Below, piece after piece: positions 1 to 64,000 of a stretch of DNA of 64,000 nt. Source of the DNA: Rubripirellula reticaptiva (GTDB lineage: Bacteria > Planctomycetota > Planctomycetia > Pirellulales > Pirellulaceae); contig NZ_SJPX01000001.1 in assembly GCF_007860175.1 (NCBI RefSeq), positions 868,001-932,000 of the forward strand, given 5' to 3'. Both the position numbers and the translations under genes were made by a program. Below the pieces are notes generated by a model. That model made no database searches and was not told the DNA's origin. It worked only from the letters and a program-made list of their open reading frames with translations. How positions within the stretch are numbered: position 1 is the first letter of the stretch; each line of letters opens with the position of its first letter.

Positions 1-329
1 ACACCAAGTTGGTCGCTGTGATGATCGGAAACGATCCGCTGATAGGCATAGAACGGTTGGTGACCGCCGGTCTTGGTGTAGATCGTGGACGTACCGATAA
101 TCTCACCTACTTCGTTATCGATCACATTGGAATCATCGACCATCACCAACACGAACGGTTCGTCTCGCGTTGACGCTCCGATGCGACTCATTGCAAACAC
201 CGACTGCTCGATTCGATCGAGCAGTTGCTCACCATTCAACTGCAGCGACGTCAGACCTCGCGTCGCCGATCGGACCAACTTTAAGAGATCGTCGAAGTCA
301 TCAATACGAACGGCGCGTACCATCATCAT
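1..329 (-). CDS. astA: Arginine N-succinyltransferase AstA, N-terminal part (cut by window edge)
   Basis: The minus strand is open from an ATG cluster at 321-329 to the window edge, giving about 109 residues of the protein N-terminus. The translation begins MMMVRAVRIDDFDDLLKLVR and continues with a GLTSLQLN segment and a GTSTIYTKTGG stretch, the arrangement typical of the AstA family (GNAT-like acyltransferases that move succinyl from succinyl-CoA to the alpha-amino group of arginine in the ammonia-producing AST pathway). Three consecutive ATG codons make the exact start ambiguous by two residues. It lies about 30 bases downstream of the aminotransferase gene on the same strand, so it is probably the third gene of an operon whose remaining members lie outside the window. 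The catalytic part is not visible. Confidence 0.8.
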   Translation of the reverse strand, partial: MMMVRAVRIDDFDDLLKLVRSATRGLTSLQLNGEQLLDRIEQSVFAMSRIGASTRDEPFVLVMVDDSNVIDNEVGEIIGTSTIYTKTGGHQPFYAYQRIVSDHHSDQLG

Positions 330-359
330 CGCGATACTCTCCCAGAGAAGCGTGAACGC

Positions 360-1796
360 CTAACCCAGCTTCTTTGCAAACGCTTCGAGCGACTTGTCGA
401 GCAATCCGATCGCCGCATCGATGTGATCGTGAGTCGTCGTGACCGGCGGAGGCAAAAACCGGATACGCGTGGGATCGCCACCACAAAGAAAACAGAGCAG
501 GCCGAGATCAAACATCGTATCCATCAACAGTTTCGCTTGGTCGTAACTGCCATCGCCGGGCGTGAAGGCAATCATCATGCCTTCGCCGAATGGACCATTT
601 ACCAACTTGGGATACTTCTGGTGAAGCTTTTCCAGTGCGGCGGCAAAATAAGCGTGGCGAGTCATATTCTTGCCCGTTTTGCCAAAGCATCCTTCCGCAT
701 CTAGCAATTCCAAGATTTTTATGCCGGACGCGATCGACGAAGATGCCCCTGTGAACGTTTGGCTTAGCAGAGGCCCCTTGGGCACAAAGTCTTTTCCGTA
801 AAGCGTCGCACACACCTGCGTGATCTTGCCGAGCGTGACGATGTCAGCAAATTCGTCCAAACCGTAATGCTGGAAAGCGAAGGGCATCGAGGTGCGCGAG
901 AAGGATTGAACTTCATCAAAGATGATCGGAACGCCGGCATCGCGAAGCGGCTTGGAAATCGCAGCGAAAAATTCGTGGCTGCCCGGATAATATCCGCCTT
1001 CCCCAGCGACCGGTTCGGCCCAAAAAGCTGCATAACGACCGGGATGACGTTTGAGCAATCGATGGAGTTCATCGACGGCCCATTTTTGGCTTCGCTTGGG
1101 ATTGGCTTGATCGCGAAACGGCAAGTAGTCGACGTTCACGACCAGCGGCAATCCCATACGGTACTTTGCCTTGTCCGTCAAAGCAGCCATCGCTAGCGAT
1201 CGACCGGCAAATGCATTGTCAAACGCGATCACTCGATCGGCCGGCGAGTTGTGATGCATCGCAATCTTCAGCGCGTTTTCGTTCGCCATCGCGCCACTTG
1301 TCGAAAGCAAACAGTGATCCATGCGAGCGCCATTCTTTTTGGCTAACTCGATCAACCGTTCGCTCATCTTGATGCTTGGCGGATGCTGTTGCAGGTTCCC
1401 CTGCATGACCGTGTCTTCTAGAGCGCCGTCGATGGCCGCGTCGATCATGGCCGGATGGCTATGCCCACAACCATGCACGCCGATGCCGCCGATGAAGTCC
1501 ATCTTAATGCTGCCGTCGGCCAACTCGACCATCGGGCCGTTACCCAAGCCTGACGAAAGATACGGTAAGAAAGGCGGACCACCACGGGTCGCCCCCAATC
1601 GTTCAAGCAATGCTTGATACGACGTCACCAGTGCCGGATCAGGATCCTTGGGCGCGGTCATCGTGGCGGAGTGGTCGGCAACAGCTTCGGCGATCAAGCG
1701 ACGGGCTTCGGCGATTCGCGGGTCCGCTCGCAGCGATTCTGCATTCAACGACTTTTTGACCGATGATTCCACGACAACTGACTCCGGGACCGACAA
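360..1796 (-). CDS. Class III PLP-dependent aminotransferase (ornithine/lysine-type)
   Basis: A protein of 478 residues with the fold-type I class III layout: a glycine-rich GGIGVHGCGHSHP segment, a STSGAMANENALK phosphate-binding region, the IIFDEVQSF motif with the PLP-contacting Asp, and TLGKITQVC carrying the likely Schiff-base Lys. A TQVC sequence right after that Lys is something I associate with L-lysine 6-transaminase relatives rather than classic ArgD/AstC proteins, so the amino donor is uncertain (lysine, ornithine or succinylornithine). The open frame begins with TTG at 1796; no ATG gives a better start and the ribosome binding site is weak, so the N-terminus is unsure. It sits between an M20 peptidase gene and astA on the same strand, which favours a role in arginine or ornithine breakdown. 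Confidence 0.85.
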   Translation of the reverse strand: MSVPESVVVESSVKKSLNAESLRADPRIAEARRLIAEAVADHSATMTAPKDPDPALVTSYQALLERLGATRGGPPFLPYLSSGLGNGPMVELADGSIKMDFIGGIGVHGCGHSHPAMIDAAIDGALEDTVMQGNLQQHPPSIKMSERLIELAKKNGARMDHCLLSTSGAMANENALKIAMHHNSPADRVIAFDNAFAGRSLAMAALTDKAKYRMGLPLVVNVDYLPFRDQANPKRSQKWAVDELHRLLKRHPGRYAAFWAEPVAGEGGYYPGSHEFFAAISKPLRDAGVPIIFDEVQSFSRTSMPFAFQHYGLDEFADIVTLGKITQVCATLYGKDFVPKGPLLSQTFTGASSSIASGIKILELLDAEGCFGKTGKNMTRHAYFAAALEKLHQKYPKLVNGPFGEGMMIAFTPGDGSYDQAKLLMDTMFDLGLLCFLCGGDPTRIRFLPPPVTTTHDHIDAAIGLLDKSLEAFAKKLG

Positions 1797-1892
1797 CGAT
1801 GGGGATTGAAAAGAACGATTCGCGATTCACAACGCAGGAACATAGTAACGCTTGCGGCCGAAAAGGTTCAGGCGCCGCCGATTTCGTGGCTA

Positions 1893-3131
1893 TCACGTTT
1901 CCTGACTAGCGTGTTCTTGACCAGCGAAGCTGGCAATCAGGGCGGCAACCGTCAACGCGGCCGGTGCGATCGAGTCGACTTCGCAGAACTCGGTCGGACT
2001 GTGCAGCCCATCGCCAGAAACGCCCATTGTGTCGACATTTTTCAGTCCCCAGGCGGCCAGCTTTGATCCATCACAAGCACCGCCCGTATCGGACCAGCGA
2101 ACTGACCGTCCCGCAAACTTCGCGGCTTGTTCGACGGCCTGCTGCATTTCTCGACCGACGGCGTCGACACGCTTTGGTGGCGAGTGAAATTCACCCTGCA
2201 AGGCGACGCGAAAATCGTCCTGGCAAAACTGCTGTGCCAGGTCCGTTAGCGACTGCTGCACCCGCACCATCGCATCGGCGTCGGTGACTCGCACGTTCAA
2301 CTGAACTGCCGCATGGTCGGGCACACGATTTAGCGGGCCGCCGCCGGTGATGCGACCGACATTGACCAGAACTCCAACGTCTGGATCGTGCAAAGATGTG
2401 ATTTCGGGGACTAGCTTGGCCAAATGAACGATTGCGTTTCGACCGTCTTGCGGATTGCGACCTGCGTGAGCCGATCGGCCGCGGACGACAAACACAAAGT
2501 TGCCGGATCCTTTGCGATTAGCGACCAGCGACCGGTCCGGCAACGTCGGTTCGAAGACAAGTGCTTGATCAAACTGACCAACCATCGCGTGAATGGCTTC
2601 GCTCGATGCGGTGGTGCCAATTTCTTCGTCCGGATTCAACAAAATTGAGACGCCAACGCCATCTGCCAAGCCGAACTTCAAAACCGCTTCCATTGCCAGC
2701 TTGATGACCGCGATGCCGCCCTTGGCATCGGCCGTTCCGGGCCCCACCAGACGGTTCCCCATCCGCACACATCGATTGGGCTCGATGCCTGGGGGATAGA
2801 CGGTATCATAGTGAATCATCATCAAGATTCGTCGCTTGGAAGACACATTGTGGTGCCAGACCAACAGTGGGCCTGTCGGTTTGCGAAGCAATTCTTCGGA
2901 ATCTCCGATCAGTTTCAATTCGGGCAGTTCAACGGAATCGAACTGGACTCCGACTCGACCAAAGTCTTCGATCAGCATCGCAGCCATTGATCGCAGGCTG
3001 GTCGAGTCCATGGACCACGAATTTTGATCGCACCAGCGAACCAATTCGGCGACCGACGACTCGGTTCGCCCGCCAATCCACTGGGCCGCTGCGTTGATTC
3101 GTTCGGTAAGCTTGGCGGACGACGATTCCAC
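1893..3131 (-). CDS. M20 family metallopeptidase (CPG2/ArgE/DapE-like amidohydrolase)
   Basis: 412 residues with the di-zinc M20 signatures in order: MIHYDTVYP (metal His and Asp), GPGTADAKGG (bridging Asp), NPDEEIGT (catalytic and metal Glu pair), GRSAHAG in the dimerisation lid domain, and a C-terminal DGLHSPTEF carrying the last metal His. Such enzymes cleave N-acyl or gamma/alpha peptide bonds of amino acids (carboxypeptidase G2, acetylornithine deacetylase). No signal peptide is seen, so it is probably cytoplasmic. The frame opens with GTG at 3131. It is the first gene of a minus-strand set with the aminotransferase (96-base gap) and astA. It could replace AstE by removing a succinyl group from succinylglutamate; this is inference from context only. 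Confidence 0.85.
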   Translation of the reverse strand: MESSSAKLTERINAAAQWIGGRTESSVAELVRWCDQNSWSMDSTSLRSMAAMLIEDFGRVGVQFDSVELPELKLIGDSEELLRKPTGPLLVWHHNVSSKRRILMMIHYDTVYPPGIEPNRCVRMGNRLVGPGTADAKGGIAVIKLAMEAVLKFGLADGVGVSILLNPDEEIGTTASSEAIHAMVGQFDQALVFEPTLPDRSLVANRKGSGNFVFVVRGRSAHAGRNPQDGRNAIVHLAKLVPEITSLHDPDVGVLVNVGRITGGGPLNRVPDHAAVQLNVRVTDADAMVRVQQSLTDLAQQFCQDDFRVALQGEFHSPPKRVDAVGREMQQAVEQAAKFAGRSVRWSDTGGACDGSKLAAWGLKNVDTMGVSGDGLHSPTEFCEVDSIAPAALTVAALIASFAGQEHASQET

Positions 3132-3270
3132 AAGATTGGACTTTCAAAAAGACGATTTGCCATAAAAACGGCGAACCAGCCCAGGCTGGGCCGCGAACGG
3201 CATGGTTCTCTTCACCGCAAGATCCGTTATTCTGCTAAGCTTCGAGATTGGAGATTCATCGAGTAATTTT

Positions 3271-4839
3271 ATGGGCGAAATACTGCTCTATTACAGACGG
3301 CCCGACCCGACGACTTGGGTTTACTTGTCGTCGTTCTTGGCCATTGGATTGTACTTCGTTTTCCATCGGTTCTGGAGCATCCGGAATCTCGACATTCTGC
3401 TGATCATCTTGTTGGCCCCTGGATTGTTGATCGTCCACGAGGGATACCGGCGACAATTGGTTCAGTCCGAGGCGATAGTGCGGTCGGAGTCTAGCGGAGA
3501 AGTCCCAGAGAAGCCTAAATCGGACATCAGTCCAGTAAAGTCGCTAGCGTCATCGCTGCCGATTTTCGCGTTGTTCCAGATCGACACCGATCCTGTGGCC
3601 GATGCGGCTGAAACGCAGAATACGGCTGAAGCAGAAAATTCTGCTGAAACACTCGATGCACCCGACCAGACGCCGGTGGCCGAGCCGATTCCGCTAGGTC
3701 CACGGGACATCCAACGATGGGGATTCATCTACCTGTTCATCGTCGAAGCGTTTCTGCTGCTGCGGTTGATGCTGGATCCGTTGATGGTTCGACGGCCACT
3801 GCTTGACCCCAACCTGACCAGTGGCGGATTGACCTTTATCGGAATTTCGTTGTTCATTTTCATGATGGCGAATGTCGTGACGAGCGATTCACGGATCCAG
3901 GTCACTCAGGGGCCAGCCCTTGGACCGGGCTATGCGATGATGAACATGTTGCCAGCGATTCCGACGCGTCCGATCAGTGACGAGATCGGCGGCGCCTCGT
4001 TGCAAGAGATGCCGACGGCGACAGATACGTCAAACTCGCAGTCTCGATTGGCGACCGTTGCCAAGGCACTCGCTATAGCTGCCCATTTGGCGATCGTGAC
4101 GGGAATCGTATTGATCGGCAATCGTCACTTTGCCAACATTCGCGCCGGCGTTGGCTGCGCGACGCTGTACCTGATGCTGCCTTACACCGCTCAAATGACC
4201 GGCCGTGTTGACCATGCTTTGCCAGCCGCGCTTTTATTATGGGCGGTGCTGTCGTATCGACGTCCGTTAGTCGCCGGCATCTTCCTTGGACTCGCCGGGG
4301 GTTTGGTGTATTACCCGCTGTTCTTGCTGCCGCTTTGGTTTAGTTTCTACTGGCAACGGGGCGCTCGGCAATTTGCAATCGGTGTGGTTGGAATGTTGGC
4401 GTTGCTGATGATCGCGCTTTCGTTCGACGACACGGCATCGCTGACCGAACATTTTCGGCGGATGTTTGGGCTGCTCAATCCGAACCGCGATTCGATTGGG
4501 CTTCGTGGATTTTGGAGTCTGGGCCCCGAACCGATTTGGCGACTGCCTGTGATTGTTGCGTTCGTCATCCTGTGCGCGTTCTTCGCAGCGTGGCCGGCTC
4601 AAAAGAATTTGGGCACCCTGATCAGCGGATCGGCCGCGGTGATGGTGGCGTCTCAGTTCTGGCATGGCTATGGCGGCGGACTCTACATCGCATGGTTCCT
4701 GCCGCTATTGCTGCTGGCCGTCTTTCGTCCCAATCTGCAGGACCGCATCGCGACCAAGGTAGTGATAACGGGCAAACGATCGATGGGCGGAAAATCCAAT
4801 TTAGCCATCGCAGGTTTCGCCGCTGGAACTCAGTCCTGA
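3271..4839 (+). CDS. Polytopic membrane protein, GT87/mannosyltransferase-like architecture
   Basis: Predicted start is the ATG at 3271 (MGEILLYYRRPD...); the open frame extends upstream to 3202 but without a convincing start. About 522 residues with two N-terminal hydrophobic segments, a soluble Ala/Glu-rich stretch at roughly residues 75-145, and at least eight further membrane segments in the C-terminal half. The segment GRVDHALPAALLLWAVLSYR followed by LAGGLVYYPLFLLPLW resembles the multi-spanning C-type glycosyltransferases (family 87 or mannosyltransferases), but I see no decisive catalytic motif. The following gene encodes a membrane-bound MutS-like ATPase on the same strand, 150 bases downstream. 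The last codons run into a 12-base tandem repeat. Function not assigned. Confidence 0.7.
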   Translation: MGEILLYYRRPDPTTWVYLSSFLAIGLYFVFHRFWSIRNLDILLIILLAPGLLIVHEGYRRQLVQSEAIVRSESSGEVPEKPKSDISPVKSLASSLPIFALFQIDTDPVADAAETQNTAEAENSAETLDAPDQTPVAEPIPLGPRDIQRWGFIYLFIVEAFLLLRLMLDPLMVRRPLLDPNLTSGGLTFIGISLFIFMMANVVTSDSRIQVTQGPALGPGYAMMNMLPAIPTRPISDEIGGASLQEMPTATDTSNSQSRLATVAKALAIAAHLAIVTGIVLIGNRHFANIRAGVGCATLYLMLPYTAQMTGRVDHALPAALLLWAVLSYRRPLVAGIFLGLAGGLVYYPLFLLPLWFSFYWQRGARQFAIGVVGMLALLMIALSFDDTASLTEHFRRMFGLLNPNRDSIGLRGFWSLGPEPIWRLPVIVAFVILCAFFAAWPAQKNLGTLISGSAAVMVASQFWHGYGGGLYIAWFLPLLLLAVFRPNLQDRIATKVVITGKRSMGGKSNLAIAGFAAGTQS

Positions 4840-4881
4840 ACTCAGCTTTAAACTCGGTCTTGAACTCTGGCTTGAATTGGG
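4826..4881 (+). repeat. Degenerate 12-bp tandem repeat, four full copies plus a partial one
   Basis: Units begin at 4826, 4838, 4850 and 4862 (GAACTCAGTCCT, GAACTCAGCTTT, AAACTCGGTCTT, GAACTCTGGCTT), then a partial GAATTGGG. The array covers the stop codon of the upstream membrane protein gene (TGA at 4837-4839). Twelve is a multiple of three, so array length changes upstream of the stop would keep the frame. Confidence 0.7.
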
Positions 4882-4992
4882 CCACGGAACTCGCGGGCCT
4901 CGCCGCCTGAGACTTTGCCGCCCGCGTTTCCTGGATCCGATAACCATTAGCGCCGTGCACTCACCAGTGCCAAAATATCCATCGAGAATGCC

Positions 4993-6987
4993 TTGAACGA
5001 ATCCGTCCCCGCCCCTGAATCGGCTCCCGACCTTGACCCGCACGACGCCAGCGATGCGGTCGCGCGGTACCAATCACAACTAGAAACCATCAACGCCAAA
5101 AGCAACGAGTTGGTGGCCAAGGATCGGTTGATTGGTAAGTTCCGAGTCGTGTTGTTCTTTGCCGCGATCGTGTTTTGGGTCGTTGGCTATTCAAGCGACA
5201 ACTTGTCAGGTGCCGTCTATTTGGGATGGTTTATGTTGTTGGCATTCTTTGTTGCCGCAACACTGAATGAACCGATCCGTGATTCGATCGACGAACTGAA
5301 ACGACACCGCAGTGTGTTCGAACGACTGATCGCAAGACTGCAGCGAAACTGGGACACGTTGGCAACGAAACGACTGACCCGCCAACTGGCGTCGATCGAA
5401 TTGGCCGGCCATCGCCGCGAAGTGGCAGGCGACTTGGACCTGCTCGGCCGAGCCTCGCTGTTCCATCTCGTTTCGATGGCTGCGACCACGCCTGGAATCA
5501 AGACGCTCGCCCATTGGTTGTCCGGCCCCGCCGTTGCGAAAGTTGCGATCGAGCGAGCCGCAGCCGTCGATGCGCTCGCCCCGATGCGTGAACAGCGACT
5601 GCGTTTCTATACGTTGGCTCGCGAAGTCGGCGACAGCACGGGCGACCCCGAGCATTTTACCGAATGGGCCACGGGCGATGCATGGTTGAAGCACCGCGGT
5701 TGGCTGTCGACATGGGCAAAACTATCGGTGGTAATCGCCTGCCTGCTATTTGCTGGCGTGGTGCTGGGCAGCATACTTTCAATCTCGGCCATTGTTTTCA
5801 AAGCTTCCTTGGTCGGCTTGGTCGCGTTGATCATCGTCAATCTGTTGATCACAACGATGGTGCTGGGGCCTGCCCACCAGATCTTTTCCATTGCGATGGC
5901 TAACCGACGGATGGTCAGCGATTACGAAGAGATCTTTTCAGCCGCCGATTGGCTGCCAACGTCAAATACAAAGACAAGTACAAAAACGTCGGACGCCAAA
6001 ACATCCGAAACGGATGGTGTCCTGACTCGAATCCGATCCAGCATGGTCGACGGCGACCGCTGTGCCGTCGAAGGCATGCGAGCGTTGCAGCGAGTCGCAA
6101 AAGCAGGCGCACTGCGTCAGTCCGCAGGCACTTTTTTGCTGTACCTGCCACTACAAGCGTTCGGGTTGTGGGACGTATGGGTTCTAAAACGTCTCGAAGA
6201 CTGGCAAGCGACGTATCGCGATCAAGTCGCGGGCTGGTTCGATGCACTTGGCGAATTGGAGACGCTCGTTTCCATCGCTGCACTTCGCGATGAATACCCA
6301 ACTTGGGCCAAGGCAACTTGGATCACAGACCCCGACAAAGCCACGGTCAAAGCAACCGCAATCGGCCATCCACTGCTGCCCGACGGATCACGAGTTCGCA
6401 ATAACGTCCAAGTCGGTCCTCCGGGAACACTGTTGTTGGTCACCGGCAGCAACATGTCGGGCAAAAGCACGATGCTTCGCAGTGTCGGATTGAGCGTTTC
6501 GCTAGCTGGCATTGGGGCACCGGTGTGTGCCGAAAGTTTCGAAACGGCGTCGGTGGAATTGGCAACCAGCATTCGCGTCAGTGATGATGTCAGCGAAGGA
6601 GTTTCGTTCTACATGGCGGAACTGAAACGACTAAAAAGCGTGGTGGACTTGGCTCGGCAAATGGCAAAAAATCACGACAGAGTCTGCTTGTTCTTGCTTG
6701 ATGAAATTCTGCAAGGCACGAACAGTCGCGAACGTCAAATCGCGGTGGTGCAAGTATTACGACACCTAATGGATTCCAAAGCCATCGGCGCAATCACGAC
6801 GCACGACTTGGAACTGGCGGATGAACCCGAGTTGCAATCGATCGCAACCACCGTCCACTTCCGGGAAACGATTCGCCCAGACGCCGAAGGCAACGAACAG
6901 ATGACGTTTGATTACCAAATGCGACAAGGTGTTTCGCCGACCACCAACGCGCTGCGTTTGTTAGAAATGGTCGGGCTGGGGAAATAG
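4993..6987 (+). CDS. Membrane-anchored MutS-family ATPase
   Basis: 664 residues starting at a TTG (4993); the ATG at 4988 is out of frame. Two hydrophobic helices lie near residues 50-95 and two more near 245-310, separated by a MutS core/lever-like helical region. The C-terminal third is a MutS ATPase: Walker A GSNMSGKST at 485-493, Walker B CLFLLDEILQGTNSRER, and a THD segment (AITTHDLELA). The mismatch-reading domain I with its Phe-x-Glu motif is absent, so canonical mismatch repair is unlikely. Relatives with this membrane-helix plus MutS-V layout occur in several phyla and are usually annotated only as MutS-related. The upstream gene is a membrane protein on the same strand and the downstream gene is convergent. 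Confidence 0.85.
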   Translation: MNESVPAPESAPDLDPHDASDAVARYQSQLETINAKSNELVAKDRLIGKFRVVLFFAAIVFWVVGYSSDNLSGAVYLGWFMLLAFFVAATLNEPIRDSIDELKRHRSVFERLIARLQRNWDTLATKRLTRQLASIELAGHRREVAGDLDLLGRASLFHLVSMAATTPGIKTLAHWLSGPAVAKVAIERAAAVDALAPMREQRLRFYTLAREVGDSTGDPEHFTEWATGDAWLKHRGWLSTWAKLSVVIACLLFAGVVLGSILSISAIVFKASLVGLVALIIVNLLITTMVLGPAHQIFSIAMANRRMVSDYEEIFSAADWLPTSNTKTSTKTSDAKTSETDGVLTRIRSSMVDGDRCAVEGMRALQRVAKAGALRQSAGTFLLYLPLQAFGLWDVWVLKRLEDWQATYRDQVAGWFDALGELETLVSIAALRDEYPTWAKATWITDPDKATVKATAIGHPLLPDGSRVRNNVQVGPPGTLLLVTGSNMSGKSTMLRSVGLSVSLAGIGAPVCAESFETASVELATSIRVSDDVSEGVSFYMAELKRLKSVVDLARQMAKNHDRVCLFLLDEILQGTNSRERQIAVVQVLRHLMDSKAIGAITTHDLELADEPELQSIATTVHFRETIRPDAEGNEQMTFDYQMRQGVSPTTNALRLLEMVGLGK

Positions 6988-7038
6988 TACTCAATTTGCC
7001 ATCGTCGCCGGAGAGCGGAAACCAACATCACCATTCGC

Positions 7039-8097
7039 TTAGCGATTGACGAAATTAATCAGTGCGCGCAACCGACCAAGGGACCGGCGGTTGAAGTGGA
7101 ACACCAATCGCGGCATCTCGGCCAAATCGGGTTCGCCACTTTCCTCGGGCAAAGCTCCGCGCTGTTGAAACGAGCCGTCGACGATGATGTCTTCAAACTT
7201 GGCTTGAATCTGTCCCATGTGTTCGTCCGACAAACGTCGTTTCAAACGCATGACGACCTGATCGCCCACGTACCGCATGCTGTGATAAACGCGATAAAAA
7301 CCTAAGACCTCTTCGATCGCTTCGTCGACCGAATTGGTGATCTTGTACAGATTGACGTCGGCGGGACTGATCATTCCATTGCCAAGCAATTGCTTGCGAA
7401 TGAATTCCCCCAAGTCCTTCCAATAGCTTCCGCCGGGATGGTCCACCAAGACCAACGGAATCATGGTTTGCTTGCCGGTCTGCATCAGCGTGATCGTTTC
7501 GAACGCTTCATCGATCGTGCCAAAGCCGCCCGGCATACAAATCACCGCACTGCACTCTTTGACGAACATCAACTTGCGAGTGAAGAAGTACTTCATCGTT
7601 ACCAGTTTTGCATCGCCTTCGATGTAAGGATTGGCTCCCTGTTCGAAGGGCAACATGATGTTCAAACCCATCGATGCTTCGCGACCGGCACCACGATGAC
7701 CAGCTTCCATGATGCCACCGCCAGCCCCCGTAATCACCATCCAACCGTGGCCGGCAAATCGCCGACCGATTTCCACAGCGGCTTGATACTCGGGATGCTC
7801 GGGCAACGTCCGAGCGGAACCGAAGATCGTCACTTTGCGGCGCCGACGGTAGGGACGAAAGACCGTGAAAGCGTAACGCAGCTCGCGCAACGTCCGTGAC
7901 AAAATCTTCAAATCGCCTCTTGCGGTCTTGTCCTTTTCCAAACGGTCGACTGTGTGTCGCATGACCCGAAACAGGTCCTGCGAATCGTCGCTTGAAATCG
8001 GATCGTCAGCCGGTTGAGGCCGCTTATGCTCGTCCTCGCCAATCGCTTCTTTGGGAAGCGATCTCGAAATATCGACTGGCTGTTCGTCCTGATCCAT
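7039..8097 (-). CDS. LOG-family (TIGR00730-like) Rossmann-fold protein
   Basis: 352 residues. The core has KVTIFGSARTLPEHPEY, ITGAGGGIMEA and the signature PGGFGTIDEAFE, matching the LOG/lysine-decarboxylase-like family. Some members are cytokinin riboside 5'-monophosphate phosphoribohydrolases; others are nucleotide-binding proteins of unknown role. An N-terminal extension of about 85 residues and a C-terminal basic tail lie outside the core, longer than the usual 180-240 residue LOG proteins. The ATG at 8097 is the start. nhaA lies upstream on the same strand with a 52-base gap, so the two may be co-transcribed. Substrate not predicted. Confidence 0.85.
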   Translation of the reverse strand: MDQDEQPVDISRSLPKEAIGEDEHKRPQPADDPISSDDSQDLFRVMRHTVDRLEKDKTARGDLKILSRTLRELRYAFTVFRPYRRRRKVTIFGSARTLPEHPEYQAAVEIGRRFAGHGWMVITGAGGGIMEAGHRGAGREASMGLNIMLPFEQGANPYIEGDAKLVTMKYFFTRKLMFVKECSAVICMPGGFGTIDEAFETITLMQTGKQTMIPLVLVDHPGGSYWKDLGEFIRKQLLGNGMISPADVNLYKITNSVDEAIEEVLGFYRVYHSMRYVGDQVVMRLKRRLSDEHMGQIQAKFEDIIVDGSFQQRGALPEESGEPDLAEMPRLVFHFNRRSLGRLRALINFVNR

Positions 8098-8149
8098 GAA
8101 ACTTCGGGGGCAAAGGGAAAGGGTTGTCTGACTCTACTATGGCGGTCAA

Positions 8150-9541
8150 TTATGCGCTGAGCGCTGTGACCGTATCCGCATCAGAGTCTTCATTTTCAGT
8201 TTCGGCCGTCACGCTGACTGGAACGATTCCAAACGCTCGCCCCATCACCACCGCAATCGGTGCCGCAGCAAAGCTTAACAGAGCACCCATCTTGACCGAA
8301 TCCTGGATTGCACCGGGAACCGTAAATGCAGCCACTGAAACAAACAAGGCGACGGTGAATCCTAGCCCTGCGACCATGCCCAGAGTCACCACGTGCCGAT
8401 AATCCATGCCGGCAGGCTTTTCAAGTTTTAGGCCCTTTTCAGCAAACAACGTCATCAATGTGATGCCCACAGGCTTGCCAACCAACAGTCCGGCCAAAAC
8501 CAACCAAGTACCTGTCCCCAAGCTGCTCATCACGACACCGGCATTTGCCAGCCCGAAAAGTCCCAGGAAAAACTCGACTGGCAACTTCCAAAAATGCTCG
8601 AATTCGTTCAACGTATCGTGGCGGTCAAGTTCCTCTCGGGCAAAGATCCCCAAGTCCGTATGAGCGTGGGGAAGCAATGGAATGATCGGAACTAAACCCA
8701 AGGCAGGGTGAATGTTTGCTTGATAAAAACTGAACCAACAAACCGCCCCCGGGCCCAACAGGTAAGCCCAGTGGCTGTGTACTTTTGATCGACGCAGCAA
8801 CATCGCCCCGCACATGGCAACCACAGTCAACATCAACCATTGCGGCACGATCGGAGCCTGAGGATAGAAGATCGCTAGAATCATCAATCCGGCTGCATCA
8901 TCGGCGATTGCCAACAGCAACAAGAACGCGATCGCAGGGTGCCCGGCACCAAAGATCACTCTCGCGATCAAGTAACTGAACGCGATGTCGGTTGCACAAG
9001 GCACCGCCCACCCGTTGCCCAAACTAGCAGTAGACCCGGTAAGGTACGTACCAACCATATAAACCAGCGCTGGTCCAAGTACGCCACCAACAGTCGCCAG
9101 CAGTGGCGTTGCCGCTTTTCGTGGCTCGTTCAGTGATCCACCCGGCAACAAAGATTCCCAAACTTCTTTAGCGGCGATTGCAAAGAACAAAGCCATCAGG
9201 ATGTCGTTGATGATGAAGTGAAACGAAAGCCCGTGAGTTGCTTGAGAAACAATACCCTGCGGACCTGCGTCCGAATGGCCGGCCGCTTGATCAGCAGAGT
9301 GAGGTGCAACTGCCGAAACAAGTGACACATCAGCAGCATGGTCGGCCGACACATTAGCAACATCAACGTGCCCACTCCAAATCGATGTCACGTCGAAGTG
9401 AACAAAGTCATGATACGAATGGCTACCAGTTTGGTGAGCCACATTCGCCCAAATCAGGGCAGCCAAAGCTCCGGCAATCAGCAAAAATGAATTATCAATT
9501 AACTTGCGGACAATTCCGCGTTTTTTGGTGTGACTCGACAT
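8150..9541 (-). CDS. nhaA: Na+/H+ antiporter NhaA
   Basis: 463 residues with about twelve membrane segments. The diagnostic LLAIADDAAGL motif contains the paired aspartates that bind sodium and protons in NhaA. NhaA exports Na+ or Li+ in exchange for protons, used for sodium and pH homeostasis and expected in a marine organism. Compared with E. coli NhaA (388 residues) there is an insertion of roughly 60 residues between the first and second helices (about residues 40-100), rich in His, Ala, Asp and Ser, which would face the periplasm. The ATG at 9541 begins MSSHTKKRGIVRKLID, a basic cytoplasmic N-terminus. The LOG gene follows on the same strand. Confidence 0.93.
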   Translation of the reverse strand: MSSHTKKRGIVRKLIDNSFLLIAGALAALIWANVAHQTGSHSYHDFVHFDVTSIWSGHVDVANVSADHAADVSLVSAVAPHSADQAAGHSDAGPQGIVSQATHGLSFHFIINDILMALFFAIAAKEVWESLLPGGSLNEPRKAATPLLATVGGVLGPALVYMVGTYLTGSTASLGNGWAVPCATDIAFSYLIARVIFGAGHPAIAFLLLLAIADDAAGLMILAIFYPQAPIVPQWLMLTVVAMCGAMLLRRSKVHSHWAYLLGPGAVCWFSFYQANIHPALGLVPIIPLLPHAHTDLGIFAREELDRHDTLNEFEHFWKLPVEFFLGLFGLANAGVVMSSLGTGTWLVLAGLLVGKPVGITLMTLFAEKGLKLEKPAGMDYRHVVTLGMVAGLGFTVALFVSVAAFTVPGAIQDSVKMGALLSFAAAPIAVVMGRAFGIVPVSVTAETENEDSDADTVTALSA

Positions 9542-9720
9542 CGAACAGGTTGCCCCTTAAACGCTTTCAAAAGCATCTCGATTCCCCCAATGAGAACCAA
9601 ATGCATGCTTTCGAAAACCTTGGTCACACCCAAAGGCCGCGGTAGAAGCATCCCAAACAACGAATCAGGAATATGGCAAACCGCACCAATTATGCAGATT
9701 GCAACGCCGATGCCGCCCAT
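9499..9720 (-). CDS. Possible small membrane protein upstream of nhaA
   Basis: An ATG at 9720 opens a 73-codon frame (MGGIGVAICIIGAVCHIPDS...) whose first half is hydrophobic and whose end overlaps the nhaA start by 43 bases. I do not recognise it. No clear ribosome binding site precedes it, and the tail (KGQPVRCRVTPKNAELSAS) does not look conserved. It may be a chance frame in the 276-base gap between nhaA and the GMC gene. Confidence 0.25.
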   Translation of the reverse strand: MGGIGVAICIIGAVCHIPDSLFGMLLPRPLGVTKVFESMHLVLIGGIEMLLKAFKGQPVRCRVTPKNAELSAS

Positions 9721-9817
9721 CACATCGCCGGAATCAAACCTGTAAGTTTGAGAAAACAGCTCACGCCGCAACCCCCGTCGTAAGAATGCGTTGCAACGCT
9801 CGGTCGACGCTATCAGC

Positions 9818-11299
9818 CTATCCTGCGATCGACTCAGCCGCCAAAATTGCCCACGTCATCACCGCTGCAGTCGGATTCCCACTTGGCAAATCAGGCAGTG
9901 CCGAAGCATCAGCGACCCAAAGCCCCCCAGTTCCGCGAACTCGGAAGTCAGCGTCCACCGGTGTATCGATTTGATCGCCGTACCGACACGACCCGACCGG
10001 GTGGTACAACGTTTGTGAAAAGCGTGCGATCGACTGCTTGATCGATCGTTCATCAATTCGCCGGTTGCCGGGAATCACCTCTTTGGTGATGCACTGCGCA
10101 AGCGACGATTGGCCAACCAACTTTCGAATGTCATTGACGGCGCTGACCAACCGATCACCATCACTTGCGTCGGAGAGATAGTTTGGGTGAATCGTCGGTT
10201 GCGAACGCGCGTCACGCGAAGGAATTGTAATTTGACCGCTCGATTTCGAACGAGTCAGATTAATCGCCAGCGTCATCATCGGTGCGACACTGTCGGCCGG
10301 AAACGTCAAGTAATGCGTCGGCGTAACATGCACTTGAAACTCGCCACCCCGAAAAAGCCCACCGCTCTCGGCGAGGTTTGAAACAACTGGCCCCGTGCCC
10401 ATCACTTGCCAGCGTGCAACATCCCGGGCCGAAGGATTTAGCCGAAAGGTATCTTTGAAATTGGTTTCAAAGATCACCGGCATCACCAAGTGATCCTTTA
10501 ACTTGTGTCCAACCATCGGTCGATCCACGCGAACGTCGATTCCGTGGCGTGAGAGTTCGCTAGCGTCACCGATACCGCTGCGCATCAGTATCGTTGGCGT
10601 TGCAATTGATCCGGCACACAGGATGACTCCGCAACGACTGGTTAGTTCGCTCGGTGATCCGTCTTTGATGATCGAGACACCGACGGCCCGGTCGCCTTTG
10701 AACAAGACTCGATCAACGGTAGCGCGAACGACGTCTGTGTTCTTCAACATGGGTGCCCAATCCAGTCGCCGACCGTTGCGATTGATTCGCTGGTAAATCA
10801 TTGGCGAGGCATCGGGAAGAGTCTCGGCGACGGACAGAAACCGTCGTGACGCTTCACTGATCCAGCAAGGTGATTCGGGACACACGATCGACTCGGCGAC
10901 TTGATATGCATCTCGCCACTGTCGTATCGATCGACGGCCACCGCTTGCCGATTCCCAACAGGCGAAGTCCACTTCGGTCGGCGGGAACCAAATCATCGCG
11001 TTGATTCGCGCGCTGCCGCCGATACCTCGGCCGCGCGGCCACACAATCTTACGACCGGCCAGATGCTCGCTCGGTTCGGTCGACAAATTCCAATCGTCGC
11101 CGGACCCCAACAACGTTAACCAACGTGATGGACGTTGCTGATCGATCGGCGGCGGCGAATCGGAATCGGGCGATACACAGGGTTCGATGATCGTGACGCG
11201 GCGTCCCGGCTGCGAACCCGTTTGCTGCGAACCCAATTGACGGGCGAGTGTGCATCCTGCAACACCGGCACCGACGATGATCCAATCAGTTCGATTCAT
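9818..11299 (-). CDS. GMC family FAD-dependent oxidoreductase
   Basis: 493 residues from the ATG at 11299, which places the dinucleotide-binding motif WIIVGAGVAGCTLARQLG at the very N-terminus as usual for glucose-methanol-choline oxidoreductases. The GMC signature 1 region follows (GRGIGGSARINAMIWF), then AGSIATPTILMRSGIGD (signature 2) and the C-terminal active-site segment with YHPVGSCRYG and GNPTAAVMTWAI. The family oxidises alcohols, choline or sugars; the substrate cannot be read from sequence. Slightly short for the family (usually 500-560). The exported CX5R protein gene is upstream on the same strand, 28 bases away, so the pair is likely one transcript. Confidence 0.9.
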   Translation of the reverse strand: MNRTDWIIVGAGVAGCTLARQLGSQQTGSQPGRRVTIIEPCVSPDSDSPPPIDQQRPSRWLTLLGSGDDWNLSTEPSEHLAGRKIVWPRGRGIGGSARINAMIWFPPTEVDFACWESASGGRRSIRQWRDAYQVAESIVCPESPCWISEASRRFLSVAETLPDASPMIYQRINRNGRRLDWAPMLKNTDVVRATVDRVLFKGDRAVGVSIIKDGSPSELTSRCGVILCAGSIATPTILMRSGIGDASELSRHGIDVRVDRPMVGHKLKDHLVMPVIFETNFKDTFRLNPSARDVARWQVMGTGPVVSNLAESGGLFRGGEFQVHVTPTHYLTFPADSVAPMMTLAINLTRSKSSGQITIPSRDARSQPTIHPNYLSDASDGDRLVSAVNDIRKLVGQSSLAQCITKEVIPGNRRIDERSIKQSIARFSQTLYHPVGSCRYGDQIDTPVDADFRVRGTGGLWVADASALPDLPSGNPTAAVMTWAILAAESIAG

Positions 11300-11327
11300 T
11301 GCTACAGCCAATGCCGATTCAAGACAG

Positions 11328-12026
11328 TCACGACAACAACGAAAACGCGTACAGCATTTCTCGGGCGACCTGGGCACATCGCTCGTCGTAAGTATCCGAT
11401 TCCTGAGGTGTGCCGTCCGATTCTTTGGGATCAACATACTTGATCACCAATCGCGTGGCGGCACCACGAACGACCGGGCAATTAGCATCCGCGTCACTGC
11501 AAACCATCACCGCACAGTATCCAGCACTTGGATTTGGCGACTGATCATAGACTTTTGAAAAGCAAACGATCGGGGATGCAGCATGGCTGTATCGAACGTC
11601 GTACCGCGGATTGGGCACGTCGCTCGCTGCGGTGGCCACATCAAATCCGGCTCGGCCCAAGGCAGCGACGATACGCACATTCATTGCGGTGGCTTCTGTA
11701 CCGCCCGAAAACGTGTTGACGCCTTCGATTCCTCGGTCCGCCGCCGCAACCGTCGCCCAAATTTGAGCCAGATGGCTGCGGCGAGAATTATGCGTACAGA
11801 TGAAGTGTAAATTGACTTGACCGCCCGCCGCGATCGCATCGCGAACTTGGTCGGCCAACTCTGCCAACTCGGATCGCCGTGAAACAGGAATCTGATCAAA
11901 TTCAGACTGCCGCTGCTTTGTGTAGTCAGCAAGTGGTTCATTTAATTTCACAGGTTCGCTCGCTATCAAATTTGTGGAAACCGCCACCGATATCGCCAAT
12001 ATCCAAACCAAGGGGTAGAAACGCAT
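11328..12026 (-). CDS. Exported CX5R phosphatase/arsenate reductase-like protein
   Basis: From the ATG at 12026 the product has 232 residues beginning with a hydrophobic signal sequence (MRFYPLVWILAISVAVSTNL...). The mature part carries HFICTHNSRRSHLAQIWA, a P-loop of CX5R type like that of low-molecular-weight tyrosine phosphatases and thioredoxin-coupled arsenate reductases (typical form CxxNSxRSQ). Family members are normally about 130-150 residues and cytoplasmic; here the export signal and extra length are unusual. Longer upstream starts (12053, 12164) are possible but would hide the signal peptide. A C-terminal part contains VMVCSDADANCP with two further cysteines that might act as a resolving pair. 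Adjacent to the GMC oxidoreductase. Activity on arsenate or phosphotyrosine is not shown. Confidence 0.75.
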   Translation of the reverse strand: MRFYPLVWILAISVAVSTNLIASEPVKLNEPLADYTKQRQSEFDQIPVSRRSELAELADQVRDAIAAGGQVNLHFICTHNSRRSHLAQIWATVAAADRGIEGVNTFSGGTEATAMNVRIVAALGRAGFDVATAASDVPNPRYDVRYSHAASPIVCFSKVYDQSPNPSAGYCAVMVCSDADANCPVVRGAATRLVIKYVDPKESDGTPQESDTYDERCAQVAREMLYAFSLLS

Positions 12027-12240
12027 GATGGAACTCGTCGTCGATAGAGACATGGGTAGTAGACTGTCTTGGAAGCGTTTTAACAGCAGCCGGACGCCTC
12101 GCCCATGGAACCTAGCGAGCGATGGGGCCAGTGCCTCGGCTTTGCATCTAACCGGCGGGTCCAATAGCCGAATCAGCCAACTTTGACTACGATTCGCAGT
12201 TCCACCGTTCGTCTTTAAATCCTATTTATTTAAAAGTTCG

Positions 12241-13458
12241 ATGACCGAATCCTCGAAAATTCCGCCACGTTTTTCTGTTGTCGCAACCGCCCCCCCCGAT
12301 TCAATCCTGGGGTTGAACGAAGCCTTTGCGGCCGACACGAACCCGGAAAAGATGAACCTCAGCGTCGGCGTCTACAAAGACGTATCGGGGCAAACGCCGG
12401 TGCTGCGCTGTGTCAAAGCGGCTGAGCAACGATTGGTTGATGGTGAAAAGACGAAAGGCTACCTGCCGATCGATGGCCAAGCCGACTACCGTACGCACGT
12501 CCGAAAATTGGTTTTTGGCGACACGATCGACGCATCCCGAATCGCAGTGCTGCAGACGCCCGGCGGAACCGGCGCGCTACGCGAATCGGCTGCGTTTCTT
12601 AGCAGCCAGATCCCGGGTGCGCGAGTCTGGATTTCAAACCCGACCTGGGCTAACCACCAAGCCATCTTCGCCTCCGAAAATGTCCCCTACGATTCGTATC
12701 GATACCTAGCCGCCGACAAGAAGTCTTTTGACGTCGACGGCATGATCGACGACCTAACCACCAAGACCCGCCCGGGCGATGCAGTTTTGCTGCACGCCTG
12801 TTGCCACAATCCGACCGGCGTCGACCCAACCGCCGAGCAATGGAACATGATCGCGGCGCTGTTATCGGAAAAGCAACTGCTGCCGATCATCGACTTTGCC
12901 TACCAAGGTTTCGGTCACGGGCTCGATGAAGACGCGGTCGCCATCCGTGCGATCACGAATGTATGCGACGAAGCAATCGTGTGCAGTTCATTTTCAAAGA
13001 ACTTCGGCTTGTACAGTGAACGAGTCGGTGCGGTGTCGGTCGTTTCGGCTGATAGTGCAACGTCGGCGGCCGTCCAAAGTCAATTGAAAGCACTTGTCCG
13101 CAGCAACTACAGCAACCCGCCTCGCCACGGCGCGGCGATCGTGGCGACCATCTTGGACGATGCTGATCTGACACAAATGTGGCATGCCGAATTGACTGAA
13201 ATGCGAACGCGAATTCGTCAACTGCGTTCACAGTTTGTCGAAACCATGAAGACAACCGGCGCGGGACACGACTTCAGTTTCTTGCTCGATCAAAACGGAA
13301 TGTTCTCGTTCAGCGGACTCAACCCGATGCAAGTCGACGAACTTCGCCAGAAATACAGTATCTACATCGTCGGCAGCGGCCGAATCAACGTCGCCGGAAT
13401 GAGCGAAGATCGCATGGACCATCTATGCAAAGTGGTCGCCGCCGTGATCGAAGGCTAG
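12241..13458 (+). CDS. Aspartate/aromatic amino acid aminotransferase (class I, AspC/TyrB type)
   Basis: 405 residues with the class Ia aspartate aminotransferase pattern: LSVGVYKD near the N-terminus, an ANPTW-like SNPTWANH segment, LLHACCHNPTGVD with the Asn and Pro that position the cofactor, IIDFAYQGFG with the PLP-binding Asp and Tyr, and SSFSKNFGLYSERVG with the Schiff-base Lys. It exchanges amino groups between aspartate, aromatic amino acids and 2-oxoglutarate or oxaloacetate in the cytoplasm. The ATG at 12241 follows an A/T-rich stretch (about 12217-12236) that could hold the promoter. Stand-alone gene, divergent from the CX5R protein gene and convergent with the histidine kinase. 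AspC versus TyrB specificity cannot be decided. Confidence 0.9.
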   Translation: MTESSKIPPRFSVVATAPPDSILGLNEAFAADTNPEKMNLSVGVYKDVSGQTPVLRCVKAAEQRLVDGEKTKGYLPIDGQADYRTHVRKLVFGDTIDASRIAVLQTPGGTGALRESAAFLSSQIPGARVWISNPTWANHQAIFASENVPYDSYRYLAADKKSFDVDGMIDDLTTKTRPGDAVLLHACCHNPTGVDPTAEQWNMIAALLSEKQLLPIIDFAYQGFGHGLDEDAVAIRAITNVCDEAIVCSSFSKNFGLYSERVGAVSVVSADSATSAAVQSQLKALVRSNYSNPPRHGAAIVATILDDADLTQMWHAELTEMRTRIRQLRSQFVETMKTTGAGHDFSFLLDQNGMFSFSGLNPMQVDELRQKYSIYIVGSGRINVAGMSEDRMDHLCKVVAAVIEG

Positions 13459-13658
13459 AGCTGCACGTTGTCCAAATGAGGCAACAAGGTCCGACGGCGA
13501 TCTACAACATGGGCAACTGCCACACGCTTCGAATCATAGTTTCGCTTATGACCAACTTCATTCTCGCACTAGAAACCTAGACAAGCGTCGAACTCCCAGC
13601 AGAGAACGGCAACTGCTTTATCTTGTGTGATGACCATGGAGTAACATTTCACTCGAAA

Positions 13659-13677
13659 GGCACGCTCGCATCGTGCC
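13659..13677 (-). terminator. Possible terminator of the histidine kinase gene
   Basis: A perfect 6-base stem GGCACG/CGTGCC with a 7-base loop lies about 47 bases downstream of the kinase stop on the minus strand and is followed only by TTT. The surrounding 265-base gap (13459-13723) shows nothing else. Confidence 0.35.
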
Positions 13678-13723
13678 AGACTATGTTTTTGGCCATGCGC
13701 ACCTCCGGGCCTTCACAGTAGGA

Positions 13724-15319
13724 TTAGTTAACCGCTTGTGAAACTTGGCGTCGTCCCATTTCAAGATCGCGGACAAAATTTAACAGCTCATCGAACGCGA
13801 CTGGCTTTACCAAGTGCAGATCAAACCCCGCTTGCGATGCGAGTTCTCGGTCTTGCTTACTCCCCCAGCCCGTCAGTGCAATCAGCTTAACGTGGGTGAA
13901 ATGCTGGGAGCGACGCAGTTGACGAGCCGCTTCATAGCCGTCCATCCCAGGCAATCCAATGTCCATAACAATGACGGACGGACGGAATCTCAATGCTTGG
14001 TTGATTGCCTCAACTCCATCAGCCGCAAGCTCGACTTGATAACCGGATGACTCGAAAAGATCGCGTAACATCTTGGCGGCATCTTGGTTGTCATCCACTA
14101 AGAGCAACTTGTTAGGTTGGTCAATCGATACTATACCGCTGCAACCGGTGTTTAAATCAAGAGTACCAAGTCGATTGATGTCCGACGTGTCAAGATTCGT
14201 TTCGACTAGTGGATTGGGATGCAAGGGAAGCTGGACCGTAAACGTGCTGCCCAGTCCCGGCCCCCGGCTTTCGACTGACAGATTGCCGTGGTGCAGCTCA
14301 ATCAATCGCTTTGCGATCGTCAAACCAACGCCCAACCCGCCATATTCGCGAGTCCGGCTGGTGTCGACTTGAACGAAAGGTTCAAAGATTCGCTCGGCAT
14401 ACTCAGCGGCAAGACCTATTCCGGAATCCTTAATTGTAACGTGCGCAAATCCGTTGCATTGGTCTACGAACAAGCAGACATGCCCTGATGCAGGAGTATA
14501 CTTCGACGCATTTCCCAGCAGATTTGCTGTCAACTGTGCTAAGCGAACGCGATCGCCGTCGACCCATACTGGCGAGTCTGGAATGACTGATTGAAATCGC
14601 TGCGACTTCTCTGCAAACGCCCCTTCGATCATCTCCACGGCGTCGCGTATGGAATCGCGCAGATCAAGTTGTTCGACCAGAAGCTCAATGTGTCCGCGAC
14701 AGAAACGAGACACTTCTAGCAGGTCGTCGGTGATCCGAATCAAATGCTCAGTCTGACGACTTACCACCTCACGCACCCGCCGTACCGTCTCAGTTGATCC
14801 CTCACTTCGTTCTAACAACGCCATGCTTGAAAGAATGGGTGCCAATGGGTTTCGCAGTTCGTGTGCCAGCAACGCCAGAAACTCGTCTTTACGCTTGTCC
14901 GCTAGTTGAAGATCAGTTCCTAAACGAACATTTTCCGTTGCTCGATTTTCGGCCAAGCGACGTTGCCGCTCAGCACGGTCAAAAAGCAAAACAGCGACGC
15001 AGTTGACAATTACATAAATGGTCAATTGAACCAGTTCGGGAACACCTTCGATCAAAAGGCTACTGGCAGGAGGAATAAAGAACTGAGCTGCCGACAGAGT
15101 GCCAAGCACAATTGCCAACACAGCGGGGCCAGAGCCTGACACCCAGGCAGTCAGCAGAACGCTCAAGTAAAAAAGACTGAACGGGCATTCTTCGTTCAAC
15201 CAAGGTTGCAATAACGAACGAAACCAAATGACGATCGCAGTACTGAATATGGCGATTGAATAGCGTCCAATATTGAACGTCCAATTTCGAATGCCGCGTT
15301 GCAATACCTCGTCGTTCAA
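13724..15319 (-). CDS. DUF4118 hybrid histidine kinase with C-terminal receiver
   Basis: I choose the TTG at 15319, because it overlaps the stop of the upstream CsrA-REC gene as TTGA; the frame is open back to an ATG at 15385. About 531 residues. Order: four hydrophobic helices of KdpD/DUF4118 type in the first 130 residues, a coiled linker, HisKA with LALLAHELRNPLAPI (phospho-His), HATPase_c with N box (LLGNASKYTP), G1 (KDSGIGLA) and G2 (GGLGVGLTIAKRL), then a receiver with VDDN acid pocket, phospho-acceptor VIVMDIGLPG, Thr in LTGWG and Lys in LVKPV. No periplasmic sensor or PAS domain. The protein should autophosphorylate, pass the phosphate to its own receiver and possibly to the receiver of its operon partner. 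Confidence 0.9.
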   Translation of the reverse strand: MNDEVLQRGIRNWTFNIGRYSIAIFSTAIVIWFRSLLQPWLNEECPFSLFYLSVLLTAWVSGSGPAVLAIVLGTLSAAQFFIPPASSLLIEGVPELVQLTIYVIVNCVAVLLFDRAERQRRLAENRATENVRLGTDLQLADKRKDEFLALLAHELRNPLAPILSSMALLERSEGSTETVRRVREVVSRQTEHLIRITDDLLEVSRFCRGHIELLVEQLDLRDSIRDAVEMIEGAFAEKSQRFQSVIPDSPVWVDGDRVRLAQLTANLLGNASKYTPASGHVCLFVDQCNGFAHVTIKDSGIGLAAEYAERIFEPFVQVDTSRTREYGGLGVGLTIAKRLIELHHGNLSVESRGPGLGSTFTVQLPLHPNPLVETNLDTSDINRLGTLDLNTGCSGIVSIDQPNKLLLVDDNQDAAKMLRDLFESSGYQVELAADGVEAINQALRFRPSVIVMDIGLPGMDGYEAARQLRRSQHFTHVKLIALTGWGSKQDRELASQAGFDLHLVKPVAFDELLNFVRDLEMGRRQVSQAVN

Positions 15320-16149
15320 GGCTGCACCTTGCACGCATCCGATGGAAGAGTCCGTTGATGAGTGCCGAGCTGATCGGTCGAACAATCTTCGCGAATTGCG
15401 TCCACCAACTGCCGAACATCGACAGGCTTGGAAAACCAGCGATCCCAGCCACGTCCGACTGGCTCATTGTCCAGGTTGCGGCGGGAGCCTGTCACCGCAT
15501 AGACCATCAGTTGGCTGAGCATCACGTCGTGGCGAATGTATTGCAATGTTTCGATGCCATTGCCGAAGGGCATGTCGATGTCCATCAACACCACATCAGG
15601 TAGGCCACAACCGTGTCGCAATTGGCTGAGGGCTTCGGCCCCGTCGCGAGCGACGTAGACGACGAACCCATGCGACGCCAGCAGATACGTCATCAAGCCG
15701 CGTTCGTTCTCAGAGTCTTCCACCACTAGAACGCGCAGCTGACGAAACGCCGTCGCCCCTGTTTTATCCTGGCAAGTATCAGGAGACGAAATCTCGTAGT
15801 TCGCGACGTCGAGCTTATCGAGGAGCGAACCGATCAGCCTTTTTGCGTCAACATCATCGCCCCGTCGCAACTGCAACTGAACAGCATCCACAAGAAGTTG
15901 CAGAGTGTTTAACTGGTTACGTCGGCGATGCTCCTCTTCTCCCCATTCTGAATCGCTCGTTAAGAGAGAATCAAATTCAGAATTTGGTTGCACCTCAACG
16001 TCCACCACTTCAGAACGTTTGACTTTGATATCAGTGGGAGCTTCAATCCCTATTTTAACAATGCGCCCTCGCACCTGAAGGATGCTGAGCGTGATGTCCA
16101 AACCGGGGAACGTAATTTGTTGCTGCGCACGTCGAGATAGAACCAGCAT
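15316..16149 (-). CDS. CsrA/RsmA domain fused to a response-regulator receiver domain
   Basis: 277 residues. Residues 1-55 are a CsrA-type RNA-binding domain: MLVLSRRAQQQI opening, VRGRIVKIGIEAP centre, and DIKVKRSEV end, keeping Leu4, Arg6, Val43 and Arg45, which correspond to the RNA-contacting residues of CsrA. A charged helical linker (about 65-130) leads to a full receiver domain: VLVVEDSENE (acidic Glu144/Asp145), VVLMDIDMP with phospho-acceptor Asp190, AVTG with Thr220 and FSKPV with Lys241. CsrA is normally a 60-70 residue stand-alone protein. The ATG at 16149 is preceded by a strong GGAGGAAA at 16157-16164, 7 bases away; this site also matches an A-N-GGA CsrA target, so autoregulation is possible. 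The hybrid kinase gene overlaps its stop. Confidence 0.88.
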   Translation of the reverse strand: MLVLSRRAQQQITFPGLDITLSILQVRGRIVKIGIEAPTDIKVKRSEVVDVEVQPNSEFDSLLTSDSEWGEEEHRRRNQLNTLQLLVDAVQLQLRRGDDVDAKRLIGSLLDKLDVANYEISSPDTCQDKTGATAFRQLRVLVVEDSENERGLMTYLLASHGFVVYVARDGAEALSQLRHGCGLPDVVLMDIDMPFGNGIETLQYIRHDVMLSQLMVYAVTGSRRNLDNEPVGRGWDRWFSKPVDVRQLVDAIREDCSTDQLGTHQRTLPSDACKVQP

Positions 16150-16164
16150 GGCCAGATTTCCTCC
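16150..16164 (-). promoter_or_regulatory. Strong Shine-Dalgarno with possible CsrA autoregulatory site
   Basis: On the minus strand, ACGGAGGAAA lies 7 bases before the ATG of the CsrA-REC gene. It contains two GGA triplets, the core of CsrA-binding sites, placed on the ribosome binding site as in classical CsrA-repressed leaders. The autoregulatory role is inference. Confidence 0.45.
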
Positions 16165-16593
16165 GTTGAAAATACCAATGGTTTGCTAACGCCAAGAACA
16201 CTTGTTGCATCAAGGAAACAAGTTTCGTTTGGACACAAATATTCGAGTCGTATCCAGCCCTAGCTGCCAGCGGCGTCTTCATCGACATCTCGGCAGCACC
16301 CAAGACGGTAACACGTTTTCTTCAACGCTCACCGACCTGAAACACTGGCAAAGTTTTATGACTGCGTAACAACCCGGTCAAGCGGCTTTCGAACTTCCCG
16401 TTTGCGGTGGGTACATGCCTGCGGTTTCAGCAAGCTAGCAATACTTATTCAAGAATGGATTGAAAGCCGAGATTCTGCAGTAAGCTGGAGAGCCGAAGGA
16501 TGAATGGATAGCAAACGGAATGGCGTGCTCCTCCAAACTTGATTCATGAGTTATGAGAGTGCACTAGCCAATGTTGGCCGAAGGAGACTCTTG
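16165..16593. other. Non-coding gap between CsrA-REC gene and IS3 remnant
   Basis: No supported gene. The right part (about 16540-16593) probably contains the left end of the insertion sequence, but I could not match an inverted repeat. The left part must hold the promoter of the CsrA-REC operon; no box is convincing by eye. Confidence 0.5.
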
Positions 16594-16878
16594 ATGACGA
16601 AGATGCGAAAACGACGAAAGCCTGAGCAGATAGTGAAGGCGTTGGCAGAAGGCGAAGCGATGCTCGCCGCTGGAAAATCATCCGCTGAGGTCTACTAGAA
16701 GCTCGGTGCTGCTGAGTCGGCATGAATGAGATGGAAGAAGCAGTTCGGCGGGATGAAGTCTGATGAGGCGAAGCGACTTCGAGAACTTGAAATCGAGAAT
16801 CGCCGACTCGAAGCGCTACTTGCTGAAGCCGAATTGGACAGGCGAATTCCGAAGGTGGCTGCTGAGGGAAACTTCTAA
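16594..16878 (+). pseudogene. IS3 orfA (helix-turn-helix) remnant with two stop codons
   Basis: Reading from the ATG at 16594 gives MTKMRKRRKPEQIVKALAEG, then in-frame stops at 16696-16698 (TAG) and 16723-16725 (TGA) inside the region that in relatives reads like EVCRKLGISEATFYRWKK. The frame then continues with RWKKQFGGMKSDEAKRLREL and a leucine-zipper-like ELEIENRRLEALLAEAELD up to a stop at 16876. The content is that of OrfA of the IS407 group, a DNA-binding helix-turn-helix followed by a coiled coil. Not functional as it stands. Confidence 0.75.
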
Positions 16879-16915
16879 GCCCGGCTCGTTGACGTGCTGC
16901 GATCCAAAAAGTTGA

Positions 16916-17743
16916 GTGGAGTCGCAACGTCGGGCGTGCAGCACTCTCGGCCAGCCTTCGAGCTCTCAGCGATACCAAGCGAGTCCGAAAGAAGACAAGC
17001 AGCGATTGGTTGCTCGAATCCTTGAGTTGGTCGGTGAGTTTCCTCGATACGGCTATCGCATGTTCACGCGACTGCTTCGGAAGGAAGGATGGAAAGTGAA
17101 TTTCAAACGAATCTATCGACTCTGGAAACGTGAAGGCTTGAAAGTGCCGGTAAAGAAAGCGAAGAAACGACAGATCGGAAATCCTGACGGCGGCATCACC
17201 CGGAGCAAGGCCGAGCATCCCAATCATGTTTGGTCGATCGACTTCATCTTCGATCGAACCGAGAATGGGCGTCCGTTGAAGGCCCTGTCGGTGATCGACG
17301 AGTTCACTCGCGAGTCATAGCCCTGAAAGTTCATCGGCGTTTCACCGGTGACAACCTTGTGTCGGTGCTGAGCAACCTATTCACCATTCGCGGTGTCCCT
17401 TTCGTTCATTCGCAGTGACAATGGCCCCGAGTTCATCTGCAAGTCGTTGCGCGAGTTTCTCGGATTCATCGAAGTCGGAGCTTCGTACATCGAGCTCGCG
17501 AGACGCTGGCAAAATGGATTCGTGGAGAGCTTCCACGGCCGCCTGCGTGACCAATGCCTCGCCTGCGAACTGTTCTTTGGACTTTATAAAGCCAGGGCAG
17601 TGATCGGACGCTGGCGTCAAATGTACAACCACCGGCGTCCGCATAGCGAGCTCGGTGGTCTTACCCCGGCGGAGTTTGTCCTGGGAATAAAAGATTGGGT
17701 CAGCACACGGATCGCGTTTTTCAAGTCGTCGCGAAAGCTTTGA
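16916..17743 (+). pseudogene. IS3 orfB (DDE transposase) remnant with two frameshifts
   Basis: Frame one (16916-17320) contains the HTH_21-like segment (EFPRYGYRMFTRLLRKEG) and VWSIDFIFD with the first catalytic Asp, ending in EFTRES then stop. The homologous reading continues in another frame (about 17311-17393, ALKVHRRFTGDNLVSVLSNL) and then in a third (17396-17743) with IRSDNGPEF (second Asp) and FVESFHGRLRDQCL (catalytic Glu) and the usual C-terminal YNHRRPHSELGGLTPAEF. At least two indels, near 17315 and 17395, disrupt the gene. All three DDE residues survive. Confidence 0.8.
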
Positions 17744-18021
17744 CCGATAAAACATGTTAAACAGAGCCGCGCAGCCGACGCGACGGGTCACTCGGCGGTT
17801 CTATCGCGTGGCTTGCCTGTGGCGAGTTTGATTCAACTCCGCCAAGCTAGTGGGAGCGTTTCAAAGCGACGATTGCAGGCCGGCCCGAACCGATCCGTGC
17901 TAAAAAATGGCGACATACAAGGGGCATAACTCAACTCGAGTCTATGTGCAATGGGCTCGGCTTGGTTCGCGTGTGCGTCTCAAGAAACCACCCCCTTTCC
18001 TTACCCAAGCACTCGTTCGAA

Positions 18022-19128
18022 TCAGCCGAACATGTCTTCGAGTTGTTCGATGTAGTCGAGAGCTTCTTCCAACGACGATGTCTCGGCGCCGGCAACTCGA
18101 CCGGCGACGTCACAATCGTTTAGCCGCATCAGATCATCGAACCAAGGGTGCTCGGCCAAACGTCGCCGCCGACGTGCACCCAGCGAGTGATCGCGGATTT
18201 TGTGCGCGTCCATGTGGTGATGGATCAACCACTCAGTCCGCTCGGAAACGAATCCATCGAGTGCTTCCAAACCCGCAGCAACGTGATCGCCGGGATCGAT
18301 CGCCTTGCCGACATCGTGCAACAGGGCAGCCAATAAAAAGTCCTCGTCATAGGCGGCTTCGTCTTTGGCAAGGTCGTAGACCTGCAAGCTGTGATGAAGC
18401 ACGTCGCCTTCGGGATGAAACCTTGGATTCTCGCGAACATTCTCAAGCGGCATCAGCAACGCCAAGAAAACGGTCCAACGATCGGGACGAGTATCCATGT
18501 CGTTGAGGTTCGCTTGCAGTTGATCCGGATCGACACCGTGCTCGATTTGGATCCGTTTTTCCAGTTCGCCCGTCAAAGCATGTTCGATCGGCTTGCCGGT
18601 AATCGAGCTGCGAAATCGAAACCCCAACAGCGATGTCGAATAGACCGTCAACTCAATCGGATACTCATCGCGGATGTGAATGTGCGTGAAAACCCGCGAC
18701 TGGCCAACTTTCACGACCCGCTTTCGCTCGACCGTATACGCCCCACCGAGTGCATCGACTCGCATCGCAATCGTGTCGGGATGATTGGTGAACACGTGGA
18801 TGTCGATGTCAGAACCTTCACGGATTCCGCCCGTCCAAACGCTGCCGATCAACTTGGGATGAAATTCTTCAAGCCGTTTCATCCACCACAACGCTCGCAG
18901 TCGCATCGACCTGAGCTGGTTTGCCGGACGCGAGCCCTCGTGTAGCCGAGCCAGGATTTGGACCTGTTCACGGATCTCCGCATTGCTGGGCAAGTCCGCC
19001 GGTTTGACCCAGCCCCGGACCATCGCCCGCGCGGCCTTTTGTTTGGCTTGATAGTATTCCGTGACGTCACGGGAGTGCATCAAACGCGCTGCCTGCCAAG
19101 CGATTTGGCGGCGAAGTTTAGAAGACAT
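18022..19128 (-). CDS. Nucleotidyltransferase plus HD-domain protein
   Basis: 368 residues from the ATG at 19128; the longer frame to 19170 would run through a hairpin that looks like a terminator. Near residues 90-125 there is a pol-beta-type nucleotidyltransferase motif, IGSVWTGGIREGSDIDIHVF (GS then SDxD), and near 265-300 an HD domain (HHSLQVYDLA, LLHDVGKAIDPGDH) with a third His pair in HHHMDAHK. The order resembles the core of CCA-adding enzymes with an HD domain, but the protein is short and lacks the conserved neck and body region, so tRNA processing is unsure. Alternatives are a nucleotide or phosphodiester hydrolase acting with a nucleotidyltransferase. Soluble; stand-alone gene. 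Confidence 0.75.
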   Translation of the reverse strand: MSSKLRRQIAWQAARLMHSRDVTEYYQAKQKAARAMVRGWVKPADLPSNAEIREQVQILARLHEGSRPANQLRSMRLRALWWMKRLEEFHPKLIGSVWTGGIREGSDIDIHVFTNHPDTIAMRVDALGGAYTVERKRVVKVGQSRVFTHIHIRDEYPIELTVYSTSLLGFRFRSSITGKPIEHALTGELEKRIQIEHGVDPDQLQANLNDMDTRPDRWTVFLALLMPLENVRENPRFHPEGDVLHHSLQVYDLAKDEAAYDEDFLLAALLHDVGKAIDPGDHVAAGLEALDGFVSERTEWLIHHHMDAHKIRDHSLGARRRRRLAEHPWFDDLMRLNDCDVAGRVAGAETSSLEEALDYIEQLEDMFG

Positions 19129-19159
19129 CAACAGAGTTCGGCGACGCGAACCCGAAAAC

Positions 19160-19187
19160 GCGAGTAACAAAGTGATTGGTTACTCGC
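19160..19187 (-). terminator. Hairpin upstream of the NTase-HD gene, likely terminator
   Basis: A perfect 9-base stem GCGAGTAAC/GTTACTCGC with a 10-base loop, followed on the minus strand by GTTTTCGG. It lies downstream of the unknown gene at 19301-20245 and just before the NTase-HD start at 19128. The T run is short, so the strength is uncertain. Confidence 0.5.
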
Positions 19188-19300
19188 AACGATAGGCACG
19201 TTTGGCAATCAAGGCAACTAAAAAAACAAACTTCGATCGACCCGACAAACATCAATCTCCGTGATTGGCAAAGACCAAGATAAGCGGAGGCAACAACGTC

Positions 19301-20245
19301 CTAAGCTGCTCGAACGACCATGCCCATCGGCAAACCGGTAACTTCCAAGCGGGAATTGGCAATAAAATCGCGAGCAGATTTTTGCAAGAAATCGATTTTT
19401 TGTTTTGAGCGTTCAACCTTGATACGCCAATGCTCTTGGCTGGTATGCGTGCCAAGCATGCCGACGAGATCCGATGTGTTCGAACAAGTAATCAGGTAGC
19501 ATCCCATTAACGGCGAAGCTTGAAAAATCCGGGCGTCCAGAATTTTCTGTTGCAAACAAACCCGCCCCGCTTTGCGTTCTGCAAAATCCAGACCTAGTGA
19601 AACTAGCTTCTGTATCAGTTGAAATACTTTGCCAATGCCGCCAGCGAGCATCCCACCGTCGAGCGGAAGCGTCATCAGCCCACCGGCAATCTGTGCGGTG
19701 CTGCGCAGCATTCCTACGCCTGAGCTAACAAGCAGGCCATTGATCATCCGTGTGACACCTTGCGCGGCCGCCTGGGCATCACCGCGGGATATCTCCGCTA
19801 CTGCCTTCGCGGCGCGGTAGCGCTCCATCACAGTCTTGCGGAATTGGTTGATACTCGAGAACAAATCTTTGACAGAACTGAAAATGCCATAAATGGGTGC
19901 CAAGCTGCTAACGACATCTTCCAGCAAGGGAAACACACCCTTCACTTCGCTGTACGCGAAGCCCAATGCCGACTCGAACATTTCCTCAACTTTAGATTTG
20001 GCATTTTCGTGGGGACGAAGGTTCTGCCCCGTGCTCGACTCGACGATAGCGAGCGCGTCATCACCTAACGCCGCGGCCGTCTCCTCGCCAACCCTTCCCT
20101 TGAAATTAATCTCTGCATTCTGAAACATTCTTCTCAAGTTCTGCTCACGATTCTTTTCAATCGTTTGCATCAACTCCTGAAAACTTCCGGGAGCAGGCTT
20201 TTGCTGCGGATGACTGGGACGCAAGTGCTGAAAATGCTCAATCAT
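19301..20245 (-). CDS. Hypothetical protein with glycine-rich hydrophobic centre
   Basis: 314 residues from the ATG at 20245; a TTG at 20284 would add 13 residues. Not recognised. The N-terminal third is charged and helical (QELMQTIEKNREQNLRRMFQ), followed by a mixed region (SVKDLFSSINQFRKTVMERYR) and a Gly/Leu-rich stretch around residues 170-220 (GVGMLRSTAQIAGGLMTLPL, GGMLAGGIGKVFQL) that could be membrane-associated or a glycine-zipper-like packing region. The C-terminal part has several cysteines (GCYLITCSN). No signal peptide. Upstream, the next gene on the same strand is ribBA, ending about 290 bases away. Base use is similar to that of its neighbours. Function unknown. Confidence 0.6.
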   Translation of the reverse strand: MIEHFQHLRPSHPQQKPAPGSFQELMQTIEKNREQNLRRMFQNAEINFKGRVGEETAAALGDDALAIVESSTGQNLRPHENAKSKVEEMFESALGFAYSEVKGVFPLLEDVVSSLAPIYGIFSSVKDLFSSINQFRKTVMERYRAAKAVAEISRGDAQAAAQGVTRMINGLLVSSGVGMLRSTAQIAGGLMTLPLDGGMLAGGIGKVFQLIQKLVSLGLDFAERKAGRVCLQQKILDARIFQASPLMGCYLITCSNTSDLVGMLGTHTSQEHWRIKVERSKQKIDFLQKSARDFIANSRLEVTGLPMGMVVRAA

Positions 20246-20532
20246 GCGACGATTCGCTGCCCGGCCCACATACACCAACGACAAACGTCGTCCTCGCGCG
20301 AGAACGACGAAAATTATGATCGAACGAATCCCGTGGGTCGTGCGGATCGCGATCTCCTTTTTGAAGATCGGCGGATCGTAAACATGGATTGACGTTGTTC
20401 TCGAAATCTTGCGAAATCAAGAGAGGCTCGAACCCGAGGTAGTCCGGGCTGTATGGCACTAAAGAGAGACGCATCAACGATCGGCGCATGGACCGTTAGC
20501 ACCACTTCGAGCGAGACGATTCCAACCGGTGG

Positions 20533-21759
20533 TTACCGGCCCGGTAACTTGTGCCCCATCTTGTCACGTTTCGTGTCCAAGTACTTTTGATTGTACTCGT
20601 TGACGTCGGACACGATCGGGACCTGGTCGACGACTCGCAAGTCGAAGCCGCGCAGATTGAAGGCTTCGGTCTTTTTGGGATTGTTGGTTAGCAAACGGAC
20701 TTCGCTCAAACCGAGATCCTTCAAGATTTGCAAACCGATACCGTAGTCTCGCATGTCGGCTTTGAAGCCGAGCGCGTGATTCGCTTCGACTGTGTCCATG
20801 CCTTTGTCTTGCAATGCGTACGCGCGAATTTTCTGGGCAAGTCCGATGCCTCGGCCTTCTTGCGGCAAGTAAATCAGGGCTCCACGGCCCTCGCTTGAAA
20901 TCATTTTCAGCGCCATATGCAGTTGGTCGCCACAATCACAGCGCAGCGACGAAATCAAATCGCCCGTAAAGCAACTGCTGTGCATTCGAACCAGCGCCGG
21001 AACGCCTTCGGTCGACAAGTCACCGAACACCAGCGCGATCGGTTCTTGGGCTTCGTAGTCGACACCGTAGACGACGATCTTGAAATTACCGTACTTCGTT
21101 GGCAGTTCGGCTTCGGCGTTTCGAGTGATCAACTTCTCGCTGACTCGGCGATGCGCAATCAGTTGCTCAATGCTAATGATTTTCAGGTTGTGTTTCTTTG
21201 CGATCGCAAACAACCCCTCGCGCGTCGCGCGGTCGCCCGAGTCGTCCAGGATTTCGCACAATGCCGCCACGGGCGCAAGGCCAGCCATCCGGGCCAAATC
21301 CATCGCCGCTTCGGTGTGACCGGCTCGACGCAACACGCCACCCTGTTTCGCCAGCAACGGGTACACGTGACCCGGACGGACGAAATCGTCGACTTTGCAG
21401 TCAGAGGATGCAAGCGCTCGAATCGTCTCAGCCCGTTCGCCAGCCGTGATGCCAGTCTTGGCAGTGCGAATATCGATCGGTGTCATGAACGCCGTCTTGA
21501 GCGGTGCATCATTTTGGGCAACGACCGGGCTGAGTTCCAGTTTCTTGGCCACATCGGGCAAGATCGAAACACATAATTGCCCGCGGCCGGACAACATAAA
21601 ATTGATTGCTTGCGGAGTCGCCTTTTCAGCGGCACAGATGTAGTCGCCTTCGTTCTCGCGATCTTCGGCATCGACGACAATCACAATCTCGCCAGCACGG
21701 ATGGCCTCGACGGCTTCGGGAACGGTATTGAGTTCGGGCAACATAGTGGCTTTCGGCAT
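20533..21759 (-). CDS. ribBA: Bifunctional RibBA (DHBP synthase / GTP cyclohydrolase II)
   Basis: About 408 residues from the ATG at 21759 (or the ATG at 21744). The N-terminal half is 3,4-dihydroxy-2-butanone 4-phosphate synthase: VDAEDRENEGDY (metal and substrate acidic loop), PGHVYPLLA and RAGHTEAAMDL. The C-terminal half is GTP cyclohydrolase II: MHSSCFTGDLISSLRCDCGDQL with the three zinc cysteines, YLPQEGRGIGL with the catalytic region, and LLTNNPKK. Together they supply both precursors of riboflavin. Both active sites look complete. The divergent esterase gene starts 109 bases away. I see no FMN riboswitch in the short leader. Confidence 0.95.
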   Translation of the reverse strand: MPKATMLPELNTVPEAVEAIRAGEIVIVVDAEDRENEGDYICAAEKATPQAINFMLSGRGQLCVSILPDVAKKLELSPVVAQNDAPLKTAFMTPIDIRTAKTGITAGERAETIRALASSDCKVDDFVRPGHVYPLLAKQGGVLRRAGHTEAAMDLARMAGLAPVAALCEILDDSGDRATREGLFAIAKKHNLKIISIEQLIAHRRVSEKLITRNAEAELPTKYGNFKIVVYGVDYEAQEPIALVFGDLSTEGVPALVRMHSSCFTGDLISSLRCDCGDQLHMALKMISSEGRGALIYLPQEGRGIGLAQKIRAYALQDKGMDTVEANHALGFKADMRDYGIGLQILKDLGLSEVRLLTNNPKKTEAFNLRGFDLRVVDQVPIVSDVNEYNQKYLDTKRDKMGHKLPGR

Positions 21760-21868
21760 TGGAGATCTCGGTCGCGACTGCAATGATTTTGGCAGCGGTC
21801 GACGACAACGTATTATACGTCACCAGCCCATCCGTCCTACCGCCCGTCTCGAATTGGTTTCGCCGCCC

Positions 21869-22864
21869 ATGCAACGTTTCCCAATAATACCGACGATTGG
21901 AATGCCGACGATTAGAATACCGACGTTGCGAAGACAGTGGATACGAAGATTGACAACTCGCCGCGCCGTGATCGCTTGTCTGTCACTGATCGTTGCTACG
22001 GCGGCCATGGGTGATGGCACGGCGACGACAGATCAAGAGAGCTCTGAGATCCGAATCACTGCGAATCAGCGATACAGTGACAGCGAGGGAAGAGCCGGGC
22101 TGTGTGACGTCTTTTCCCCGGCCGGTCCGCCACCACCGACCGGTTACCCGGCCGTCATCGTGGTCCACGGAGGCGGCTGGATCAGCGGCGACAAATGGAC
22201 CGTCGCCGGATACAGTCGAATGTTGGCCGAACGAGGTTTCGTGGTCATCAGCATCAACTATCGGTTGGCGCCGACGTTCAAATTTCCATCGCAAGTCGAC
22301 GATGTCCGCTCGGCCATGCTGTGGACCAAATCACACGCGGAAGAGTGGTCCGTCGACCTGAACCGATTGGGGGCATTCGGATATTCGGCGGGCGGGCATC
22401 TGACGGCCTTAGTGGCGTCCCTTGCCGATGAACCCATCGACGCACAGGCTGCCGCAAGCGATTGGTCCAAATCGGATCCACGCTGGACTCAGTTGCCAAA
22501 GATCAACGCAATTTGCGTCGGTGGCCCGCCATGCGACTTTCGCGCGTTGCCGATCGACAATCAAACGCTGGCGTACTTTCTGGGAGGATCACGACGCGAG
22601 AAACCGAGCGTCTACGAAGCTGCATCGCCGTCGGCTCATACGTCCAAAGCCGACCCGGTCACTCAAATCATTCATGGCGACTCGGATTCGATCGTACCGA
22701 TCAGTGGCAGCAAAGAATTCCACGCCGCTCAGGTTGCCGCCGGTGTCGACAGCCGCATGCAAGTGATGCCGCAACAGGGTCACATGATGACGTTCATGAA
22801 CCCCAAGACCAGTACAATCGTGGTCGAATTCTTCAACGAAGTGCTGATGCCAAAATCGCAGTAA
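21869..22864 (+). CDS. Exported alpha/beta hydrolase (HSL/BD-FAE-like esterase)
   Basis: 331 residues from the ATG at 21869, with a hydrophobic export segment after a basic stretch (RRLTTRRAVIACLSLIVATA). The mature enzyme shows the HGGGWISGDKW oxyanion loop of the hormone-sensitive-lipase-like family, ISINYRLAP, the nucleophile elbow GAFGYSAGGHLTA, an acid in HGDSDSIVP and the catalytic His in QQGHMMTF. Such proteins de-esterify small acyl esters or decorated polysaccharides. The first 20 residues contain a triple pentapeptide (IIPTI, GMPTI, RIPTL) encoded by a 15-base repeat at 21884-21928, so a start at a later ATG (21902) is possible. Divergent from ribBA, convergent with ilvB. Confidence 0.85.
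   Translation: MQRFPIIPTIGMPTIRIPTLRRQWIRRLTTRRAVIACLSLIVATAAMGDGTATTDQESSEIRITANQRYSDSEGRAGLCDVFSPAGPPPPTGYPAVIVVHGGGWISGDKWTVAGYSRMLAERGFVVISINYRLAPTFKFPSQVDDVRSAMLWTKSHAEEWSVDLNRLGAFGYSAGGHLTALVASLADEPIDAQAAASDWSKSDPRWTQLPKINAICVGGPPCDFRALPIDNQTLAYFLGGSRREKPSVYEAASPSAHTSKADPVTQIIHGDSDSIVPISGSKEFHAAQVAAGVDSRMQVMPQQGHMMTFMNPKTSTIVVEFFNEVLMPKSQ
21884..21928 (+). repeat. Three 15-bp direct repeats in the esterase N-terminus
   Basis: Three near-identical 15-base units (ATAATACCGACGATT, GGAATGCCGACGATT, AGAATACCGACGTTG) encode IIPTI, GMPTI and RIPTL just ahead of the signal sequence. Confidence 0.7.
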
Positions 22865-22890
22865 CGGAAACCTCGCAAGCGAGGCTTCCG
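22865..22890. terminator. Convergent-gene hairpin between esterase and ilvB
   Basis: CGGAA-A-CCTCG pairs with CGAGG-C-TTCCG around a CAAG loop, with one mismatch. It begins right after the esterase stop and lies 17 bases past the ilvB stop, so it could end transcripts from both sides. No T run on either side. Confidence 0.4.
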
Positions 22891-22906
22891 AACGGCAACG
22901 TACCAC

Positions 22907-24682
22907 CTACTCCAAGATCATGTCGTCGACCGTTTGACCACCTGGGATCATCGGCAGCACGTGCTCTTGGTACGGAACTTGGACATCCAACAGATATGGT
23001 CCCTTGTGCGCGATCATTTCGCGAATGGCACCTTCGAGATCGGCTTTCTTTCGCACCGTGGCCGCACCACATCCGTAGCCTTGAGCGATCTTGACGAAGT
23101 CCGGGTAGCGGTCTTCGGCATACTGGTAACGGTCGGCGCTACTCTTGCCCTTGGCCTCTTCGTGATGAATTGGGCCAAGGTAAGTGTGAGCACGGTTTCG
23201 TTCCATGAATCGGTCTTCCCACTGTACGACCATTCCGAGGTGCTGGTTGTTGAGCAAGAACACCTTCACAGGCAACTCTTCACAGAAACATGTCGCCAAT
23301 TCCTGGATGTTCATCTGGAAACTGCCGTCACCGTCGATGTCGATCGAAAGTGCGCCGGGGTGTGCTGCTTGGACACCCATCGCCGACGGCAAGCCAAAGC
23401 CCATGGTGCCCAAACCGCTGCTGGACATCCACGTGCGTGGCTTGCGAAACTTAAAGAACTGTGCTGCCCACATTTGGTGTTGGCCCACACCGACGCTGAC
23501 ATAGGTTTCCATGTCGGCGGTGATGTCGCTGAGCGTCTTGATCGCGTGCTGCTGCAAGATGCCGTCGAACTTTTCGTCGTATTTGAACGGATGCTTCGCC
23601 TTCAATTCGACACAGTGCTTTTGCCAATCGGTGATTTCTGGCTTTTGAACAATCTTGTTCAGTTCCGTCAGGACTTGCTTCACATCACCACGAACGGGAA
23701 TGTGAGCGGCCTTGTTTTTGTTCAGTTCCGATGCATCGATGTCGACGTGAATGATCTTTGCGTCTTTCGCAAATGCTTCGACCTTGCCAGTCACGCGGTC
23801 ATCAAATCGAACGCCAAGGGCGATCAACAAATCGCAATCGCGAACCGCATAGTTGGCATAGGCGGCACCGTGCATGCCCAACCAATCCAATGAGTGTTCG
23901 TGCTCGGGCGGAACGGCACCGATGCCCATCAACGTGGTGACCGTTGGGATGCCGCTCTTGGTGATGAACTCACGAAGTTCTTCGCTAGCACTGCCGATGA
24001 TGACACCGCCACCAGCGTAGATCACTGGGCGACGTGCCAACTTGATCGCAGCGGCAATCTGACGAATCGTTTCGGTGGGAACGGTCGGTGGCGCCGCGTG
24101 ATAACCGGGCAGTTCCATCGGCGGATCCATGTCGATGCCCGTCAGGTCGCCCAACTGGATGTCCTTGGGCATGTCGATCAGAACCGGCCCGGGGCGACCG
24201 CTTTGACAGATGTGAAACGCTTCCTTCATGATCCGCGGCAAGTCGCTGAGCTTTGTCACCAAATAATGATGCTTGGTGATGCCGCGACAAATCTCGGCCA
24301 TTGGGGTTTCTTGGAATGCATCGCTACCGATCGCCTTGGTCGGGACCTGGCCGGTGATGCACAGCATTGGAATGCTATCAAGCTTTGCGTCTGCAATCGC
24401 GGTGACCAAGTTGGTTGCACCGGGACCGCTGGTCGCCATCACGACACCGACTTTGCCGGTACTGCGCGAGTAACCTTGCGCGGCGAACGCACCGCCTTGC
24501 TCGTGACGAGGCAAAATAGTGCGGATGGAACTGCCGTAACGGGTAAGTGCTTGGTGCAACGGCATGCTGCATCCGCCCGGATAGGCGAAAAGTACGTCGA
24601 CGCCGTGATCTACCAACGATTTGACCAAGACATCGGCACCGGTCATCACTTGGGGCTCTGTGGCGGCTTTCGCAGTACTCAT
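22907..24682 (-). CDS. ilvB: Acetolactate synthase large subunit
   Basis: 591 residues, normal length for the catalytic subunit. TPP enzyme layout: N-terminal PYR domain with [15 protein letters not shown] and the catalytic Glu in [15 protein letters not shown], a central FAD-binding-like domain with [11 protein letters not shown] and [10 protein letters not shown], and a C-terminal PP domain with [17 protein letters not shown] (Mg-TPP motif) and [17 protein letters not shown]. It condenses two pyruvates, or pyruvate and 2-oxobutyrate, in branched-chain amino acid synthesis. The regulatory subunit gene ilvN is not next to it in this window. ATG at 24682. The 229-base gap upstream, shared with crcB, shows no recognisable attenuator. 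Confidence 0.95.
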
Positions 24683-24911
24683 GTGCTCTTTGAACTGAAA
24701 ATGCAGGATAGGGGTGATTCAGGAATACGGCTGGGACGCTCCCAGCTCGCATCAAGTTCGGGCCGAAATCGGAACTCAGGCCGATAAACGGATGTTCGGA
24801 ACATCATCCGCCAAAAAACTGACGTTTACGTAGCTCGCCGAAACTCCGAACCTAGCTCGCTAACGTAAGTTCGTGCCGGTACTTAGGCAATGGTTAAAAC
24901 GGCGGGCATCG

Positions 24912-25301
24912 ATGACAACTTGGACCAATTTGATAGCAATCGCCGGGGGAGGAGCCCTCGGTTCGGTCAGTCGCTATTTCATCACTTTAGTCGCAATTGC
25001 GATCCCAGGTGGATCATCAATGTTGGGCACCACGATCGCCAATGTGATCGGATGTGCCGCATTAGGCGGACTGATCGAATACAGCGCTGGCGAAGCGATC
25101 CTGGACGAGCGGCTTCGATTGGCACTTCAAGTCGGATTTCTGGGTAGTTTAACCACCTTCTCGACGTTTTCGTCCGAGTCAGCGTCGTTGGCGATGGACC
25201 AGCGATGGTTACTGACGGGACTATATTTAGCCGCCAACATGGTGCTGGGCTGGGCTGTTTTGATCGGTGCCGCAGCCGTCGTCAAAGGATGGAACGCATG
25301 A
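24912..25301 (+). CDS. crcB: Fluoride channel CrcB/Fluc
   Basis: 129 residues from the ATG at 24912; the frame extends to a GTG at 24873, but the ATG places the first helix directly at the N-terminus. Four hydrophobic helices, GGGALGSVSRYF in helix one, GTTIANVIGC with the conserved Asn in helix two and GFLGSLTTFSTFSSE in helix three with the phenylalanine-containing fluoride path. Works as a dual-topology dimer exporting fluoride. A fluoride riboswitch is not evident in the upstream 130 bases. Its stop codon overlaps the next start (ATGA at 25298-25301), so the downstream exported protein is likely translated by coupling. Confidence 0.92.
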   Translation: MTTWTNLIAIAGGGALGSVSRYFITLVAIAIPGGSSMLGTTIANVIGCAALGGLIEYSAGEAILDERLRLALQVGFLGSLTTFSTFSSESASLAMDQRWLLTGLYLAANMVLGWAVLIGAAAVVKGWNA

Positions 25302-28009
25302 AGAACATGACCCTCGGCAATCAGTCCTGTGCTACCCACAGTTTTTTTTGCGTTCTGGTGGCGGTTGGCCTCCTAAACCTCGCAACAGTCACAAAAGCCA
25401 AGGCGGATTTGCCCGAGTCCCCCCCTGGGTATGCGGAAACCGAGACGCTGCGTGCCGACGCCACCCTGCGTTCGATCGCCTTCCAAGATGCCAGTCACGG
25501 GATAGCCGTCGGTGATCGCGGTATGATCGTCACCACCGACGATGGCGGAAAATCGTGGATTCCACGTTCAAGCGGCATCGGGTGCCGGATCGACGATGTG
25601 GTCTGGACAGGGCCCGGCCGAGCGGTCGCGGTCGGCGGTGCCTACGACGCGATCACTCGCATCAGCCGAGCGGTGGTACTAGTCACAAACGACAACGGCC
25701 AACGCTGGCTGCGAGGCGACGACCGTGAACTTCCGCGACTCAAATCAGTCACGGTCAACGAAGACGGAACGTTGACGGCGGATGGCGATTGGTCCCATCC
25801 ATCGCTGACTCGTCAATTTGAAAGCCGAAATGCGGGACGTACGTGGACCGGCGTTGGCGATCCCGAATTGATGCGTCCCACCCCGCCACAACGACCGACC
25901 GGGTCATCCGAATTTCTGGCGTGGGCCCAAGCAACCTCCACCGCTGTCGCGATCCGGGATGCTTGCCAAGTCGGCTCCTCGTCGGTGTGCGCCGTCGGCG
26001 ACCACGGCACGATCTTGATCAGCGAAGACAACGGAACCACTTGGACGACCCGGCGAGGCAAGGATCGTCGCACCGCCGTCTTGATGATCGCTCGCACCGC
26101 CGAATCGGTCGCGTGGTCGATCCTAGGCAGCGAGTCGCTAGAGTCTCGCCATCGCACCTCGGTGCTGATCGATGACTTGGGCGCGAACAACAACGACGAC
26201 GCCGACCCGATCGACTTAGCCAATCAGTTTTCCGTCACGCTCGGTGCCAGCGGTGCCGACCGATTCAGAACCGTCGGGGAAGATCCCAACGAAGCCGCGC
26301 TGCGATGGATTGCCGTGATGCGGCCCGCCGTCGTGTTGATCGACGAGACCTTGTCGACCGATACGAAGCAGGCTTTCTTTCAAGCGGCGACCGCCGCCGG
26401 CGTCCAACGCGTCGCTCACTACAGCACGACGTTGTCGCAGTCCACAACCCTGCATTCCGGCGCGCTACTTCCCAAAACCGGCGTCCTAGCCAGCGATTTG
26501 GCCAGTGACGCGATGCACCTGGTTGCGCCGGAGCACACCGATATTGATTCGCTTTCGCTAACCTTTGTTTATGACGCTGACCCATCGCATCGAACTGGCG
26601 AATCCACGGCATCCGGTTTATCGCTCCATTCGGGGCGAATGCTATCGCCGCGATCATCACCTGCATCTCGCCGACAGCTGCAGATCATTCAAGCTCGAAT
26701 GAAACAATCTCATCGAATTACTCAATTGCTTGATACCCAAGGGTCGCGCGAACCGTTCGAGAAGTCGTTGGCTTCGGTACTCGACCAAACCGCCAAAGAA
26801 GACCAGTTCCGATTGGCGTGGTCCATTTTGGCGAAAACGAAAACGACCGAGTCAGCGAGCATCCAGACGCACAAAGCGGTGCTCGACGAAATTTCGCGTC
26901 GGTTCGCTGACCAATCGGCTGGAAAATGGGCCAAGCTACGCCTGCAATCAATCAATCATAGCACCGAATGGCGGCGTCTAAATTCAATCTTGCAAGCCAG
27001 CAACGTGTCGTTGGCAAGTGCGACCGTACCTGCCACGCGATCCGTGGCCGTGTCACCATTCCAGTCAGGACCGCAACAAAACAATGCACCCGAGAACTAC
27101 TTTACGGACTCGACGTTCCTAGATCCGTCGATGCCTGGCCAAGTCCAACAGGTCTCGGCGATCGCACCGGTCGTAGTGCCTCGTCCCGACTTGATCGAGT
27201 ACACCGGCGCGACCAGAGCCAAAGCCGCCGCCGAAGTGGATCTGACCTGGGAATTCCATCCCTCGGTGCTGTTGGGAATGGAAGCATCAAGACGACGAGG
27301 CGACGACTCTTCGCTGCAGGCCATCACTTCATCGCACAGCCCGAATGCATCTCACGACATGAGCGAACAACCTGCCAGCCTCCGTCAATTGTCCGAATCA
27401 CGCGGCAATCCTTGGGCCGGACTGCTGCGTTCTCGTGGTTCCCAAGTCATCCACGCGCACCACACGCCCAAACCGCCGCATCTCGACGGTGTCCTTGACG
27501 ATGCCTGTTGGCAACTCAATCAAGCGTCAACCGACACTCCGCTGCGAATGTCCTACGACGACGACTACATCTACGCTGCCTTTGTTTGCCCTTCGTCATC
27601 AATCAACCGCGATGACTTTGATCGCGATCGTGCGACGCCGCGTGACAACGACTTATCCAAGACCGATCGGATGCGAATTTGTCTTGATGTCGACAAAGAC
27701 CTGTTCACGTCGATGCAATTTCAATCCAGCGTCGCCCGCCGCACCCATGACTCGATCGATGGCAACGCGGCGTGGCAACCGACGTGGTACCTGGACGTGA
27801 AGGAAGCGAAAGGACTTGATGGAAACAGCACGACAACTTTCGAGATCGCGATCCTGCGGCGCGACATCATTGATCTGCCAATCCAAGCAGATTCGCCGTG
27901 GGGCGAAACCAGTTGGTTCGTCTCGGCGATGATTCTGCCCGGCAAATCTCAATCGTCGACGCCGACCATGCCAAATCCATCGGATTGGATGCGAGTCGTG
28001 TTCAAATAA
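25298..28009 (+). CDS. Large exported protein: YCF48/BNR-like N-terminus, CBM9-like C-terminus
   Basis: 903 residues from the ATG at 25298, which overlaps the crcB stop. A signal sequence follows (FFCVLVAVGLLNLATVTKAKA). Residues 40-260 carry repeats such as SIAFQDASHGIAVGDRGMIV and TTDDGGKSWIPRSSG and later SVCAVGDHGTILISEDNGTT, the beta-propeller repeats of photosystem assembly factor YCF48 and BNR proteins. The middle 400 residues are unassigned and helical. The last 200 residues (PHLDGVLDDACWQL, YDDDYIYAAFVC, YLDVKEAKG) look like a family-9-type carbohydrate-binding domain. Role unknown; possibly an extracellular scaffold or sugar-binding protein. The 3' end overlaps the convergent CQACH gene by 61 bases. 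Confidence 0.8.
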   Translation: MKNMTLGNQSCATHSFFCVLVAVGLLNLATVTKAKADLPESPPGYAETETLRADATLRSIAFQDASHGIAVGDRGMIVTTDDGGKSWIPRSSGIGCRIDDVVWTGPGRAVAVGGAYDAITRISRAVVLVTNDNGQRWLRGDDRELPRLKSVTVNEDGTLTADGDWSHPSLTRQFESRNAGRTWTGVGDPELMRPTPPQRPTGSSEFLAWAQATSTAVAIRDACQVGSSSVCAVGDHGTILISEDNGTTWTTRRGKDRRTAVLMIARTAESVAWSILGSESLESRHRTSVLIDDLGANNNDDADPIDLANQFSVTLGASGADRFRTVGEDPNEAALRWIAVMRPAVVLIDETLSTDTKQAFFQAATAAGVQRVAHYSTTLSQSTTLHSGALLPKTGVLASDLASDAMHLVAPEHTDIDSLSLTFVYDADPSHRTGESTASGLSLHSGRMLSPRSSPASRRQLQIIQARMKQSHRITQLLDTQGSREPFEKSLASVLDQTAKEDQFRLAWSILAKTKTTESASIQTHKAVLDEISRRFADQSAGKWAKLRLQSINHSTEWRRLNSILQASNVSLASATVPATRSVAVSPFQSGPQQNNAPENYFTDSTFLDPSMPGQVQQVSAIAPVVVPRPDLIEYTGATRAKAAAEVDLTWEFHPSVLLGMEASRRRGDDSSLQAITSSHSPNASHDMSEQPASLRQLSESRGNPWAGLLRSRGSQVIHAHHTPKPPHLDGVLDDACWQLNQASTDTPLRMSYDDDYIYAAFVCPSSSINRDDFDRDRATPRDNDLSKTDRMRICLDVDKDLFTSMQFQSSVARRTHDSIDGNAAWQPTWYLDVKEAKGLDGNSTTTFEIAILRRDIIDLPIQADSPWGETSWFVSAMILPGKSQSSTPTMPNPSDWMRVVFK

Positions 28010-28905
28010 CCAAGACCGGCTAATTCACTCTCGTCACGATTACTGAATCGGTACGTAAACGCACCAAAGACGTCGCCGACGTCGGATTCACTGTGACAAG
28101 CTTGGCACTGAGCCTTGATTCGGATTGCACCCACCATCCGGATTTGGTCACCTTGGTCCTGAACAACGATCTCGTCTTCGCCGCTGTAACGAAGCACCCC
28201 AACAGCGTCTTGTTCGAACGAATCGAGTGACCGAAAAGGCGTGTTGTCGGACAGTTCTTGCATCCGCTGGATCTTGTCGTCAATCAAATAAACACGGTCG
28301 TTATGAATACTAAGCAATTGAATTTCGTCCAGCGTCCAGCGGTCGCTCGCGTCCACGATCTCAGGCGTCAGAAAGCGAAAACCGAACGTATGCGGTGTGT
28401 TTTTCCTCGTCTGCGGACGTGCCTTCTGGGTCGGACCAGGACTTTGGTTCGGTGACAGGAATGAATCACGCTTGGTCCCCAGCGATCCCCACAATCCATA
28501 GGGCCCCGTGTCGCCGTCTCCGACCTTGTTGTTCGCAGACTCAGGATCCTTCTCAACAATACTGTCGGTGACGAATTTCACCGCACCCGAGTCCATCAGG
28601 ACGTGGGCACCGCCGCGACTTCGGCCGAAGCCAGGGGCGTTGGCAAATTTCTGTGAAGTTTGGCGATGAAATGAATCCAGCGACGATCGGATCGACGGTT
28701 CGAGCGGCCCGCGAATTTTAGCGACGTCGAACTGCCCCCACTCAGCGGGCGGATCAGTGTTGCTGCTTTCGTCGGCATTTTCATCGGCAGAAGTAGTCTT
28801 CGGCGAATATTCGAGCGGGCTGACCGGTTCCCGAGACGAGAAGAACGCGATCACCAATTCGATCAATGCCAGCGAGAAGATGACCAAGAAAGAGAAACGA
28901 CGCAT
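27949..28905 (-). CDS. Membrane-anchored or exported protein with a single CQACH motif
   Basis: 318 residues from the ATG at 28905 (a GTG one codon earlier is possible). An N-terminal helix (FLVIFSLALIELVIAFF) acts as signal or anchor. The body is hydrophilic; near the C-terminus there is AQCQACHSESDVGD, one c-type haem-binding CxxCH, within a region that resembles the haem/sensor domains of DUF3365 type, although this is only suggestive. Following the motif, VFGAFTYRFS would provide the rest of the fold. The last 20 codons overlap, on the opposite strand, the end of the preceding large gene. Stand-alone, 76 bases from the sulfatase stop. Function not assigned. Confidence 0.65.
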   Translation of the reverse strand: MRRFSFLVIFSLALIELVIAFFSSREPVSPLEYSPKTTSADENADESSNTDPPAEWGQFDVAKIRGPLEPSIRSSLDSFHRQTSQKFANAPGFGRSRGGAHVLMDSGAVKFVTDSIVEKDPESANNKVGDGDTGPYGLWGSLGTKRDSFLSPNQSPGPTQKARPQTRKNTPHTFGFRFLTPEIVDASDRWTLDEIQLLSIHNDRVYLIDDKIQRMQELSDNTPFRSLDSFEQDAVGVLRYSGEDEIVVQDQGDQIRMVGAIRIKAQCQACHSESDVGDVFGAFTYRFSNRDESELAGLGYLNTTRIQSDGFGMVGVDD

Positions 28906-28984
28906 CACGAATCCTCGCGTGGAATGGGCGTCAATCGCGCAGCCACCACCCAGACGATGATGGCTGCGTTGCTTGCAGACCCGA

Positions 28985-30517
28985 CTAGCGACTACGGCCA
29001 GCTTCGATCACCGACGTCAGCCGTTGCTTCATTTTCTTAGCGACTTCTGGGTTTTGACCAATGACGTTTTTTTGCTCGGCAATGTCGGCATCGAGATCGA
29101 AAAGTTGAAACTCGGGAACGTTGCGACTTTCTAATCGCAGCTTCGAGTTCTTCGACTTCTTGGAACCATTTCGAATTAGCTTCCAATGACCTTCGCGCAG
29201 CCCGTAGTTTCCGGCTTGCCCATTGTCTTGTTGCACCAAGTAATCGCGACCTTCTGCGTCGGGGGAACCGAGTAGCGCGCCCGACACGTCAAGGCTGTCC
29301 AAGCAACCATCGTCCGGCAACGTCGCACCAGCAAGCGAGGCAAAGCTGGACGCAAAGTCGATCGTGCAGACCATTTCATCGCTTACGCCGGCCGGAATTT
29401 TCCCCAACCAACGAGTGATCATCGGCGTGCGCGTGCCGCCTTCGTAAACGTTGTACTTGCCGCCTTGGTACGGTCCAGCAGGATGGTGATCGCCATTCTT
29501 TTCAACGGCGTCATCTTTGTAGCCGTCATCCAAGACCGGTCCGTTATCGCTGCAAAAAACGACCAACGTGTTTTCGGCAATTTTCAGTTCGTCCAAGGTG
29601 TCGAGCAACTCACCAACACACCAATCCAGTTCGATGATCGCGTCACCGCGTGGTCCCAAGCCGCTCTTACCCACAAACCGTTCGTGCACAGCGCGAGGCA
29701 CGTGCAAGTCGTGCGACGAAAAGAACAGAAAGAATGGTGACTTTTGATTGGCTTCGATCCAAGTCTTTGATTCCGAGACCCAGCGATCACACAAATCTTG
29801 GTCGCGAAAACGTGCAGCATGTCCGCCGGTGTAAAAACCAATGCGGCTGATGCCGTTGTGAATCGTTTGGTTGTGACCGTGCGACCAATCCATGGTCAAT
29901 TCATCGCGGTGGGTGATCCCGGTTGGATGGTCAGGTGACGGAGCTTTGTCGCCCACCCATAGCGGGTCAGCCGGATCAAGATTCAGAACGCGGTGGTCTT
30001 CGACGAACACCTGTGGCACTCGATCATTGGTAGTCGGCAACAGGAAACAATGGTCAAAACCGATCTCCAACGGCCCCGGTTTCAGATCGCCATTCCAGTT
30101 GGGTTTGGGGTCGCCTAATCCAAGGTGCCACTTGCCAATCACCGCGGTCTTGTACCCTGCACTTTTAAGCACCGATGCAACCGTTGGCATACCCGCGGGG
30201 ATCAATGCTGGACTGTTTGGTGGCGCAATTCCGGTGCCCTTTTCGCGAAACGCATAGGTGCCGGTCAGAAACGAATACCTTGTAGGCGTGCATGTCGATG
30301 CGGAACAGTAACCACTGGTGAACCGTTGTCCTTCGGCCGCCATCCGATCAATGTTTGGCGTCGAAAAGCTCGTCGCGCCGTTACAGGAAACATCGCCATA
30401 CCCAAGATCGTCCGCCATGATGACGATGATGTTGGGCTGGGCACCGCCCGAAGGGTCAGCAGCACTGGCGAATGATGCCGTGCAGAAAAGGGCGAGAATA
30501 AGAAGCGAGCGAATCAT
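28985..30517 (-). CDS. Type I (formylglycine) sulfatase, exported
   Basis: 510 residues from the ATG at 30517, which starts directly with a signal peptide (MIRSLLILALFCTASFASA). Metal ligands MADDLGYGD at residues 34-42, the maturation motif CTPTR with Cys76 as the residue converted to formylglycine, IGKWHLG, and a later FCSDNGP carrying the second metal pair. Planctomycetes keep many such sulfatases for removing sulfate from algal polysaccharides; the exact substrate cannot be told. It needs a formylglycine-generating enzyme encoded elsewhere. Upstream, 63 bases away on the same strand, is a phosphotransferase gene. Confidence 0.93.
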   Translation of the reverse strand: MIRSLLILALFCTASFASAADPSGGAQPNIIVIMADDLGYGDVSCNGATSFSTPNIDRMAAEGQRFTSGYCSASTCTPTRYSFLTGTYAFREKGTGIAPPNSPALIPAGMPTVASVLKSAGYKTAVIGKWHLGLGDPKPNWNGDLKPGPLEIGFDHCFLLPTTNDRVPQVFVEDHRVLNLDPADPLWVGDKAPSPDHPTGITHRDELTMDWSHGHNQTIHNGISRIGFYTGGHAARFRDQDLCDRWVSESKTWIEANQKSPFFLFFSSHDLHVPRAVHERFVGKSGLGPRGDAIIELDWCVGELLDTLDELKIAENTLVVFCSDNGPVLDDGYKDDAVEKNGDHHPAGPYQGGKYNVYEGGTRTPMITRWLGKIPAGVSDEMVCTIDFASSFASLAGATLPDDGCLDSLDVSGALLGSPDAEGRDYLVQQDNGQAGNYGLREGHWKLIRNGSKKSKNSKLRLESRNVPEFQLFDLDADIAEQKNVIGQNPEVAKKMKQRLTSVIEAGRSR

Positions 30518-30580
30518 GGGCACAGGTCGGGGCAAAGGGGGGTACGCAAATCAACAGGTAAGTCAAACGATTGTAACTGG

Positions 30581-31609
30581 TCACAACGACCGAGACGATC
30601 GAATTTGTTCAACGACTCGGGCGGCCACATCATGGCTGTACCGAGTCAATTTCGAGTGGCCTGGGCACCACCCCAGCATGAACCGAGTGAAGTCGGCCCA
30701 AGCGACCGGGTACATCGATCGCCATTCAGATTCAAGTTCGCGGCCAATGGTTCCGTCAGTCTTTCCGACGATTTTAGCACGACGACTGTGGAAGGCTTCA
30801 AAATAGGTGTCCAACAACAACGATTCATCACGCTCGCACTGAGAATCGTCCTGGCAGCTTCCTAAGAAGTAGGCGACGTCTTTCATTCCGCATCCGCCAC
30901 CGACGTATTGAAAATCAACGGCTGCGATTGCCGATCCGTCCGCCGAAAAACAGAAATTGGCAACCTTCGCGTCGCCGTGAACCAGCGTTTGAAAGCGACA
31001 ACCGTTCAGAGCCGAATCGATGTCGGCGGCGAAGCGTTTCAGATCACACGTTCCCATCGCAGCCAACTCATCGGGGCGAGTTTCGAGATGCCAATACGTT
31101 CCCCTTTTCCACAACCCGGTCGGCGAAACTCCTAAGAACGTTGCATGAAAATTCGCCAAGTATCGCAGCCCCATCGTCACACCGCTTCGATTCAACGAAC
31201 CTCGACGCAGCGGATAACCAGCCGCATCAAGGTCTTCCAGGACGAACATGATCTGGCCGTCGCCTGAGGTTGTCCCATAGCAATGAGGAACCCGAACGTC
31301 ACCGTCACAGCGAGCAGCAAAGTCACGGTACCAATGCAGTTCGACTTCGTACGATCGCAGTTTCCGCTGATGCGATTGATCGCCGTCCCAACCTCGTGGG
31401 TGATCGGACTTGCTGGGCGGCCGAACGTGTTTGACGATCACGGACTCGGCTGCACTGCCCACTAAGTGTACGCGGTAGATCTGCCCATAACCGCTCCACA
31501 GCGACTGCACGATCGACGCATCGAACACCGACGATGCACCCGTTACCTGACGGATAAATTCGTGAACGTCATCGGGAAGTTCTATCATGGATGTTTGATT
31601 CGATTTCAT
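30581..31609 (-). CDS. Aminoglycoside-phosphotransferase-like small-molecule kinase
   Basis: 342 residues from the ATG at 31609 (or the ATG at 31588). Kinase-like fold seen from VIVKHVRPP (ATP-binding Lys), MFVLEDLDAAGYP (hinge), the catalytic loop LVHGDAKVANFCF and the metal motif AVDFQYVGGGCGMKDVAYFL. These are the motifs of the APH/ecdysteroid-kinase-like (DUF1679/CHK) group that phosphorylates small alcohols; the typical HGDxxxxN is present. Substrate unknown. Divergent from the DUF1549 gene, upstream of the sulfatase on the same strand. Confidence 0.8.
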   Translation of the reverse strand: MKSNQTSMIELPDDVHEFIRQVTGASSVFDASIVQSLWSGYGQIYRVHLVGSAAESVIVKHVRPPSKSDHPRGWDGDQSHQRKLRSYEVELHWYRDFAARCDGDVRVPHCYGTTSGDGQIMFVLEDLDAAGYPLRRGSLNRSGVTMGLRYLANFHATFLGVSPTGLWKRGTYWHLETRPDELAAMGTCDLKRFAADIDSALNGCRFQTLVHGDAKVANFCFSADGSAIAAVDFQYVGGGCGMKDVAYFLGSCQDDSQCERDESLLLDTYFEAFHSRRAKIVGKTDGTIGRELESEWRSMYPVAWADFTRFMLGWCPGHSKLTRYSHDVAARVVEQIRSSRSL

Positions 31610-31691
31610 GAAGCCAGTCGATGATTTCGAGACTGGCAGTCGGCCACTCGGTTACAATCTAGGATGCCGAAACTCTTCGTTAGGATCGCTC

Positions 31692-33248
31692 ATGCTTGCT
31701 CGTCACTTGATATTGCTGTTCGCATCGCTCGCGGTGAGCCACGGTGTCAGCGTGGCGACCGACAATGCTGAGGCCGAAAACGTCGAGCCGACGGTTTCGC
31801 AAACGATCGACCGCATGTTAGCTGAATCATGGGAATCCGATTCGATCAAGGCAACGCCCCTCAGCGACGACTCTGAGTTTCTTCGCCGCGTTTGGCTGGA
31901 CTTGGCCGGCGTCGCACCGCCGGTTTGGGAAGTTCGAAATTTCTTAAGCGATGACGACCCGAGCAAACGCCGCGCAAAACGAATCGAGCTGATTGATCGG
32001 TTGCTGCAATCACCACGGCACGCCGTTCACATGGCTTCGCGTTGGACTGATGCGATGCTGCCATCGTCGTCGCAAACCGATCCGGCCCAACGATCCAGCG
32101 TCGCGTCGTTGCAGGAATGGCTACGACTTCAGTTTCTCGCGAACACGCCCTACGACCACTTGGTGGGTAAGTTCTTGACGGCGGGCGGCGCCGGTGATTC
32201 AGGGCCAGCGATCTTTTATACGTCAAATTCGCTTCAGCCAGAAAAACTTGCGGCCGCTACGTCGCGCATCTTCATGGGGATCCAAATCCAGTGTGCCCAG
32301 TGCCATGACCATCCGATGGATCGCTGGACGCAAGAAGACTTCTGGGCCTATGCGGCGTTCTTTGCGCAGTTGAGTTCGTCTCAATCGGGGATGAACCAGC
32401 AAGCGATCTTGGAAGACCGCCCCGGCGGCGAAGTACGTCTGCCGGACACCGACACGATCGTCTCGCCTCGTTACCCGGGGGTGGCGTCGAAACCCGAGCG
32501 TGACCCCGCCGATAACCGGCGGCGACAATTGACGATCTGGCTGGCTTCGCGAGACAACCCGTACTTTGCTCGTGCGGCCGTCAACCGCGTTTGGGGGCAT
32601 CTATTCGGACAAGGAATCGTGGATCCCGTTGATGCGATGGACGCTGCGAACAGACCATCGCACCCGAGACTGCTGGACTACTTGGCCGATCAATTTACGG
32701 CGCATCGTTTCGATCTGCGTTGGCTTTACCGAACATTGGCGATCACCGATGCTTATGGCCATACCAGCCGACTTGTCGGCGATGCCGCGCCACCGCCCTC
32801 GTCGTTTGCCGCCATGCCCGTGAAAACGTTGTCGGCGGCACAGTTCTACGACAGCATGGCCCAGAACGTTTTTCACCGAACCGACGATGCACTCGCCATC
32901 AATCGTGATCAGTTTCTGACTCGGATGAGCTTCCCTGGGTCATCGTCACGCGACTATCCCCTTGGCATGGTCCAAGTCCTGGCACTGCTTAACGGTGACG
33001 CGACGACCCTGGCAACAGACGCTAGCCAAAGCGGATTGATGGCGGCCGTTGAGGCACCGTTTTTTGATGATTCATCGATCGTCGAAACGATTTTCATGGC
33101 TACCGTTTCGCGTCGGCCAACCAAAACGGAGACCGCCATGTTTGTAAAACACCTGACGGAACCGGATTCGCCCAATGAAAAGCACCAGGCGATCAGCGAC
33201 TTGGTTTGGGTGCTGATCAACTCGGCTGAATCGGCAATGTGCCCGTGA
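31692..33248 (+). CDS. DUF1549/DUF1553 exported planctomycete protein (cytochrome-like CAQCH)
   Basis: 518 residues from the ATG at 31692, with signal peptide MLARHLILLFASLAVSHGVS. The DUF1549 part spans about 40-240 and ends with CAQCHDHPMDRWTQEDFW, containing a CxxCH; the DUF1553 part spans about 270-515 with NPYFARAAVNRVWGHLFGQG and HPRLLDYLADQF. This architecture is highly amplified in planctomycetes and nearly always sits before a DUF1501 gene, as here (49-base gap). It is shorter than most relatives (700-1100 residues), lacking the extra N-terminal cytochrome and LamG parts. Biochemical role unknown; an extracellular redox or degradation function is inferred from context in other genomes. 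Confidence 0.88.
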   Translation: MLARHLILLFASLAVSHGVSVATDNAEAENVEPTVSQTIDRMLAESWESDSIKATPLSDDSEFLRRVWLDLAGVAPPVWEVRNFLSDDDPSKRRAKRIELIDRLLQSPRHAVHMASRWTDAMLPSSSQTDPAQRSSVASLQEWLRLQFLANTPYDHLVGKFLTAGGAGDSGPAIFYTSNSLQPEKLAAATSRIFMGIQIQCAQCHDHPMDRWTQEDFWAYAAFFAQLSSSQSGMNQQAILEDRPGGEVRLPDTDTIVSPRYPGVASKPERDPADNRRRQLTIWLASRDNPYFARAAVNRVWGHLFGQGIVDPVDAMDAANRPSHPRLLDYLADQFTAHRFDLRWLYRTLAITDAYGHTSRLVGDAAPPPSSFAAMPVKTLSAAQFYDSMAQNVFHRTDDALAINRDQFLTRMSFPGSSSRDYPLGMVQVLALLNGDATTLATDASQSGLMAAVEAPFFDDSSIVETIFMATVSRRPTKTETAMFVKHLTEPDSPNEKHQAISDLVWVLINSAESAMCP

Positions 33249-33297
33249 TGAAATCTTCGTTTCGCGGTCCGATCAAACGACAATTCAGAGCACTCTC

Positions 33298-34617
33298 ATG
33301 AATCCAAATCTTATGATCAGTCGTCGACACTGGCTAAAGTCAGCGAGCGCAAGCGTCGCGACGGTAGCTTCGAGCGGCTGGCTACCGACGTTATCCGCGG
33401 CGACGGAGGTGGCCGGACGCGAGCGAAAGCACTGCATTTTGCTGTGGATGTCGGGCGGTCCTAGCCAGATCGACACGTTCGATATGAAACCGAAGCACGG
33501 CAACGGCGGCTCGATCAAGGAAGTCTCGACAAGCGTTCCCGGCATCAGATTCAGCGAACATTTACCGCGTTTGGCCAAACACGCCGATTCGCTGGCCATC
33601 CTGCGAGGCGTCAGCACGAAGGAAGGCGACCACCAACGTGGTGCGACGCTGATGCGAACCGGCTTCATGACGGGCGCACCTGTGAATTACCCGTCGATCG
33701 GATGTTCGCTATCGAAGGCGTTGGTGTCGGATTTCGGCTCGGACGGTACTTTACCCGCCTACGTCACGATCGCGCCGGGACCACTGGGACGCGAGTCGAT
33801 TCGGCCCGGATTCTTGGGCCCTAAGTATGCAGCAACTGCCGTCGAAGCCAGCGGCGTCGACGCCCAAGCGTTTGCCCAGTTGCGAGTCGACTTCTTGGAT
33901 CGAGCCGGCAACATCACATCCAAACGTATGGAGACGCGGCTCAAACTGTGGCGTTCGATGCAGCAGGACTATTTGCAGTCACGGCCGAGCGATAACGTGA
34001 TCGCCCACGACACCGTCTATCGCTCGGCAATCGAAATGATGAACAGCGATGCAAAGTCAGCGTTTGATCTGTCGAGCGAATCCAACGAGGTTCGCGAAAA
34101 GTATGGCCGTGGTAGTTTCGGGCAAGGTTGTTTGATGGCGAGACGGCTGATTGAGCGAGGCGCACCGCTGGTCGAAGTCACGCTTGGCGACGGGCTAGGC
34201 TGGGACACTCACGCCGACAACTTCGCCGCGGTCGGCCGTCTTTGCGAGCAACTCGACCGAGGCTGGGCGACCTTGATGGACGAACTACGCGACCGCGATT
34301 TACTGGAACGGACAACGATCCTGTGGGCGGGCGAGTTCGGGCGTACACCCCAGATCAACAACATGGGTGGACGCGACCATTACCCACAAGCGTTCACATG
34401 CGTGTTGGCGGGCGGTGGCGTTGCAGGTGGCCAAGCGTATGGCGAGACCAGCAAAGATGGCCGCGAAGTCGTTGACGGAAAGATGGACCAAAAGGATCTA
34501 CTGTCGACACTTTGCGGCGCACTTGGTGTCAATCCATCCACAGAGAACATCGCCGAGGGCGGCCGCCCGATCGCTATCGCCGACGGACAAGTGATCGACA
34601 AGGTGGTTCGATCTTGA
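33298..34617 (+). CDS. DUF1501 protein with Tat signal (sulfatase-fold)
   Basis: 439 residues. The N-terminus has a twin-arginine motif, SRRHWLK, followed by a hydrophobic stretch, so export is by Tat. The core starts with CILLWMSGGPSQIDTFDMKP, typical of DUF1501, an alkaline-phosphatase/sulfatase superfamily group, and includes WAGEFGRTPQINNMGGRDHYP. DUF1501 proteins pair with DUF1549/1553 proteins in planctomycetes and verrucomicrobia. The ATG at 33298 is preferred; a second ATG at 33313 is possible. Its stop overlaps the next gene's TTG start (TTGA at 34614-34617). Confidence 0.9.
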   Translation: MNPNLMISRRHWLKSASASVATVASSGWLPTLSAATEVAGRERKHCILLWMSGGPSQIDTFDMKPKHGNGGSIKEVSTSVPGIRFSEHLPRLAKHADSLAILRGVSTKEGDHQRGATLMRTGFMTGAPVNYPSIGCSLSKALVSDFGSDGTLPAYVTIAPGPLGRESIRPGFLGPKYAATAVEASGVDAQAFAQLRVDFLDRAGNITSKRMETRLKLWRSMQQDYLQSRPSDNVIAHDTVYRSAIEMMNSDAKSAFDLSSESNEVREKYGRGSFGQGCLMARRLIERGAPLVEVTLGDGLGWDTHADNFAAVGRLCEQLDRGWATLMDELRDRDLLERTTILWAGEFGRTPQINNMGGRDHYPQAFTCVLAGGGVAGGQAYGETSKDGREVVDGKMDQKDLLSTLCGALGVNPSTENIAEGGRPIAIADGQVIDKVVRS

Positions 34618-36266
34618 TCGTGCATCGCAAAGGAAATCGAACACGCGACGGCATCTCGCCCGCCACGTTAGCGATTGGTGCTCTGTTCGCATCGACTTGG
34701 CTCGGTTGCAGCAGAACGCCAGCCTCCGTTGCCAAGAGTCCCGAAAAAACGGTGGTCGCTGATTCATTTACACCCGCTGCGACTGAACTTGACGATTCCG
34801 AAGACGTGCCGACGGACAACGATGCAACGTCGATGACCGAAGCTCTGCCTGTGGCTGAATTGGCAACTACCGAAGCTACGGAAACAATTGCGGAAGAAGC
34901 TGCCACGATTGAAGAGGGCCCTCCGAGCGATCATCGGATATGGCTGCCGACTTCAGCGGGTCCGATCGTGATCGACGTCGACATTCGCATCGACGATTTG
35001 CCGCTTGCCGAATCCTTTAATAGATGGATCGATACCGTACTCAGCGAAATTTATCGTGCCGAGGATTCCCTACCTACATGGGATTCGTTTCTGGATCATG
35101 TCCAGTCTTCGCCGGAAAGGTTTAGCGACTCGGTCGCGCGATCGGCCGATTCACCCAACGATGTGATTCGCCGATACGATTTGAACCGGAACGGAACCGT
35201 CGAAAACAAAGAAGCTGCAAAGTTCCTGTTCCAAGCTTCCCAGTTCGCGTCGCCCTTTCGGGTGTTTGGCACGATGGCGATGCGGCATGTCAATCGAAAT
35301 CGTTCGCCGATATGGATGCTAATCAAGGATGACCCAGCGGGCGGAGCAACAAAACTTGCACCGACGTTTGATCGAAACGGTGATGCTCGTATCGACCTAA
35401 ACGAAGTCGCCGGCGATCGAATCGGTGAATCACAAGTCCGGAACATCGCGACTCGTTCCGCATGGGATCGCCGACAATCCCACCGGCGTGGTGACGTTGC
35501 AATGGACTTGGACGGGCACATTGATTGGTCATCGCTAAGTTATGCAATCGATCGCGATACCGTGAAAACCGTTTGGCCGAACTCACTCGACTTGCACCAC
35601 CAACTCGATACGGATGCCAGTGGCACCATCGATGCTGAGGAAGCAGAAGGCTTAAAAACCGTTGCAGCACACCTTCGCATCATGGTCGAAATCTTGAACC
35701 CAAATGGTGCACCGGAAATCAAGGTTATCAACCGCGACCCGTCGATCGAATCGATGTTGGTTACTACCGACCATCCGGCCCGAGTGATCATCGATGGCCC
35801 GAAACTGCGTCTGATCATCGAAGGGGTCGGCCCACCGACTCCCCAACCGATGGCGAATGTTTGGAAGCATCAAGTTCGCGCGCGCGCCGCTGAGGTTCCC
35901 GACGCGGTGTTTGCGTGGCTTGATGCCGACAACAATCGGCGACTATCGCAACGCGAGGTCGCTGCCCTTAAGTCCAGAATGAGATCGATCGATTCGGTTC
36001 AAGCAATTCCCGACACAGTGATCGTGCAAATTGGACGCGGCGATCCCAGCCAGGACGATCTGCTGTTCTCGCTTGCTCGGCCGATCAGTGGTGGCGGGGC
36101 CGACAATTTGGCGGACGATAGACCGGCTTGGGCCGTCGGAATGGACGCGAATCGCGATGGTGACGTGTCCGAGCTGGAATTCATGGGCCCGATCGAGCAA
36201 TTTCGAAGATGGGACCGAAACGGTGACAAGTTCCTCGATTCCGACGAAATCGCCAGCGGCAGGTGA
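34614..36266 (+). CDS. EF-hand-repeat exported protein, possible lipoprotein
   Basis: 551 residues from the TTG at 34614, which overlaps the DUF1501 stop; a GTG at 34620 is an alternative. The N-terminus is basic then hydrophobic and ends with STWLGCSR, an imperfect lipobox, so lipid anchoring is possible. At least five EF-hand-like loops can be read: DLNRNGTVENKE, DRNGDARIDLNE, DTDASGTIDAEE, DANRDGDVSELE and DRNGDKFLDSDE, plus a degenerate DADNNRRLSQRE. These should bind calcium. Acidic Thr/Glu-rich linker at about 35-110. Being translated in line with the DUF1549/1553 and DUF1501 genes suggests that the three products act together outside the cytoplasm. Confidence 0.8.
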   Translation: MIVHRKGNRTRDGISPATLAIGALFASTWLGCSRTPASVAKSPEKTVVADSFTPAATELDDSEDVPTDNDATSMTEALPVAELATTEATETIAEEAATIEEGPPSDHRIWLPTSAGPIVIDVDIRIDDLPLAESFNRWIDTVLSEIYRAEDSLPTWDSFLDHVQSSPERFSDSVARSADSPNDVIRRYDLNRNGTVENKEAAKFLFQASQFASPFRVFGTMAMRHVNRNRSPIWMLIKDDPAGGATKLAPTFDRNGDARIDLNEVAGDRIGESQVRNIATRSAWDRRQSHRRGDVAMDLDGHIDWSSLSYAIDRDTVKTVWPNSLDLHHQLDTDASGTIDAEEAEGLKTVAAHLRIMVEILNPNGAPEIKVINRDPSIESMLVTTDHPARVIIDGPKLRLIIEGVGPPTPQPMANVWKHQVRARAAEVPDAVFAWLDADNNRRLSQREVAALKSRMRSIDSVQAIPDTVIVQIGRGDPSQDDLLFSLARPISGGGADNLADDRPAWAVGMDANRDGDVSELEFMGPIEQFRRWDRNGDKFLDSDEIASGR

Positions 36267-36439
36267 ACAAAAGAACCGCTGCGTCCGGCAAAAAACCCGC
36301 AACCTGCCTAAGAAACTTATCCGTTGGGGTTTTCCAAGCTGGCCGGAGCCCGATAATACGGCGCGACGAAAAACTCTCATCTCAGATTCTCATCCGCGCG
36401 ATAAACCGCTCGGTTTTTCAAAATCCGGAGACTTCGACC

Positions 36440-37027
36440 ATGCGGCGTTTGCCCCTTTCGATGTGTTTCGCGTTCACACTCACAGCCTTTGCACTGTCGT
36501 TGCCCACCCCGATTGCCAATGCGGTCGGAAGCACTGTGTCCGACGGTTTGAAGCAAGGCGATCCGATCGGCGCTTTCCGCGTCACCAAGATCGGCGGCGC
36601 TACTGACGACGATGTCGAACCAGGCGACTTCCTGTGCTATCGATGTCGATACGGATCTAGCCCGATGGTGATGGTGTTCGCTCGCAAGGCTGGCCCCAAG
36701 TCGATCGAACTGGCCACGAAACTCGACTCGGCAATCGGCCAGCACGCCTCATCCAAACTGCGTGGACTGTTCACGTTCATTGGCGAGGATGCGGCAAATC
36801 TTAAAAAGGTCGCCACCACTTTTGCTGAACAGTCGGGCGTTGTTCACGTTCCGGTCGTGATCGCCGAAGACACTCAAAACGGCCCGATCGACTATCGCAT
36901 TGCCGAAGATGCGGACATCACGATCGTTATCGCGCAGGACTCGCAGGTCTTCACCAGCCACGTCTTCGATGCGGACGCCATCGACGTCACCCAAGTGATC
37001 GGTGACGTCGAAAAAATGCTGCAGTAG
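36440..37027 (+). CDS. Exported protein with thioredoxin-like features
   Basis: 195 residues from the ATG at 36440, with signal peptide MRRLPLSMCFAFTLTAFALS. The mature part has GDFLCYRCRYGSSPMVMVFAR, a CxxC in a position that in redoxins begins helix one, then LRGLFTFIGED and VHVPVVIAED, which suggest the remaining beta strands, and a cis-Pro candidate in VPVV. The redox role is tentative. The 173-base gap to the EF-hand gene suggests its own promoter. Convergent with the epimerase gene. Confidence 0.65.
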   Translation: MRRLPLSMCFAFTLTAFALSLPTPIANAVGSTVSDGLKQGDPIGAFRVTKIGGATDDDVEPGDFLCYRCRYGSSPMVMVFARKAGPKSIELATKLDSAIGQHASSKLRGLFTFIGEDAANLKKVATTFAEQSGVVHVPVVIAEDTQNGPIDYRIAEDADITIVIAQDSQVFTSHVFDADAIDVTQVIGDVEKMLQ

Positions 37028-37060
37028 CATCCGCCTGCTGCTCGCCTAGCTGGCGGTTAA

Positions 37061-38035
37061 TTAGCTAGCGATGCTGCGGTAGTACTCGATGCTATTGGCT
37101 AGGCCCTGAGCCATCGACATGTCGGGTTCGAAGTGCAATCGATTTCGAGCTTCCGACACATCAGCCAGCGAATCGCGAATGTCACCAACGCGAGCCGGTT
37201 CGTGGATCGGCTTGATCTCTCGCCCCAGAATCCCACTGAGCGTGGTCAAAAGCTCTAGCAACGTCGTTCGTTCACCTCGGGCAACGTTGAACGTTCTGCC
37301 GGCGATTCCCGGAACGGTAGCGGCCAACAGGTTGGCCTTGGCAACGTCGGTCACGTAAACAAAGTCTCGCGACTGTTCGCCATTGCCGTAGATCGTTGGC
37401 GGCTTGCCCGACAAAATCATCGAAACGAATCGTGGGATGACGGCGCTGTATTCGCTTTGCGGATCTTGGCGAGGGCCAAAGACGTTGAAATAGCGCAGGA
37501 TCACGGTTTCGACGTCGAACCCGTTGTTGAATGCTTTGCAGTACGCTTCGGCTGACAACTTTGCCGCGGCGTACGGTGACAGCGGTGCAATCGAATCAGA
37601 TTCACGCTTGGACACAAACGTTGAATCGCCATAGGCCGCACTGGTCGACGCCAAAACCAATCGTTTGACGTTTGACGCCGCCGCGGCGCGTAGCAGTTCG
37701 ACGGTACTGGTCGCACACCAAGCGTGACACAAGTCGGGTTCTCGCATGCTGCGCGGAACGCTGGCCATGGCGGCCTCGTGGAAGATAAAGTCGATCCCGT
37801 CGACGGACTTCTTGACGACCGAAGCATCCGAAGCGTCACCCTCGACGACTTCGACGTTCTTGTCATCCTTGACGTGATCAAGGTTGTGCCGGAAACCGGT
37901 GCTAAAGTTGTCGAGCACTCGAACCATTGCCCCGCGTGCGCGCAACGAATCGATCAGATGCGAACCGATGAAACCAGCGCCGCCGGTAACAAGACAGCGG
38001 GCGCCCGAGAGAGTATTCAAGTATTGATCAACCAT
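37061..38035 (-). CDS. NAD-dependent nucleotide-sugar epimerase (GalE/WbpP-like SDR)
   Basis: 324 residues from the ATG at 38035. Extended SDR signs: VTGGAGFIGSHL (NAD-binding), FHEAAMASVPRSM, the catalytic Ser region LASTSAAYG and the YxxxK of SPYAAAKLSAEAY, then RYFNVFGPRQDP and RDFVYVTDVAKA. It is likely a UDP-glucose or UDP-GlcNAc 4-epimerase used in surface polysaccharide synthesis, but it could equally be a UDP-xylose or GDP-sugar enzyme. The longer frame to 38068 would overlap the upstream terminator hairpin, which favours the later ATG. Confidence 0.9.
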   Translation of the reverse strand: MVDQYLNTLSGARCLVTGGAGFIGSHLIDSLRARGAMVRVLDNFSTGFRHNLDHVKDDKNVEVVEGDASDASVVKKSVDGIDFIFHEAAMASVPRSMREPDLCHAWCATSTVELLRAAAASNVKRLVLASTSAAYGDSTFVSKRESDSIAPLSPYAAAKLSAEAYCKAFNNGFDVETVILRYFNVFGPRQDPQSEYSAVIPRFVSMILSGKPPTIYGNGEQSRDFVYVTDVAKANLLAATVPGIAGRTFNVARGERTTLLELLTTLSGILGREIKPIHEPARVGDIRDSLADVSEARNRLHFEPDMSMAQGLANSIEYYRSIAS

Positions 38036-38065
38036 CGACAACGTGTTTGTGTGAGATTCAGGTGG

Positions 38066-38099
38066 CAAAAAATAGGCCGGAGTTTAAAACCCGGCCTAT
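38066..38099 (-). terminator. Rho-independent terminator after the NRDE-family gene
   Basis: Minus-strand 9-base perfect stem ATAGGCCGG/CCGGCCTAT (38091-38099 and 38072-38080) with a 10-base loop, followed by a run of T (plus strand aaaaaa at 38067-38072). It lies 31 bases past the stop of the upstream gene and before the epimerase start, so it separates the two transcripts. Confidence 0.8.
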
Positions 38100-38129
38100 C
38101 GTAGTGAATCTCTGAACATCGTCGTAGGT

Positions 38130-38909
38130 CTAACTGGTCGCTTTTGCTTTCGTGCGAGCTTCGCGAAGACCACGGCTGAGGATGTCACGCAGCATCGGCG
38201 AATAATCTTCGTACTTCGCTTTGTCCGGTGCACCGCTCGAGAACTGATAGATCGCATCGCGCGGCTTCACACCCAACGCGATCAACGTGCTGCTGACCGT
38301 TGCGTAATCACCGTTGCGAACCACCATGCTGGGCCGGCCAGGACCGACAGGAGCACGAGCGAACACTTTGCTAGCAACCGCCAAAAACTTCACTGGCGAG
38401 TCAAGCGTTTGCAGAGTCAGCAGTCTGCGAGCCATTTGCACGCGTTGATCATCGGGATCGTTCAAGTTGCGCGAACCGATGATGTTCAGTCCATCTTGCA
38501 GTTCGACGACGTCTTGACGCTCGTCGGCGTGGATCGCGTAACCATTCTTGGCATCGGCGATGATGATGTTGCAGCCTTCGTAACGAGTTTTGGCGAACTC
38601 GGTTTCGGCTTTTTCGATCGCCCGTGTGGCCGATCCACAGCGTAGCAGGTCCAACGCTAGCGAACCACGCGAACGTTGCCCGAACAGGGGCATCGAGGTC
38701 GCACGATTGCAAAGGCCGACAAATAACCCGTTCTGGTTAACGCCCAACCAAGTGCCGCCGGCCTTTTGGTCGATTCCACAAAGAACCCGTGGTTTACCGG
38801 ATTGGATCGAAGGCGATAAACTCGGCCTATCGACGTACTCTTCACGGTTTGCAGCTACCAAAATCGGACTTTCGGGGACCAATCGGTACTGAACAGCCAG
38901 TAAGCACAT
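38130..38909 (-). CDS. NRDE/TANGO2-family protein (NTN-hydrolase-like)
   Basis: 259 residues from the ATG at 38909. This start gives Cys at position 2 (MCLLAVQY), matching the N-terminal nucleophile position of the family; earlier ATGs would lose this. The signature NREE occurs in VAANREEYVDRPSL, followed by GGTWLGVNQNGLFVGLCNR. Family members include human TANGO2, linked to metabolism and haem handling; the bacterial role is unclear. The C-terminal part ends with a charged basic tail. Ends in a clear terminator. Confidence 0.85.
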   Translation of the reverse strand: MCLLAVQYRLVPESPILVAANREEYVDRPSLSPSIQSGKPRVLCGIDQKAGGTWLGVNQNGLFVGLCNRATSMPLFGQRSRGSLALDLLRCGSATRAIEKAETEFAKTRYEGCNIIIADAKNGYAIHADERQDVVELQDGLNIIGSRNLNDPDDQRVQMARRLLTLQTLDSPVKFLAVASKVFARAPVGPGRPSMVVRNGDYATVSSTLIALGVKPRDAIYQFSSGAPDKAKYEDYSPMLRDILSRGLREARTKAKATS

Positions 38910-39329
38910 CTCGCAGCTTTCTATTTCAAAGATCAGTGGTTTGGTAAATGCCGTCACCAGCTTTGTGGAAGTGGCGATTGTGCCGAATTGCTTCCCAGCC
39001 GATGGGGACCAATGTATCTAGCGAGACCCCTCGCCCACACCCCCTGGCGGGGGGAATGGTGCAAAAATTCAGCATCCTGGCCCGATTTTTGATGCTTCCC
39101 AAGACCTTCTGGGCAATCTTTGGCGGTCAGCGAGACGATACATAGTCTGTGCGGCTGCAATTGAGACGGTCGGTTGCGGCTGGATGTTCGGCTAGCTGGG
39201 CGAAATCTTGGCACCAAATCGCGGGTTCCGAATGCCGCCACCCACGAACACTTCTAACGGCGGGCCCACAGACAGCCCCGGAACCGTTGATCGCATCCTT
39301 ATATCACTCCCAGGTTCGTTCGAAAGACA
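38910..39329. other. Non-coding gap before the orphan SpoA gene
   Basis: 420 bases, no supported gene. A G/C-rich hairpin CCCCC-TGGC-GGGGG lies at 39040-39053, on neither side followed by a T run. The gap must hold the promoters of the two divergent genes. Confidence 0.5.
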
Positions 39330-39593
39330 ATGATCGATCTGCAAAGCAAGTATTCCAAGTCCGTCTTGGCGATCAAAACGCCGGTCAACGTGACGCTGGC
39401 CCGCCAAATGGTCCCACTGGAACGGATCGTGAACCTGGTGCCGGGGTCAATGCTGACTTTCGACGCCCATTGTGACGAACCGCTGACGTTGGAAGCCGGT
39501 GGAATTCCGATCGCGACAGGCGAAACGGTCAAAATTGGCGACAAGTTCGGATTGCGAGTTCGCGAGATCCTGACCGCTCAGAAATCGGACTGA
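39330..39593 (+). CDS. Stand-alone FliN-like SpoA-domain protein
   Basis: 87 residues that are essentially one SpoA/FliMN C-terminal domain: SVLAIKTPVNVTLARQMVPL, then ERIVNLVPGSMLTFD and GGIPIATGETVKIGDKFGLR with the usual closing VREI. In FliN this reads vpV.v.LG...i..il.l.pGsvi.l, the same pattern. FliN forms part of the flagellar C-ring and HrcQ/SctQ of type III secretion sorting platforms. No other flagellar or secretion gene occurs in the window. It has a plausible GAAAGA before the ATG. Its 3' end is only 3 bases from the end of the convergent membrane protein gene. Role here unknown. Confidence 0.8.
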   Translation: MIDLQSKYSKSVLAIKTPVNVTLARQMVPLERIVNLVPGSMLTFDAHCDEPLTLEAGGIPIATGETVKIGDKFGLRVREILTAQKSD

Positions 39594-39596
39594 GAC

Positions 39597-40277
39597 CTAT
39601 TTGACCTGATCGACTCGCATTCGATAGAAAACGTTATTGTCGAAATCGGTTACCTGCTGAGCCGACGGCGTGACCAGAAATTTGCCGGCTAGCTTCTTCT
39701 TTGTCAGGCCCGCCTTGGTCGATTGGCCGCCACCGAGCGTGATTTCAATCATGTCACTGCTCTTGGGTTGCCCGCCAAAACAGCACGTTCCCAGGTCAGG
39801 AACCAAAATGAAGTGCTTCAGCAGCCCGCTGCCCGATGATGGGTGGATGTACCCTTTCAGAAAAACGTCTTGGTTGTGGATCGCGATGGCTTTTTCAGTC
39901 GGACGATCGGGACCGTCGCTGTCCTGCTGTAAGTCGTAGAACTGAACCCGTGTGTAGCCCTCGGGAACTTCCGTCAGGTAAATGTACGTGTGCATTGCCG
40001 AGCCACCGACCAATAGCAGTGCGTTCAACATCAGCCCCGTCATCGCTAGACCCTTTCCACTGAATTCGTCGGGAAAACGGCTGATCGAACGCAGCGACAC
40101 CAACGCGGCAGCCATCCCGACCACACTGAGCCCCAGAAGCGGCAAGAACGCCGCCAGCAACCCTGGAGCCGCGAATATGGCCAAAATGGTCGACACGATG
40201 GCCGAACGACTTATCGCGCGATAGGGAAAGTCGGAGGTTTCATCTACGACCGAAGACATTTGAAGTTCAGCAGACAT
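39597..40277 (-). CDS. Membrane protein with DUF4190-like helices and DUF3299-like domain
   Basis: 226 residues. Three hydrophobic segments at about 25-60 and 77-100 resemble the DUF4190 helical hairpin. The soluble domain after residue 105 contains FLKGYIHPSSGSGLLKHFIL and VPDLGTCCFGGQP, similar to DUF3299 proteins, where a Cys-containing loop follows LVPxxG. The paired cysteines could bind metal or haem; this is inference. Located 32 bases after the HEAT-like gene on the same strand, probably co-transcribed. Confidence 0.7.
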   Translation of the reverse strand: MSAELQMSSVVDETSDFPYRAISRSAIVSTILAIFAAPGLLAAFLPLLGLSVVGMAAALVSLRSISRFPDEFSGKGLAMTGLMLNALLLVGGSAMHTYIYLTEVPEGYTRVQFYDLQQDSDGPDRPTEKAIAIHNQDVFLKGYIHPSSGSGLLKHFILVPDLGTCCFGGQPKSSDMIEITLGGGQSTKAGLTKKKLAGKFLVTPSAQQVTDFDNNVFYRMRVDQVK

Positions 40278-40309
40278 GTCTCGAGGAAACCCTTTGTTTC
40301 TTAAAGCGT

Positions 40310-41797
40310 CTAAACGCTATCTTTTCGCACCGAATCAGCACCGCCAGAAAGCAGCAGCAACTGAGCGATCACCACGGTCGAGATCGCCATCAGAAGTACG
40401 GACGCCAATCGCCAAGGGTTCAACGGAACCACAGCCGCGGTAACGGGCCGGATCGCCGCTGCAACCGGAACTACCGCAGCAATGGGGCCTGATCCGATTG
40501 CCAGCGGGGCGACGGATTGATCCATCGCGAATTTTTGGCGGGATGGCCGTTCCACGGACGTACCGTCGCCTGTGGTGTCACGAGCCGGCACGGGAATCGA
40601 AAAAAACGTGTTGGCCCGTTTGACGCTTTCCGGGTCGACTTCTTCTAGTTTTTCGAGTGCCTCTTTTGCGGCTGGCAACGGGCAAGCTCGCAAATAGTTG
40701 ACGACCGGAACGCGAACCCAGTTGTTGTCGGGATCAGCGTTGATGAACAGATTTTTCAGCCGCTCAACTTGGCTCCAATCGCTCCACCGAGCCAGGTCGG
40801 GGATCACCAAGTCAGCCAAATCGGTTCGTTCGAGCACGTGATGCAGCGATTCGACGAGTGCACTTCGCTGAATCACGTCGCCCTCGGTGCCGTGAAAGCG
40901 AACCGCCATGATGGCCGCATAAGTATCGGCATAGGGTGCGCTCTTGTTGTTCAAAAACAGTTCATCAACCAAGGGCAAACCTTTTTCGCCACCCAGCGTC
41001 AAATAGCAAGCGATCAAAGCGTCCAAACCGCCTCGAGTGCTCTTTTGCGTGCTGCGAAGCATCTCTTCCAGCATCGGCAAATCCTTCTCATTACCGCACG
41101 CGCCCAACATCGTTAGGAACAACCGTTTACGGTCAGTCGAGGTTTCCGTGTCACTGATCCATTTGACCAGTTGGTCGTGATCCATTTCTGGGGCTAGTTC
41201 TTTGACGACCGAGTAAGGCGTGATCGCAAACTCGTCGTAAGCGTCCCGGGCCAACATCGACTCGTCGTCTTGCAAGAAATCGTAGTAGTATCGCAGCCGC
41301 TTGATCGGTTCTTCCTCAGCCATCTTGGCAACGGTTTTGACGTACTTTTCAGCTCGTTCGTTGACCGGCAAGCAGGACCACTGCAAATTCGGTGGATCGA
41401 CGCCGGACAACATGAACCGTCGTCCGATCGACACGTCGCCGTAATAGATTGCCCTGACTTCGCTGCCGGCAGTGACGTGATCGTTGCCTTTTAGAACGAT
41501 GTCGACTTTCATGGACACTTCGCCGGTGTCTTTATCGCGAGTCAGGTCGCTTTGGGACGCCGTAGCGATCACAACAGCGTCCATCGCGGCCATTTCTTGC
41601 CGGATCGTTTGTGAAACTGCGTTGCAAAACGGGCACGCGATCAATCGCGGGCTCAACATCGGCCCCGCCACTAGCCACGCGGAAATCGCAACCGTAAAAA
41701 CGAACCGCAGGGCCCGAAGCCCCCGTGGCCGCTGGTTGATTCGCGCTCGATTCGATGGGTGGGCCAGTTTGGCAGTTCGGCGAAATGATGAAAACAT
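40310..41797 (-). CDS. Exported or membrane protein with CPFC motif and HEAT-like repeats
   Basis: 495 residues. A basic N-terminus then a hydrophobic stretch (FVFTVAISAWLVAGPMLSP) ending near ACPFCNAVSQTIRQEM, a CxxC just after the signal. Residues 55-130 look like a small beta domain; residues 170-400 are helical pairs that resemble HEAT repeats (LPMLEEMLRSTQ, GGLDALIACYLTL, ADLVIPDLARWSD). A C-terminal hydrophobic helix (WRLASVLLMAISTVVIAQLL) anchors the protein. I have seen this layout only as a hypothetical planctomycete protein. The next gene downstream is the DUF4190-like protein, in the same direction. Confidence 0.7.
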   Translation of the reverse strand: MFSSFRRTAKLAHPSNRARINQRPRGLRALRFVFTVAISAWLVAGPMLSPRLIACPFCNAVSQTIRQEMAAMDAVVIATASQSDLTRDKDTGEVSMKVDIVLKGNDHVTAGSEVRAIYYGDVSIGRRFMLSGVDPPNLQWSCLPVNERAEKYVKTVAKMAEEEPIKRLRYYYDFLQDDESMLARDAYDEFAITPYSVVKELAPEMDHDQLVKWISDTETSTDRKRLFLTMLGACGNEKDLPMLEEMLRSTQKSTRGGLDALIACYLTLGGEKGLPLVDELFLNNKSAPYADTYAAIMAVRFHGTEGDVIQRSALVESLHHVLERTDLADLVIPDLARWSDWSQVERLKNLFINADPDNNWVRVPVVNYLRACPLPAAKEALEKLEEVDPESVKRANTFFSIPVPARDTTGDGTSVERPSRQKFAMDQSVAPLAIGSGPIAAVVPVAAAIRPVTAAVVPLNPWRLASVLLMAISTVVIAQLLLLSGGADSVRKDSV

Positions 41798-42123
41798 TCG
41801 GGGGCATCCAATTTCGGACGGTCAAAATTACGACAGCAAGAACGGCCGTCTGGGTTAATCATAGGTGCCAATGGCTCGGGTTGAGAAGTCTGTTCTGTAA
41901 AATCCGAGCATGATCGGCTCAACCGATCGTGCCGAGCGTGCCGATAGTGACGGTAAGCCGGGTTTTGGTTGGTGGAGCGTCTGTAGGACGTTGGACCAAA
42001 ACTGGGGCTGGTGAACTGCAAGACAGATCACGCGAGAACAAAAACTAGCTCAAACTGCACCAGCAAGAAATCACCGCAGTCGTGGCCCTGCCGCGTCCGC
42101 ACGTCTCGAGGGGGGACGCCCTG
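41798..42123. other. Divergent intergenic region
   Basis: 326 bases between the HEAT-like gene (minus) and a small exported protein gene (plus). No further gene supported. It should contain both promoters. Confidence 0.5.
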
Positions 42124-42447
42124 ATGCTTCGTCATCTTTTGATCGCCGCCGCGCTTCTATGCGGCATTGTTGCAACCGCCGACAACGCCTTGGCTGACCA
42201 ACGGGCCTATGGCCAAAACTGGGGTGGGCAGGCGGATACGCGCGACTGGAACCGCTTCTATCACTACCCGTACGTGTACTACCCCCAGAACTTCTACGGG
42301 CAGGAGTACTTCCGCAGCAGTGATGACATGTACCATCGCTATCCGCAGGAAATGCGAATCCCCGTTTACAATAAGAAATGGCACAACGCTTACCCAAGCA
42401 ACCGCCGTTTTCACAGCGGTCACCAGTTCATCCTGGACGTGTTCTAG
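42124..42447 (+). CDS. Small exported Tyr/Phe-rich protein
   Basis: 107 residues from the ATG at 42124. Signal peptide MLRHLLIAAALLCGIVATADNALA, then an aromatic-rich mature part with FYHYPYVYYPQNFYGQEY and RYPQEMRIPVYNKKWHN. I recall similar short secreted proteins in Rhodopirellula genomes that carry the label 'calmodulin-binding', for which the sequence gives no support. Twenty-four bases before the degenerate regulator gene, so they may be co-transcribed. Confidence 0.75.
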   Translation: MLRHLLIAAALLCGIVATADNALADQRAYGQNWGGQADTRDWNRFYHYPYVYYPQNFYGQEYFRSSDDMYHRYPQEMRIPVYNKKWHNAYPSNRRFHSGHQFILDVF

Positions 42448-42471
42448 GTCGCTGACCGTTTGGCAATCGCT

Positions 42472-43947
42472 ATGTTCACCGGCACCAAAATTCGCATCCT
42501 CGGTCGACTACTCGACGCGTCGGATGCGCCGGTGTGGGTGATCGGCAGCGATGGAACGTTGGTGTACTTGTCTGGTGGCGCAGCCGACTGGCTCCGGCGC
42601 GATGTCGGGCCGTTGTTGGGCCGGCGCTGTATCGCCGGCGCAGCCATTTCGAACGATCCGCTCGACCGTATCGCGGCATCACTGTCGCCGCCGCCCGGGT
42701 TTGCTGCGCGAGGCACCGCGTCACTGCGGATCCAATTGCCCGCCGTCATCGATGGCGACAACAGTCTAGCACCGCGACGTCCACCGATCGAAGTTCGCTT
42801 TGTTCGTATCGGCACCGGTCTGGACGCGATGACCATCGCAATCGGTGGCTCGTTTGATGATCGTGTCGTTGATCCCGAACTGAAAGACGCCGTAGCGCTG
42901 CGCGAACGTCTGGATCGTTGGCGGCGCCGGCACGCCGCCATCACCACGATCGCGACGGCTGGCACATCGACAGGTGCCCGGCGATTGCGGCGACGATTGC
43001 AAGTTGCAGCAGCAACCCGCACCGACATTGGTTTCTTTGGTCCGTCCGGATCGTCCGCCGAAACGATTGCCTCGCGCATTCATCAACTCGCTGCGCCCGG
43101 CGAACCGATTGTGGTCGTGGACGGTTCGCTGATGGATCCGGAGTTATTGGACGCGACGTTGATTCCGCTGATCAATCGTTTATCGGACTCGGCATCGGCC
43201 ATGGGCACCGCACTAGTACGAAGTCTCGACGAGATGCCGCTGGACGCGCAAAGCCGACTCGCGGAATTGCATTCGACCTATGGCGGACGACTTCGGCTGA
43301 TCGCTTTGTGTGGCGATCTGAGTAGCGATCGTCCAACTGTCGTTCGCGACGACGATGCGCTAGCGATCGACGTCGATCCGATGATGTCTCTACAGTTCGA
43401 TCACACAGCGACTCGTTCGATTAGCTTGCGATTGGTTGAGATCCTAAGCGCGTTGTCAGTCGTCATCGAACCACTTTCCAAACGCATCGAAGACGTGCCA
43501 TTGTTGGCCACTGCGATTCTGGATTCTCGTCGCGCTGCTGGCGAAGGATCGGCTGAACGAATCAGCCGCGCGGCGCTGGACAGCCTGGTCATCTACCCGT
43601 GGCCAAACAACTACGACGAACTGGATGCGGCCATTCGCCAAGCCATCCGCGCCGCAACCGGCAACTCAATCGCACCCGAGCATCTGCCGCTGGCCATTCG
43701 CACTTACCGACCCGGCGGACAAGCTGCTGCGATCAAAGCGATGACGGTCTCGCTTGATGATGCCGTCTCGCGATACGAGACGCGGTTAATCAACGAAGCC
43801 GTGGAAGCAGCGGACGGCAATCGCGCCGAAGCCGCACGACGACTGGGAATCAGCCGAGCACGTTTGCTGCGCAAGTTGGACGACAAACCCGAAGGAAAAT
43901 CGGATGATCAAGCCGATTCCAAATCAAAATCACCGAGATCATCATGA
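42472..43947 (+). CDS. Degenerate NtrC-like regulator: PAS, Walker-less AAA core, Fis HTH
   Basis: 491 residues from the ATG at 42472 (a TTG at 42460 is possible). N-terminal PAS-like segment (APVWVIGSDGTLVYLSGGAA). A middle region has the outline of a sigma-54 activator AAA domain: GFFGPSGSSAETIASRIHQL where GExGTGKE should be, so the Walker A Lys and Thr are missing; PIVVVDGSLMDPEL in the CasAxxxxLLE-equivalent place; RIEDVPLLATAIL like the R-E-DIPLL motif; and IYPWPNNYDELDAAIRQA like the YxWPGNVREL motif. GAFTGA is absent. A C-terminal Fis-type helix-turn-helix is intact (AVEAADGNRAEAARRLGISR, ARLLRKL). It probably binds DNA without ATP-driven sigma-54 activation. Confidence 0.8.
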   Translation: MFTGTKIRILGRLLDASDAPVWVIGSDGTLVYLSGGAADWLRRDVGPLLGRRCIAGAAISNDPLDRIAASLSPPPGFAARGTASLRIQLPAVIDGDNSLAPRRPPIEVRFVRIGTGLDAMTIAIGGSFDDRVVDPELKDAVALRERLDRWRRRHAAITTIATAGTSTGARRLRRRLQVAAATRTDIGFFGPSGSSAETIASRIHQLAAPGEPIVVVDGSLMDPELLDATLIPLINRLSDSASAMGTALVRSLDEMPLDAQSRLAELHSTYGGRLRLIALCGDLSSDRPTVVRDDDALAIDVDPMMSLQFDHTATRSISLRLVEILSALSVVIEPLSKRIEDVPLLATAILDSRRAAGEGSAERISRAALDSLVIYPWPNNYDELDAAIRQAIRAATGNSIAPEHLPLAIRTYRPGGQAAAIKAMTVSLDDAVSRYETRLINEAVEAADGNRAEAARRLGISRARLLRKLDDKPEGKSDDQADSKSKSPRSS

Positions 43948-44411
43948 GCCAGCGGTCGGTCCTTTCCCAACCGCTATCCGCGGCGACCGATCGTCGCCAT
44001 GTTTGTCCATGGATCGTGGTCGAGCGTGCTCTGCCCACCGATGATCGCGTTCGGCCCGGCCGCTGGTTCACCGCATCGCGCCAGTTCGTACCGGCAATGG
44101 TCGATCCGCCGCTGATGATGTCCATTGTCACGATCTCACCATTTGAAGCCGACAATATCCGCGCACACTTGGCGGGATACCGTCGCGGCGTCGTCGTTTG
44201 GGACGTCGATCGCGACAATCTGGTCGCGGTATGCGACCGAATCAACGCCCTAGCGATCGCAATGCCAGCGGTCGCTCAAATCGCAGCGGCACCTGACCTT
44301 TCGGACGGTCATTGTTTGGTGCTGTCGGAGTTTCGGGTGGCAGCGACGATCCGCCATCCCGAAGATTTGCCCGGGATGACACGTTTCGTCGGTCGCTATT
44401 TTGCCGTGTAA
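43944..44411 (+). CDS. Hypothetical protein coupled to the degenerate regulator
   Basis: 155 residues. The ATG at 43944 overlaps the regulator stop (ATGA), so expression is linked. No signal peptide, no recognised motif. Composition is Ala/Arg/Val rich with VVVWDVDRDNLVAVCDRINAL and HCLVLSEFRVAATIRHPEDL. It could be an accessory partner of the regulator; this rests on gene order only. Confidence 0.7.
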   Translation: MSQRSVLSQPLSAATDRRHVCPWIVVERALPTDDRVRPGRWFTASRQFVPAMVDPPLMMSIVTISPFEADNIRAHLAGYRRGVVVWDVDRDNLVAVCDRINALAIAMPAVAQIAAAPDLSDGHCLVLSEFRVAATIRHPEDLPGMTRFVGRYFAV

Positions 44412-44530
44412 CGATTTTGCCGTTTATCTGGCGGACGCCCGCAGACTGCCCCCATTAACACGACTGGCCAAGCACCTAGACTGAGAGGCGACCATTTCAT
44501 GCCTGCCTCCCAACCACCAAGCGCTTCGCC

Positions 44531-45607
44531 ATGAGCAATCTCTCCGTCGACTCCGTCCGCGCCGCCATCGAAAGTCATCCCGATCCTGAATCGGGTCGCC
44601 CCATCGGTTCGATGGACCAGATTCAAGACATCACGGTCGACGGCAACGCAACCGTCGTCACGATCGGCCTAACATCCCACTCGGCACCGATCGCCGATGA
44701 AGTCGCCGAAGCGATAGAAAGCAAAATCGTCGCTGCGATTCCTGGTACCGAAGTCCAAATCAAAATCGTCGATCACAAGCGACCGCCCGCTCGGCTCGGT
44801 CAAATTGGTTTACGTTGCAAGAGCGTCATCGCCGTAGGCAGTGGCAAGGGTGGCGTCGGCAAGAGCACCGTCGCCGCATCGTTGGCCCTGACGCTGCGGC
44901 GGATGGGATGCAAAGTCGGCTTGATGGACGCCGATGTTTATGGCCCCAGCATTCCCCACCTGCTTGGCCTTTCCGGCCGACCGGCCATCACCGAATCAAA
45001 ACGCATCGAACCGATCAAACTGGGCGACATGCCGGTGATGTCGATGGGATTCTTGATCGAACCCGACCAAGCGGTGATTTGGCGTGGCCCGATGCTGCAC
45101 GGATCGATCAATCAGTTCCTTGGCGAGACCGACTGGGGTGATTTGGACTACTTGATCATCGACATGCCGCCGGGCACCGGTGACATCGCACTGACGCTCT
45201 CCCAGGCCCTGCCACTGGCCGGCAGCGTCGTCGTCTGCACTCCCCAAGAAGTCGCGCTGCTGGACGCGGTCAAGGCAATCAGCATGTTCCGTAAGGTCAA
45301 CATTCCGATCTTGGGCATGGTCGAAAACATGAGCGGGTTCTTGTGCCCGGATTGCGGGAAGACGTACGACATTTTCGGCAGCGGTGGTGCCCGCACCAAA
45401 GCGGAAGAGCTTGGCGTGGCCTACCTAGGTGGTTTGCCCATCGACATCACGCTTCGCAAAGCCGGTGACGAAGGACGCTTGGCTGACGTCATCAACAGCG
45501 ACGAAAAAGCCCGCGCCCCATTCGATGCGATTGCCAAGTCGGTCGTCCGCAATTTGGCCGCCAAAGCCGCTGCGGCCCCTCCGAAAGCCAGCCTGCCAAC
45601 GCTGTAG
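44531..45607 (+). CDS. Mrp/ApbC/NBP35-type iron-sulfur carrier P-loop ATPase
   Basis: 358 residues. An N-terminal MIP18/FeS-assembly-P domain (about 1-85, with IGLTSHSAPIADEV in place of the common T...CP, so its Cys is missing) precedes a ParA/MinD-type ATPase: deviant Walker A GSGKGGVGKSTVAASLA, LMDADVYGPSIPHLLG, Walker B DYLIIDMPPGTGDI. FLCPDCGKTYDIFGSGG provides the CxxC that bridges an iron-sulfur cluster in the dimer. It transfers clusters to apoproteins in the cytoplasm. The ATG at 44531 lies 119 bases after the previous gene. I would use the label mrp or apbC only as a family name. Confidence 0.92.
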   Translation: MSNLSVDSVRAAIESHPDPESGRPIGSMDQIQDITVDGNATVVTIGLTSHSAPIADEVAEAIESKIVAAIPGTEVQIKIVDHKRPPARLGQIGLRCKSVIAVGSGKGGVGKSTVAASLALTLRRMGCKVGLMDADVYGPSIPHLLGLSGRPAITESKRIEPIKLGDMPVMSMGFLIEPDQAVIWRGPMLHGSINQFLGETDWGDLDYLIIDMPPGTGDIALTLSQALPLAGSVVVCTPQEVALLDAVKAISMFRKVNIPILGMVENMSGFLCPDCGKTYDIFGSGGARTKAEELGVAYLGGLPIDITLRKAGDEGRLADVINSDEKARAPFDAIAKSVVRNLAAKAAAAPPKASLPTL

Positions 45608-45955
45608 CAACAACAAACGCATCGTCACCAGCGTTTCGATGCGCATCAGCCATACGCCACCGCCCGATCGCCTCGGATCTCGGGCTGCTTGCTCCGTTTT
45701 TTCCATCGCGACCTGCTCGCGGTTGCCCTGGCGTCTGTCGCGACGACCAAACCGGCTGGCAAGATACGCAAAATAGGAGACTTTGGCGTGTGTTTGATCG
45801 GGCAGCACATCATTCAACAACGCGATTCGGTGCAGGCGTTCGGCGGCCGTTCGCTACCGAATTCAACGAAAAAAGCCGCACCAGAACTGAATCTGACACG
45901 GCTTTGAGTGCATTCCACGTGGCCTTGATGACAAGGCCCGGCAGTGGTGCGATTA
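45608..45955. other. Non-coding gap before the histone-like gene end
   Basis: 348 bases with no supported gene. The only clear structure is the hairpin at 45921-45938. Confidence 0.5.
45921..45938 (-). terminator. Possible terminator of the histone-like gene
   Basis: GGCCTTG/CAAGGCC, 7-base perfect stem with a 4-base loop, 18 bases past the stop of the histone-like gene on the minus strand. No T run follows. Confidence 0.35.
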
Positions 45956-46237
45956 TTAGCGACGCTTTTTGGTTGCTTTCTTCTTAGTTGCTTTCTTCTT
46001 TGCAACCTTCTTCTTAGCAACTTTCTTCTTAGCAGCCTTCTTCTTGGTTGCTTTCTTCTTCGTAGCCTTCTTCGCTACTTTCTTCTTGGTTGCTTTCTTC
46101 TTCGTCGCCTTCTTCTTGGTGGCGCGCTTTACGGCCTTCTTCTTCGTTGCTTTCTTCTTGGTTGCCTTCTTCTTCGTTGCGCGCTTTACAGCTTTCTTCT
46201 TGGTCGCTTTCTTCTTCGTTGCTTTTTTCTTAGCCAT
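45956..46237 (-). CDS. Lysine-rich histone H1-like DNA-binding protein
   Basis: 93 residues, almost entirely Lys, Ala, Thr with a few Val and Arg, built from KKATKK, KKAVKRATKK and KKVAKK units (MAKKKATKKKATKKKAVKRA...). This is the composition of the C-terminal tail of histone H1 and of chlamydial Hc1/Hc2-like proteins, which bind DNA nonspecifically and compact the nucleoid. A good GGAGAAAA precedes the ATG at 46237. The gene is internally repetitive at DNA level, so its length may vary between strains. Planctomycetes have condensed nucleoids, which fits, but the function is inferred from composition. On the opposite strand the repeat gives a long open frame that is not a gene. Confidence 0.85.
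   Translation of the reverse strand: MAKKKATKKKATKKKAVKRATKKKATKKKATKKKAVKRATKKKATKKKATKKKVAKKATKKKATKKKAAKKKVAKKKVAKKKATKKKATKKRR
45956..46237 (-). repeat. Internal short tandem repeats coding for KKATKK units
   Basis: Degenerate 15-18 base units of the form AAGAAGAAAGCAACC(AAG) are repeated across the whole gene, with a longer KKAVKRATKK-type unit occurring at least twice near the 5' end. Confidence 0.7.
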
Positions 46238-46624
46238 GTGCTTTTCTCCGCTGAGAAAGAAGCGTTGATGAGTCTTTGTGACTTCGAAAACAAGTTCTCG
46301 AAGTCAACGGCCACGGCCCATCAAACGCCAGGTGTGATTGAACTTCAAAGCCATGGTGTCCAACACCGCAGAGGCCTTTTGTTTCAACCGTTAAAAACTG
46401 CGCGTAACTTTACGCGCTTCTCAAGATTCCGCAACATCTTTTTTGAGAAAAAGTGGTTGCACAACAATTTTTTTTTGTTATCGCGAGACGAAATCATCGC
46501 TCAGTTGTCGCGAACAATCGCGCGTTCGCTTCAACAATTCGTCACCGTCGAAGACATGTTCAGCGCACTTCTTCGAGTCAAAAAATGCAGCGCGCTGACA
46601 GGCTGTGATCGCGACGCAAATGTG
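46238..46624. other. Leader region of the histone-like gene
   Basis: 387 bases without a supported gene, relatively A/T-rich in the middle with a run of T around 46470-46480. It carries the leader and probably the promoter of the histone-like gene. Confidence 0.5.
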
Positions 46625-47416
46625 TCATCTGCCTGCGAGTTGCAACTGCTGATAATTCGAAATGCCGAACATGATGAACATGATCGCCAAGTACTGATCT
46701 CCATTAGAAAACCCGTACAAAACGATCAATCCCGATACAATCACGCTAATCCAAAGCGCTGTCTGACGACTTCCGCCACGCAGATCAACGATCGAACTTG
46801 TGATGTTGCCACCATCAAGCGGCAACACCGGGATCAAGTTCAAGATCGCCCAAAAGATGCTCGGAAACAAAAAGAAATCGACCAATGCGTATAACCCGAC
46901 GCTCTGCGTCAACAGCGGCTCACCTTGGTCGGCGCCGATGGCATTTTGCAGGACATTGGGAAACTGAAAAATTGTTTGGAATTGGTCCAAGCGATACCCC
47001 AAAAACTTCACCAAGACGATCAAAATCGCTGCCGACACTAGCTGCGCAAACGGACCTGCGAACGAAATCCAAATGCTCTGCAGTGATCCCAAGTTTCCGT
47101 ACGACCGACCGCCACGTGGAATCGCGAGACCGCCAAAGTGATAAAGCACGACCGATGATTCGATTCCGTACTGCCGATACGCCAGCGCATGGCCGAGCTC
47201 GTGAATCAAAATCGACACAAACACGCACAACGTCCAACCCAACAACAATGGCACCACGCCGGGGCTGAGTTGCCGCAGCATCATGTCCAATCCTTGGACA
47301 AAGTTGTACCCAATGATGATCGACATCAACCAAAATCCCCACGCGATTCGCACGGGAAAGCCCAGCAATTGAAACCGCAAATCGTACGGTGAGTGACTCG
47401 GTTCTTGCAGCAGCAT
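46625..47416 (-). CDS. M50-family (site-2) membrane metalloprotease
   Basis: 263 residues with about six hydrophobic segments. The zinc site is in helix two (ILIHELGHALAYRQYG, HExxH) and the second part in NLIPVLPLDGGN, the NPDG-like motif that supplies the third ligand. No PDZ domain and no CBS domain, so it belongs to the short form of the family. Intramembrane proteases of this kind cut anti-sigma factors or other membrane substrates; the substrate is not visible. Divergent from the VIT-vWA gene with a 216-base gap. Confidence 0.9.
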   Translation of the reverse strand: MLLQEPSHSPYDLRFQLLGFPVRIAWGFWLMSIIIGYNFVQGLDMMLRQLSPGVVPLLLGWTLCVFVSILIHELGHALAYRQYGIESSVVLYHFGGLAIPRGGRSYGNLGSLQSIWISFAGPFAQLVSAAILIVLVKFLGYRLDQFQTIFQFPNVLQNAIGADQGEPLLTQSVGLYALVDFFLFPSIFWAILNLIPVLPLDGGNITSSIVDLRGGSRQTALWISVIVSGLIVLYGFSNGDQYLAIMFIMFGISNYQQLQLAGR

Positions 47417-47632
47417 CAGTGTCGCTAGGTGGGAGTTCGAAAGTTATCGGCACATTCTAACAATCAGCTCGTCATTGTGGGTTCTGCGCCTTTTCACTGG
47501 CGATTGTTCAACTAGCACCCATTCGACTGAACGATCGATATTCGTGCGCAGCGCTCTCTTGCATGCAGGCTCTGGACGGTTAGCCGGCAACGTTTTGCCG
47601 ACGTTCCCCCCAACATTGTCCGGAGATTCACC

Positions 47633-49789
47633 ATGTCCCAATCCCAGCGGCTCACCGTGGCGGCCGCCTTTGCTGCGGCCACTTTGCTCGCGATCGGCTC
47701 GCAAGTTTCTCCCGCCAGTGCGGCCGGCCTGTTGGTCGCCGACGGTGGGTTCGGCGGCGTCTTGGAAATCCAGTCTCAAGATGTTCGCGTCACGATCAAT
47801 AACTCGATCGCGGTAACTCAAGTCGATCAGGTCTTCTTGAATACAGAAAACCGACAAGTCGAAGCCCTCTACACCTTTCCGGTTCCCCGCGAAGCCAGCG
47901 TGTCGAACTTCAGCATGTGGATCGGCGGCAAAGAAATGATCGGTGAAGTCGTCGAAAAGCAGCGTGCTCGCGAAATCTACAACAGCTACAAACAGAAACG
48001 TCGAGACCCTGGTCTGTTGGAACAGGTCGATTTCAAGCAGTTTGAAATGCGAATCTTTCCCATTGCGCCAGGCGCTGAACAACGGGTTCGGATCGAGTAC
48101 TACCAAGAACTCGACATCGACCACGACTGGGCAACCTACGTCTATCCGCTGGCGACTAACGTCAACGGCAAACCCCTCGACACCAAGGTTCGTGGACGAT
48201 TCTCGATGAACGTCGACTTGAAAAGCGAAGTCCCTATCGAAGAACTGCGCAGCGAATCTCATACGGAAGATTTCGTTGTCGTTTCGCATCAAGCGGACTA
48301 CGCCCAAGCCGCCATGGAGTTGACCGAAGGCGACTTGTCACGCGACATCGTCATGGCCGTTCAAACCAAACGCGCACGAACGGGGTTGGATGTGGTCACT
48401 AGCCACCCCAAGGGCGAGGACGGGTACTTCATGATGACGTTGACGCCGGGCGAAGACCTTAGCGCATCCGTCGAACCGATGGACTATGTGTTTCTGTTGG
48501 ATGTTTCCGGCAGCATGGCTCGCGATGACAAGTTGGCGATCAGCCGCAACAGTGTGATGGCGTTCATCGATTCGCTCGGTGCCGAAGACCGTTTTGACTG
48601 CCTAGCGTTCAACTTGGCGCCAACGCCACTGTTTCAAAAGATGGAAACGCCGACGCAAGATAATCTTAAAAAGGCTCGCGACTTCTTCGCCGACCAACGC
48701 GCCCGCGGCGGCACCGTACTGCAACCCGCATTGTCGGCTGCCTATGCCTACCGCGACGACGATCGACCGCTCAATGTGGTACTGCTTAGCGACGGCATGA
48801 CGGAGCTCGGCGAGCAAGCCGAATTGTTGCGTTTGATTAGCAGCCGACCGGCCGGCGTACGTGTGTTCTGCATCGGCGTTGGCAACGAAGTGAACCGGCC
48901 GCTGCTGGAACAAATAGCAACCGGTGCCGGAGGACTGGCAGCATTCGTTTCGACCGAAGACAGTTTTGGCCGGCAAGCGAAACTGATGCGACAAAAACTC
49001 GTTCGCCCAGCGATCGAAAACCTCAGCCTTTCCTTCGATGGTGGCCGGATCACGGACGTTGAACCAACCGCCGCCGGCGACTTGTTCTACGGCACCCCCT
49101 TAAGAATGTACGGGCGTTACGGCGACGCGGCAGCGGTGACGGTCACCCTGCGAGGCCAGGTGCAAGGCGCTCCCTGGGAACAAACCGTCGACATGAAGTT
49201 GCCAGCCGACGGCGACAATGTCGATGGCAACAGCGAAATCGAACGGATGTGGGCACAGAAACGCGTCGCCCGATTGATGGCCGCCGAGCGAACCGGGGGT
49301 GCCTCGATGCGAGACGAGATCGTCCGTCTGTGCGAAGGCTACTCGATCGTTTCGCCGCACGCGTCAATGTTGGTATTGGAAAACGACGCAGAATTCAAAC
49401 GATGGAAGATCGAACAACGAAACGCCATCCGTATCACTCGCGACCGATCGTCTCGCCAAGCCGTTCAAGCGAAGCTGACACAACTGAGAAACCGTGTCAA
49501 TGACAGCTTTGAACTTGATCGTTCGCAAAAATTGGTGTCGACCAAAGCCAACACGCCCGCCGTGTCCCCTCAAAACCGATCAGCAGCAACACCATCGCCG
49601 TCGGCACCGCCCAGGAAGAACGACCAGAACAACAACCGCGGTGTCGACCTGGACTTTGGATTCAGTTCGGGTGGTGGTGGCGGCGGCGGAGCGATTGAAC
49701 CATTCACCGCGCTGATCGCCCTGGGTTCAGCCGGTGTCGCTGCCTTGTCCCGGCGCCGCACGAATTCTCGCCGCCGCAAATCTGCTTAA
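47633..49789 (+). CDS. VIT and vWA domain protein with GlyGly-CTERM-like tail
   Basis: 718 residues. Signal peptide (MSQSQRLTVAAAFAAATLLA...). VIT domain at about 30-160 (VTINNSIAVTQVDQVFLNTE, ALYTFPVPREASVSNFSMWI). vWA domain at about 285-460 with a complete MIDAS: DVSGSM near 290, the Thr in RGGTVLQPALS and the Asp in LLSDGM. A charged linker follows. The C-terminus has a run of seven Gly (about 680-686), then a hydrophobic helix (AIEPFTALIALGSAGVAAL) and an Arg/Lys cluster (RRRTNSRRRKS). This is the pattern of GlyGly-CTERM sorting signals cut by rhombosortases. The next gene, 27 bases downstream, encodes such a protease. Probably a surface adhesion or binding protein. Confidence 0.9.
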   Translation: MSQSQRLTVAAAFAAATLLAIGSQVSPASAAGLLVADGGFGGVLEIQSQDVRVTINNSIAVTQVDQVFLNTENRQVEALYTFPVPREASVSNFSMWIGGKEMIGEVVEKQRAREIYNSYKQKRRDPGLLEQVDFKQFEMRIFPIAPGAEQRVRIEYYQELDIDHDWATYVYPLATNVNGKPLDTKVRGRFSMNVDLKSEVPIEELRSESHTEDFVVVSHQADYAQAAMELTEGDLSRDIVMAVQTKRARTGLDVVTSHPKGEDGYFMMTLTPGEDLSASVEPMDYVFLLDVSGSMARDDKLAISRNSVMAFIDSLGAEDRFDCLAFNLAPTPLFQKMETPTQDNLKKARDFFADQRARGGTVLQPALSAAYAYRDDDRPLNVVLLSDGMTELGEQAELLRLISSRPAGVRVFCIGVGNEVNRPLLEQIATGAGGLAAFVSTEDSFGRQAKLMRQKLVRPAIENLSLSFDGGRITDVEPTAAGDLFYGTPLRMYGRYGDAAAVTVTLRGQVQGAPWEQTVDMKLPADGDNVDGNSEIERMWAQKRVARLMAAERTGGASMRDEIVRLCEGYSIVSPHASMLVLENDAEFKRWKIEQRNAIRITRDRSSRQAVQAKLTQLRNRVNDSFELDRSQKLVSTKANTPAVSPQNRSAATPSPSAPPRKNDQNNNRGVDLDFGFSSGGGGGGGAIEPFTALIALGSAGVAALSRRRTNSRRRKSA

Positions 49790-49816
49790 GCAAAAAAACT
49801 TGCCGAGGAACCCACC

Positions 49817-50461
49817 ATGAAAACGCCCACCACCATCGTCGTCGCGATCGCCGCCATCGCGACGTTTGCATCACCTTCGCTGGCGACACTCTGCCAAGTC
49901 GACTTCGACTTGATCGGCGACGGTCAGTGGTGGCGAATTCTGACGGGGCACTTCACACACTTCGACGGTTCACATCTGTTCTGGGACCTGCTGATGTTTG
50001 GTGTCCTAGGCGCGGTTTGCGAATGCAGACACCGTCGGTTCTTTCCCTTCGCCATGGCCTTCATGGCTGCAGGGATCACCGCGTCGATTGCGGTCTGGTG
50101 TGACGGCATCGACGTCTATCGTGGGCTCAGCGGAATCGACACCGGACTGTTCGTCTGGTTCGTCATCGACCAATGCCGGGCAAGCTGGATGGCCAATGAC
50201 AAAAAGTCAGCCGCACTTTGGCTAGTTCCGGCAATCGGATTGGTAGGAAAATCAATCTTTGAAGCGCAAACCGGCCAAACCGTATTCGTCGACTCATCAA
50301 CCTTCACACCACTGGTCCAGTCCCACTTAGCCGGCGCCGCAATCGGCGTGGTCTGTGCATCAGCCCATTATCGAATCCCGATCCAACGGCTAAGCGCGTT
50401 CCAAAACGGTTGGTTCAGTACCAAGCATAGCCGTGCGACCAGCAGTGCTCGCGGCGTATGA
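49817..50461 (+). CDS. Rhombosortase-like rhomboid intramembrane serine protease
   Basis: 214 residues with about six hydrophobic helices. Family marks: FDLIGDGQWWRILTGHFTHF, then DGSHLFWDLLMFGVLGAVCE, the catalytic Ser in YRGLSGIDTG (about residue 105) and the catalytic His in VQSHLAGAAIG (about 170). The G.WWR.LTGHF.H and YRGLSG blocks are those of the rhombosortase group that removes GlyGly-CTERM tails, rather than of GlpG-type rhomboids with GASG. GAGGAA precedes the ATG at 49817. It follows the VIT-vWA gene closely and so most likely processes that one substrate. Confidence 0.85.
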   Translation: MKTPTTIVVAIAAIATFASPSLATLCQVDFDLIGDGQWWRILTGHFTHFDGSHLFWDLLMFGVLGAVCECRHRRFFPFAMAFMAAGITASIAVWCDGIDVYRGLSGIDTGLFVWFVIDQCRASWMANDKKSAALWLVPAIGLVGKSIFEAQTGQTVFVDSSTFTPLVQSHLAGAAIGVVCASAHYRIPIQRLSAFQNGWFSTKHSRATSSARGV

Positions 50462-50538
50462 ACCCGAACGGCAAGAGACGTGGCAATACCAACGTGCTGT
50501 TGGATTTCAGATCGATAAAGCAACGCTACCGCACTTCA

Positions 50539-51447
50539 TCAACCGAGTAACGTGATTGGGTTTTGACGCGTCCATCGATCGATTTGCTCGGGATTTGCGC
50601 CAACTCGATCTAGCAAGATCTTCGCCATTGTTGGCATCGTTGTCGCGCATCCTGCAAAGTGCCTTCGATCGGCGGCCCAGGCTGCGCCATCCGAATCCAC
50701 GTGAACCGTTTGATCGCCTAGCGTGTATTGCCCAGGACCGAGACCGGCCGCGCCGATCGCATCGGTGACAATGATCACTCGGTCATCAGGGATGCATTGC
50801 AAATAGTTCCGCAGTGCAAAATCGGGTACGTGGTGGCCATCGGCAATCAACGAAACCGAAACACGATCACTGCGAGCGAGCACTCGCTGGATGATGTTGT
50901 CGTGACGCGGCAACATCGCCGGACAACCGTTGCCTAAATGCGTATACAGCGTTAACCCCGAATCGATCGCCGCGTCAAGCTGATCGCCCGACGCGTCCGA
51001 GTGACCACCGGCCACCACGATTCCTTGTTCGGTTAAATGGCGAGTTACCACTGCGTTCAAATCCATCTCGGGGGCCAACGTCAGCAGCCGAACGTGACCG
51101 CCTCCAGCCTCCACCAAGCGACTCGCTGTCTCGACGTCAGCTTTCATGACAGCATCCTTCGGATGCGCACCGACATATCCATCGACCGGGCTGATGAACG
51201 GACCCTCGACATGAATCCCAGCGATCACTGCCGACACTTCGGAAAACGAATCAATAGCGACCGCGATCCGTCGGATTCGCGAACGCATTGCTTCGATCGG
51301 CGCTGTAATGATGGTGGCGAGAATTTTGTCGACACCGTCCGCTTTCAAACGCACGCAAACGTCAACGATCGCTTCATCGCTGATTTCATCGGCATTGAGG
51401 TCGACACCCGCGTATCCATTGACTTGCAGATCAACGAAGCCCGTCAT
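50539..51447 (-). CDS. nagA: N-acetylglucosamine-6-phosphate deacetylase, short form
   Basis: 302 residues against about 380 for E. coli NagA. The amidohydrolase barrel is visible: FVDLQVNGYAGVDLN, HVEGPFISP with the metal Glu, VVAGGHSDASGDQ, TLYTHLGNGCPAM, LIADGHHVPDFALR and VTDAIGAAG with the catalytic Asp. It starts at the first barrel strand and stops at QNPITLLG, so the small beta domain formed by both termini in longer NagA proteins is missing. It removes the acetyl group from GlcNAc-6-P. The ATG overlaps the nagB stop by 4 bases (51444-51447), one operon. Confidence 0.9.
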   Translation of the reverse strand: MTGFVDLQVNGYAGVDLNADEISDEAIVDVCVRLKADGVDKILATIITAPIEAMRSRIRRIAVAIDSFSEVSAVIAGIHVEGPFISPVDGYVGAHPKDAVMKADVETASRLVEAGGGHVRLLTLAPEMDLNAVVTRHLTEQGIVVAGGHSDASGDQLDAAIDSGLTLYTHLGNGCPAMLPRHDNIIQRVLARSDRVSVSLIADGHHVPDFALRNYLQCIPDDRVIIVTDAIGAAGLGPGQYTLGDQTVHVDSDGAAWAADRRHFAGCATTMPTMAKILLDRVGANPEQIDRWTRQNPITLLG

Positions 51448-52208
51448 GCCGACCGTTCCAGTGTCTTCACAGTTTCAGGCGAAAGCTTGGCCGCCGATGC
51501 TTCGTCGATAATCAGCAGCGTTTGATCGTGGCTTTTCAAGATGCTTGCTGGTACGGCAGGTGTGATCGGGCCCTCAATCGTCGCCGCAACGGCGACCGAC
51601 TTTTGAGAATCCGGAACGCTGCAATAGATTTTGATCGACTTCAAAATCTGCTTCACTGACATGCTGATCGCGTGCGTGGGGACATCATCCAGCTGTGCAA
51701 ACCACCCTTCACCAACCTGCTGCATGCGACAAGGACGATCCAGTTCGACGAGCAAGTAGGGATCCGCCGTTTCAAAGTCCGCGGGCGGATCGTTGAAGGC
51801 AAGATGTCCGTTCTCGCCGATTCCGACCAACGCGACGTCGATTCGCGATTCGCTGATCAACCGGCTGGCTCGCTGAATGGTTTCGGCGGGATCTTGGTCG
51901 CCGTATAGGTACTGAAAGTCGGCAAGCGGGACGCGATCAACGAAACGTTCCTTCAAGTAACGGCAAAACGACGCAGGGTGTTCCGCGGACAAACCAACGT
52001 ACTCGTCCAAATGAAAACCGTTGACAAGTGACCAGTCCACGCCATCGGCTTTGACAAGGTTCTCCAAAACTTCGAACTGTGATGCACCCGTCGCGACAAT
52101 CAAGTTTGCATGACCATGCTGCTGGATGGCATTTCGCAAATCTTCGGCGGCTCGGTCAGCCACCAGTCGCCCCATGGCATTTCGGTCAGCGGTTAAGATC
52201 GTTTGCAT
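51444..52208 (-). CDS. nagB: Glucosamine-6-phosphate deaminase
   Basis: 254 residues. Motifs: VATGASQFEVLENLV (phosphate loop), FHLDEYVGLSAEHPASF with the catalytic Asp and the following conserved loop, and GIGENGHLAFNDPPADF with the active-site His. Converts GlcN-6-P to fructose-6-P and ammonia, feeding amino sugars into glycolysis. First gene of a two-gene nagBA operon, divergent from an exported hydrolase gene. The allosteric lid of the E. coli enzyme cannot be judged. Confidence 0.93.
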   Translation of the reverse strand: MQTILTADRNAMGRLVADRAAEDLRNAIQQHGHANLIVATGASQFEVLENLVKADGVDWSLVNGFHLDEYVGLSAEHPASFCRYLKERFVDRVPLADFQYLYGDQDPAETIQRASRLISESRIDVALVGIGENGHLAFNDPPADFETADPYLLVELDRPCRMQQVGEGWFAQLDDVPTHAISMSVKQILKSIKIYCSVPDSQKSVAVAATIEGPITPAVPASILKSHDQTLLIIDEASAAKLSPETVKTLERSA

Positions 52209-52253
52209 GGGTTATTAGTGGGTAGGTCGAACAATGTCGTGTGAGAACAAATA

Positions 52254-54479
52254 ATGTTGAGACGAAGTTTAATCGTTTTCGTATTCGGATGCTGCTTGGT
52301 ATCGATCAGCGGCGCGCAGGCCGACGATGCCGTCAAACAATCAGCGTCCGATGCCGAGATTCGTGTTCTGGCGGCTGACCAGCGACCCGACGACGCGCGA
52401 ATCGGCGAGCTGAAGACGCTCAATGGGCACTTCCCATTCCACGTGCCCGCCGATCCTGCCGCTTGGCACGCTCGCGCCGAATCACTGCGTCGTCGGGTCT
52501 TGGTCGCCTGTGGTCTTTGGCCGATGCCTGCAAAGACGCCGCTGAATGCAAAGATCTTTGACAAAGTTCTGCGTGACGGTTTTTCGATTGAGAAAGTTGC
52601 TTTCGAAAGTCTGCCGGGGCACTACGTCACCGGCCTGCTGTTTCGGCCCACCGATCCCAAAGAGTCAACCGATGAAACGACCACTCAAACCAAACGTCCT
52701 GGTGTTTTATCGCCGCACGGCCACGGTGGACGCAACCAAGCGTTCACCGATCAAGAACTGGCGAACCAGATCGCGACCGGCGGCGAACACTTTGCTTGGT
52801 CCGGGCGAACTCCGAAACTTGCCAGATGTGCACAACTTGCCCGCATGGGATGCGTAACGTTCATCTTCGACATGCTCGGATATGGCGATTCCGTGCAAAT
52901 TCCTTTCGAGATCGCTCACCGTCACGCAGGCGCTAGGCCCGAGGAAACGGCCGGCAATCCAGATGGATGGATCTTCTATAGCCCCGAAGCCGATCTACGA
53001 CTGCAATCGATCATGAGTCTGCAGAGCTGGAACGCAATTCGCGCACTCGATTTTTTGGAATCTCTGCCTGACGTGGACGCCGATCGGCTGGCGGTCACCG
53101 GTGGCAGCGGCGGCGGCACGCAATCGATTTTGCTCGGTGCGATTGACCAGCGAATCAAGGTCTCGTTCCCCAACGGCATGGTGTCGACCTCGATGCAGGG
53201 TGGCTGCTACTGCGAAAATTGCAACCTACTGCGGATTGGCACGGGCAACGTTGAATTGGCGGCGTTGTTCGCGCCACGACCGCAGGCGATGACGGCCGCC
53301 GATGACTGGACATCCGACATGATGAACGATGGCTATCCGGAACTGAAATGGTTGTACGCGATGATCGGCAACGAATCCGATGTGCATTGTCGTCCGATGC
53401 TGAACTTCAAGCACAATTATAACTACGTCACCCGCGCGACGATGTACCAGTGGATGAATCGCCATCTAAAGCTTGGCCTTGAAGAACCCATCATTGAACA
53501 GGACTTCAAACCCTTCGACGAATCAGAAATCACCGTTTGGGGTGACCAACATTCGGCGCCCGCCGAAACCGGCATCCCTCATGAACGTTCGGTGTGTGGT
53601 TGGTTCGATGATCAAGCGAATCAAGTATTGGCTTTAGACAAACCCATGACCGAACAAGACATCGATCAATTTCGCCAAGTTGTCGGCGGAGCTTGGCAAA
53701 CCATGATGGGCGCTGATGTCGCTCCCGAAACTACGTACCGCGAAGTGGCATCGCAATCAACAAAACACCGAAAATGGACTCTTGGACTGGTCCGCGCCAC
53801 CGCACTAGGCAGTGAATTGCCACTCGTCACGGTGATGCGTGCAGAGGGCCCCGATGCTTCGAAAGGAATCGTGGTTTGGACGGCTAGCGGCGGCAAAAAC
53901 TCTGTCTGGAAAGACGCCGGATCACCCGGCACACCGCTGTACCGAGTCATCCAAGCCGGCTTCACCGTGATGCTGCCCGATTTGATCGGACAGGGTGAAT
54001 TCCTGGACGGTAGCGATGCATCAAACACACAGCGAGTCATCGACGACCCTCGCTCTTATTCTGCTTTCACGTTCGGATACAACCCAACGCTAGTTGCCTC
54101 ACGTTGCCAGGACCTGCTAACGCTTGCTGCCCACGCCCATTCCCTGAAACCGACGCGAGTCACGTTGATTGCCACCAAGGGCACGGCGGCTTGGGCCGCG
54201 CCCGCCGCCGCGATTGCTGGACCGTCGATTAATCACGCAGTCATCGATACCGACGGTTTTCGGTTTGCATCGGTCACCAACTATCGTGATCCCAATTTTG
54301 TGCCGGGATCGGTAAAGTACGGTGACCTACCAGCAATTTTGGCGCTTCGTGCCCCCCACTCACTGCACTTCCTTGGTGAAACGCCGTTACCCCGCCTGGT
54401 CGCCGATGCGTTCAAGTTCTCCGCCTCGCCCCAGAAGGATTCCAAGGTGAATGACGAAATCAATTCGTTGATGGATTGA
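52254..54479 (+). CDS. Large exported alpha/beta hydrolase (acetyl-xylan-esterase-like)
   Basis: 741 residues, signal peptide MLRRSLIVFVFGCCLVSISGAQA. First hydrolase region: VLSPHGHGGRNQ, a dienelactone/AXE1-like core with GCVTFIFDMLGYGDS, the nucleophile elbow AVTGGSGGGTQSILL (Ser in GGSGG), and a conserved Cys-rich loop (GGCYCENCN). The downstream half (about 470-741) is a second, weaker hydrolase-like region (VVWTASGGKN, MLPDLIGQGEFLDG). Such double-domain proteins are common in planctomycetes and are usually labelled acetyl xylan esterase or hypothetical. Substrate likely an acetylated polysaccharide, not shown. The start ATG at 52254 is 45 bases from the divergent nagB start. Confidence 0.8.
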   Translation: MLRRSLIVFVFGCCLVSISGAQADDAVKQSASDAEIRVLAADQRPDDARIGELKTLNGHFPFHVPADPAAWHARAESLRRRVLVACGLWPMPAKTPLNAKIFDKVLRDGFSIEKVAFESLPGHYVTGLLFRPTDPKESTDETTTQTKRPGVLSPHGHGGRNQAFTDQELANQIATGGEHFAWSGRTPKLARCAQLARMGCVTFIFDMLGYGDSVQIPFEIAHRHAGARPEETAGNPDGWIFYSPEADLRLQSIMSLQSWNAIRALDFLESLPDVDADRLAVTGGSGGGTQSILLGAIDQRIKVSFPNGMVSTSMQGGCYCENCNLLRIGTGNVELAALFAPRPQAMTAADDWTSDMMNDGYPELKWLYAMIGNESDVHCRPMLNFKHNYNYVTRATMYQWMNRHLKLGLEEPIIEQDFKPFDESEITVWGDQHSAPAETGIPHERSVCGWFDDQANQVLALDKPMTEQDIDQFRQVVGGAWQTMMGADVAPETTYREVASQSTKHRKWTLGLVRATALGSELPLVTVMRAEGPDASKGIVVWTASGGKNSVWKDAGSPGTPLYRVIQAGFTVMLPDLIGQGEFLDGSDASNTQRVIDDPRSYSAFTFGYNPTLVASRCQDLLTLAAHAHSLKPTRVTLIATKGTAAWAAPAAAIAGPSINHAVIDTDGFRFASVTNYRDPNFVPGSVKYGDLPAILALRAPHSLHFLGETPLPRLVADAFKFSASPQKDSKVNDEINSLMD

Positions 54480-54553
54480 GAGTAGAATGAACGTCTTCGC
54501 AATCAGAATCTCCGGATTGGCATTGGCCACGGATCCCACCTTTTGAGTTCTTC

Positions 54554-57500
54554 ATGAACACCCCAGTCGCTTTGCTTCGCGCCCTCGTGATTCTATTCGT
54601 TGCCGGTCACACCATCGCCGCAGCCGATTTCCCGGAACTGTTCAATAGCGAACCGATCTCGGACGAAACTTTGATGCCAGCGGATGAAGCAGCAGCAAAT
54701 TTTCAATTGCCCGAGGGCTTTCGCGCCAGCGTCTTTGCAAGCGAACCAGATGTGCAAAACCCGATCGCGATGACCTGGGATTCGAAAGGTCGATTGTGGG
54801 TGGCCGAAAACTACACGTACGCCGAACGCACTCAGCGATTTCAATTGGATCTTCGCGACCGTGTCGTGATCTTTGATGGCACCGATGGCGATCACTTCAA
54901 AAAGCGCACTGTGTTCACTGACAACGTGCAAATGTTGACAGGCATCGAGGTCGGCCATGATGGCGTTTGGTTGATGTGTCCGCCAAAGCTGATCTTCATT
55001 CCCGATCGCAATCACGATGACATCCCCGACAATGATGGCGAAGTGATCTTGGACGGATTCACGGTTGCCCAAGCTAACTATCACAATTTTGCGAACGGAC
55101 TGCAATTTGGACCGGACGGTTGGTTGTACGGTCGATGCGGCGGGTCGTGCCCCGGTCGTATTGGTAAACCGGGGGCGCCTGACCACACACGATTAGCCTT
55201 AGAAGGTGGCATCTGGCGTTATCACCCCATCACCGGACAGACCGAGGTGCTGACCACGGGGACCACGAATCCATGGGGCCATGACTGGAACAACGTCGGC
55301 GAAATGTTCTTCGTCAACACAGTCAATGGGCACCTTTGGCACATGATTCCCGGCGCCCACTTCACTCGCCCGTTCACACTTGACCCAAATCCACGCACCT
55401 ACGAACTGATCGACTTCCACGCCGACCATTGGCACTTTGACACCAAGGGGGCGTGGAACGAGTCTCGTGATGGAGTGGCCAATGCTTTCGGCGGTGGCCA
55501 CGCGCACTGCGGAACGATGATCTATCAAGGCGGACGTTGGCCGGAATCCTACAACGGTAAACTGTTCACACTGAATTTCCATGGCCGCCGGGCAAACCAA
55601 GAATTCCTAGAACCCAAGGGCAGTGGCTACATCGCCCGCCACGGTGATGATTTCATGCTATCCGCGGATCCGTGGTTCCGCGGGATGGAACTGTCCAGTG
55701 GCCCCGACGGAAACGTCTTTGTGTTGGATTGGGCGGATGCGGGCGAGTGCCATGAACACACGGGCGTCCACCGAACCAGCGGTCGAGTCTTCAAGATCTC
55801 AAGCGACTCGCAGCACGATACATCGGAGACCGCCCACACGGATCTGCAAACCTGGACTACTCAACAACTCGTTGCCACTCATGATCAACCAAACGACTGG
55901 CTAGTCCGCCAGGCTCGCCTGGAACTGGCACGCCGGCATGCCAAAGAAGTTGACATGTCCGACGCAGTCGCGATCTTGAAACAGTCGATCGCAGATCCAA
56001 CGGATGAAACCATTTTGGTACAGTCGCTGCTGACGCTGCATTCGATTGGCGGGACCGATCATCAATACTTGGTCGCGGCCCTTGATCACGCCAATCCACA
56101 CGTTCGGTCTTGGATCATTCGCATGCTGACCGAAACGTGGCCAATCGATGACGCGCTCGGCCTGGCATGGATGGAACCAACGATCGCAAAATCGGTTAAC
56201 GACCAAGCAAACGACCTGATCACAAAGCTCTGCGAACTTGCCAGCACAGAACCCGCCGCAAGTGTTCATTTGACGCTCGCATCAACGATCCAACGACTGC
56301 CCGTTGCTCTGCGACCGTCGTTGGCCAAGGCACTTGTTGGTCACGTCGCGAATGCCGACGATCACAACTTGCCGCTGATGATCTGGTACGGGCTGATCCC
56401 TGTCTCGATGGAAGATCCGACACAACTCGTCGATGTCGCCATGGCTTGCCAATTGCCGACGACACTGCGTCTGATTTCTCGGTCGTTGGCCGAACAGATC
56501 ACCGAGCATCCAGAGGCAATCAACAATCTGCTTGCTGCCACGGCCAAGCAAAGTGACGACTCGTTCACGACCACCGTATTGATGGGTATCAGTGAGGGAC
56601 TAAAGGGTTTAGCATCGGCACCCCAACCGGAATCATGGAACCAATTGACGAGTCTCGATTCACCCGCGATCAAATCGTACGTTCGCGAACTGAGCGTCGT
56701 TTTCGGGGATGGCCGCGCGATCGACGAACTCAAAAAAATCGTCAGCGGTAAGGTCCAAGCCGATGACGAAATCCGATTGTCGGCGCTAGCGTCGTTGATC
56801 CAAAACAACCCCGATGATCTGCGTCAGATTTGCGAGAGCCTGCTTCAGAATCCGAAAATGAACGTATTGGCCGCGCAGGGTTTGTCGAGGTTTGACGACC
56901 CCGAAATCGGAAAGGCGTTGGTCAAATCCTACAACCGATTCCGTGCTCCCCAGCGGCCCAAGATCATGTCGATCCTGGCGTCACGTCCGTCATTCGCAAC
57001 CGCGATGCTGGCCGCCATCGAGAAGGGGTCCATCAATCGCCAAGATCTGTCTGCCTTTCAAGTACGTCAAATCCACAGCATGAACGATGCAGATTTAACG
57101 AAAACAGTGGGCGAAGTTTGGGGCGAAGTTCGCGATACGCCCGACGCCAAACAAGCGACGATCGATTCGCTGAAGAAGTCACTCGTTCCGAAACAATTGG
57201 CCGAAGGCGACAAGAGCCAGGGTCGGGCGTTGTTTGCCAAAGCCTGCCAAACTTGTCATCGCTTGTATGGCGAAGGTGCCCAAGTGGGTCCCGATCTGAC
57301 CGGCGCGAACCGGGCGAACTTGGACTACTTGTTGACCAATATCATCGACCCCAGCGCGGTGGTCGACAAAGACTTTCGGATGACCATTTTGTTGCTTGAA
57401 GACGACCGAATCGTGAACGGATTGGTGACCAGCGAAAATGAGCGAACGTTGTCGATGCAAACAGCAACCGAATCATTCACGATTGACAAAGCAACCATCG

Positions 57501-57640
57501 CGTCGCGAAAGATCACCGAGAAATCGCCCATGCCGGATGGCTTGTTCGACACGTTATCGGCCGATCAAATCCGTGACCTGGTCGCCTACTTAAGCCATCC
57601 CAGCCAGGTACCCATGCCAACCGGTGATGCCAAGCCGTAG
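54554..57640 (+). CDS. PVC-type CxxCH haem protein with beta-propeller and HEAT-like repeats
   Basis: 1028 residues, signal peptide MNTPVALLRALVILFVAGHT. Residues 50-420 form a sugar-dehydrogenase-like propeller (GFRASVFASEPDVQNPIAMT, GRLWVAENYTYAER, NGLQFGPDGWLYGRCGG), typical of the membrane-bound dehydrogenase domain family found in planctomycetes. Residues 430-890 are helical HEAT-like repeats. The C-terminus is a cytochrome c-type domain: ALFAKACQTCHRLYGEGAQV with CxxCH, followed by GPDLTGANRANLDYLLTNII and ending MPDGLFDTLSADQIRDLVAY. Thought to oxidise an unknown extracellular substrate. Convergent with ptsP. Confidence 0.9.
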   Translation: MNTPVALLRALVILFVAGHTIAAADFPELFNSEPISDETLMPADEAAANFQLPEGFRASVFASEPDVQNPIAMTWDSKGRLWVAENYTYAERTQRFQLDLRDRVVIFDGTDGDHFKKRTVFTDNVQMLTGIEVGHDGVWLMCPPKLIFIPDRNHDDIPDNDGEVILDGFTVAQANYHNFANGLQFGPDGWLYGRCGGSCPGRIGKPGAPDHTRLALEGGIWRYHPITGQTEVLTTGTTNPWGHDWNNVGEMFFVNTVNGHLWHMIPGAHFTRPFTLDPNPRTYELIDFHADHWHFDTKGAWNESRDGVANAFGGGHAHCGTMIYQGGRWPESYNGKLFTLNFHGRRANQEFLEPKGSGYIARHGDDFMLSADPWFRGMELSSGPDGNVFVLDWADAGECHEHTGVHRTSGRVFKISSDSQHDTSETAHTDLQTWTTQQLVATHDQPNDWLVRQARLELARRHAKEVDMSDAVAILKQSIADPTDETILVQSLLTLHSIGGTDHQYLVAALDHANPHVRSWIIRMLTETWPIDDALGLAWMEPTIAKSVNDQANDLITKLCELASTEPAASVHLTLASTIQRLPVALRPSLAKALVGHVANADDHNLPLMIWYGLIPVSMEDPTQLVDVAMACQLPTTLRLISRSLAEQITEHPEAINNLLAATAKQSDDSFTTTVLMGISEGLKGLASAPQPESWNQLTSLDSPAIKSYVRELSVVFGDGRAIDELKKIVSGKVQADDEIRLSALASLIQNNPDDLRQICESLLQNPKMNVLAAQGLSRFDDPEIGKALVKSYNRFRAPQRPKIMSILASRPSFATAMLAAIEKGSINRQDLSAFQVRQIHSMNDADLTKTVGEVWGEVRDTPDAKQATIDSLKKSLVPKQLAEGDKSQGRALFAKACQTCHRLYGEGAQVGPDLTGANRANLDYLLTNIIDPSAVVDKDFRMTILLLEDDRIVNGLVTSENERTLSMQTATESFTIDKATIASRKITEKSPMPDGLFDTLSADQIRDLVAYLSHPSQVPMPTGDAKP

Positions 57641-57669
57641 CCGGCGATAGTGCAGCTAACATCTGCCAG

Positions 57670-57691
57670 GATCCCGTTCATAAACGGGATC
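57670..57691. terminator. Hairpin between convergent CxxCH and ptsP genes
   Basis: GATCCCGTT/AACGGGATC, a 9-base perfect stem with a CATA loop, overlapping the ptsP stop. No T run on either side, but its symmetrical place fits a bidirectional 3' end. Confidence 0.45.
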
Positions 57692-60059
57692 AATCCTTGG
57701 CTGGTACTTGTCCAAATGCTTCGCTAATCAGTTTGCGAACTCGCGCGCCGCTGGACTCGGCCATCGCCTGTTCCGCAACATTTTGAAGCGTTTTGATATC
57801 GAGCTTCGACAACAGCGCCTTCAATGCAAAAATCGAAGGCGACGACACCGAAAACTCTCGCAGCCCCAACCCCACCAGCAGTGCAAAGCTGGCGGGATCG
57901 CTAGCCATCTCTCCGCAAATGCACAGGTTCTTCCCACAACGTTTCGCCGTAGCGACGGTCTGGGCGATGGCAGCCAGCACGGCAGGGTGTAACGAATCGT
58001 AATAATGACTCACGGACGAGTTCCCTCGATCGGCCGCCAACAAGTACTGGATCAAGTCGTTGGTACCGAGCGCGAAAAAGTCAACTTCTTTTGCAAAATG
58101 AGTTGCCATCGCGATTGCACCTGGAACTTCGATCATCACTCCAAGCGGCACGTCAGGAATCGTCCAACCCTCGTTCATCAGATTCTGTTTGGCTTCGGCA
58201 ACGACCATCTTGCACGCTAATACTTCATCCAACGTCGTGACCATTGGAAACATCAACTTGACGTTTCCGTGAGTCGCCGCCATCAAGATCGCTTCGATCT
58301 GCGTGCGAAACATATCGCGATGGTCTAACGAGACTCGCACACTTCGCCAACCCAAGAACGGATTGAGTTCTCGCGGCGTATCGAAGTAAGGCAACGACTT
58401 GTCGCCACCGATGTCGAGTGTCCGAACCGTCACCGATTGACTAGGAAACCCTTCAACGACGCGGCGATAGATTTCATATTGTGTTTTGCGATCTGGAAAA
58501 CTTGCTCGCGCCATGTAGGGCAATTCGGTGCGGTAAAGCCCAACGCCTTCGGCACCAAACTGCTGAGCGATTGAAACATCGCTTAACAAACCGATGTTTG
58601 CACGCAGCGTGACTTTTGTCCCGTTGACCGTGACCGCGTCGCGCGTCTTGAACTGCTCGAGTTCCTCTTGATGGCGAAGACCGTCAATTTTCAGACGTCG
58701 ATATTCGGATCGAATTTGCTTGGCGGGCTCGATATGCAACGCGCCGCTTGCCGAATCCAAAATCAAGTTGTTGCCCGGCCGAATTCGACGCGTCGCGTCG
58801 GCAACGCCCACCAACGTGGGAATACCTAACGATTTGGCGATGATCACCGCATGTCCGTTTGAATCGGACGCTTCCAAAACCAATCCCAAAATGCGTGCGT
58901 GATCCAATAATGCGATATCGGACGGCAACATTTCCTTGGCGACGACAATGGCTTCGTAAGGCAACTGAATGATGTCACGCACCTGTCCGCTTAAATTCGA
59001 CAACAACCGGCGACCGATGTCCTCCATGTCGGCAGCGCGTTCCTGCAAGTACGGATCGTCCAACCGGCGAAACGCTCGGACGTAGTCTCCGATCACATGT
59101 TTGATCGCCGATGCGGCACTCCGTCCGTCATGGATGTCGGCACGCAGTTTCTCCAACAAGACTCGGTCCTGAAGAATCATCAAGTGACTATGGAAAATTG
59201 CTGCATCTTCTTCGCTGAGTCGCTGGGCAACTCGCTTTTCGAGACACAACGTTTCGATCTTTGCTTTTTCAATCGCCTCGGACAACCGTTCCTGTTCGGT
59301 CCCCAAATCGAAGGGTTCGTCATCGCCAATCTCTGACACGCCAAGATCTTCGTCGATCAGATAAGCCGGCCCCATCGCAACGCCACCGAAACCTAATTCG
59401 CCCTTTAACAATAGTGAATCAGTTGGCTCGACCCGTTCAGCGACGACCTGACCATCGGTGCCGACCGGAACGATGGCAACGTCCGTTGATGGCGAATCGT
59501 TGTTCCTGAAAGGTTCGTGATCGAGTTGGTCCAACAAACGAGCACTCGCAACGACTGCTGACAACTGAAACGCGATCGTCGTCAACGTGCTGATCTCGAT
59601 TGGGCCAAACTGGCGCGGCTCGATGGTTTGGATCGCCATCACGCCAATCAAACGTTGACGATCTTGCAGCGGAATGCCAAGAAACGAGTGATAGATTTCT
59701 TCGTTCGAATCGGCGATGTAATGGAACCGCGGATGCGATTGCGGTTCACCCACATTGACGATGCTACGAGTTTCCGCGGTGTATCCGATCAAACCTTCGT
59801 TGAAACCCAAACTGATCCGACCGGTCGAATCGGATGCCAGCCCCAGAGTCGCTCGCAACACCAACCGATCATTTTCGCAGAGGTAGATCGAACAAACTTC
59901 GGACTGCATTCGATCGGCAACCAAACGAACGATATTCCGAAGCGTTTGATCGAGCCCACTCGATTGCAGGATCAGCTTGCTAATGTCCTCCAACGTCGAA
60001 AGCCCTAGTCGTTCGCTCTTCGCTGTGTCGGTATCGCGGATTGAATGAGGTTGAACCAT
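57690..60059 (-). CDS. ptsP: PtsP: GAF domain plus PTS enzyme I
   Basis: 789 residues. GAF domain at about 20-185 (LRNIVRLVADRMQSEVCSIY, LGIPLQDRQRLIGVMAIQTI). A spacer of about 50 residues is followed by enzyme I: the phospho-His domain with LEASDSNGHAVIIAKSLGIP (His as phospho-acceptor), TKVTLRANIG, the PEP-binding domain with GVGLYRTELPY, RTLDIGGDKSLPYF and the metal region FALGTNDLIQYLL, ending with ICGEMASDP, which carries Glu but not the usual Cys doublet start. This is the first enzyme of the nitrogen-type PTS. No NPr, EIIA or sugar permease genes occur in the window. ATG at 60059. Confidence 0.92.
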   Translation of the reverse strand: MVQPHSIRDTDTAKSERLGLSTLEDISKLILQSSGLDQTLRNIVRLVADRMQSEVCSIYLCENDRLVLRATLGLASDSTGRISLGFNEGLIGYTAETRSIVNVGEPQSHPRFHYIADSNEEIYHSFLGIPLQDRQRLIGVMAIQTIEPRQFGPIEISTLTTIAFQLSAVVASARLLDQLDHEPFRNNDSPSTDVAIVPVGTDGQVVAERVEPTDSLLLKGELGFGGVAMGPAYLIDEDLGVSEIGDDEPFDLGTEQERLSEAIEKAKIETLCLEKRVAQRLSEEDAAIFHSHLMILQDRVLLEKLRADIHDGRSAASAIKHVIGDYVRAFRRLDDPYLQERAADMEDIGRRLLSNLSGQVRDIIQLPYEAIVVAKEMLPSDIALLDHARILGLVLEASDSNGHAVIIAKSLGIPTLVGVADATRRIRPGNNLILDSASGALHIEPAKQIRSEYRRLKIDGLRHQEELEQFKTRDAVTVNGTKVTLRANIGLLSDVSIAQQFGAEGVGLYRTELPYMARASFPDRKTQYEIYRRVVEGFPSQSVTVRTLDIGGDKSLPYFDTPRELNPFLGWRSVRVSLDHRDMFRTQIEAILMAATHGNVKLMFPMVTTLDEVLACKMVVAEAKQNLMNEGWTIPDVPLGVMIEVPGAIAMATHFAKEVDFFALGTNDLIQYLLAADRGNSSVSHYYDSLHPAVLAAIAQTVATAKRCGKNLCICGEMASDPASFALLVGLGLREFSVSSPSIFALKALLSKLDIKTLQNVAEQAMAESSGARVRKLISEAFGQVPAKD

Positions 60060-60515
60060 GAATCAGCAGACGTCAGCGGAAGCGACGTTGAACGGGCAGA
60101 CAGAGAATGGAAGGGTCGTAAGAAAGGTTCTGACGTCCTCGCAATCAGCATACCGAATCACAACGATCGACGCCTTCACGACCTCGGATCCCATGAAATC
60201 ACTTGCAGACACGCAGAAACTAACCTTCGAATACGATTCTTAACAATCTAGCGAGCTAAAGAATGCGGTTTGCCACGATGACTGGCAAGACGAATGCCTT
60301 ACCAGCGGGCATGTTTCGCTCAATCTGCGGGCATGAAAGATTGACGAAGACGCTTACTGGAAACCCAAGCCCCCGAAGACACCGTTTATCAGCAATTCGA
60401 CGCCCTCAACAGACACCTTGGCATGAATGAAAGACGAGGTACGGTAACTGCTATCGAGTTGCTGCCGTACGCGACTCTTCTGCTGTTTCCCCAATTTTCG
60501 ATCGGTCCATGCTCC
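60060..60515. other. Divergent gap between ptsP and pyk
   Basis: 456 bases. An ATG at 60058 begins a 61-codon frame that overlaps the ptsP start codon on the other strand, which argues against it. No RNA gene or repeat recognised. Confidence 0.5.
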
Positions 60516-61946
60516 ATGGAGGCTAAGTTCCCCAACTATCGTCACACCAAGATCATTGCGACTCTGGGCCCAGCAACGGAATCGCGCGAGAAGCTAAGTC
60601 AGCTGATCAATGTTGGCGTCGATGTATTTCGATTGAACATGGCTCATGCAACTGGCCAGTGGGTCAACGATGTGATCGGATTGGTGCGAGAAGTTTCGGC
60701 CCAGATTGGTCGCGACGTCGCTGTGATGATCGACGTCAAAGGCCCCGAGATTCGGACCGGCAGCGTCGACGAACCGATTGAGTTAGTCGCTGGTGAGGAA
60801 CTGCACCTGTACACCGCCAACGCTGAAGCTCCGATCGAAGGCGAGAAAAGTGTTTCGGTGAACTACCCAGACTTGCCACGCGACATTGACGTTGGCGCGA
60901 CAGTGTTGATCGACAGTGGATTGATGCGACTGAAAGTTATTTCGAAGACCACCACTACCGTTCGATGCAAAGTGCTAACCCCCGGTTCGATCGGGTCACG
61001 CCGACACATCAACCTGCCTGGTGTCGAAGTCAACTTACCGGCACTGACCAAGAAAGACGAAGCCGACTTGATCGCGGGCATTGCTGCGGGCGTGGACTTT
61101 GTGGCACTTTCGTTTGTCCGCCGAGCTGCCGACATCCACACGCTTCGCAAATTTCTGGACGAACGCGGATCCAACGCTCGCATCATTGCAAAAATTGAAG
61201 AACAAGCCGGCGTTCGGAACATGGACGAGATCATCGACGCGGCTGACGCGATCATGGTCGCGCGAGGTGACCTGGGAATCGAAATCGATTACCACCGCTT
61301 ACCACTGGTTCAAACTCAGTTGGTCAGCGCATGTCAGTTGCGTGGCAAACCCGTGATCATTGCGACTCACCTTTTGGAATCGATGATCCAATCACCGATT
61401 CCAACTCGCGCAGAGATTTCCGATGTTTCCAATGCTGTTCGCGAACAAGCCGACGCGGTCATGTTGTCAGGCGAAACGACGACGGGTCTATATCCACTTG
61501 AATCTGTCGATGCGCTCAAGAACATCATCCAAAGTATCGAACCATCGGTCAGCAGTGACTTGAACTCGCGGATTGAACTGCTTGAACCAAAAGCAAAGAT
61601 GCTGCGAGCGGCAGCGGTACTGGCCCAAGATCTCGGTCAGTCGGGTATCGTTGTGTTCACGCGCAGCGGATTCCTGGCGTATGTGCTTGGCGCATTGCGA
61701 CCGCGCGGCGTACCGATTTTTGCGTTCACGGACGTCGAATCGACCTTCCGACAATTGCTTTTGCCTTGGGGTGTTGAACCATTTCTGATGGAATTTTCAG
61801 ACGACCCCGAACAAACAATTCAGGACTCGTTAGACAGGTTGAAACAGAACCGTTGGTGCGTTCCTGGTTCATGGTTGGTGGTGATCACCAATGCGCTAGC
61901 GAACGAAAAAGTGATCGACACGATGCAACTTAGAAAAGTCGAGTGA
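60516..61946 (+). CDS. pyk: Pyruvate kinase
   Basis: 476 residues from the ATG at 60516; the frame runs upstream to 60423, but this start places the typical TKIIATLGPATES block near the N-terminus. Other signature blocks: VFRLNMAHAT, DVKGPEIRTG, ALSFVRRAADI, IIAKIEEQAGVRNMDEII with the catalytic Lys, IMVARGDLGIEI, ATHLLESMI and VMLSGETTTGLYP. In most enzymes the first blocks read RLNFSHG and DTKGPEIRT; here Ser is Ala and Thr is Val at two residues that contact the potassium ion, while the Glu associated with K+ dependence is kept. Final step of glycolysis. A STAS gene follows 69 bases downstream. Confidence 0.93.
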   Translation: MEAKFPNYRHTKIIATLGPATESREKLSQLINVGVDVFRLNMAHATGQWVNDVIGLVREVSAQIGRDVAVMIDVKGPEIRTGSVDEPIELVAGEELHLYTANAEAPIEGEKSVSVNYPDLPRDIDVGATVLIDSGLMRLKVISKTTTTVRCKVLTPGSIGSRRHINLPGVEVNLPALTKKDEADLIAGIAAGVDFVALSFVRRAADIHTLRKFLDERGSNARIIAKIEEQAGVRNMDEIIDAADAIMVARGDLGIEIDYHRLPLVQTQLVSACQLRGKPVIIATHLLESMIQSPIPTRAEISDVSNAVREQADAVMLSGETTTGLYPLESVDALKNIIQSIEPSVSSDLNSRIELLEPKAKMLRAAAVLAQDLGQSGIVVFTRSGFLAYVLGALRPRGVPIFAFTDVESTFRQLLLPWGVEPFLMEFSDDPEQTIQDSLDRLKQNRWCVPGSWLVVITNALANEKVIDTMQLRKVE

Positions 61947-62015
61947 CTAAGTCTTGCGATGAATGCGAATCGCAAGTTCGAAACCATCGACTCGAATCAA
62001 CGACAAGGAACTTCC

Positions 62016-62342
62016 ATGGCTATCGGATTCAATGCACAAAAACCATCCCACGATTTCGTGGGCCAAGTCGACGGTTGGCTCAAAGAGGCAAAGTGCACTG
62101 CCGAGAACTGTGATCATGCTGAAGTGATCGTTGATCTAAGCGACGTTACCCGAGTCAGCAGCCATGACCTAAACGAATTGATTCGGCTGCAATTGCACAT
62201 CAAGAACGGCGGTCAACGATTGGTGTTGTCCAACGTGCAGGAAACAGTCTTTCAAGTCTTCACCTTAACGCGACTCGATCGGCTGATTGAACTGCGTCAT
62301 GACGGCCATTTCGAACCGCCGAAACCCCACAAACAGCGTTGA
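62016..62342 (+). CDS. STAS-domain protein (anti-sigma-factor-antagonist-like)
   Basis: 108 residues from the ATG at 62016, preceded by AAGGAA 6 bases away; an earlier ATG at 61959 lacks this. A STAS fold is suggested by AEVIVDLSDVTRVSSHDLNE and LIRLQLHIKNGGQRLVLSNV, then VFQVFTLTRLDRLIEL. In SpoIIAA-type proteins the phosphorylated Ser lies in D-S-S-G; here the loop is RVSSHDLN with Ser-Ser-His, so phosphorylation is possible but not certain. Partner kinase or sigma factor not in the window. Downstream of pyk on the same strand. Confidence 0.8.
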   Translation: MAIGFNAQKPSHDFVGQVDGWLKEAKCTAENCDHAEVIVDLSDVTRVSSHDLNELIRLQLHIKNGGQRLVLSNVQETVFQVFTLTRLDRLIELRHDGHFEPPKPHKQR

Positions 62343-62380
62343 TGCACTTGAGTGCATTTCGCTTCAAGTACTCGCCGCAA

Positions 62381-62569
62381 CTATGACGTTGATTTTGCTG
62401 GCTTGTCTTCTACGACGCTGTCGTCATCGATGTGATCCATCAGCAGTGTCGGACACGATTCTTGTTCGCCACATTGCTTGCAGACAATTCGGACCAAGTC
62501 GGATGCACCGATCTTGATGTCTTCTTTGGCACAGAGGTCGTATAACTTCTTCAGGTGAGCGCAGCTCAT
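62381..62569 (-). CDS. Small CxxC protein, zinc-ribbon-like
   Basis: 62 residues from the ATG at 62569, with AGAGAAG just upstream. Residues 29-39 read IVCKQCGEQES followed by C, giving CxxC and one further Cys; MSCAHLKKLYDLC adds Cys3 and Cys13, and either could complete a metal site. The tail is acidic. Not recognised. It follows ftsH on the same strand with a 129-base gap and might be a small companion gene. Confidence 0.6.
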   Translation of the reverse strand: MSCAHLKKLYDLCAKEDIKIGASDLVRIVCKQCGEQESCPTLLMDHIDDDSVVEDKPAKSTS

Positions 62570-62698
62570 CAGTCTTCTCTGGGTTACAAGCGATATGGTT
62601 GGGAAACAGTCGACTCGTCCAGTGCGCCGCCTTCGCAGTAGCGATGAAATCAACATGGAAACAAGCCGAACTTTACTGTTTCATCGGAAGGTTTCCGA

Positions 62699-64000
62699 CT
62701 ACGATCCATCAGCGGCGTCAGTCTTGAAATTCTTGTTCGATCGATCGTCGACTCGCAACTTTGCAAGCGGCTTTTCGCTGACCGTTCCCGGCACCAACCA
62801 AGGCCCTTGGCTGTGCTGGCGAATCAATCGCATCAGTTCTTCGTTGTCGATCGCTTCGACCTCTAGCAAACGCTGCGTTACGGCTTCTAAAACGTCACGC
62901 CGCTGTTCCAAAATCTCGCGAGTTTGGGCCAGCGAATCGTCAATGATACGAGTCACTTCTTTATCAATCAGCTTCGCCATTTCTTCGCTGTGCACAGTTT
63001 GGTATCCCTCCCCGCCACCAGCCAAGAAAGCCGATCGATTGCTGCGACGGAAATTGACTCGACCAAGCCGACTCATGCCGTAATCCATGACCATGCTGCG
63101 AGCAATTTCAGTGCATCGTTCAAGGTCGTTTTGCGCACCGGTGCTGATGTCTTGGAACGTCATTTCTTCGGTCAACGTTCCGGCCAACAACACTTTCATG
63201 TTGCTTTCCAGTTCGGTCTTGGTCATCAAATAACGTTCCGAATCGGGACGTTGCATCGTGTAACCGAGCGCCGCCAAACCACGCGGAATGATGCTGACCT
63301 TGTGGACCGGGTCGGTGTTGGGAAGCGCGGCAGCGACAATCGCATGACCGGCTTCGTGATACGCAACACGAATCTTTTCGTCCGCGTTCATCACCCGGTT
63401 CTTCTTCTCTAAACCGGCTGTGACCCGTTCAACAGCGTCATTGAATTGATCGCTGCCGACCGTGTTCTTTTCCGCTCGCGCGGCCAACAGTGCCGCTTCG
63501 TTGACAAGATTAGCCAAGTCGGCCCCGACGAATCCAGGCGTAATCGACGCGATCTCTCGAAGGTCGACCTTCTCGTCCAATTTCACATTCTTGACGTGGA
63601 CTTTAAGAATCGCTTCGCGGCCACCAACATCGGGCCGGTCCACCAACACGTGACGGTCAAAACGACCGGGACGAAGCAGTGCCGGGTCAAGTGTTTCTGG
63701 ACGGTTCGTCGCGGCGATGACGATCACACCCGAGTTCGATACGAATCCGTCCATCTCGACCAACAGAGCATTGAGTGTCTGTTCGCGTTCATCATGACCG
63801 CCCACCGAGTTACCGCTGCGGCTCTTTCCGAGCGCATCGAGTTCGTCGATGAAGATGATGCACGGCGCTCGATTGGTGGCTTGCTGGAACATGTCACGAA
63901 CACGCGCCGCCCCTACGCCGACATACATTTCGACAAAGTCGCTGCCCGAGAGACTAAAGAAAGGCACACCGGCCTCGCCTGCGATCGCTTTGGCAAGCAA
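62699..64000 (-). CDS. ftsH: ATP-dependent zinc metalloprotease FtsH, C-terminal part (cut by window edge)
   Basis: 433 residues visible; the start lies beyond 64000. The frame enters just after the Walker A ([15 protein letters not shown]), then pore loop [17 protein letters not shown], Walker [16 protein letters not shown], the second region of homology [20 protein letters not shown], and the protease domain with [11 protein letters not shown] (HExxH) and [18 protein letters not shown]. Membrane-bound quality-control protease that degrades damaged membrane proteins and some short-lived regulators. The tail after the protease domain (about 30 residues) is basic and hydrophilic. Confidence 0.95.

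Follow-up and report, generated by a model that had tools for sequence, protein, structure and literature searches.

How might a signal perceived by a sensor kinase be brought to bear directly on messenger RNA? In well-studied bacteria, decoy RNAs or binding proteins stand between environmental signals and the RNA-binding protein CsrA. A receiver domain on CsrA would link a sensor kinase directly to the control of translation. The window analyzed here (the whole stretch of 64,000 nucleotides, from Rubripirellula reticaptiva) contains a gene in which the two domains are joined, and the question is by what route, if any, phosphorylation might govern its product. The pertinent features, given by window position, are as follows:

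13724..15319, minus strand: hybrid histidine kinase (DUF4118, HisKA, HATPase_c, receiver), 531 amino acids, the next gene downstream of the fusion
15316..16149, minus strand: fusion gene encoding CsrA, a helical hairpin with an H-box, and a receiver, 277 amino acids, ATG start and TGA stop (translation and Pfam)
15391..15732, minus strand: receiver domain, residues 140-253 (PF00072, E 7.4e-17)
15580..15582, minus strand: Asp190, phosphoacceptor of the receiver, present in 147 of 154 fusions
15787..15951, minus strand: middle two-helix hairpin, residues 67-121 (helices predicted by AlphaFold2; consensus match to HisKA)
15916-15918, minus strand: codon for Asn78, part of the H-box
15928..15930, minus strand: His74, proposed phosphotransfer histidine in the H-box H-x-x-R-N-x-L, present in 127 of 154 fusions
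16000..16149, minus strand: CsrA RNA-binding domain, residues 1-50 (PF02599, E 8.7e-14)
16015-16017, minus strand: codon for Arg45, within the CsrA domain
16132-16134, minus strand: codon for Arg6, within the CsrA domain
16159..16164, minus strand: GGAGGA within the fusion's leader, a putative ribosome-binding site that may also be a GGA site of the CsrA type

The fusion gene and its conserved residues

The fusion is a single unbroken reading frame on the minus strand, with no stop between the CsrA and receiver parts; the plus-strand reading of the same positions is interrupted by stops. The original prediction, that the gene encodes an N-terminal CsrA domain and a complete receiver, is borne out by the domain search that it had proposed: both domains exceed the Pfam cut-offs, CsrA with 51.7 bits (cut-off 27) and the receiver (Response_reg) with 62 bits (cut-off 30.2). 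The residues of CsrA that contact RNA (Leu4, Arg6, and Arg45, which we take to be the equivalent of Arg44 in E. coli CsrA) all lie in the translation where they had been predicted. So do Asp190, Thr220, and Lys241 of the receiver, which with the acidic pair Glu144/Asp145 make up a full active site, conserved among relatives.

An alignment of distinct fusions shows Arg6 and Arg45 kept in all 154, Leu4 in 138, Asp190 in 147, and Lys241 in 142, and in a smaller set of 112 distinct fusions, Arg6, Arg45, and Asp190 are invariant. The single-frame layout is identical in those 112 sequences, which rules out that the gene is the artefact of a frameshift or of a sequencing error that merged two genes, the flaw that the original prediction had allowed for.

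The protein is a CsrA-domain protein and not a csrA equivalog, since it falls below both of the NCBI cut-offs for the latter (46.4 against 73 bits, and 44.1 against 70.1 bits). No NCBIfam model spanning the whole fusion appears among the best 25 of its 81 matches, and Pfam finds no HATPase_c match within it.

Distribution of the fusion

The fusion is real, conserved, and spread through the window's class. The survey of Planctomycetota that the original prediction had called for was made by running a profile built from 23 fusions over 392 genomes of the phylum, with at most six candidates scored per genome. It located the full-length fusion at 18 places, in 16 genomes and always in the window's class, with scores of 172 to 312 bits; the next matches, which cover the receiver region, begin only after a drop to 106 bits. 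A strict threshold, which admits a few partial matches as well, was passed in 100 of 397 genomes of the class and in 74 of 396 genomes of the order, two samples that overlap. A scan of the collection with a seven-sequence sub-alignment produced at least 80 loci, and among the matches listed, four align from residue 1, every one in a Planctomycetota record (a Planctomycetota, an Isosphaera, a Planctomycetaceae, and a Gemmata metagenome assembly). These names point to Planctomycetia as the class. That the fusion might be unique to the window's genome is ruled out by matches across genomes of the phylum, the class, and the order.

The fusions aligned here come from regions picked by hand from the match lists, in sets of 20, 80, and 40, rather than from every place. 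The last 40 regions were added to an earlier set to give 156 genes, including five whose receiver is too decayed to be detected by profile. These encode 154 distinct proteins of the CsrA-hairpin-receiver layout, the window protein included, all of which were aligned. One region (L061) was omitted as a duplicate of another (L053).

A conserved hairpin between CsrA and the receiver

The segment between the two domains is itself conserved. Leu80, His74, and Asn78 vary least in the 112-sequence set, where His74 is the second least variable position from residue 55 to 135, behind Leu80. The 127 proteins counted as carrying His74 include one (L055 10488) that was counted through misalignment: it is scored as lacking His74 in the counts on 112 sequences and as having it in the counts and the tree on 154. 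Asn78 accompanies the histidine, being kept in 119 of the 127 proteins with His74 but in only 2 of the 27 without. The motif H-x-x-R-N-x-L resembles the H-box of the adjacent kinases, H-E-L-R-N-P-L, minus the proline: proline is found five residues after the histidine (H+5) in 71 of 72 neighboring kinases but in none of 127 fusions, and an acidic residue at H+1 in 70 of the 72 kinases but in 45 of 99 fusions.

An AlphaFold2 model predicts helices at residues 67-96 and 99-121, with blocks of pLDDT 65-81 over residues 71-120. The run used five sequences and gave a mean pLDDT of 65, a pTM of 0.47, and a poor CsrA part, and the placement of the domains was therefore not interpreted. By alignment and by this predicted structure, the H-box histidine lies within a two-helix hairpin.

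When a profile of the middle segments (110 of the 112) was compared by hhalign with one of the DHp domains of neighboring kinases (72 segments drawn from 102 HATPase reading frames), the probability of a match was 96.4%, with a score of 40.1, and His74 fell on the phosphoacceptor histidine. Shuffling columns gave maxima of 12.5 (30 shuffles) and 17.5 (100 shuffles). With the seven H-box columns masked, the score collapses to 10.4, within the range of the shuffles, so it is the H-box that carries the resemblance to kinases, and the masked profile detects no similarity to HisKA or DHp beyond it. The middles of fusions lacking His74 (24 of the 27 rows) score 11.1.

In Pfam searches, HisKA is not matched by the window protein at E up to 0.1, but it is matched by 6 of 23 whole fusions at that threshold. 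It is also the family that middle segments match most often, 13 of 36 doing so at the same threshold (best E 5.4e-6); the 36 were chosen by hand and all carry His74. A typed consensus of the middle matches HisKA (PF00512) at E 2e-4 with 21.8 bits, under the curated cut-off of 26.9. In the HisKA alignments of one relative (L048) and of the consensus, His74 stands at profile position 11, the position of the phosphoacceptor in the window's own kinase. Hpt (PF01627) is not among the 15 families matched by 23 fusions at E up to 0.1. Our reading is that the middle segment forms a DHp-like hairpin for phosphotransfer, whose origin may lie in a kinase.

Neighboring kinases and the presence of His74

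The hybrid kinase downstream of the fusion probably begins at a TTG that would share four bases with the stop of the fusion (TTGA); the mechanically determined reading frame starts from 15385. In L039, the nearest relative, the genes stand in the same order, and the kinase frame likewise overlaps the fusion by four bases. A histidine kinase lies less than 1 kb from 103 of the 156 fusion genes, the remaining 53 having none that close. By way of background, the window's genome has 62 HATPase_c matches in 7.85 Mb. Partnership is here judged from closeness, because many of the kinases counted (37 of the 90 hybrids and 4 of the 11 that lack a receiver) are on the opposite strand.

The type of kinase tracks His74. 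Among fusions with a kinase within 1 kb, 90 of the 91 that carry the histidine stand beside a hybrid (88 distinct proteins), whereas 11 of the 12 that lack it stand beside a kinase without a receiver and one beside a hybrid (Fisher p 7e-13, uncorrected for relatedness). One kinase (L204) was counted as a hybrid by hand because its receiver sits in another frame; in that region (1637-5878), the break between the receiver and the rest of the kinase reflects a frameshift or an assembly error. The 11 receiver-less partners comprise seven CheB-CheR-PAS kinases and four others, and Pfam at E up to 1e-4 finds no receiver in any of them.

The hybrid kinases beside fusions with His74 end no more than 60 amino acids past their last receiver in all 89 cases measured, and there is therefore no room in them for a C-terminal Hpt domain. 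The sole fusion without His74 beside a hybrid kinase (L287) has as its neighbor a kinase with an Hpt domain of its own, and the receiver of that fusion looks decayed. The one fusion with His74 beside a receiver-less kinase (L041) lies on a 7.4-kb contig, where a two-receiver kinase is found 2.3 kb away. The nine hybrid kinases examined by Pfam are of three types: four with DUF4118, three of the CheB-CheR-PAS type, and two multi-PAS kinases with two receivers. Kinases with an ethylene-receptor-like N-terminus (ETR1_N) are seen beside fusions lacking His74 in L264 (5543-7315) and L265 (5455-7170).

In several clusters with two fusions, the fusion without His74 lies by a receiver-less CheB-CheR-PAS kinase and the one with His74 by an apparent hybrid of about 1340 amino acids. 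Six regions (L164, L167, L173, L165, L152, and L190) carry two CsrA-receiver fusions along with large kinases, some bearing a receiver and others lacking one, and L164 encodes in addition a CheB-CheR-PAS protein that has no kinase domain.

Since the proteins are related, the association of His74 with partner type is weak as a count of evolutionary events, though consistent across members. In a tree of 112 sequences, 10 of the 13 copies without His74 fall in one clade. In a tree of 154, His74 changes state 10 times, and two independent well-supported pairs bear on partner type, of which one agrees with the association and the other is uninformative.

A proposed phosphorelay ending on mRNA, and its alternatives

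The original prediction supposed that phosphorylation of the covalent receiver controls CsrA. The conserved active site and the closeness of a kinase to so many of the fusions speak indirectly in favor of that idea; it overlooked the conserved hairpin with His74, in the light of which a relay becomes a likelier mechanism than a simple two-step system. The reading that we prefer, and consider slightly more probable than not, is that the fusion forms the output stage of a phosphorelay directed at mRNA and not at DNA. The downstream hybrid kinase would autophosphorylate on its own histidine and hand the phosphate on to the receiver at its C-terminus. From there it would go to His74 in the hairpin of the fusion, acting as a phosphotransfer domain, and from His74 to Asp190 of the fusion's receiver. 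Once phosphorylated, the receiver would alter the binding of RNA by the CsrA part, perhaps by way of the hairpin, which probably dimerizes, as CsrA does. The sequences show the domains, their conserved residues, and the pairing of the genes; which way the phosphate flows, whether a dimer forms, and what happens to RNA binding we infer. The pattern relating His74 to kinase type fits the four steps proposed (kinase histidine, kinase aspartate, His74, Asp190).

Extended to the class as a whole, the proposal would be of a family of relays whose final output is direct binding of mRNA, with one polypeptide combining the last two of four steps with the effector, and with the histidine kept or lost according to the need of the kinase for an intermediate between receivers. 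We regard this broader claim as evenly poised between true and false.

Perhaps the control is simpler. The kinase, or its receiver, might phosphorylate Asp190 with no relay through His74, the hairpin serving to join or dimerize the two halves and His74 and Asn78 forming a phosphatase or docking surface. In HisKA kinases, the acidic residue at H+1 is needed for catalysis, and a threonine or asparagine at H+4 serves phosphatase activity. The fusions have kept Asn78, at H+4, far more faithfully than the acidic residue, and residues still occupy the hairpin in 24 of the 27 rows without His74, both as this explanation would have it. It leaves unexplained, however, why His74 should track hybrid kinases (90 of 91 against 1 of 12) and why the one hybrid kinase beside a fusion lacking the histidine should supply an Hpt of its own. 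We judge it rather unlikely.

It is also conceivable that the middle has no kinship with kinases, being a helical hairpin of the TPR-like or coiled-coil linker kind in which H-x-x-R-N-x-L arose by convergence, with the receiver controlling CsrA through linker or dimer contacts. Of the 27 sequences listed at E up to 10 by a search of the PDB with the middle profile, most are TPR/PPR or designed helical proteins, and none is named as a kinase. TPR_19 is matched by 4 of the 36 middle segments, and the likeness to DHp, as noted, depends on the H-box. Against this, HisKA is matched by more of those segments than any other family, His74 stands at profile position 11 in the alignments checked, and His74 and Asn78 are lost together. 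Such an origin seems improbable.

That the receiver is a docking or dimerization domain only, attached to a constitutive CsrA part, and that the pairing with kinases is a relic of an origin from a hybrid kinase, draws on seven relatives that have lost Asp190 but kept the CsrA arginines, and it is very improbable given that the phosphorylation site is retained in 147 of 154.

Those seven proteins (L282, L283, L284, L285, and L286, from one genus, together with L280 and L281) lost Asp190 in two changes on the tree, and His74 is missing from all seven, as against 20 of the 147 that retain Asp190, a joint loss that counts in favor of the relay. Since their arginines persist, phosphorylation may be dispensable in part of the family, and these CsrA-hairpin proteins are possibly a phosphorylation-free offshoot.

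Comparison with known systems

The original prediction left open whether the architecture had been described. CsrA as the output of a receiver is already on record: Lavin et al. 2007, citing Galperin 2006, list it with ANTAR among RNA-binding outputs of response regulators. The proteins they refer to likewise combine a receiver with an RNA-binding domain, but the sentence in question names no organism for CsrA and makes no mention of a middle domain; in the fusions studied here the output is N-terminal and an H-box hairpin lies between. A literature search, which covered few subscription papers, found nothing on the middle domain, the pairing with kinases, or the distribution. As far as the searches show, the H-box hairpin and its coupling to kinase type are new.

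With the CsrA/RsmA family the fusion shares the match to PF02599 and the residues Leu4, Arg6, and Arg45. It differs in being about 220 residues longer and in its proposed control by a covalent receiver rather than by decoy small RNAs or FliW.

Spo0B and ChpT are separate phosphotransfer proteins built on DHp hairpins that keep a degenerate ATPase-like domain. The hairpin of the fusion resembles them in carrying an H-box histidine without a working kinase domain and in the proposed transfer of phosphate between receivers. Unlike them, it is short, has no ATPase-like domain, and is joined both to its target receiver and to an RNA-binding output.

E. coli CsrA is not known to have a receiver. For that reason, no weight is given to the label of orphan response regulator applied to it in a passage of a 2025 review (PMC12471899).

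The BarA-UvrY-Csr and GacS-GacA-Rsm pathways also run from a sensor kinase to control by a CsrA-type RNA-binding protein. In the account given in the relevant part of PMC7652899, their response regulator works by transcribing the decoy small RNAs csrB and csrC, whereas in the fusion, the receiver sits on the CsrA protein itself. A word search of the main text of two papers on CsrA (PMC7366521 and PMC7652899) found no occurrence of "receiver."

The family offers a natural experiment on why phosphorelays need a phosphotransfer histidine, in that paralogues in the same cluster differ in having it, apparently to match their kinase.

Leaders and other CsrA-domain genes

Of 109 distinct fusion leaders (from 114 fusion genes), 93 carry the pattern A.GGA a short way from the start codon. 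Among mechanically chosen control genes, the pattern occurs in 7 of 98, and in 4 of the 21 of those with a motif like a ribosome-binding site. It is found in 15 of 34 distinct leaders of stand-alone csrA genes (from 36 loci). The GGA-rich leaders may signify autoregulation by binding of CsrA or, equally, strong ribosome-binding sites, and as a sign of a dimer that binds GGA-containing RNA, the enrichment is only suggestive. A strong GGA-rich motif of the type GGAAAGGAG precedes the starts of fusions in the window (16150-16170) and in relatives, often with two GGA five bases apart.

E. coli has a single csrA. Genes with CsrA domains are greatly expanded in the window's class, with 2 to 17 loci per genome in all 59 genomes examined. 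The window's genome has nine such loci, the fusion among them; another (L008, G000:C1:1203268-1203420) encodes a CsrA paralogue of 165 amino acids with a long C-terminal extension.
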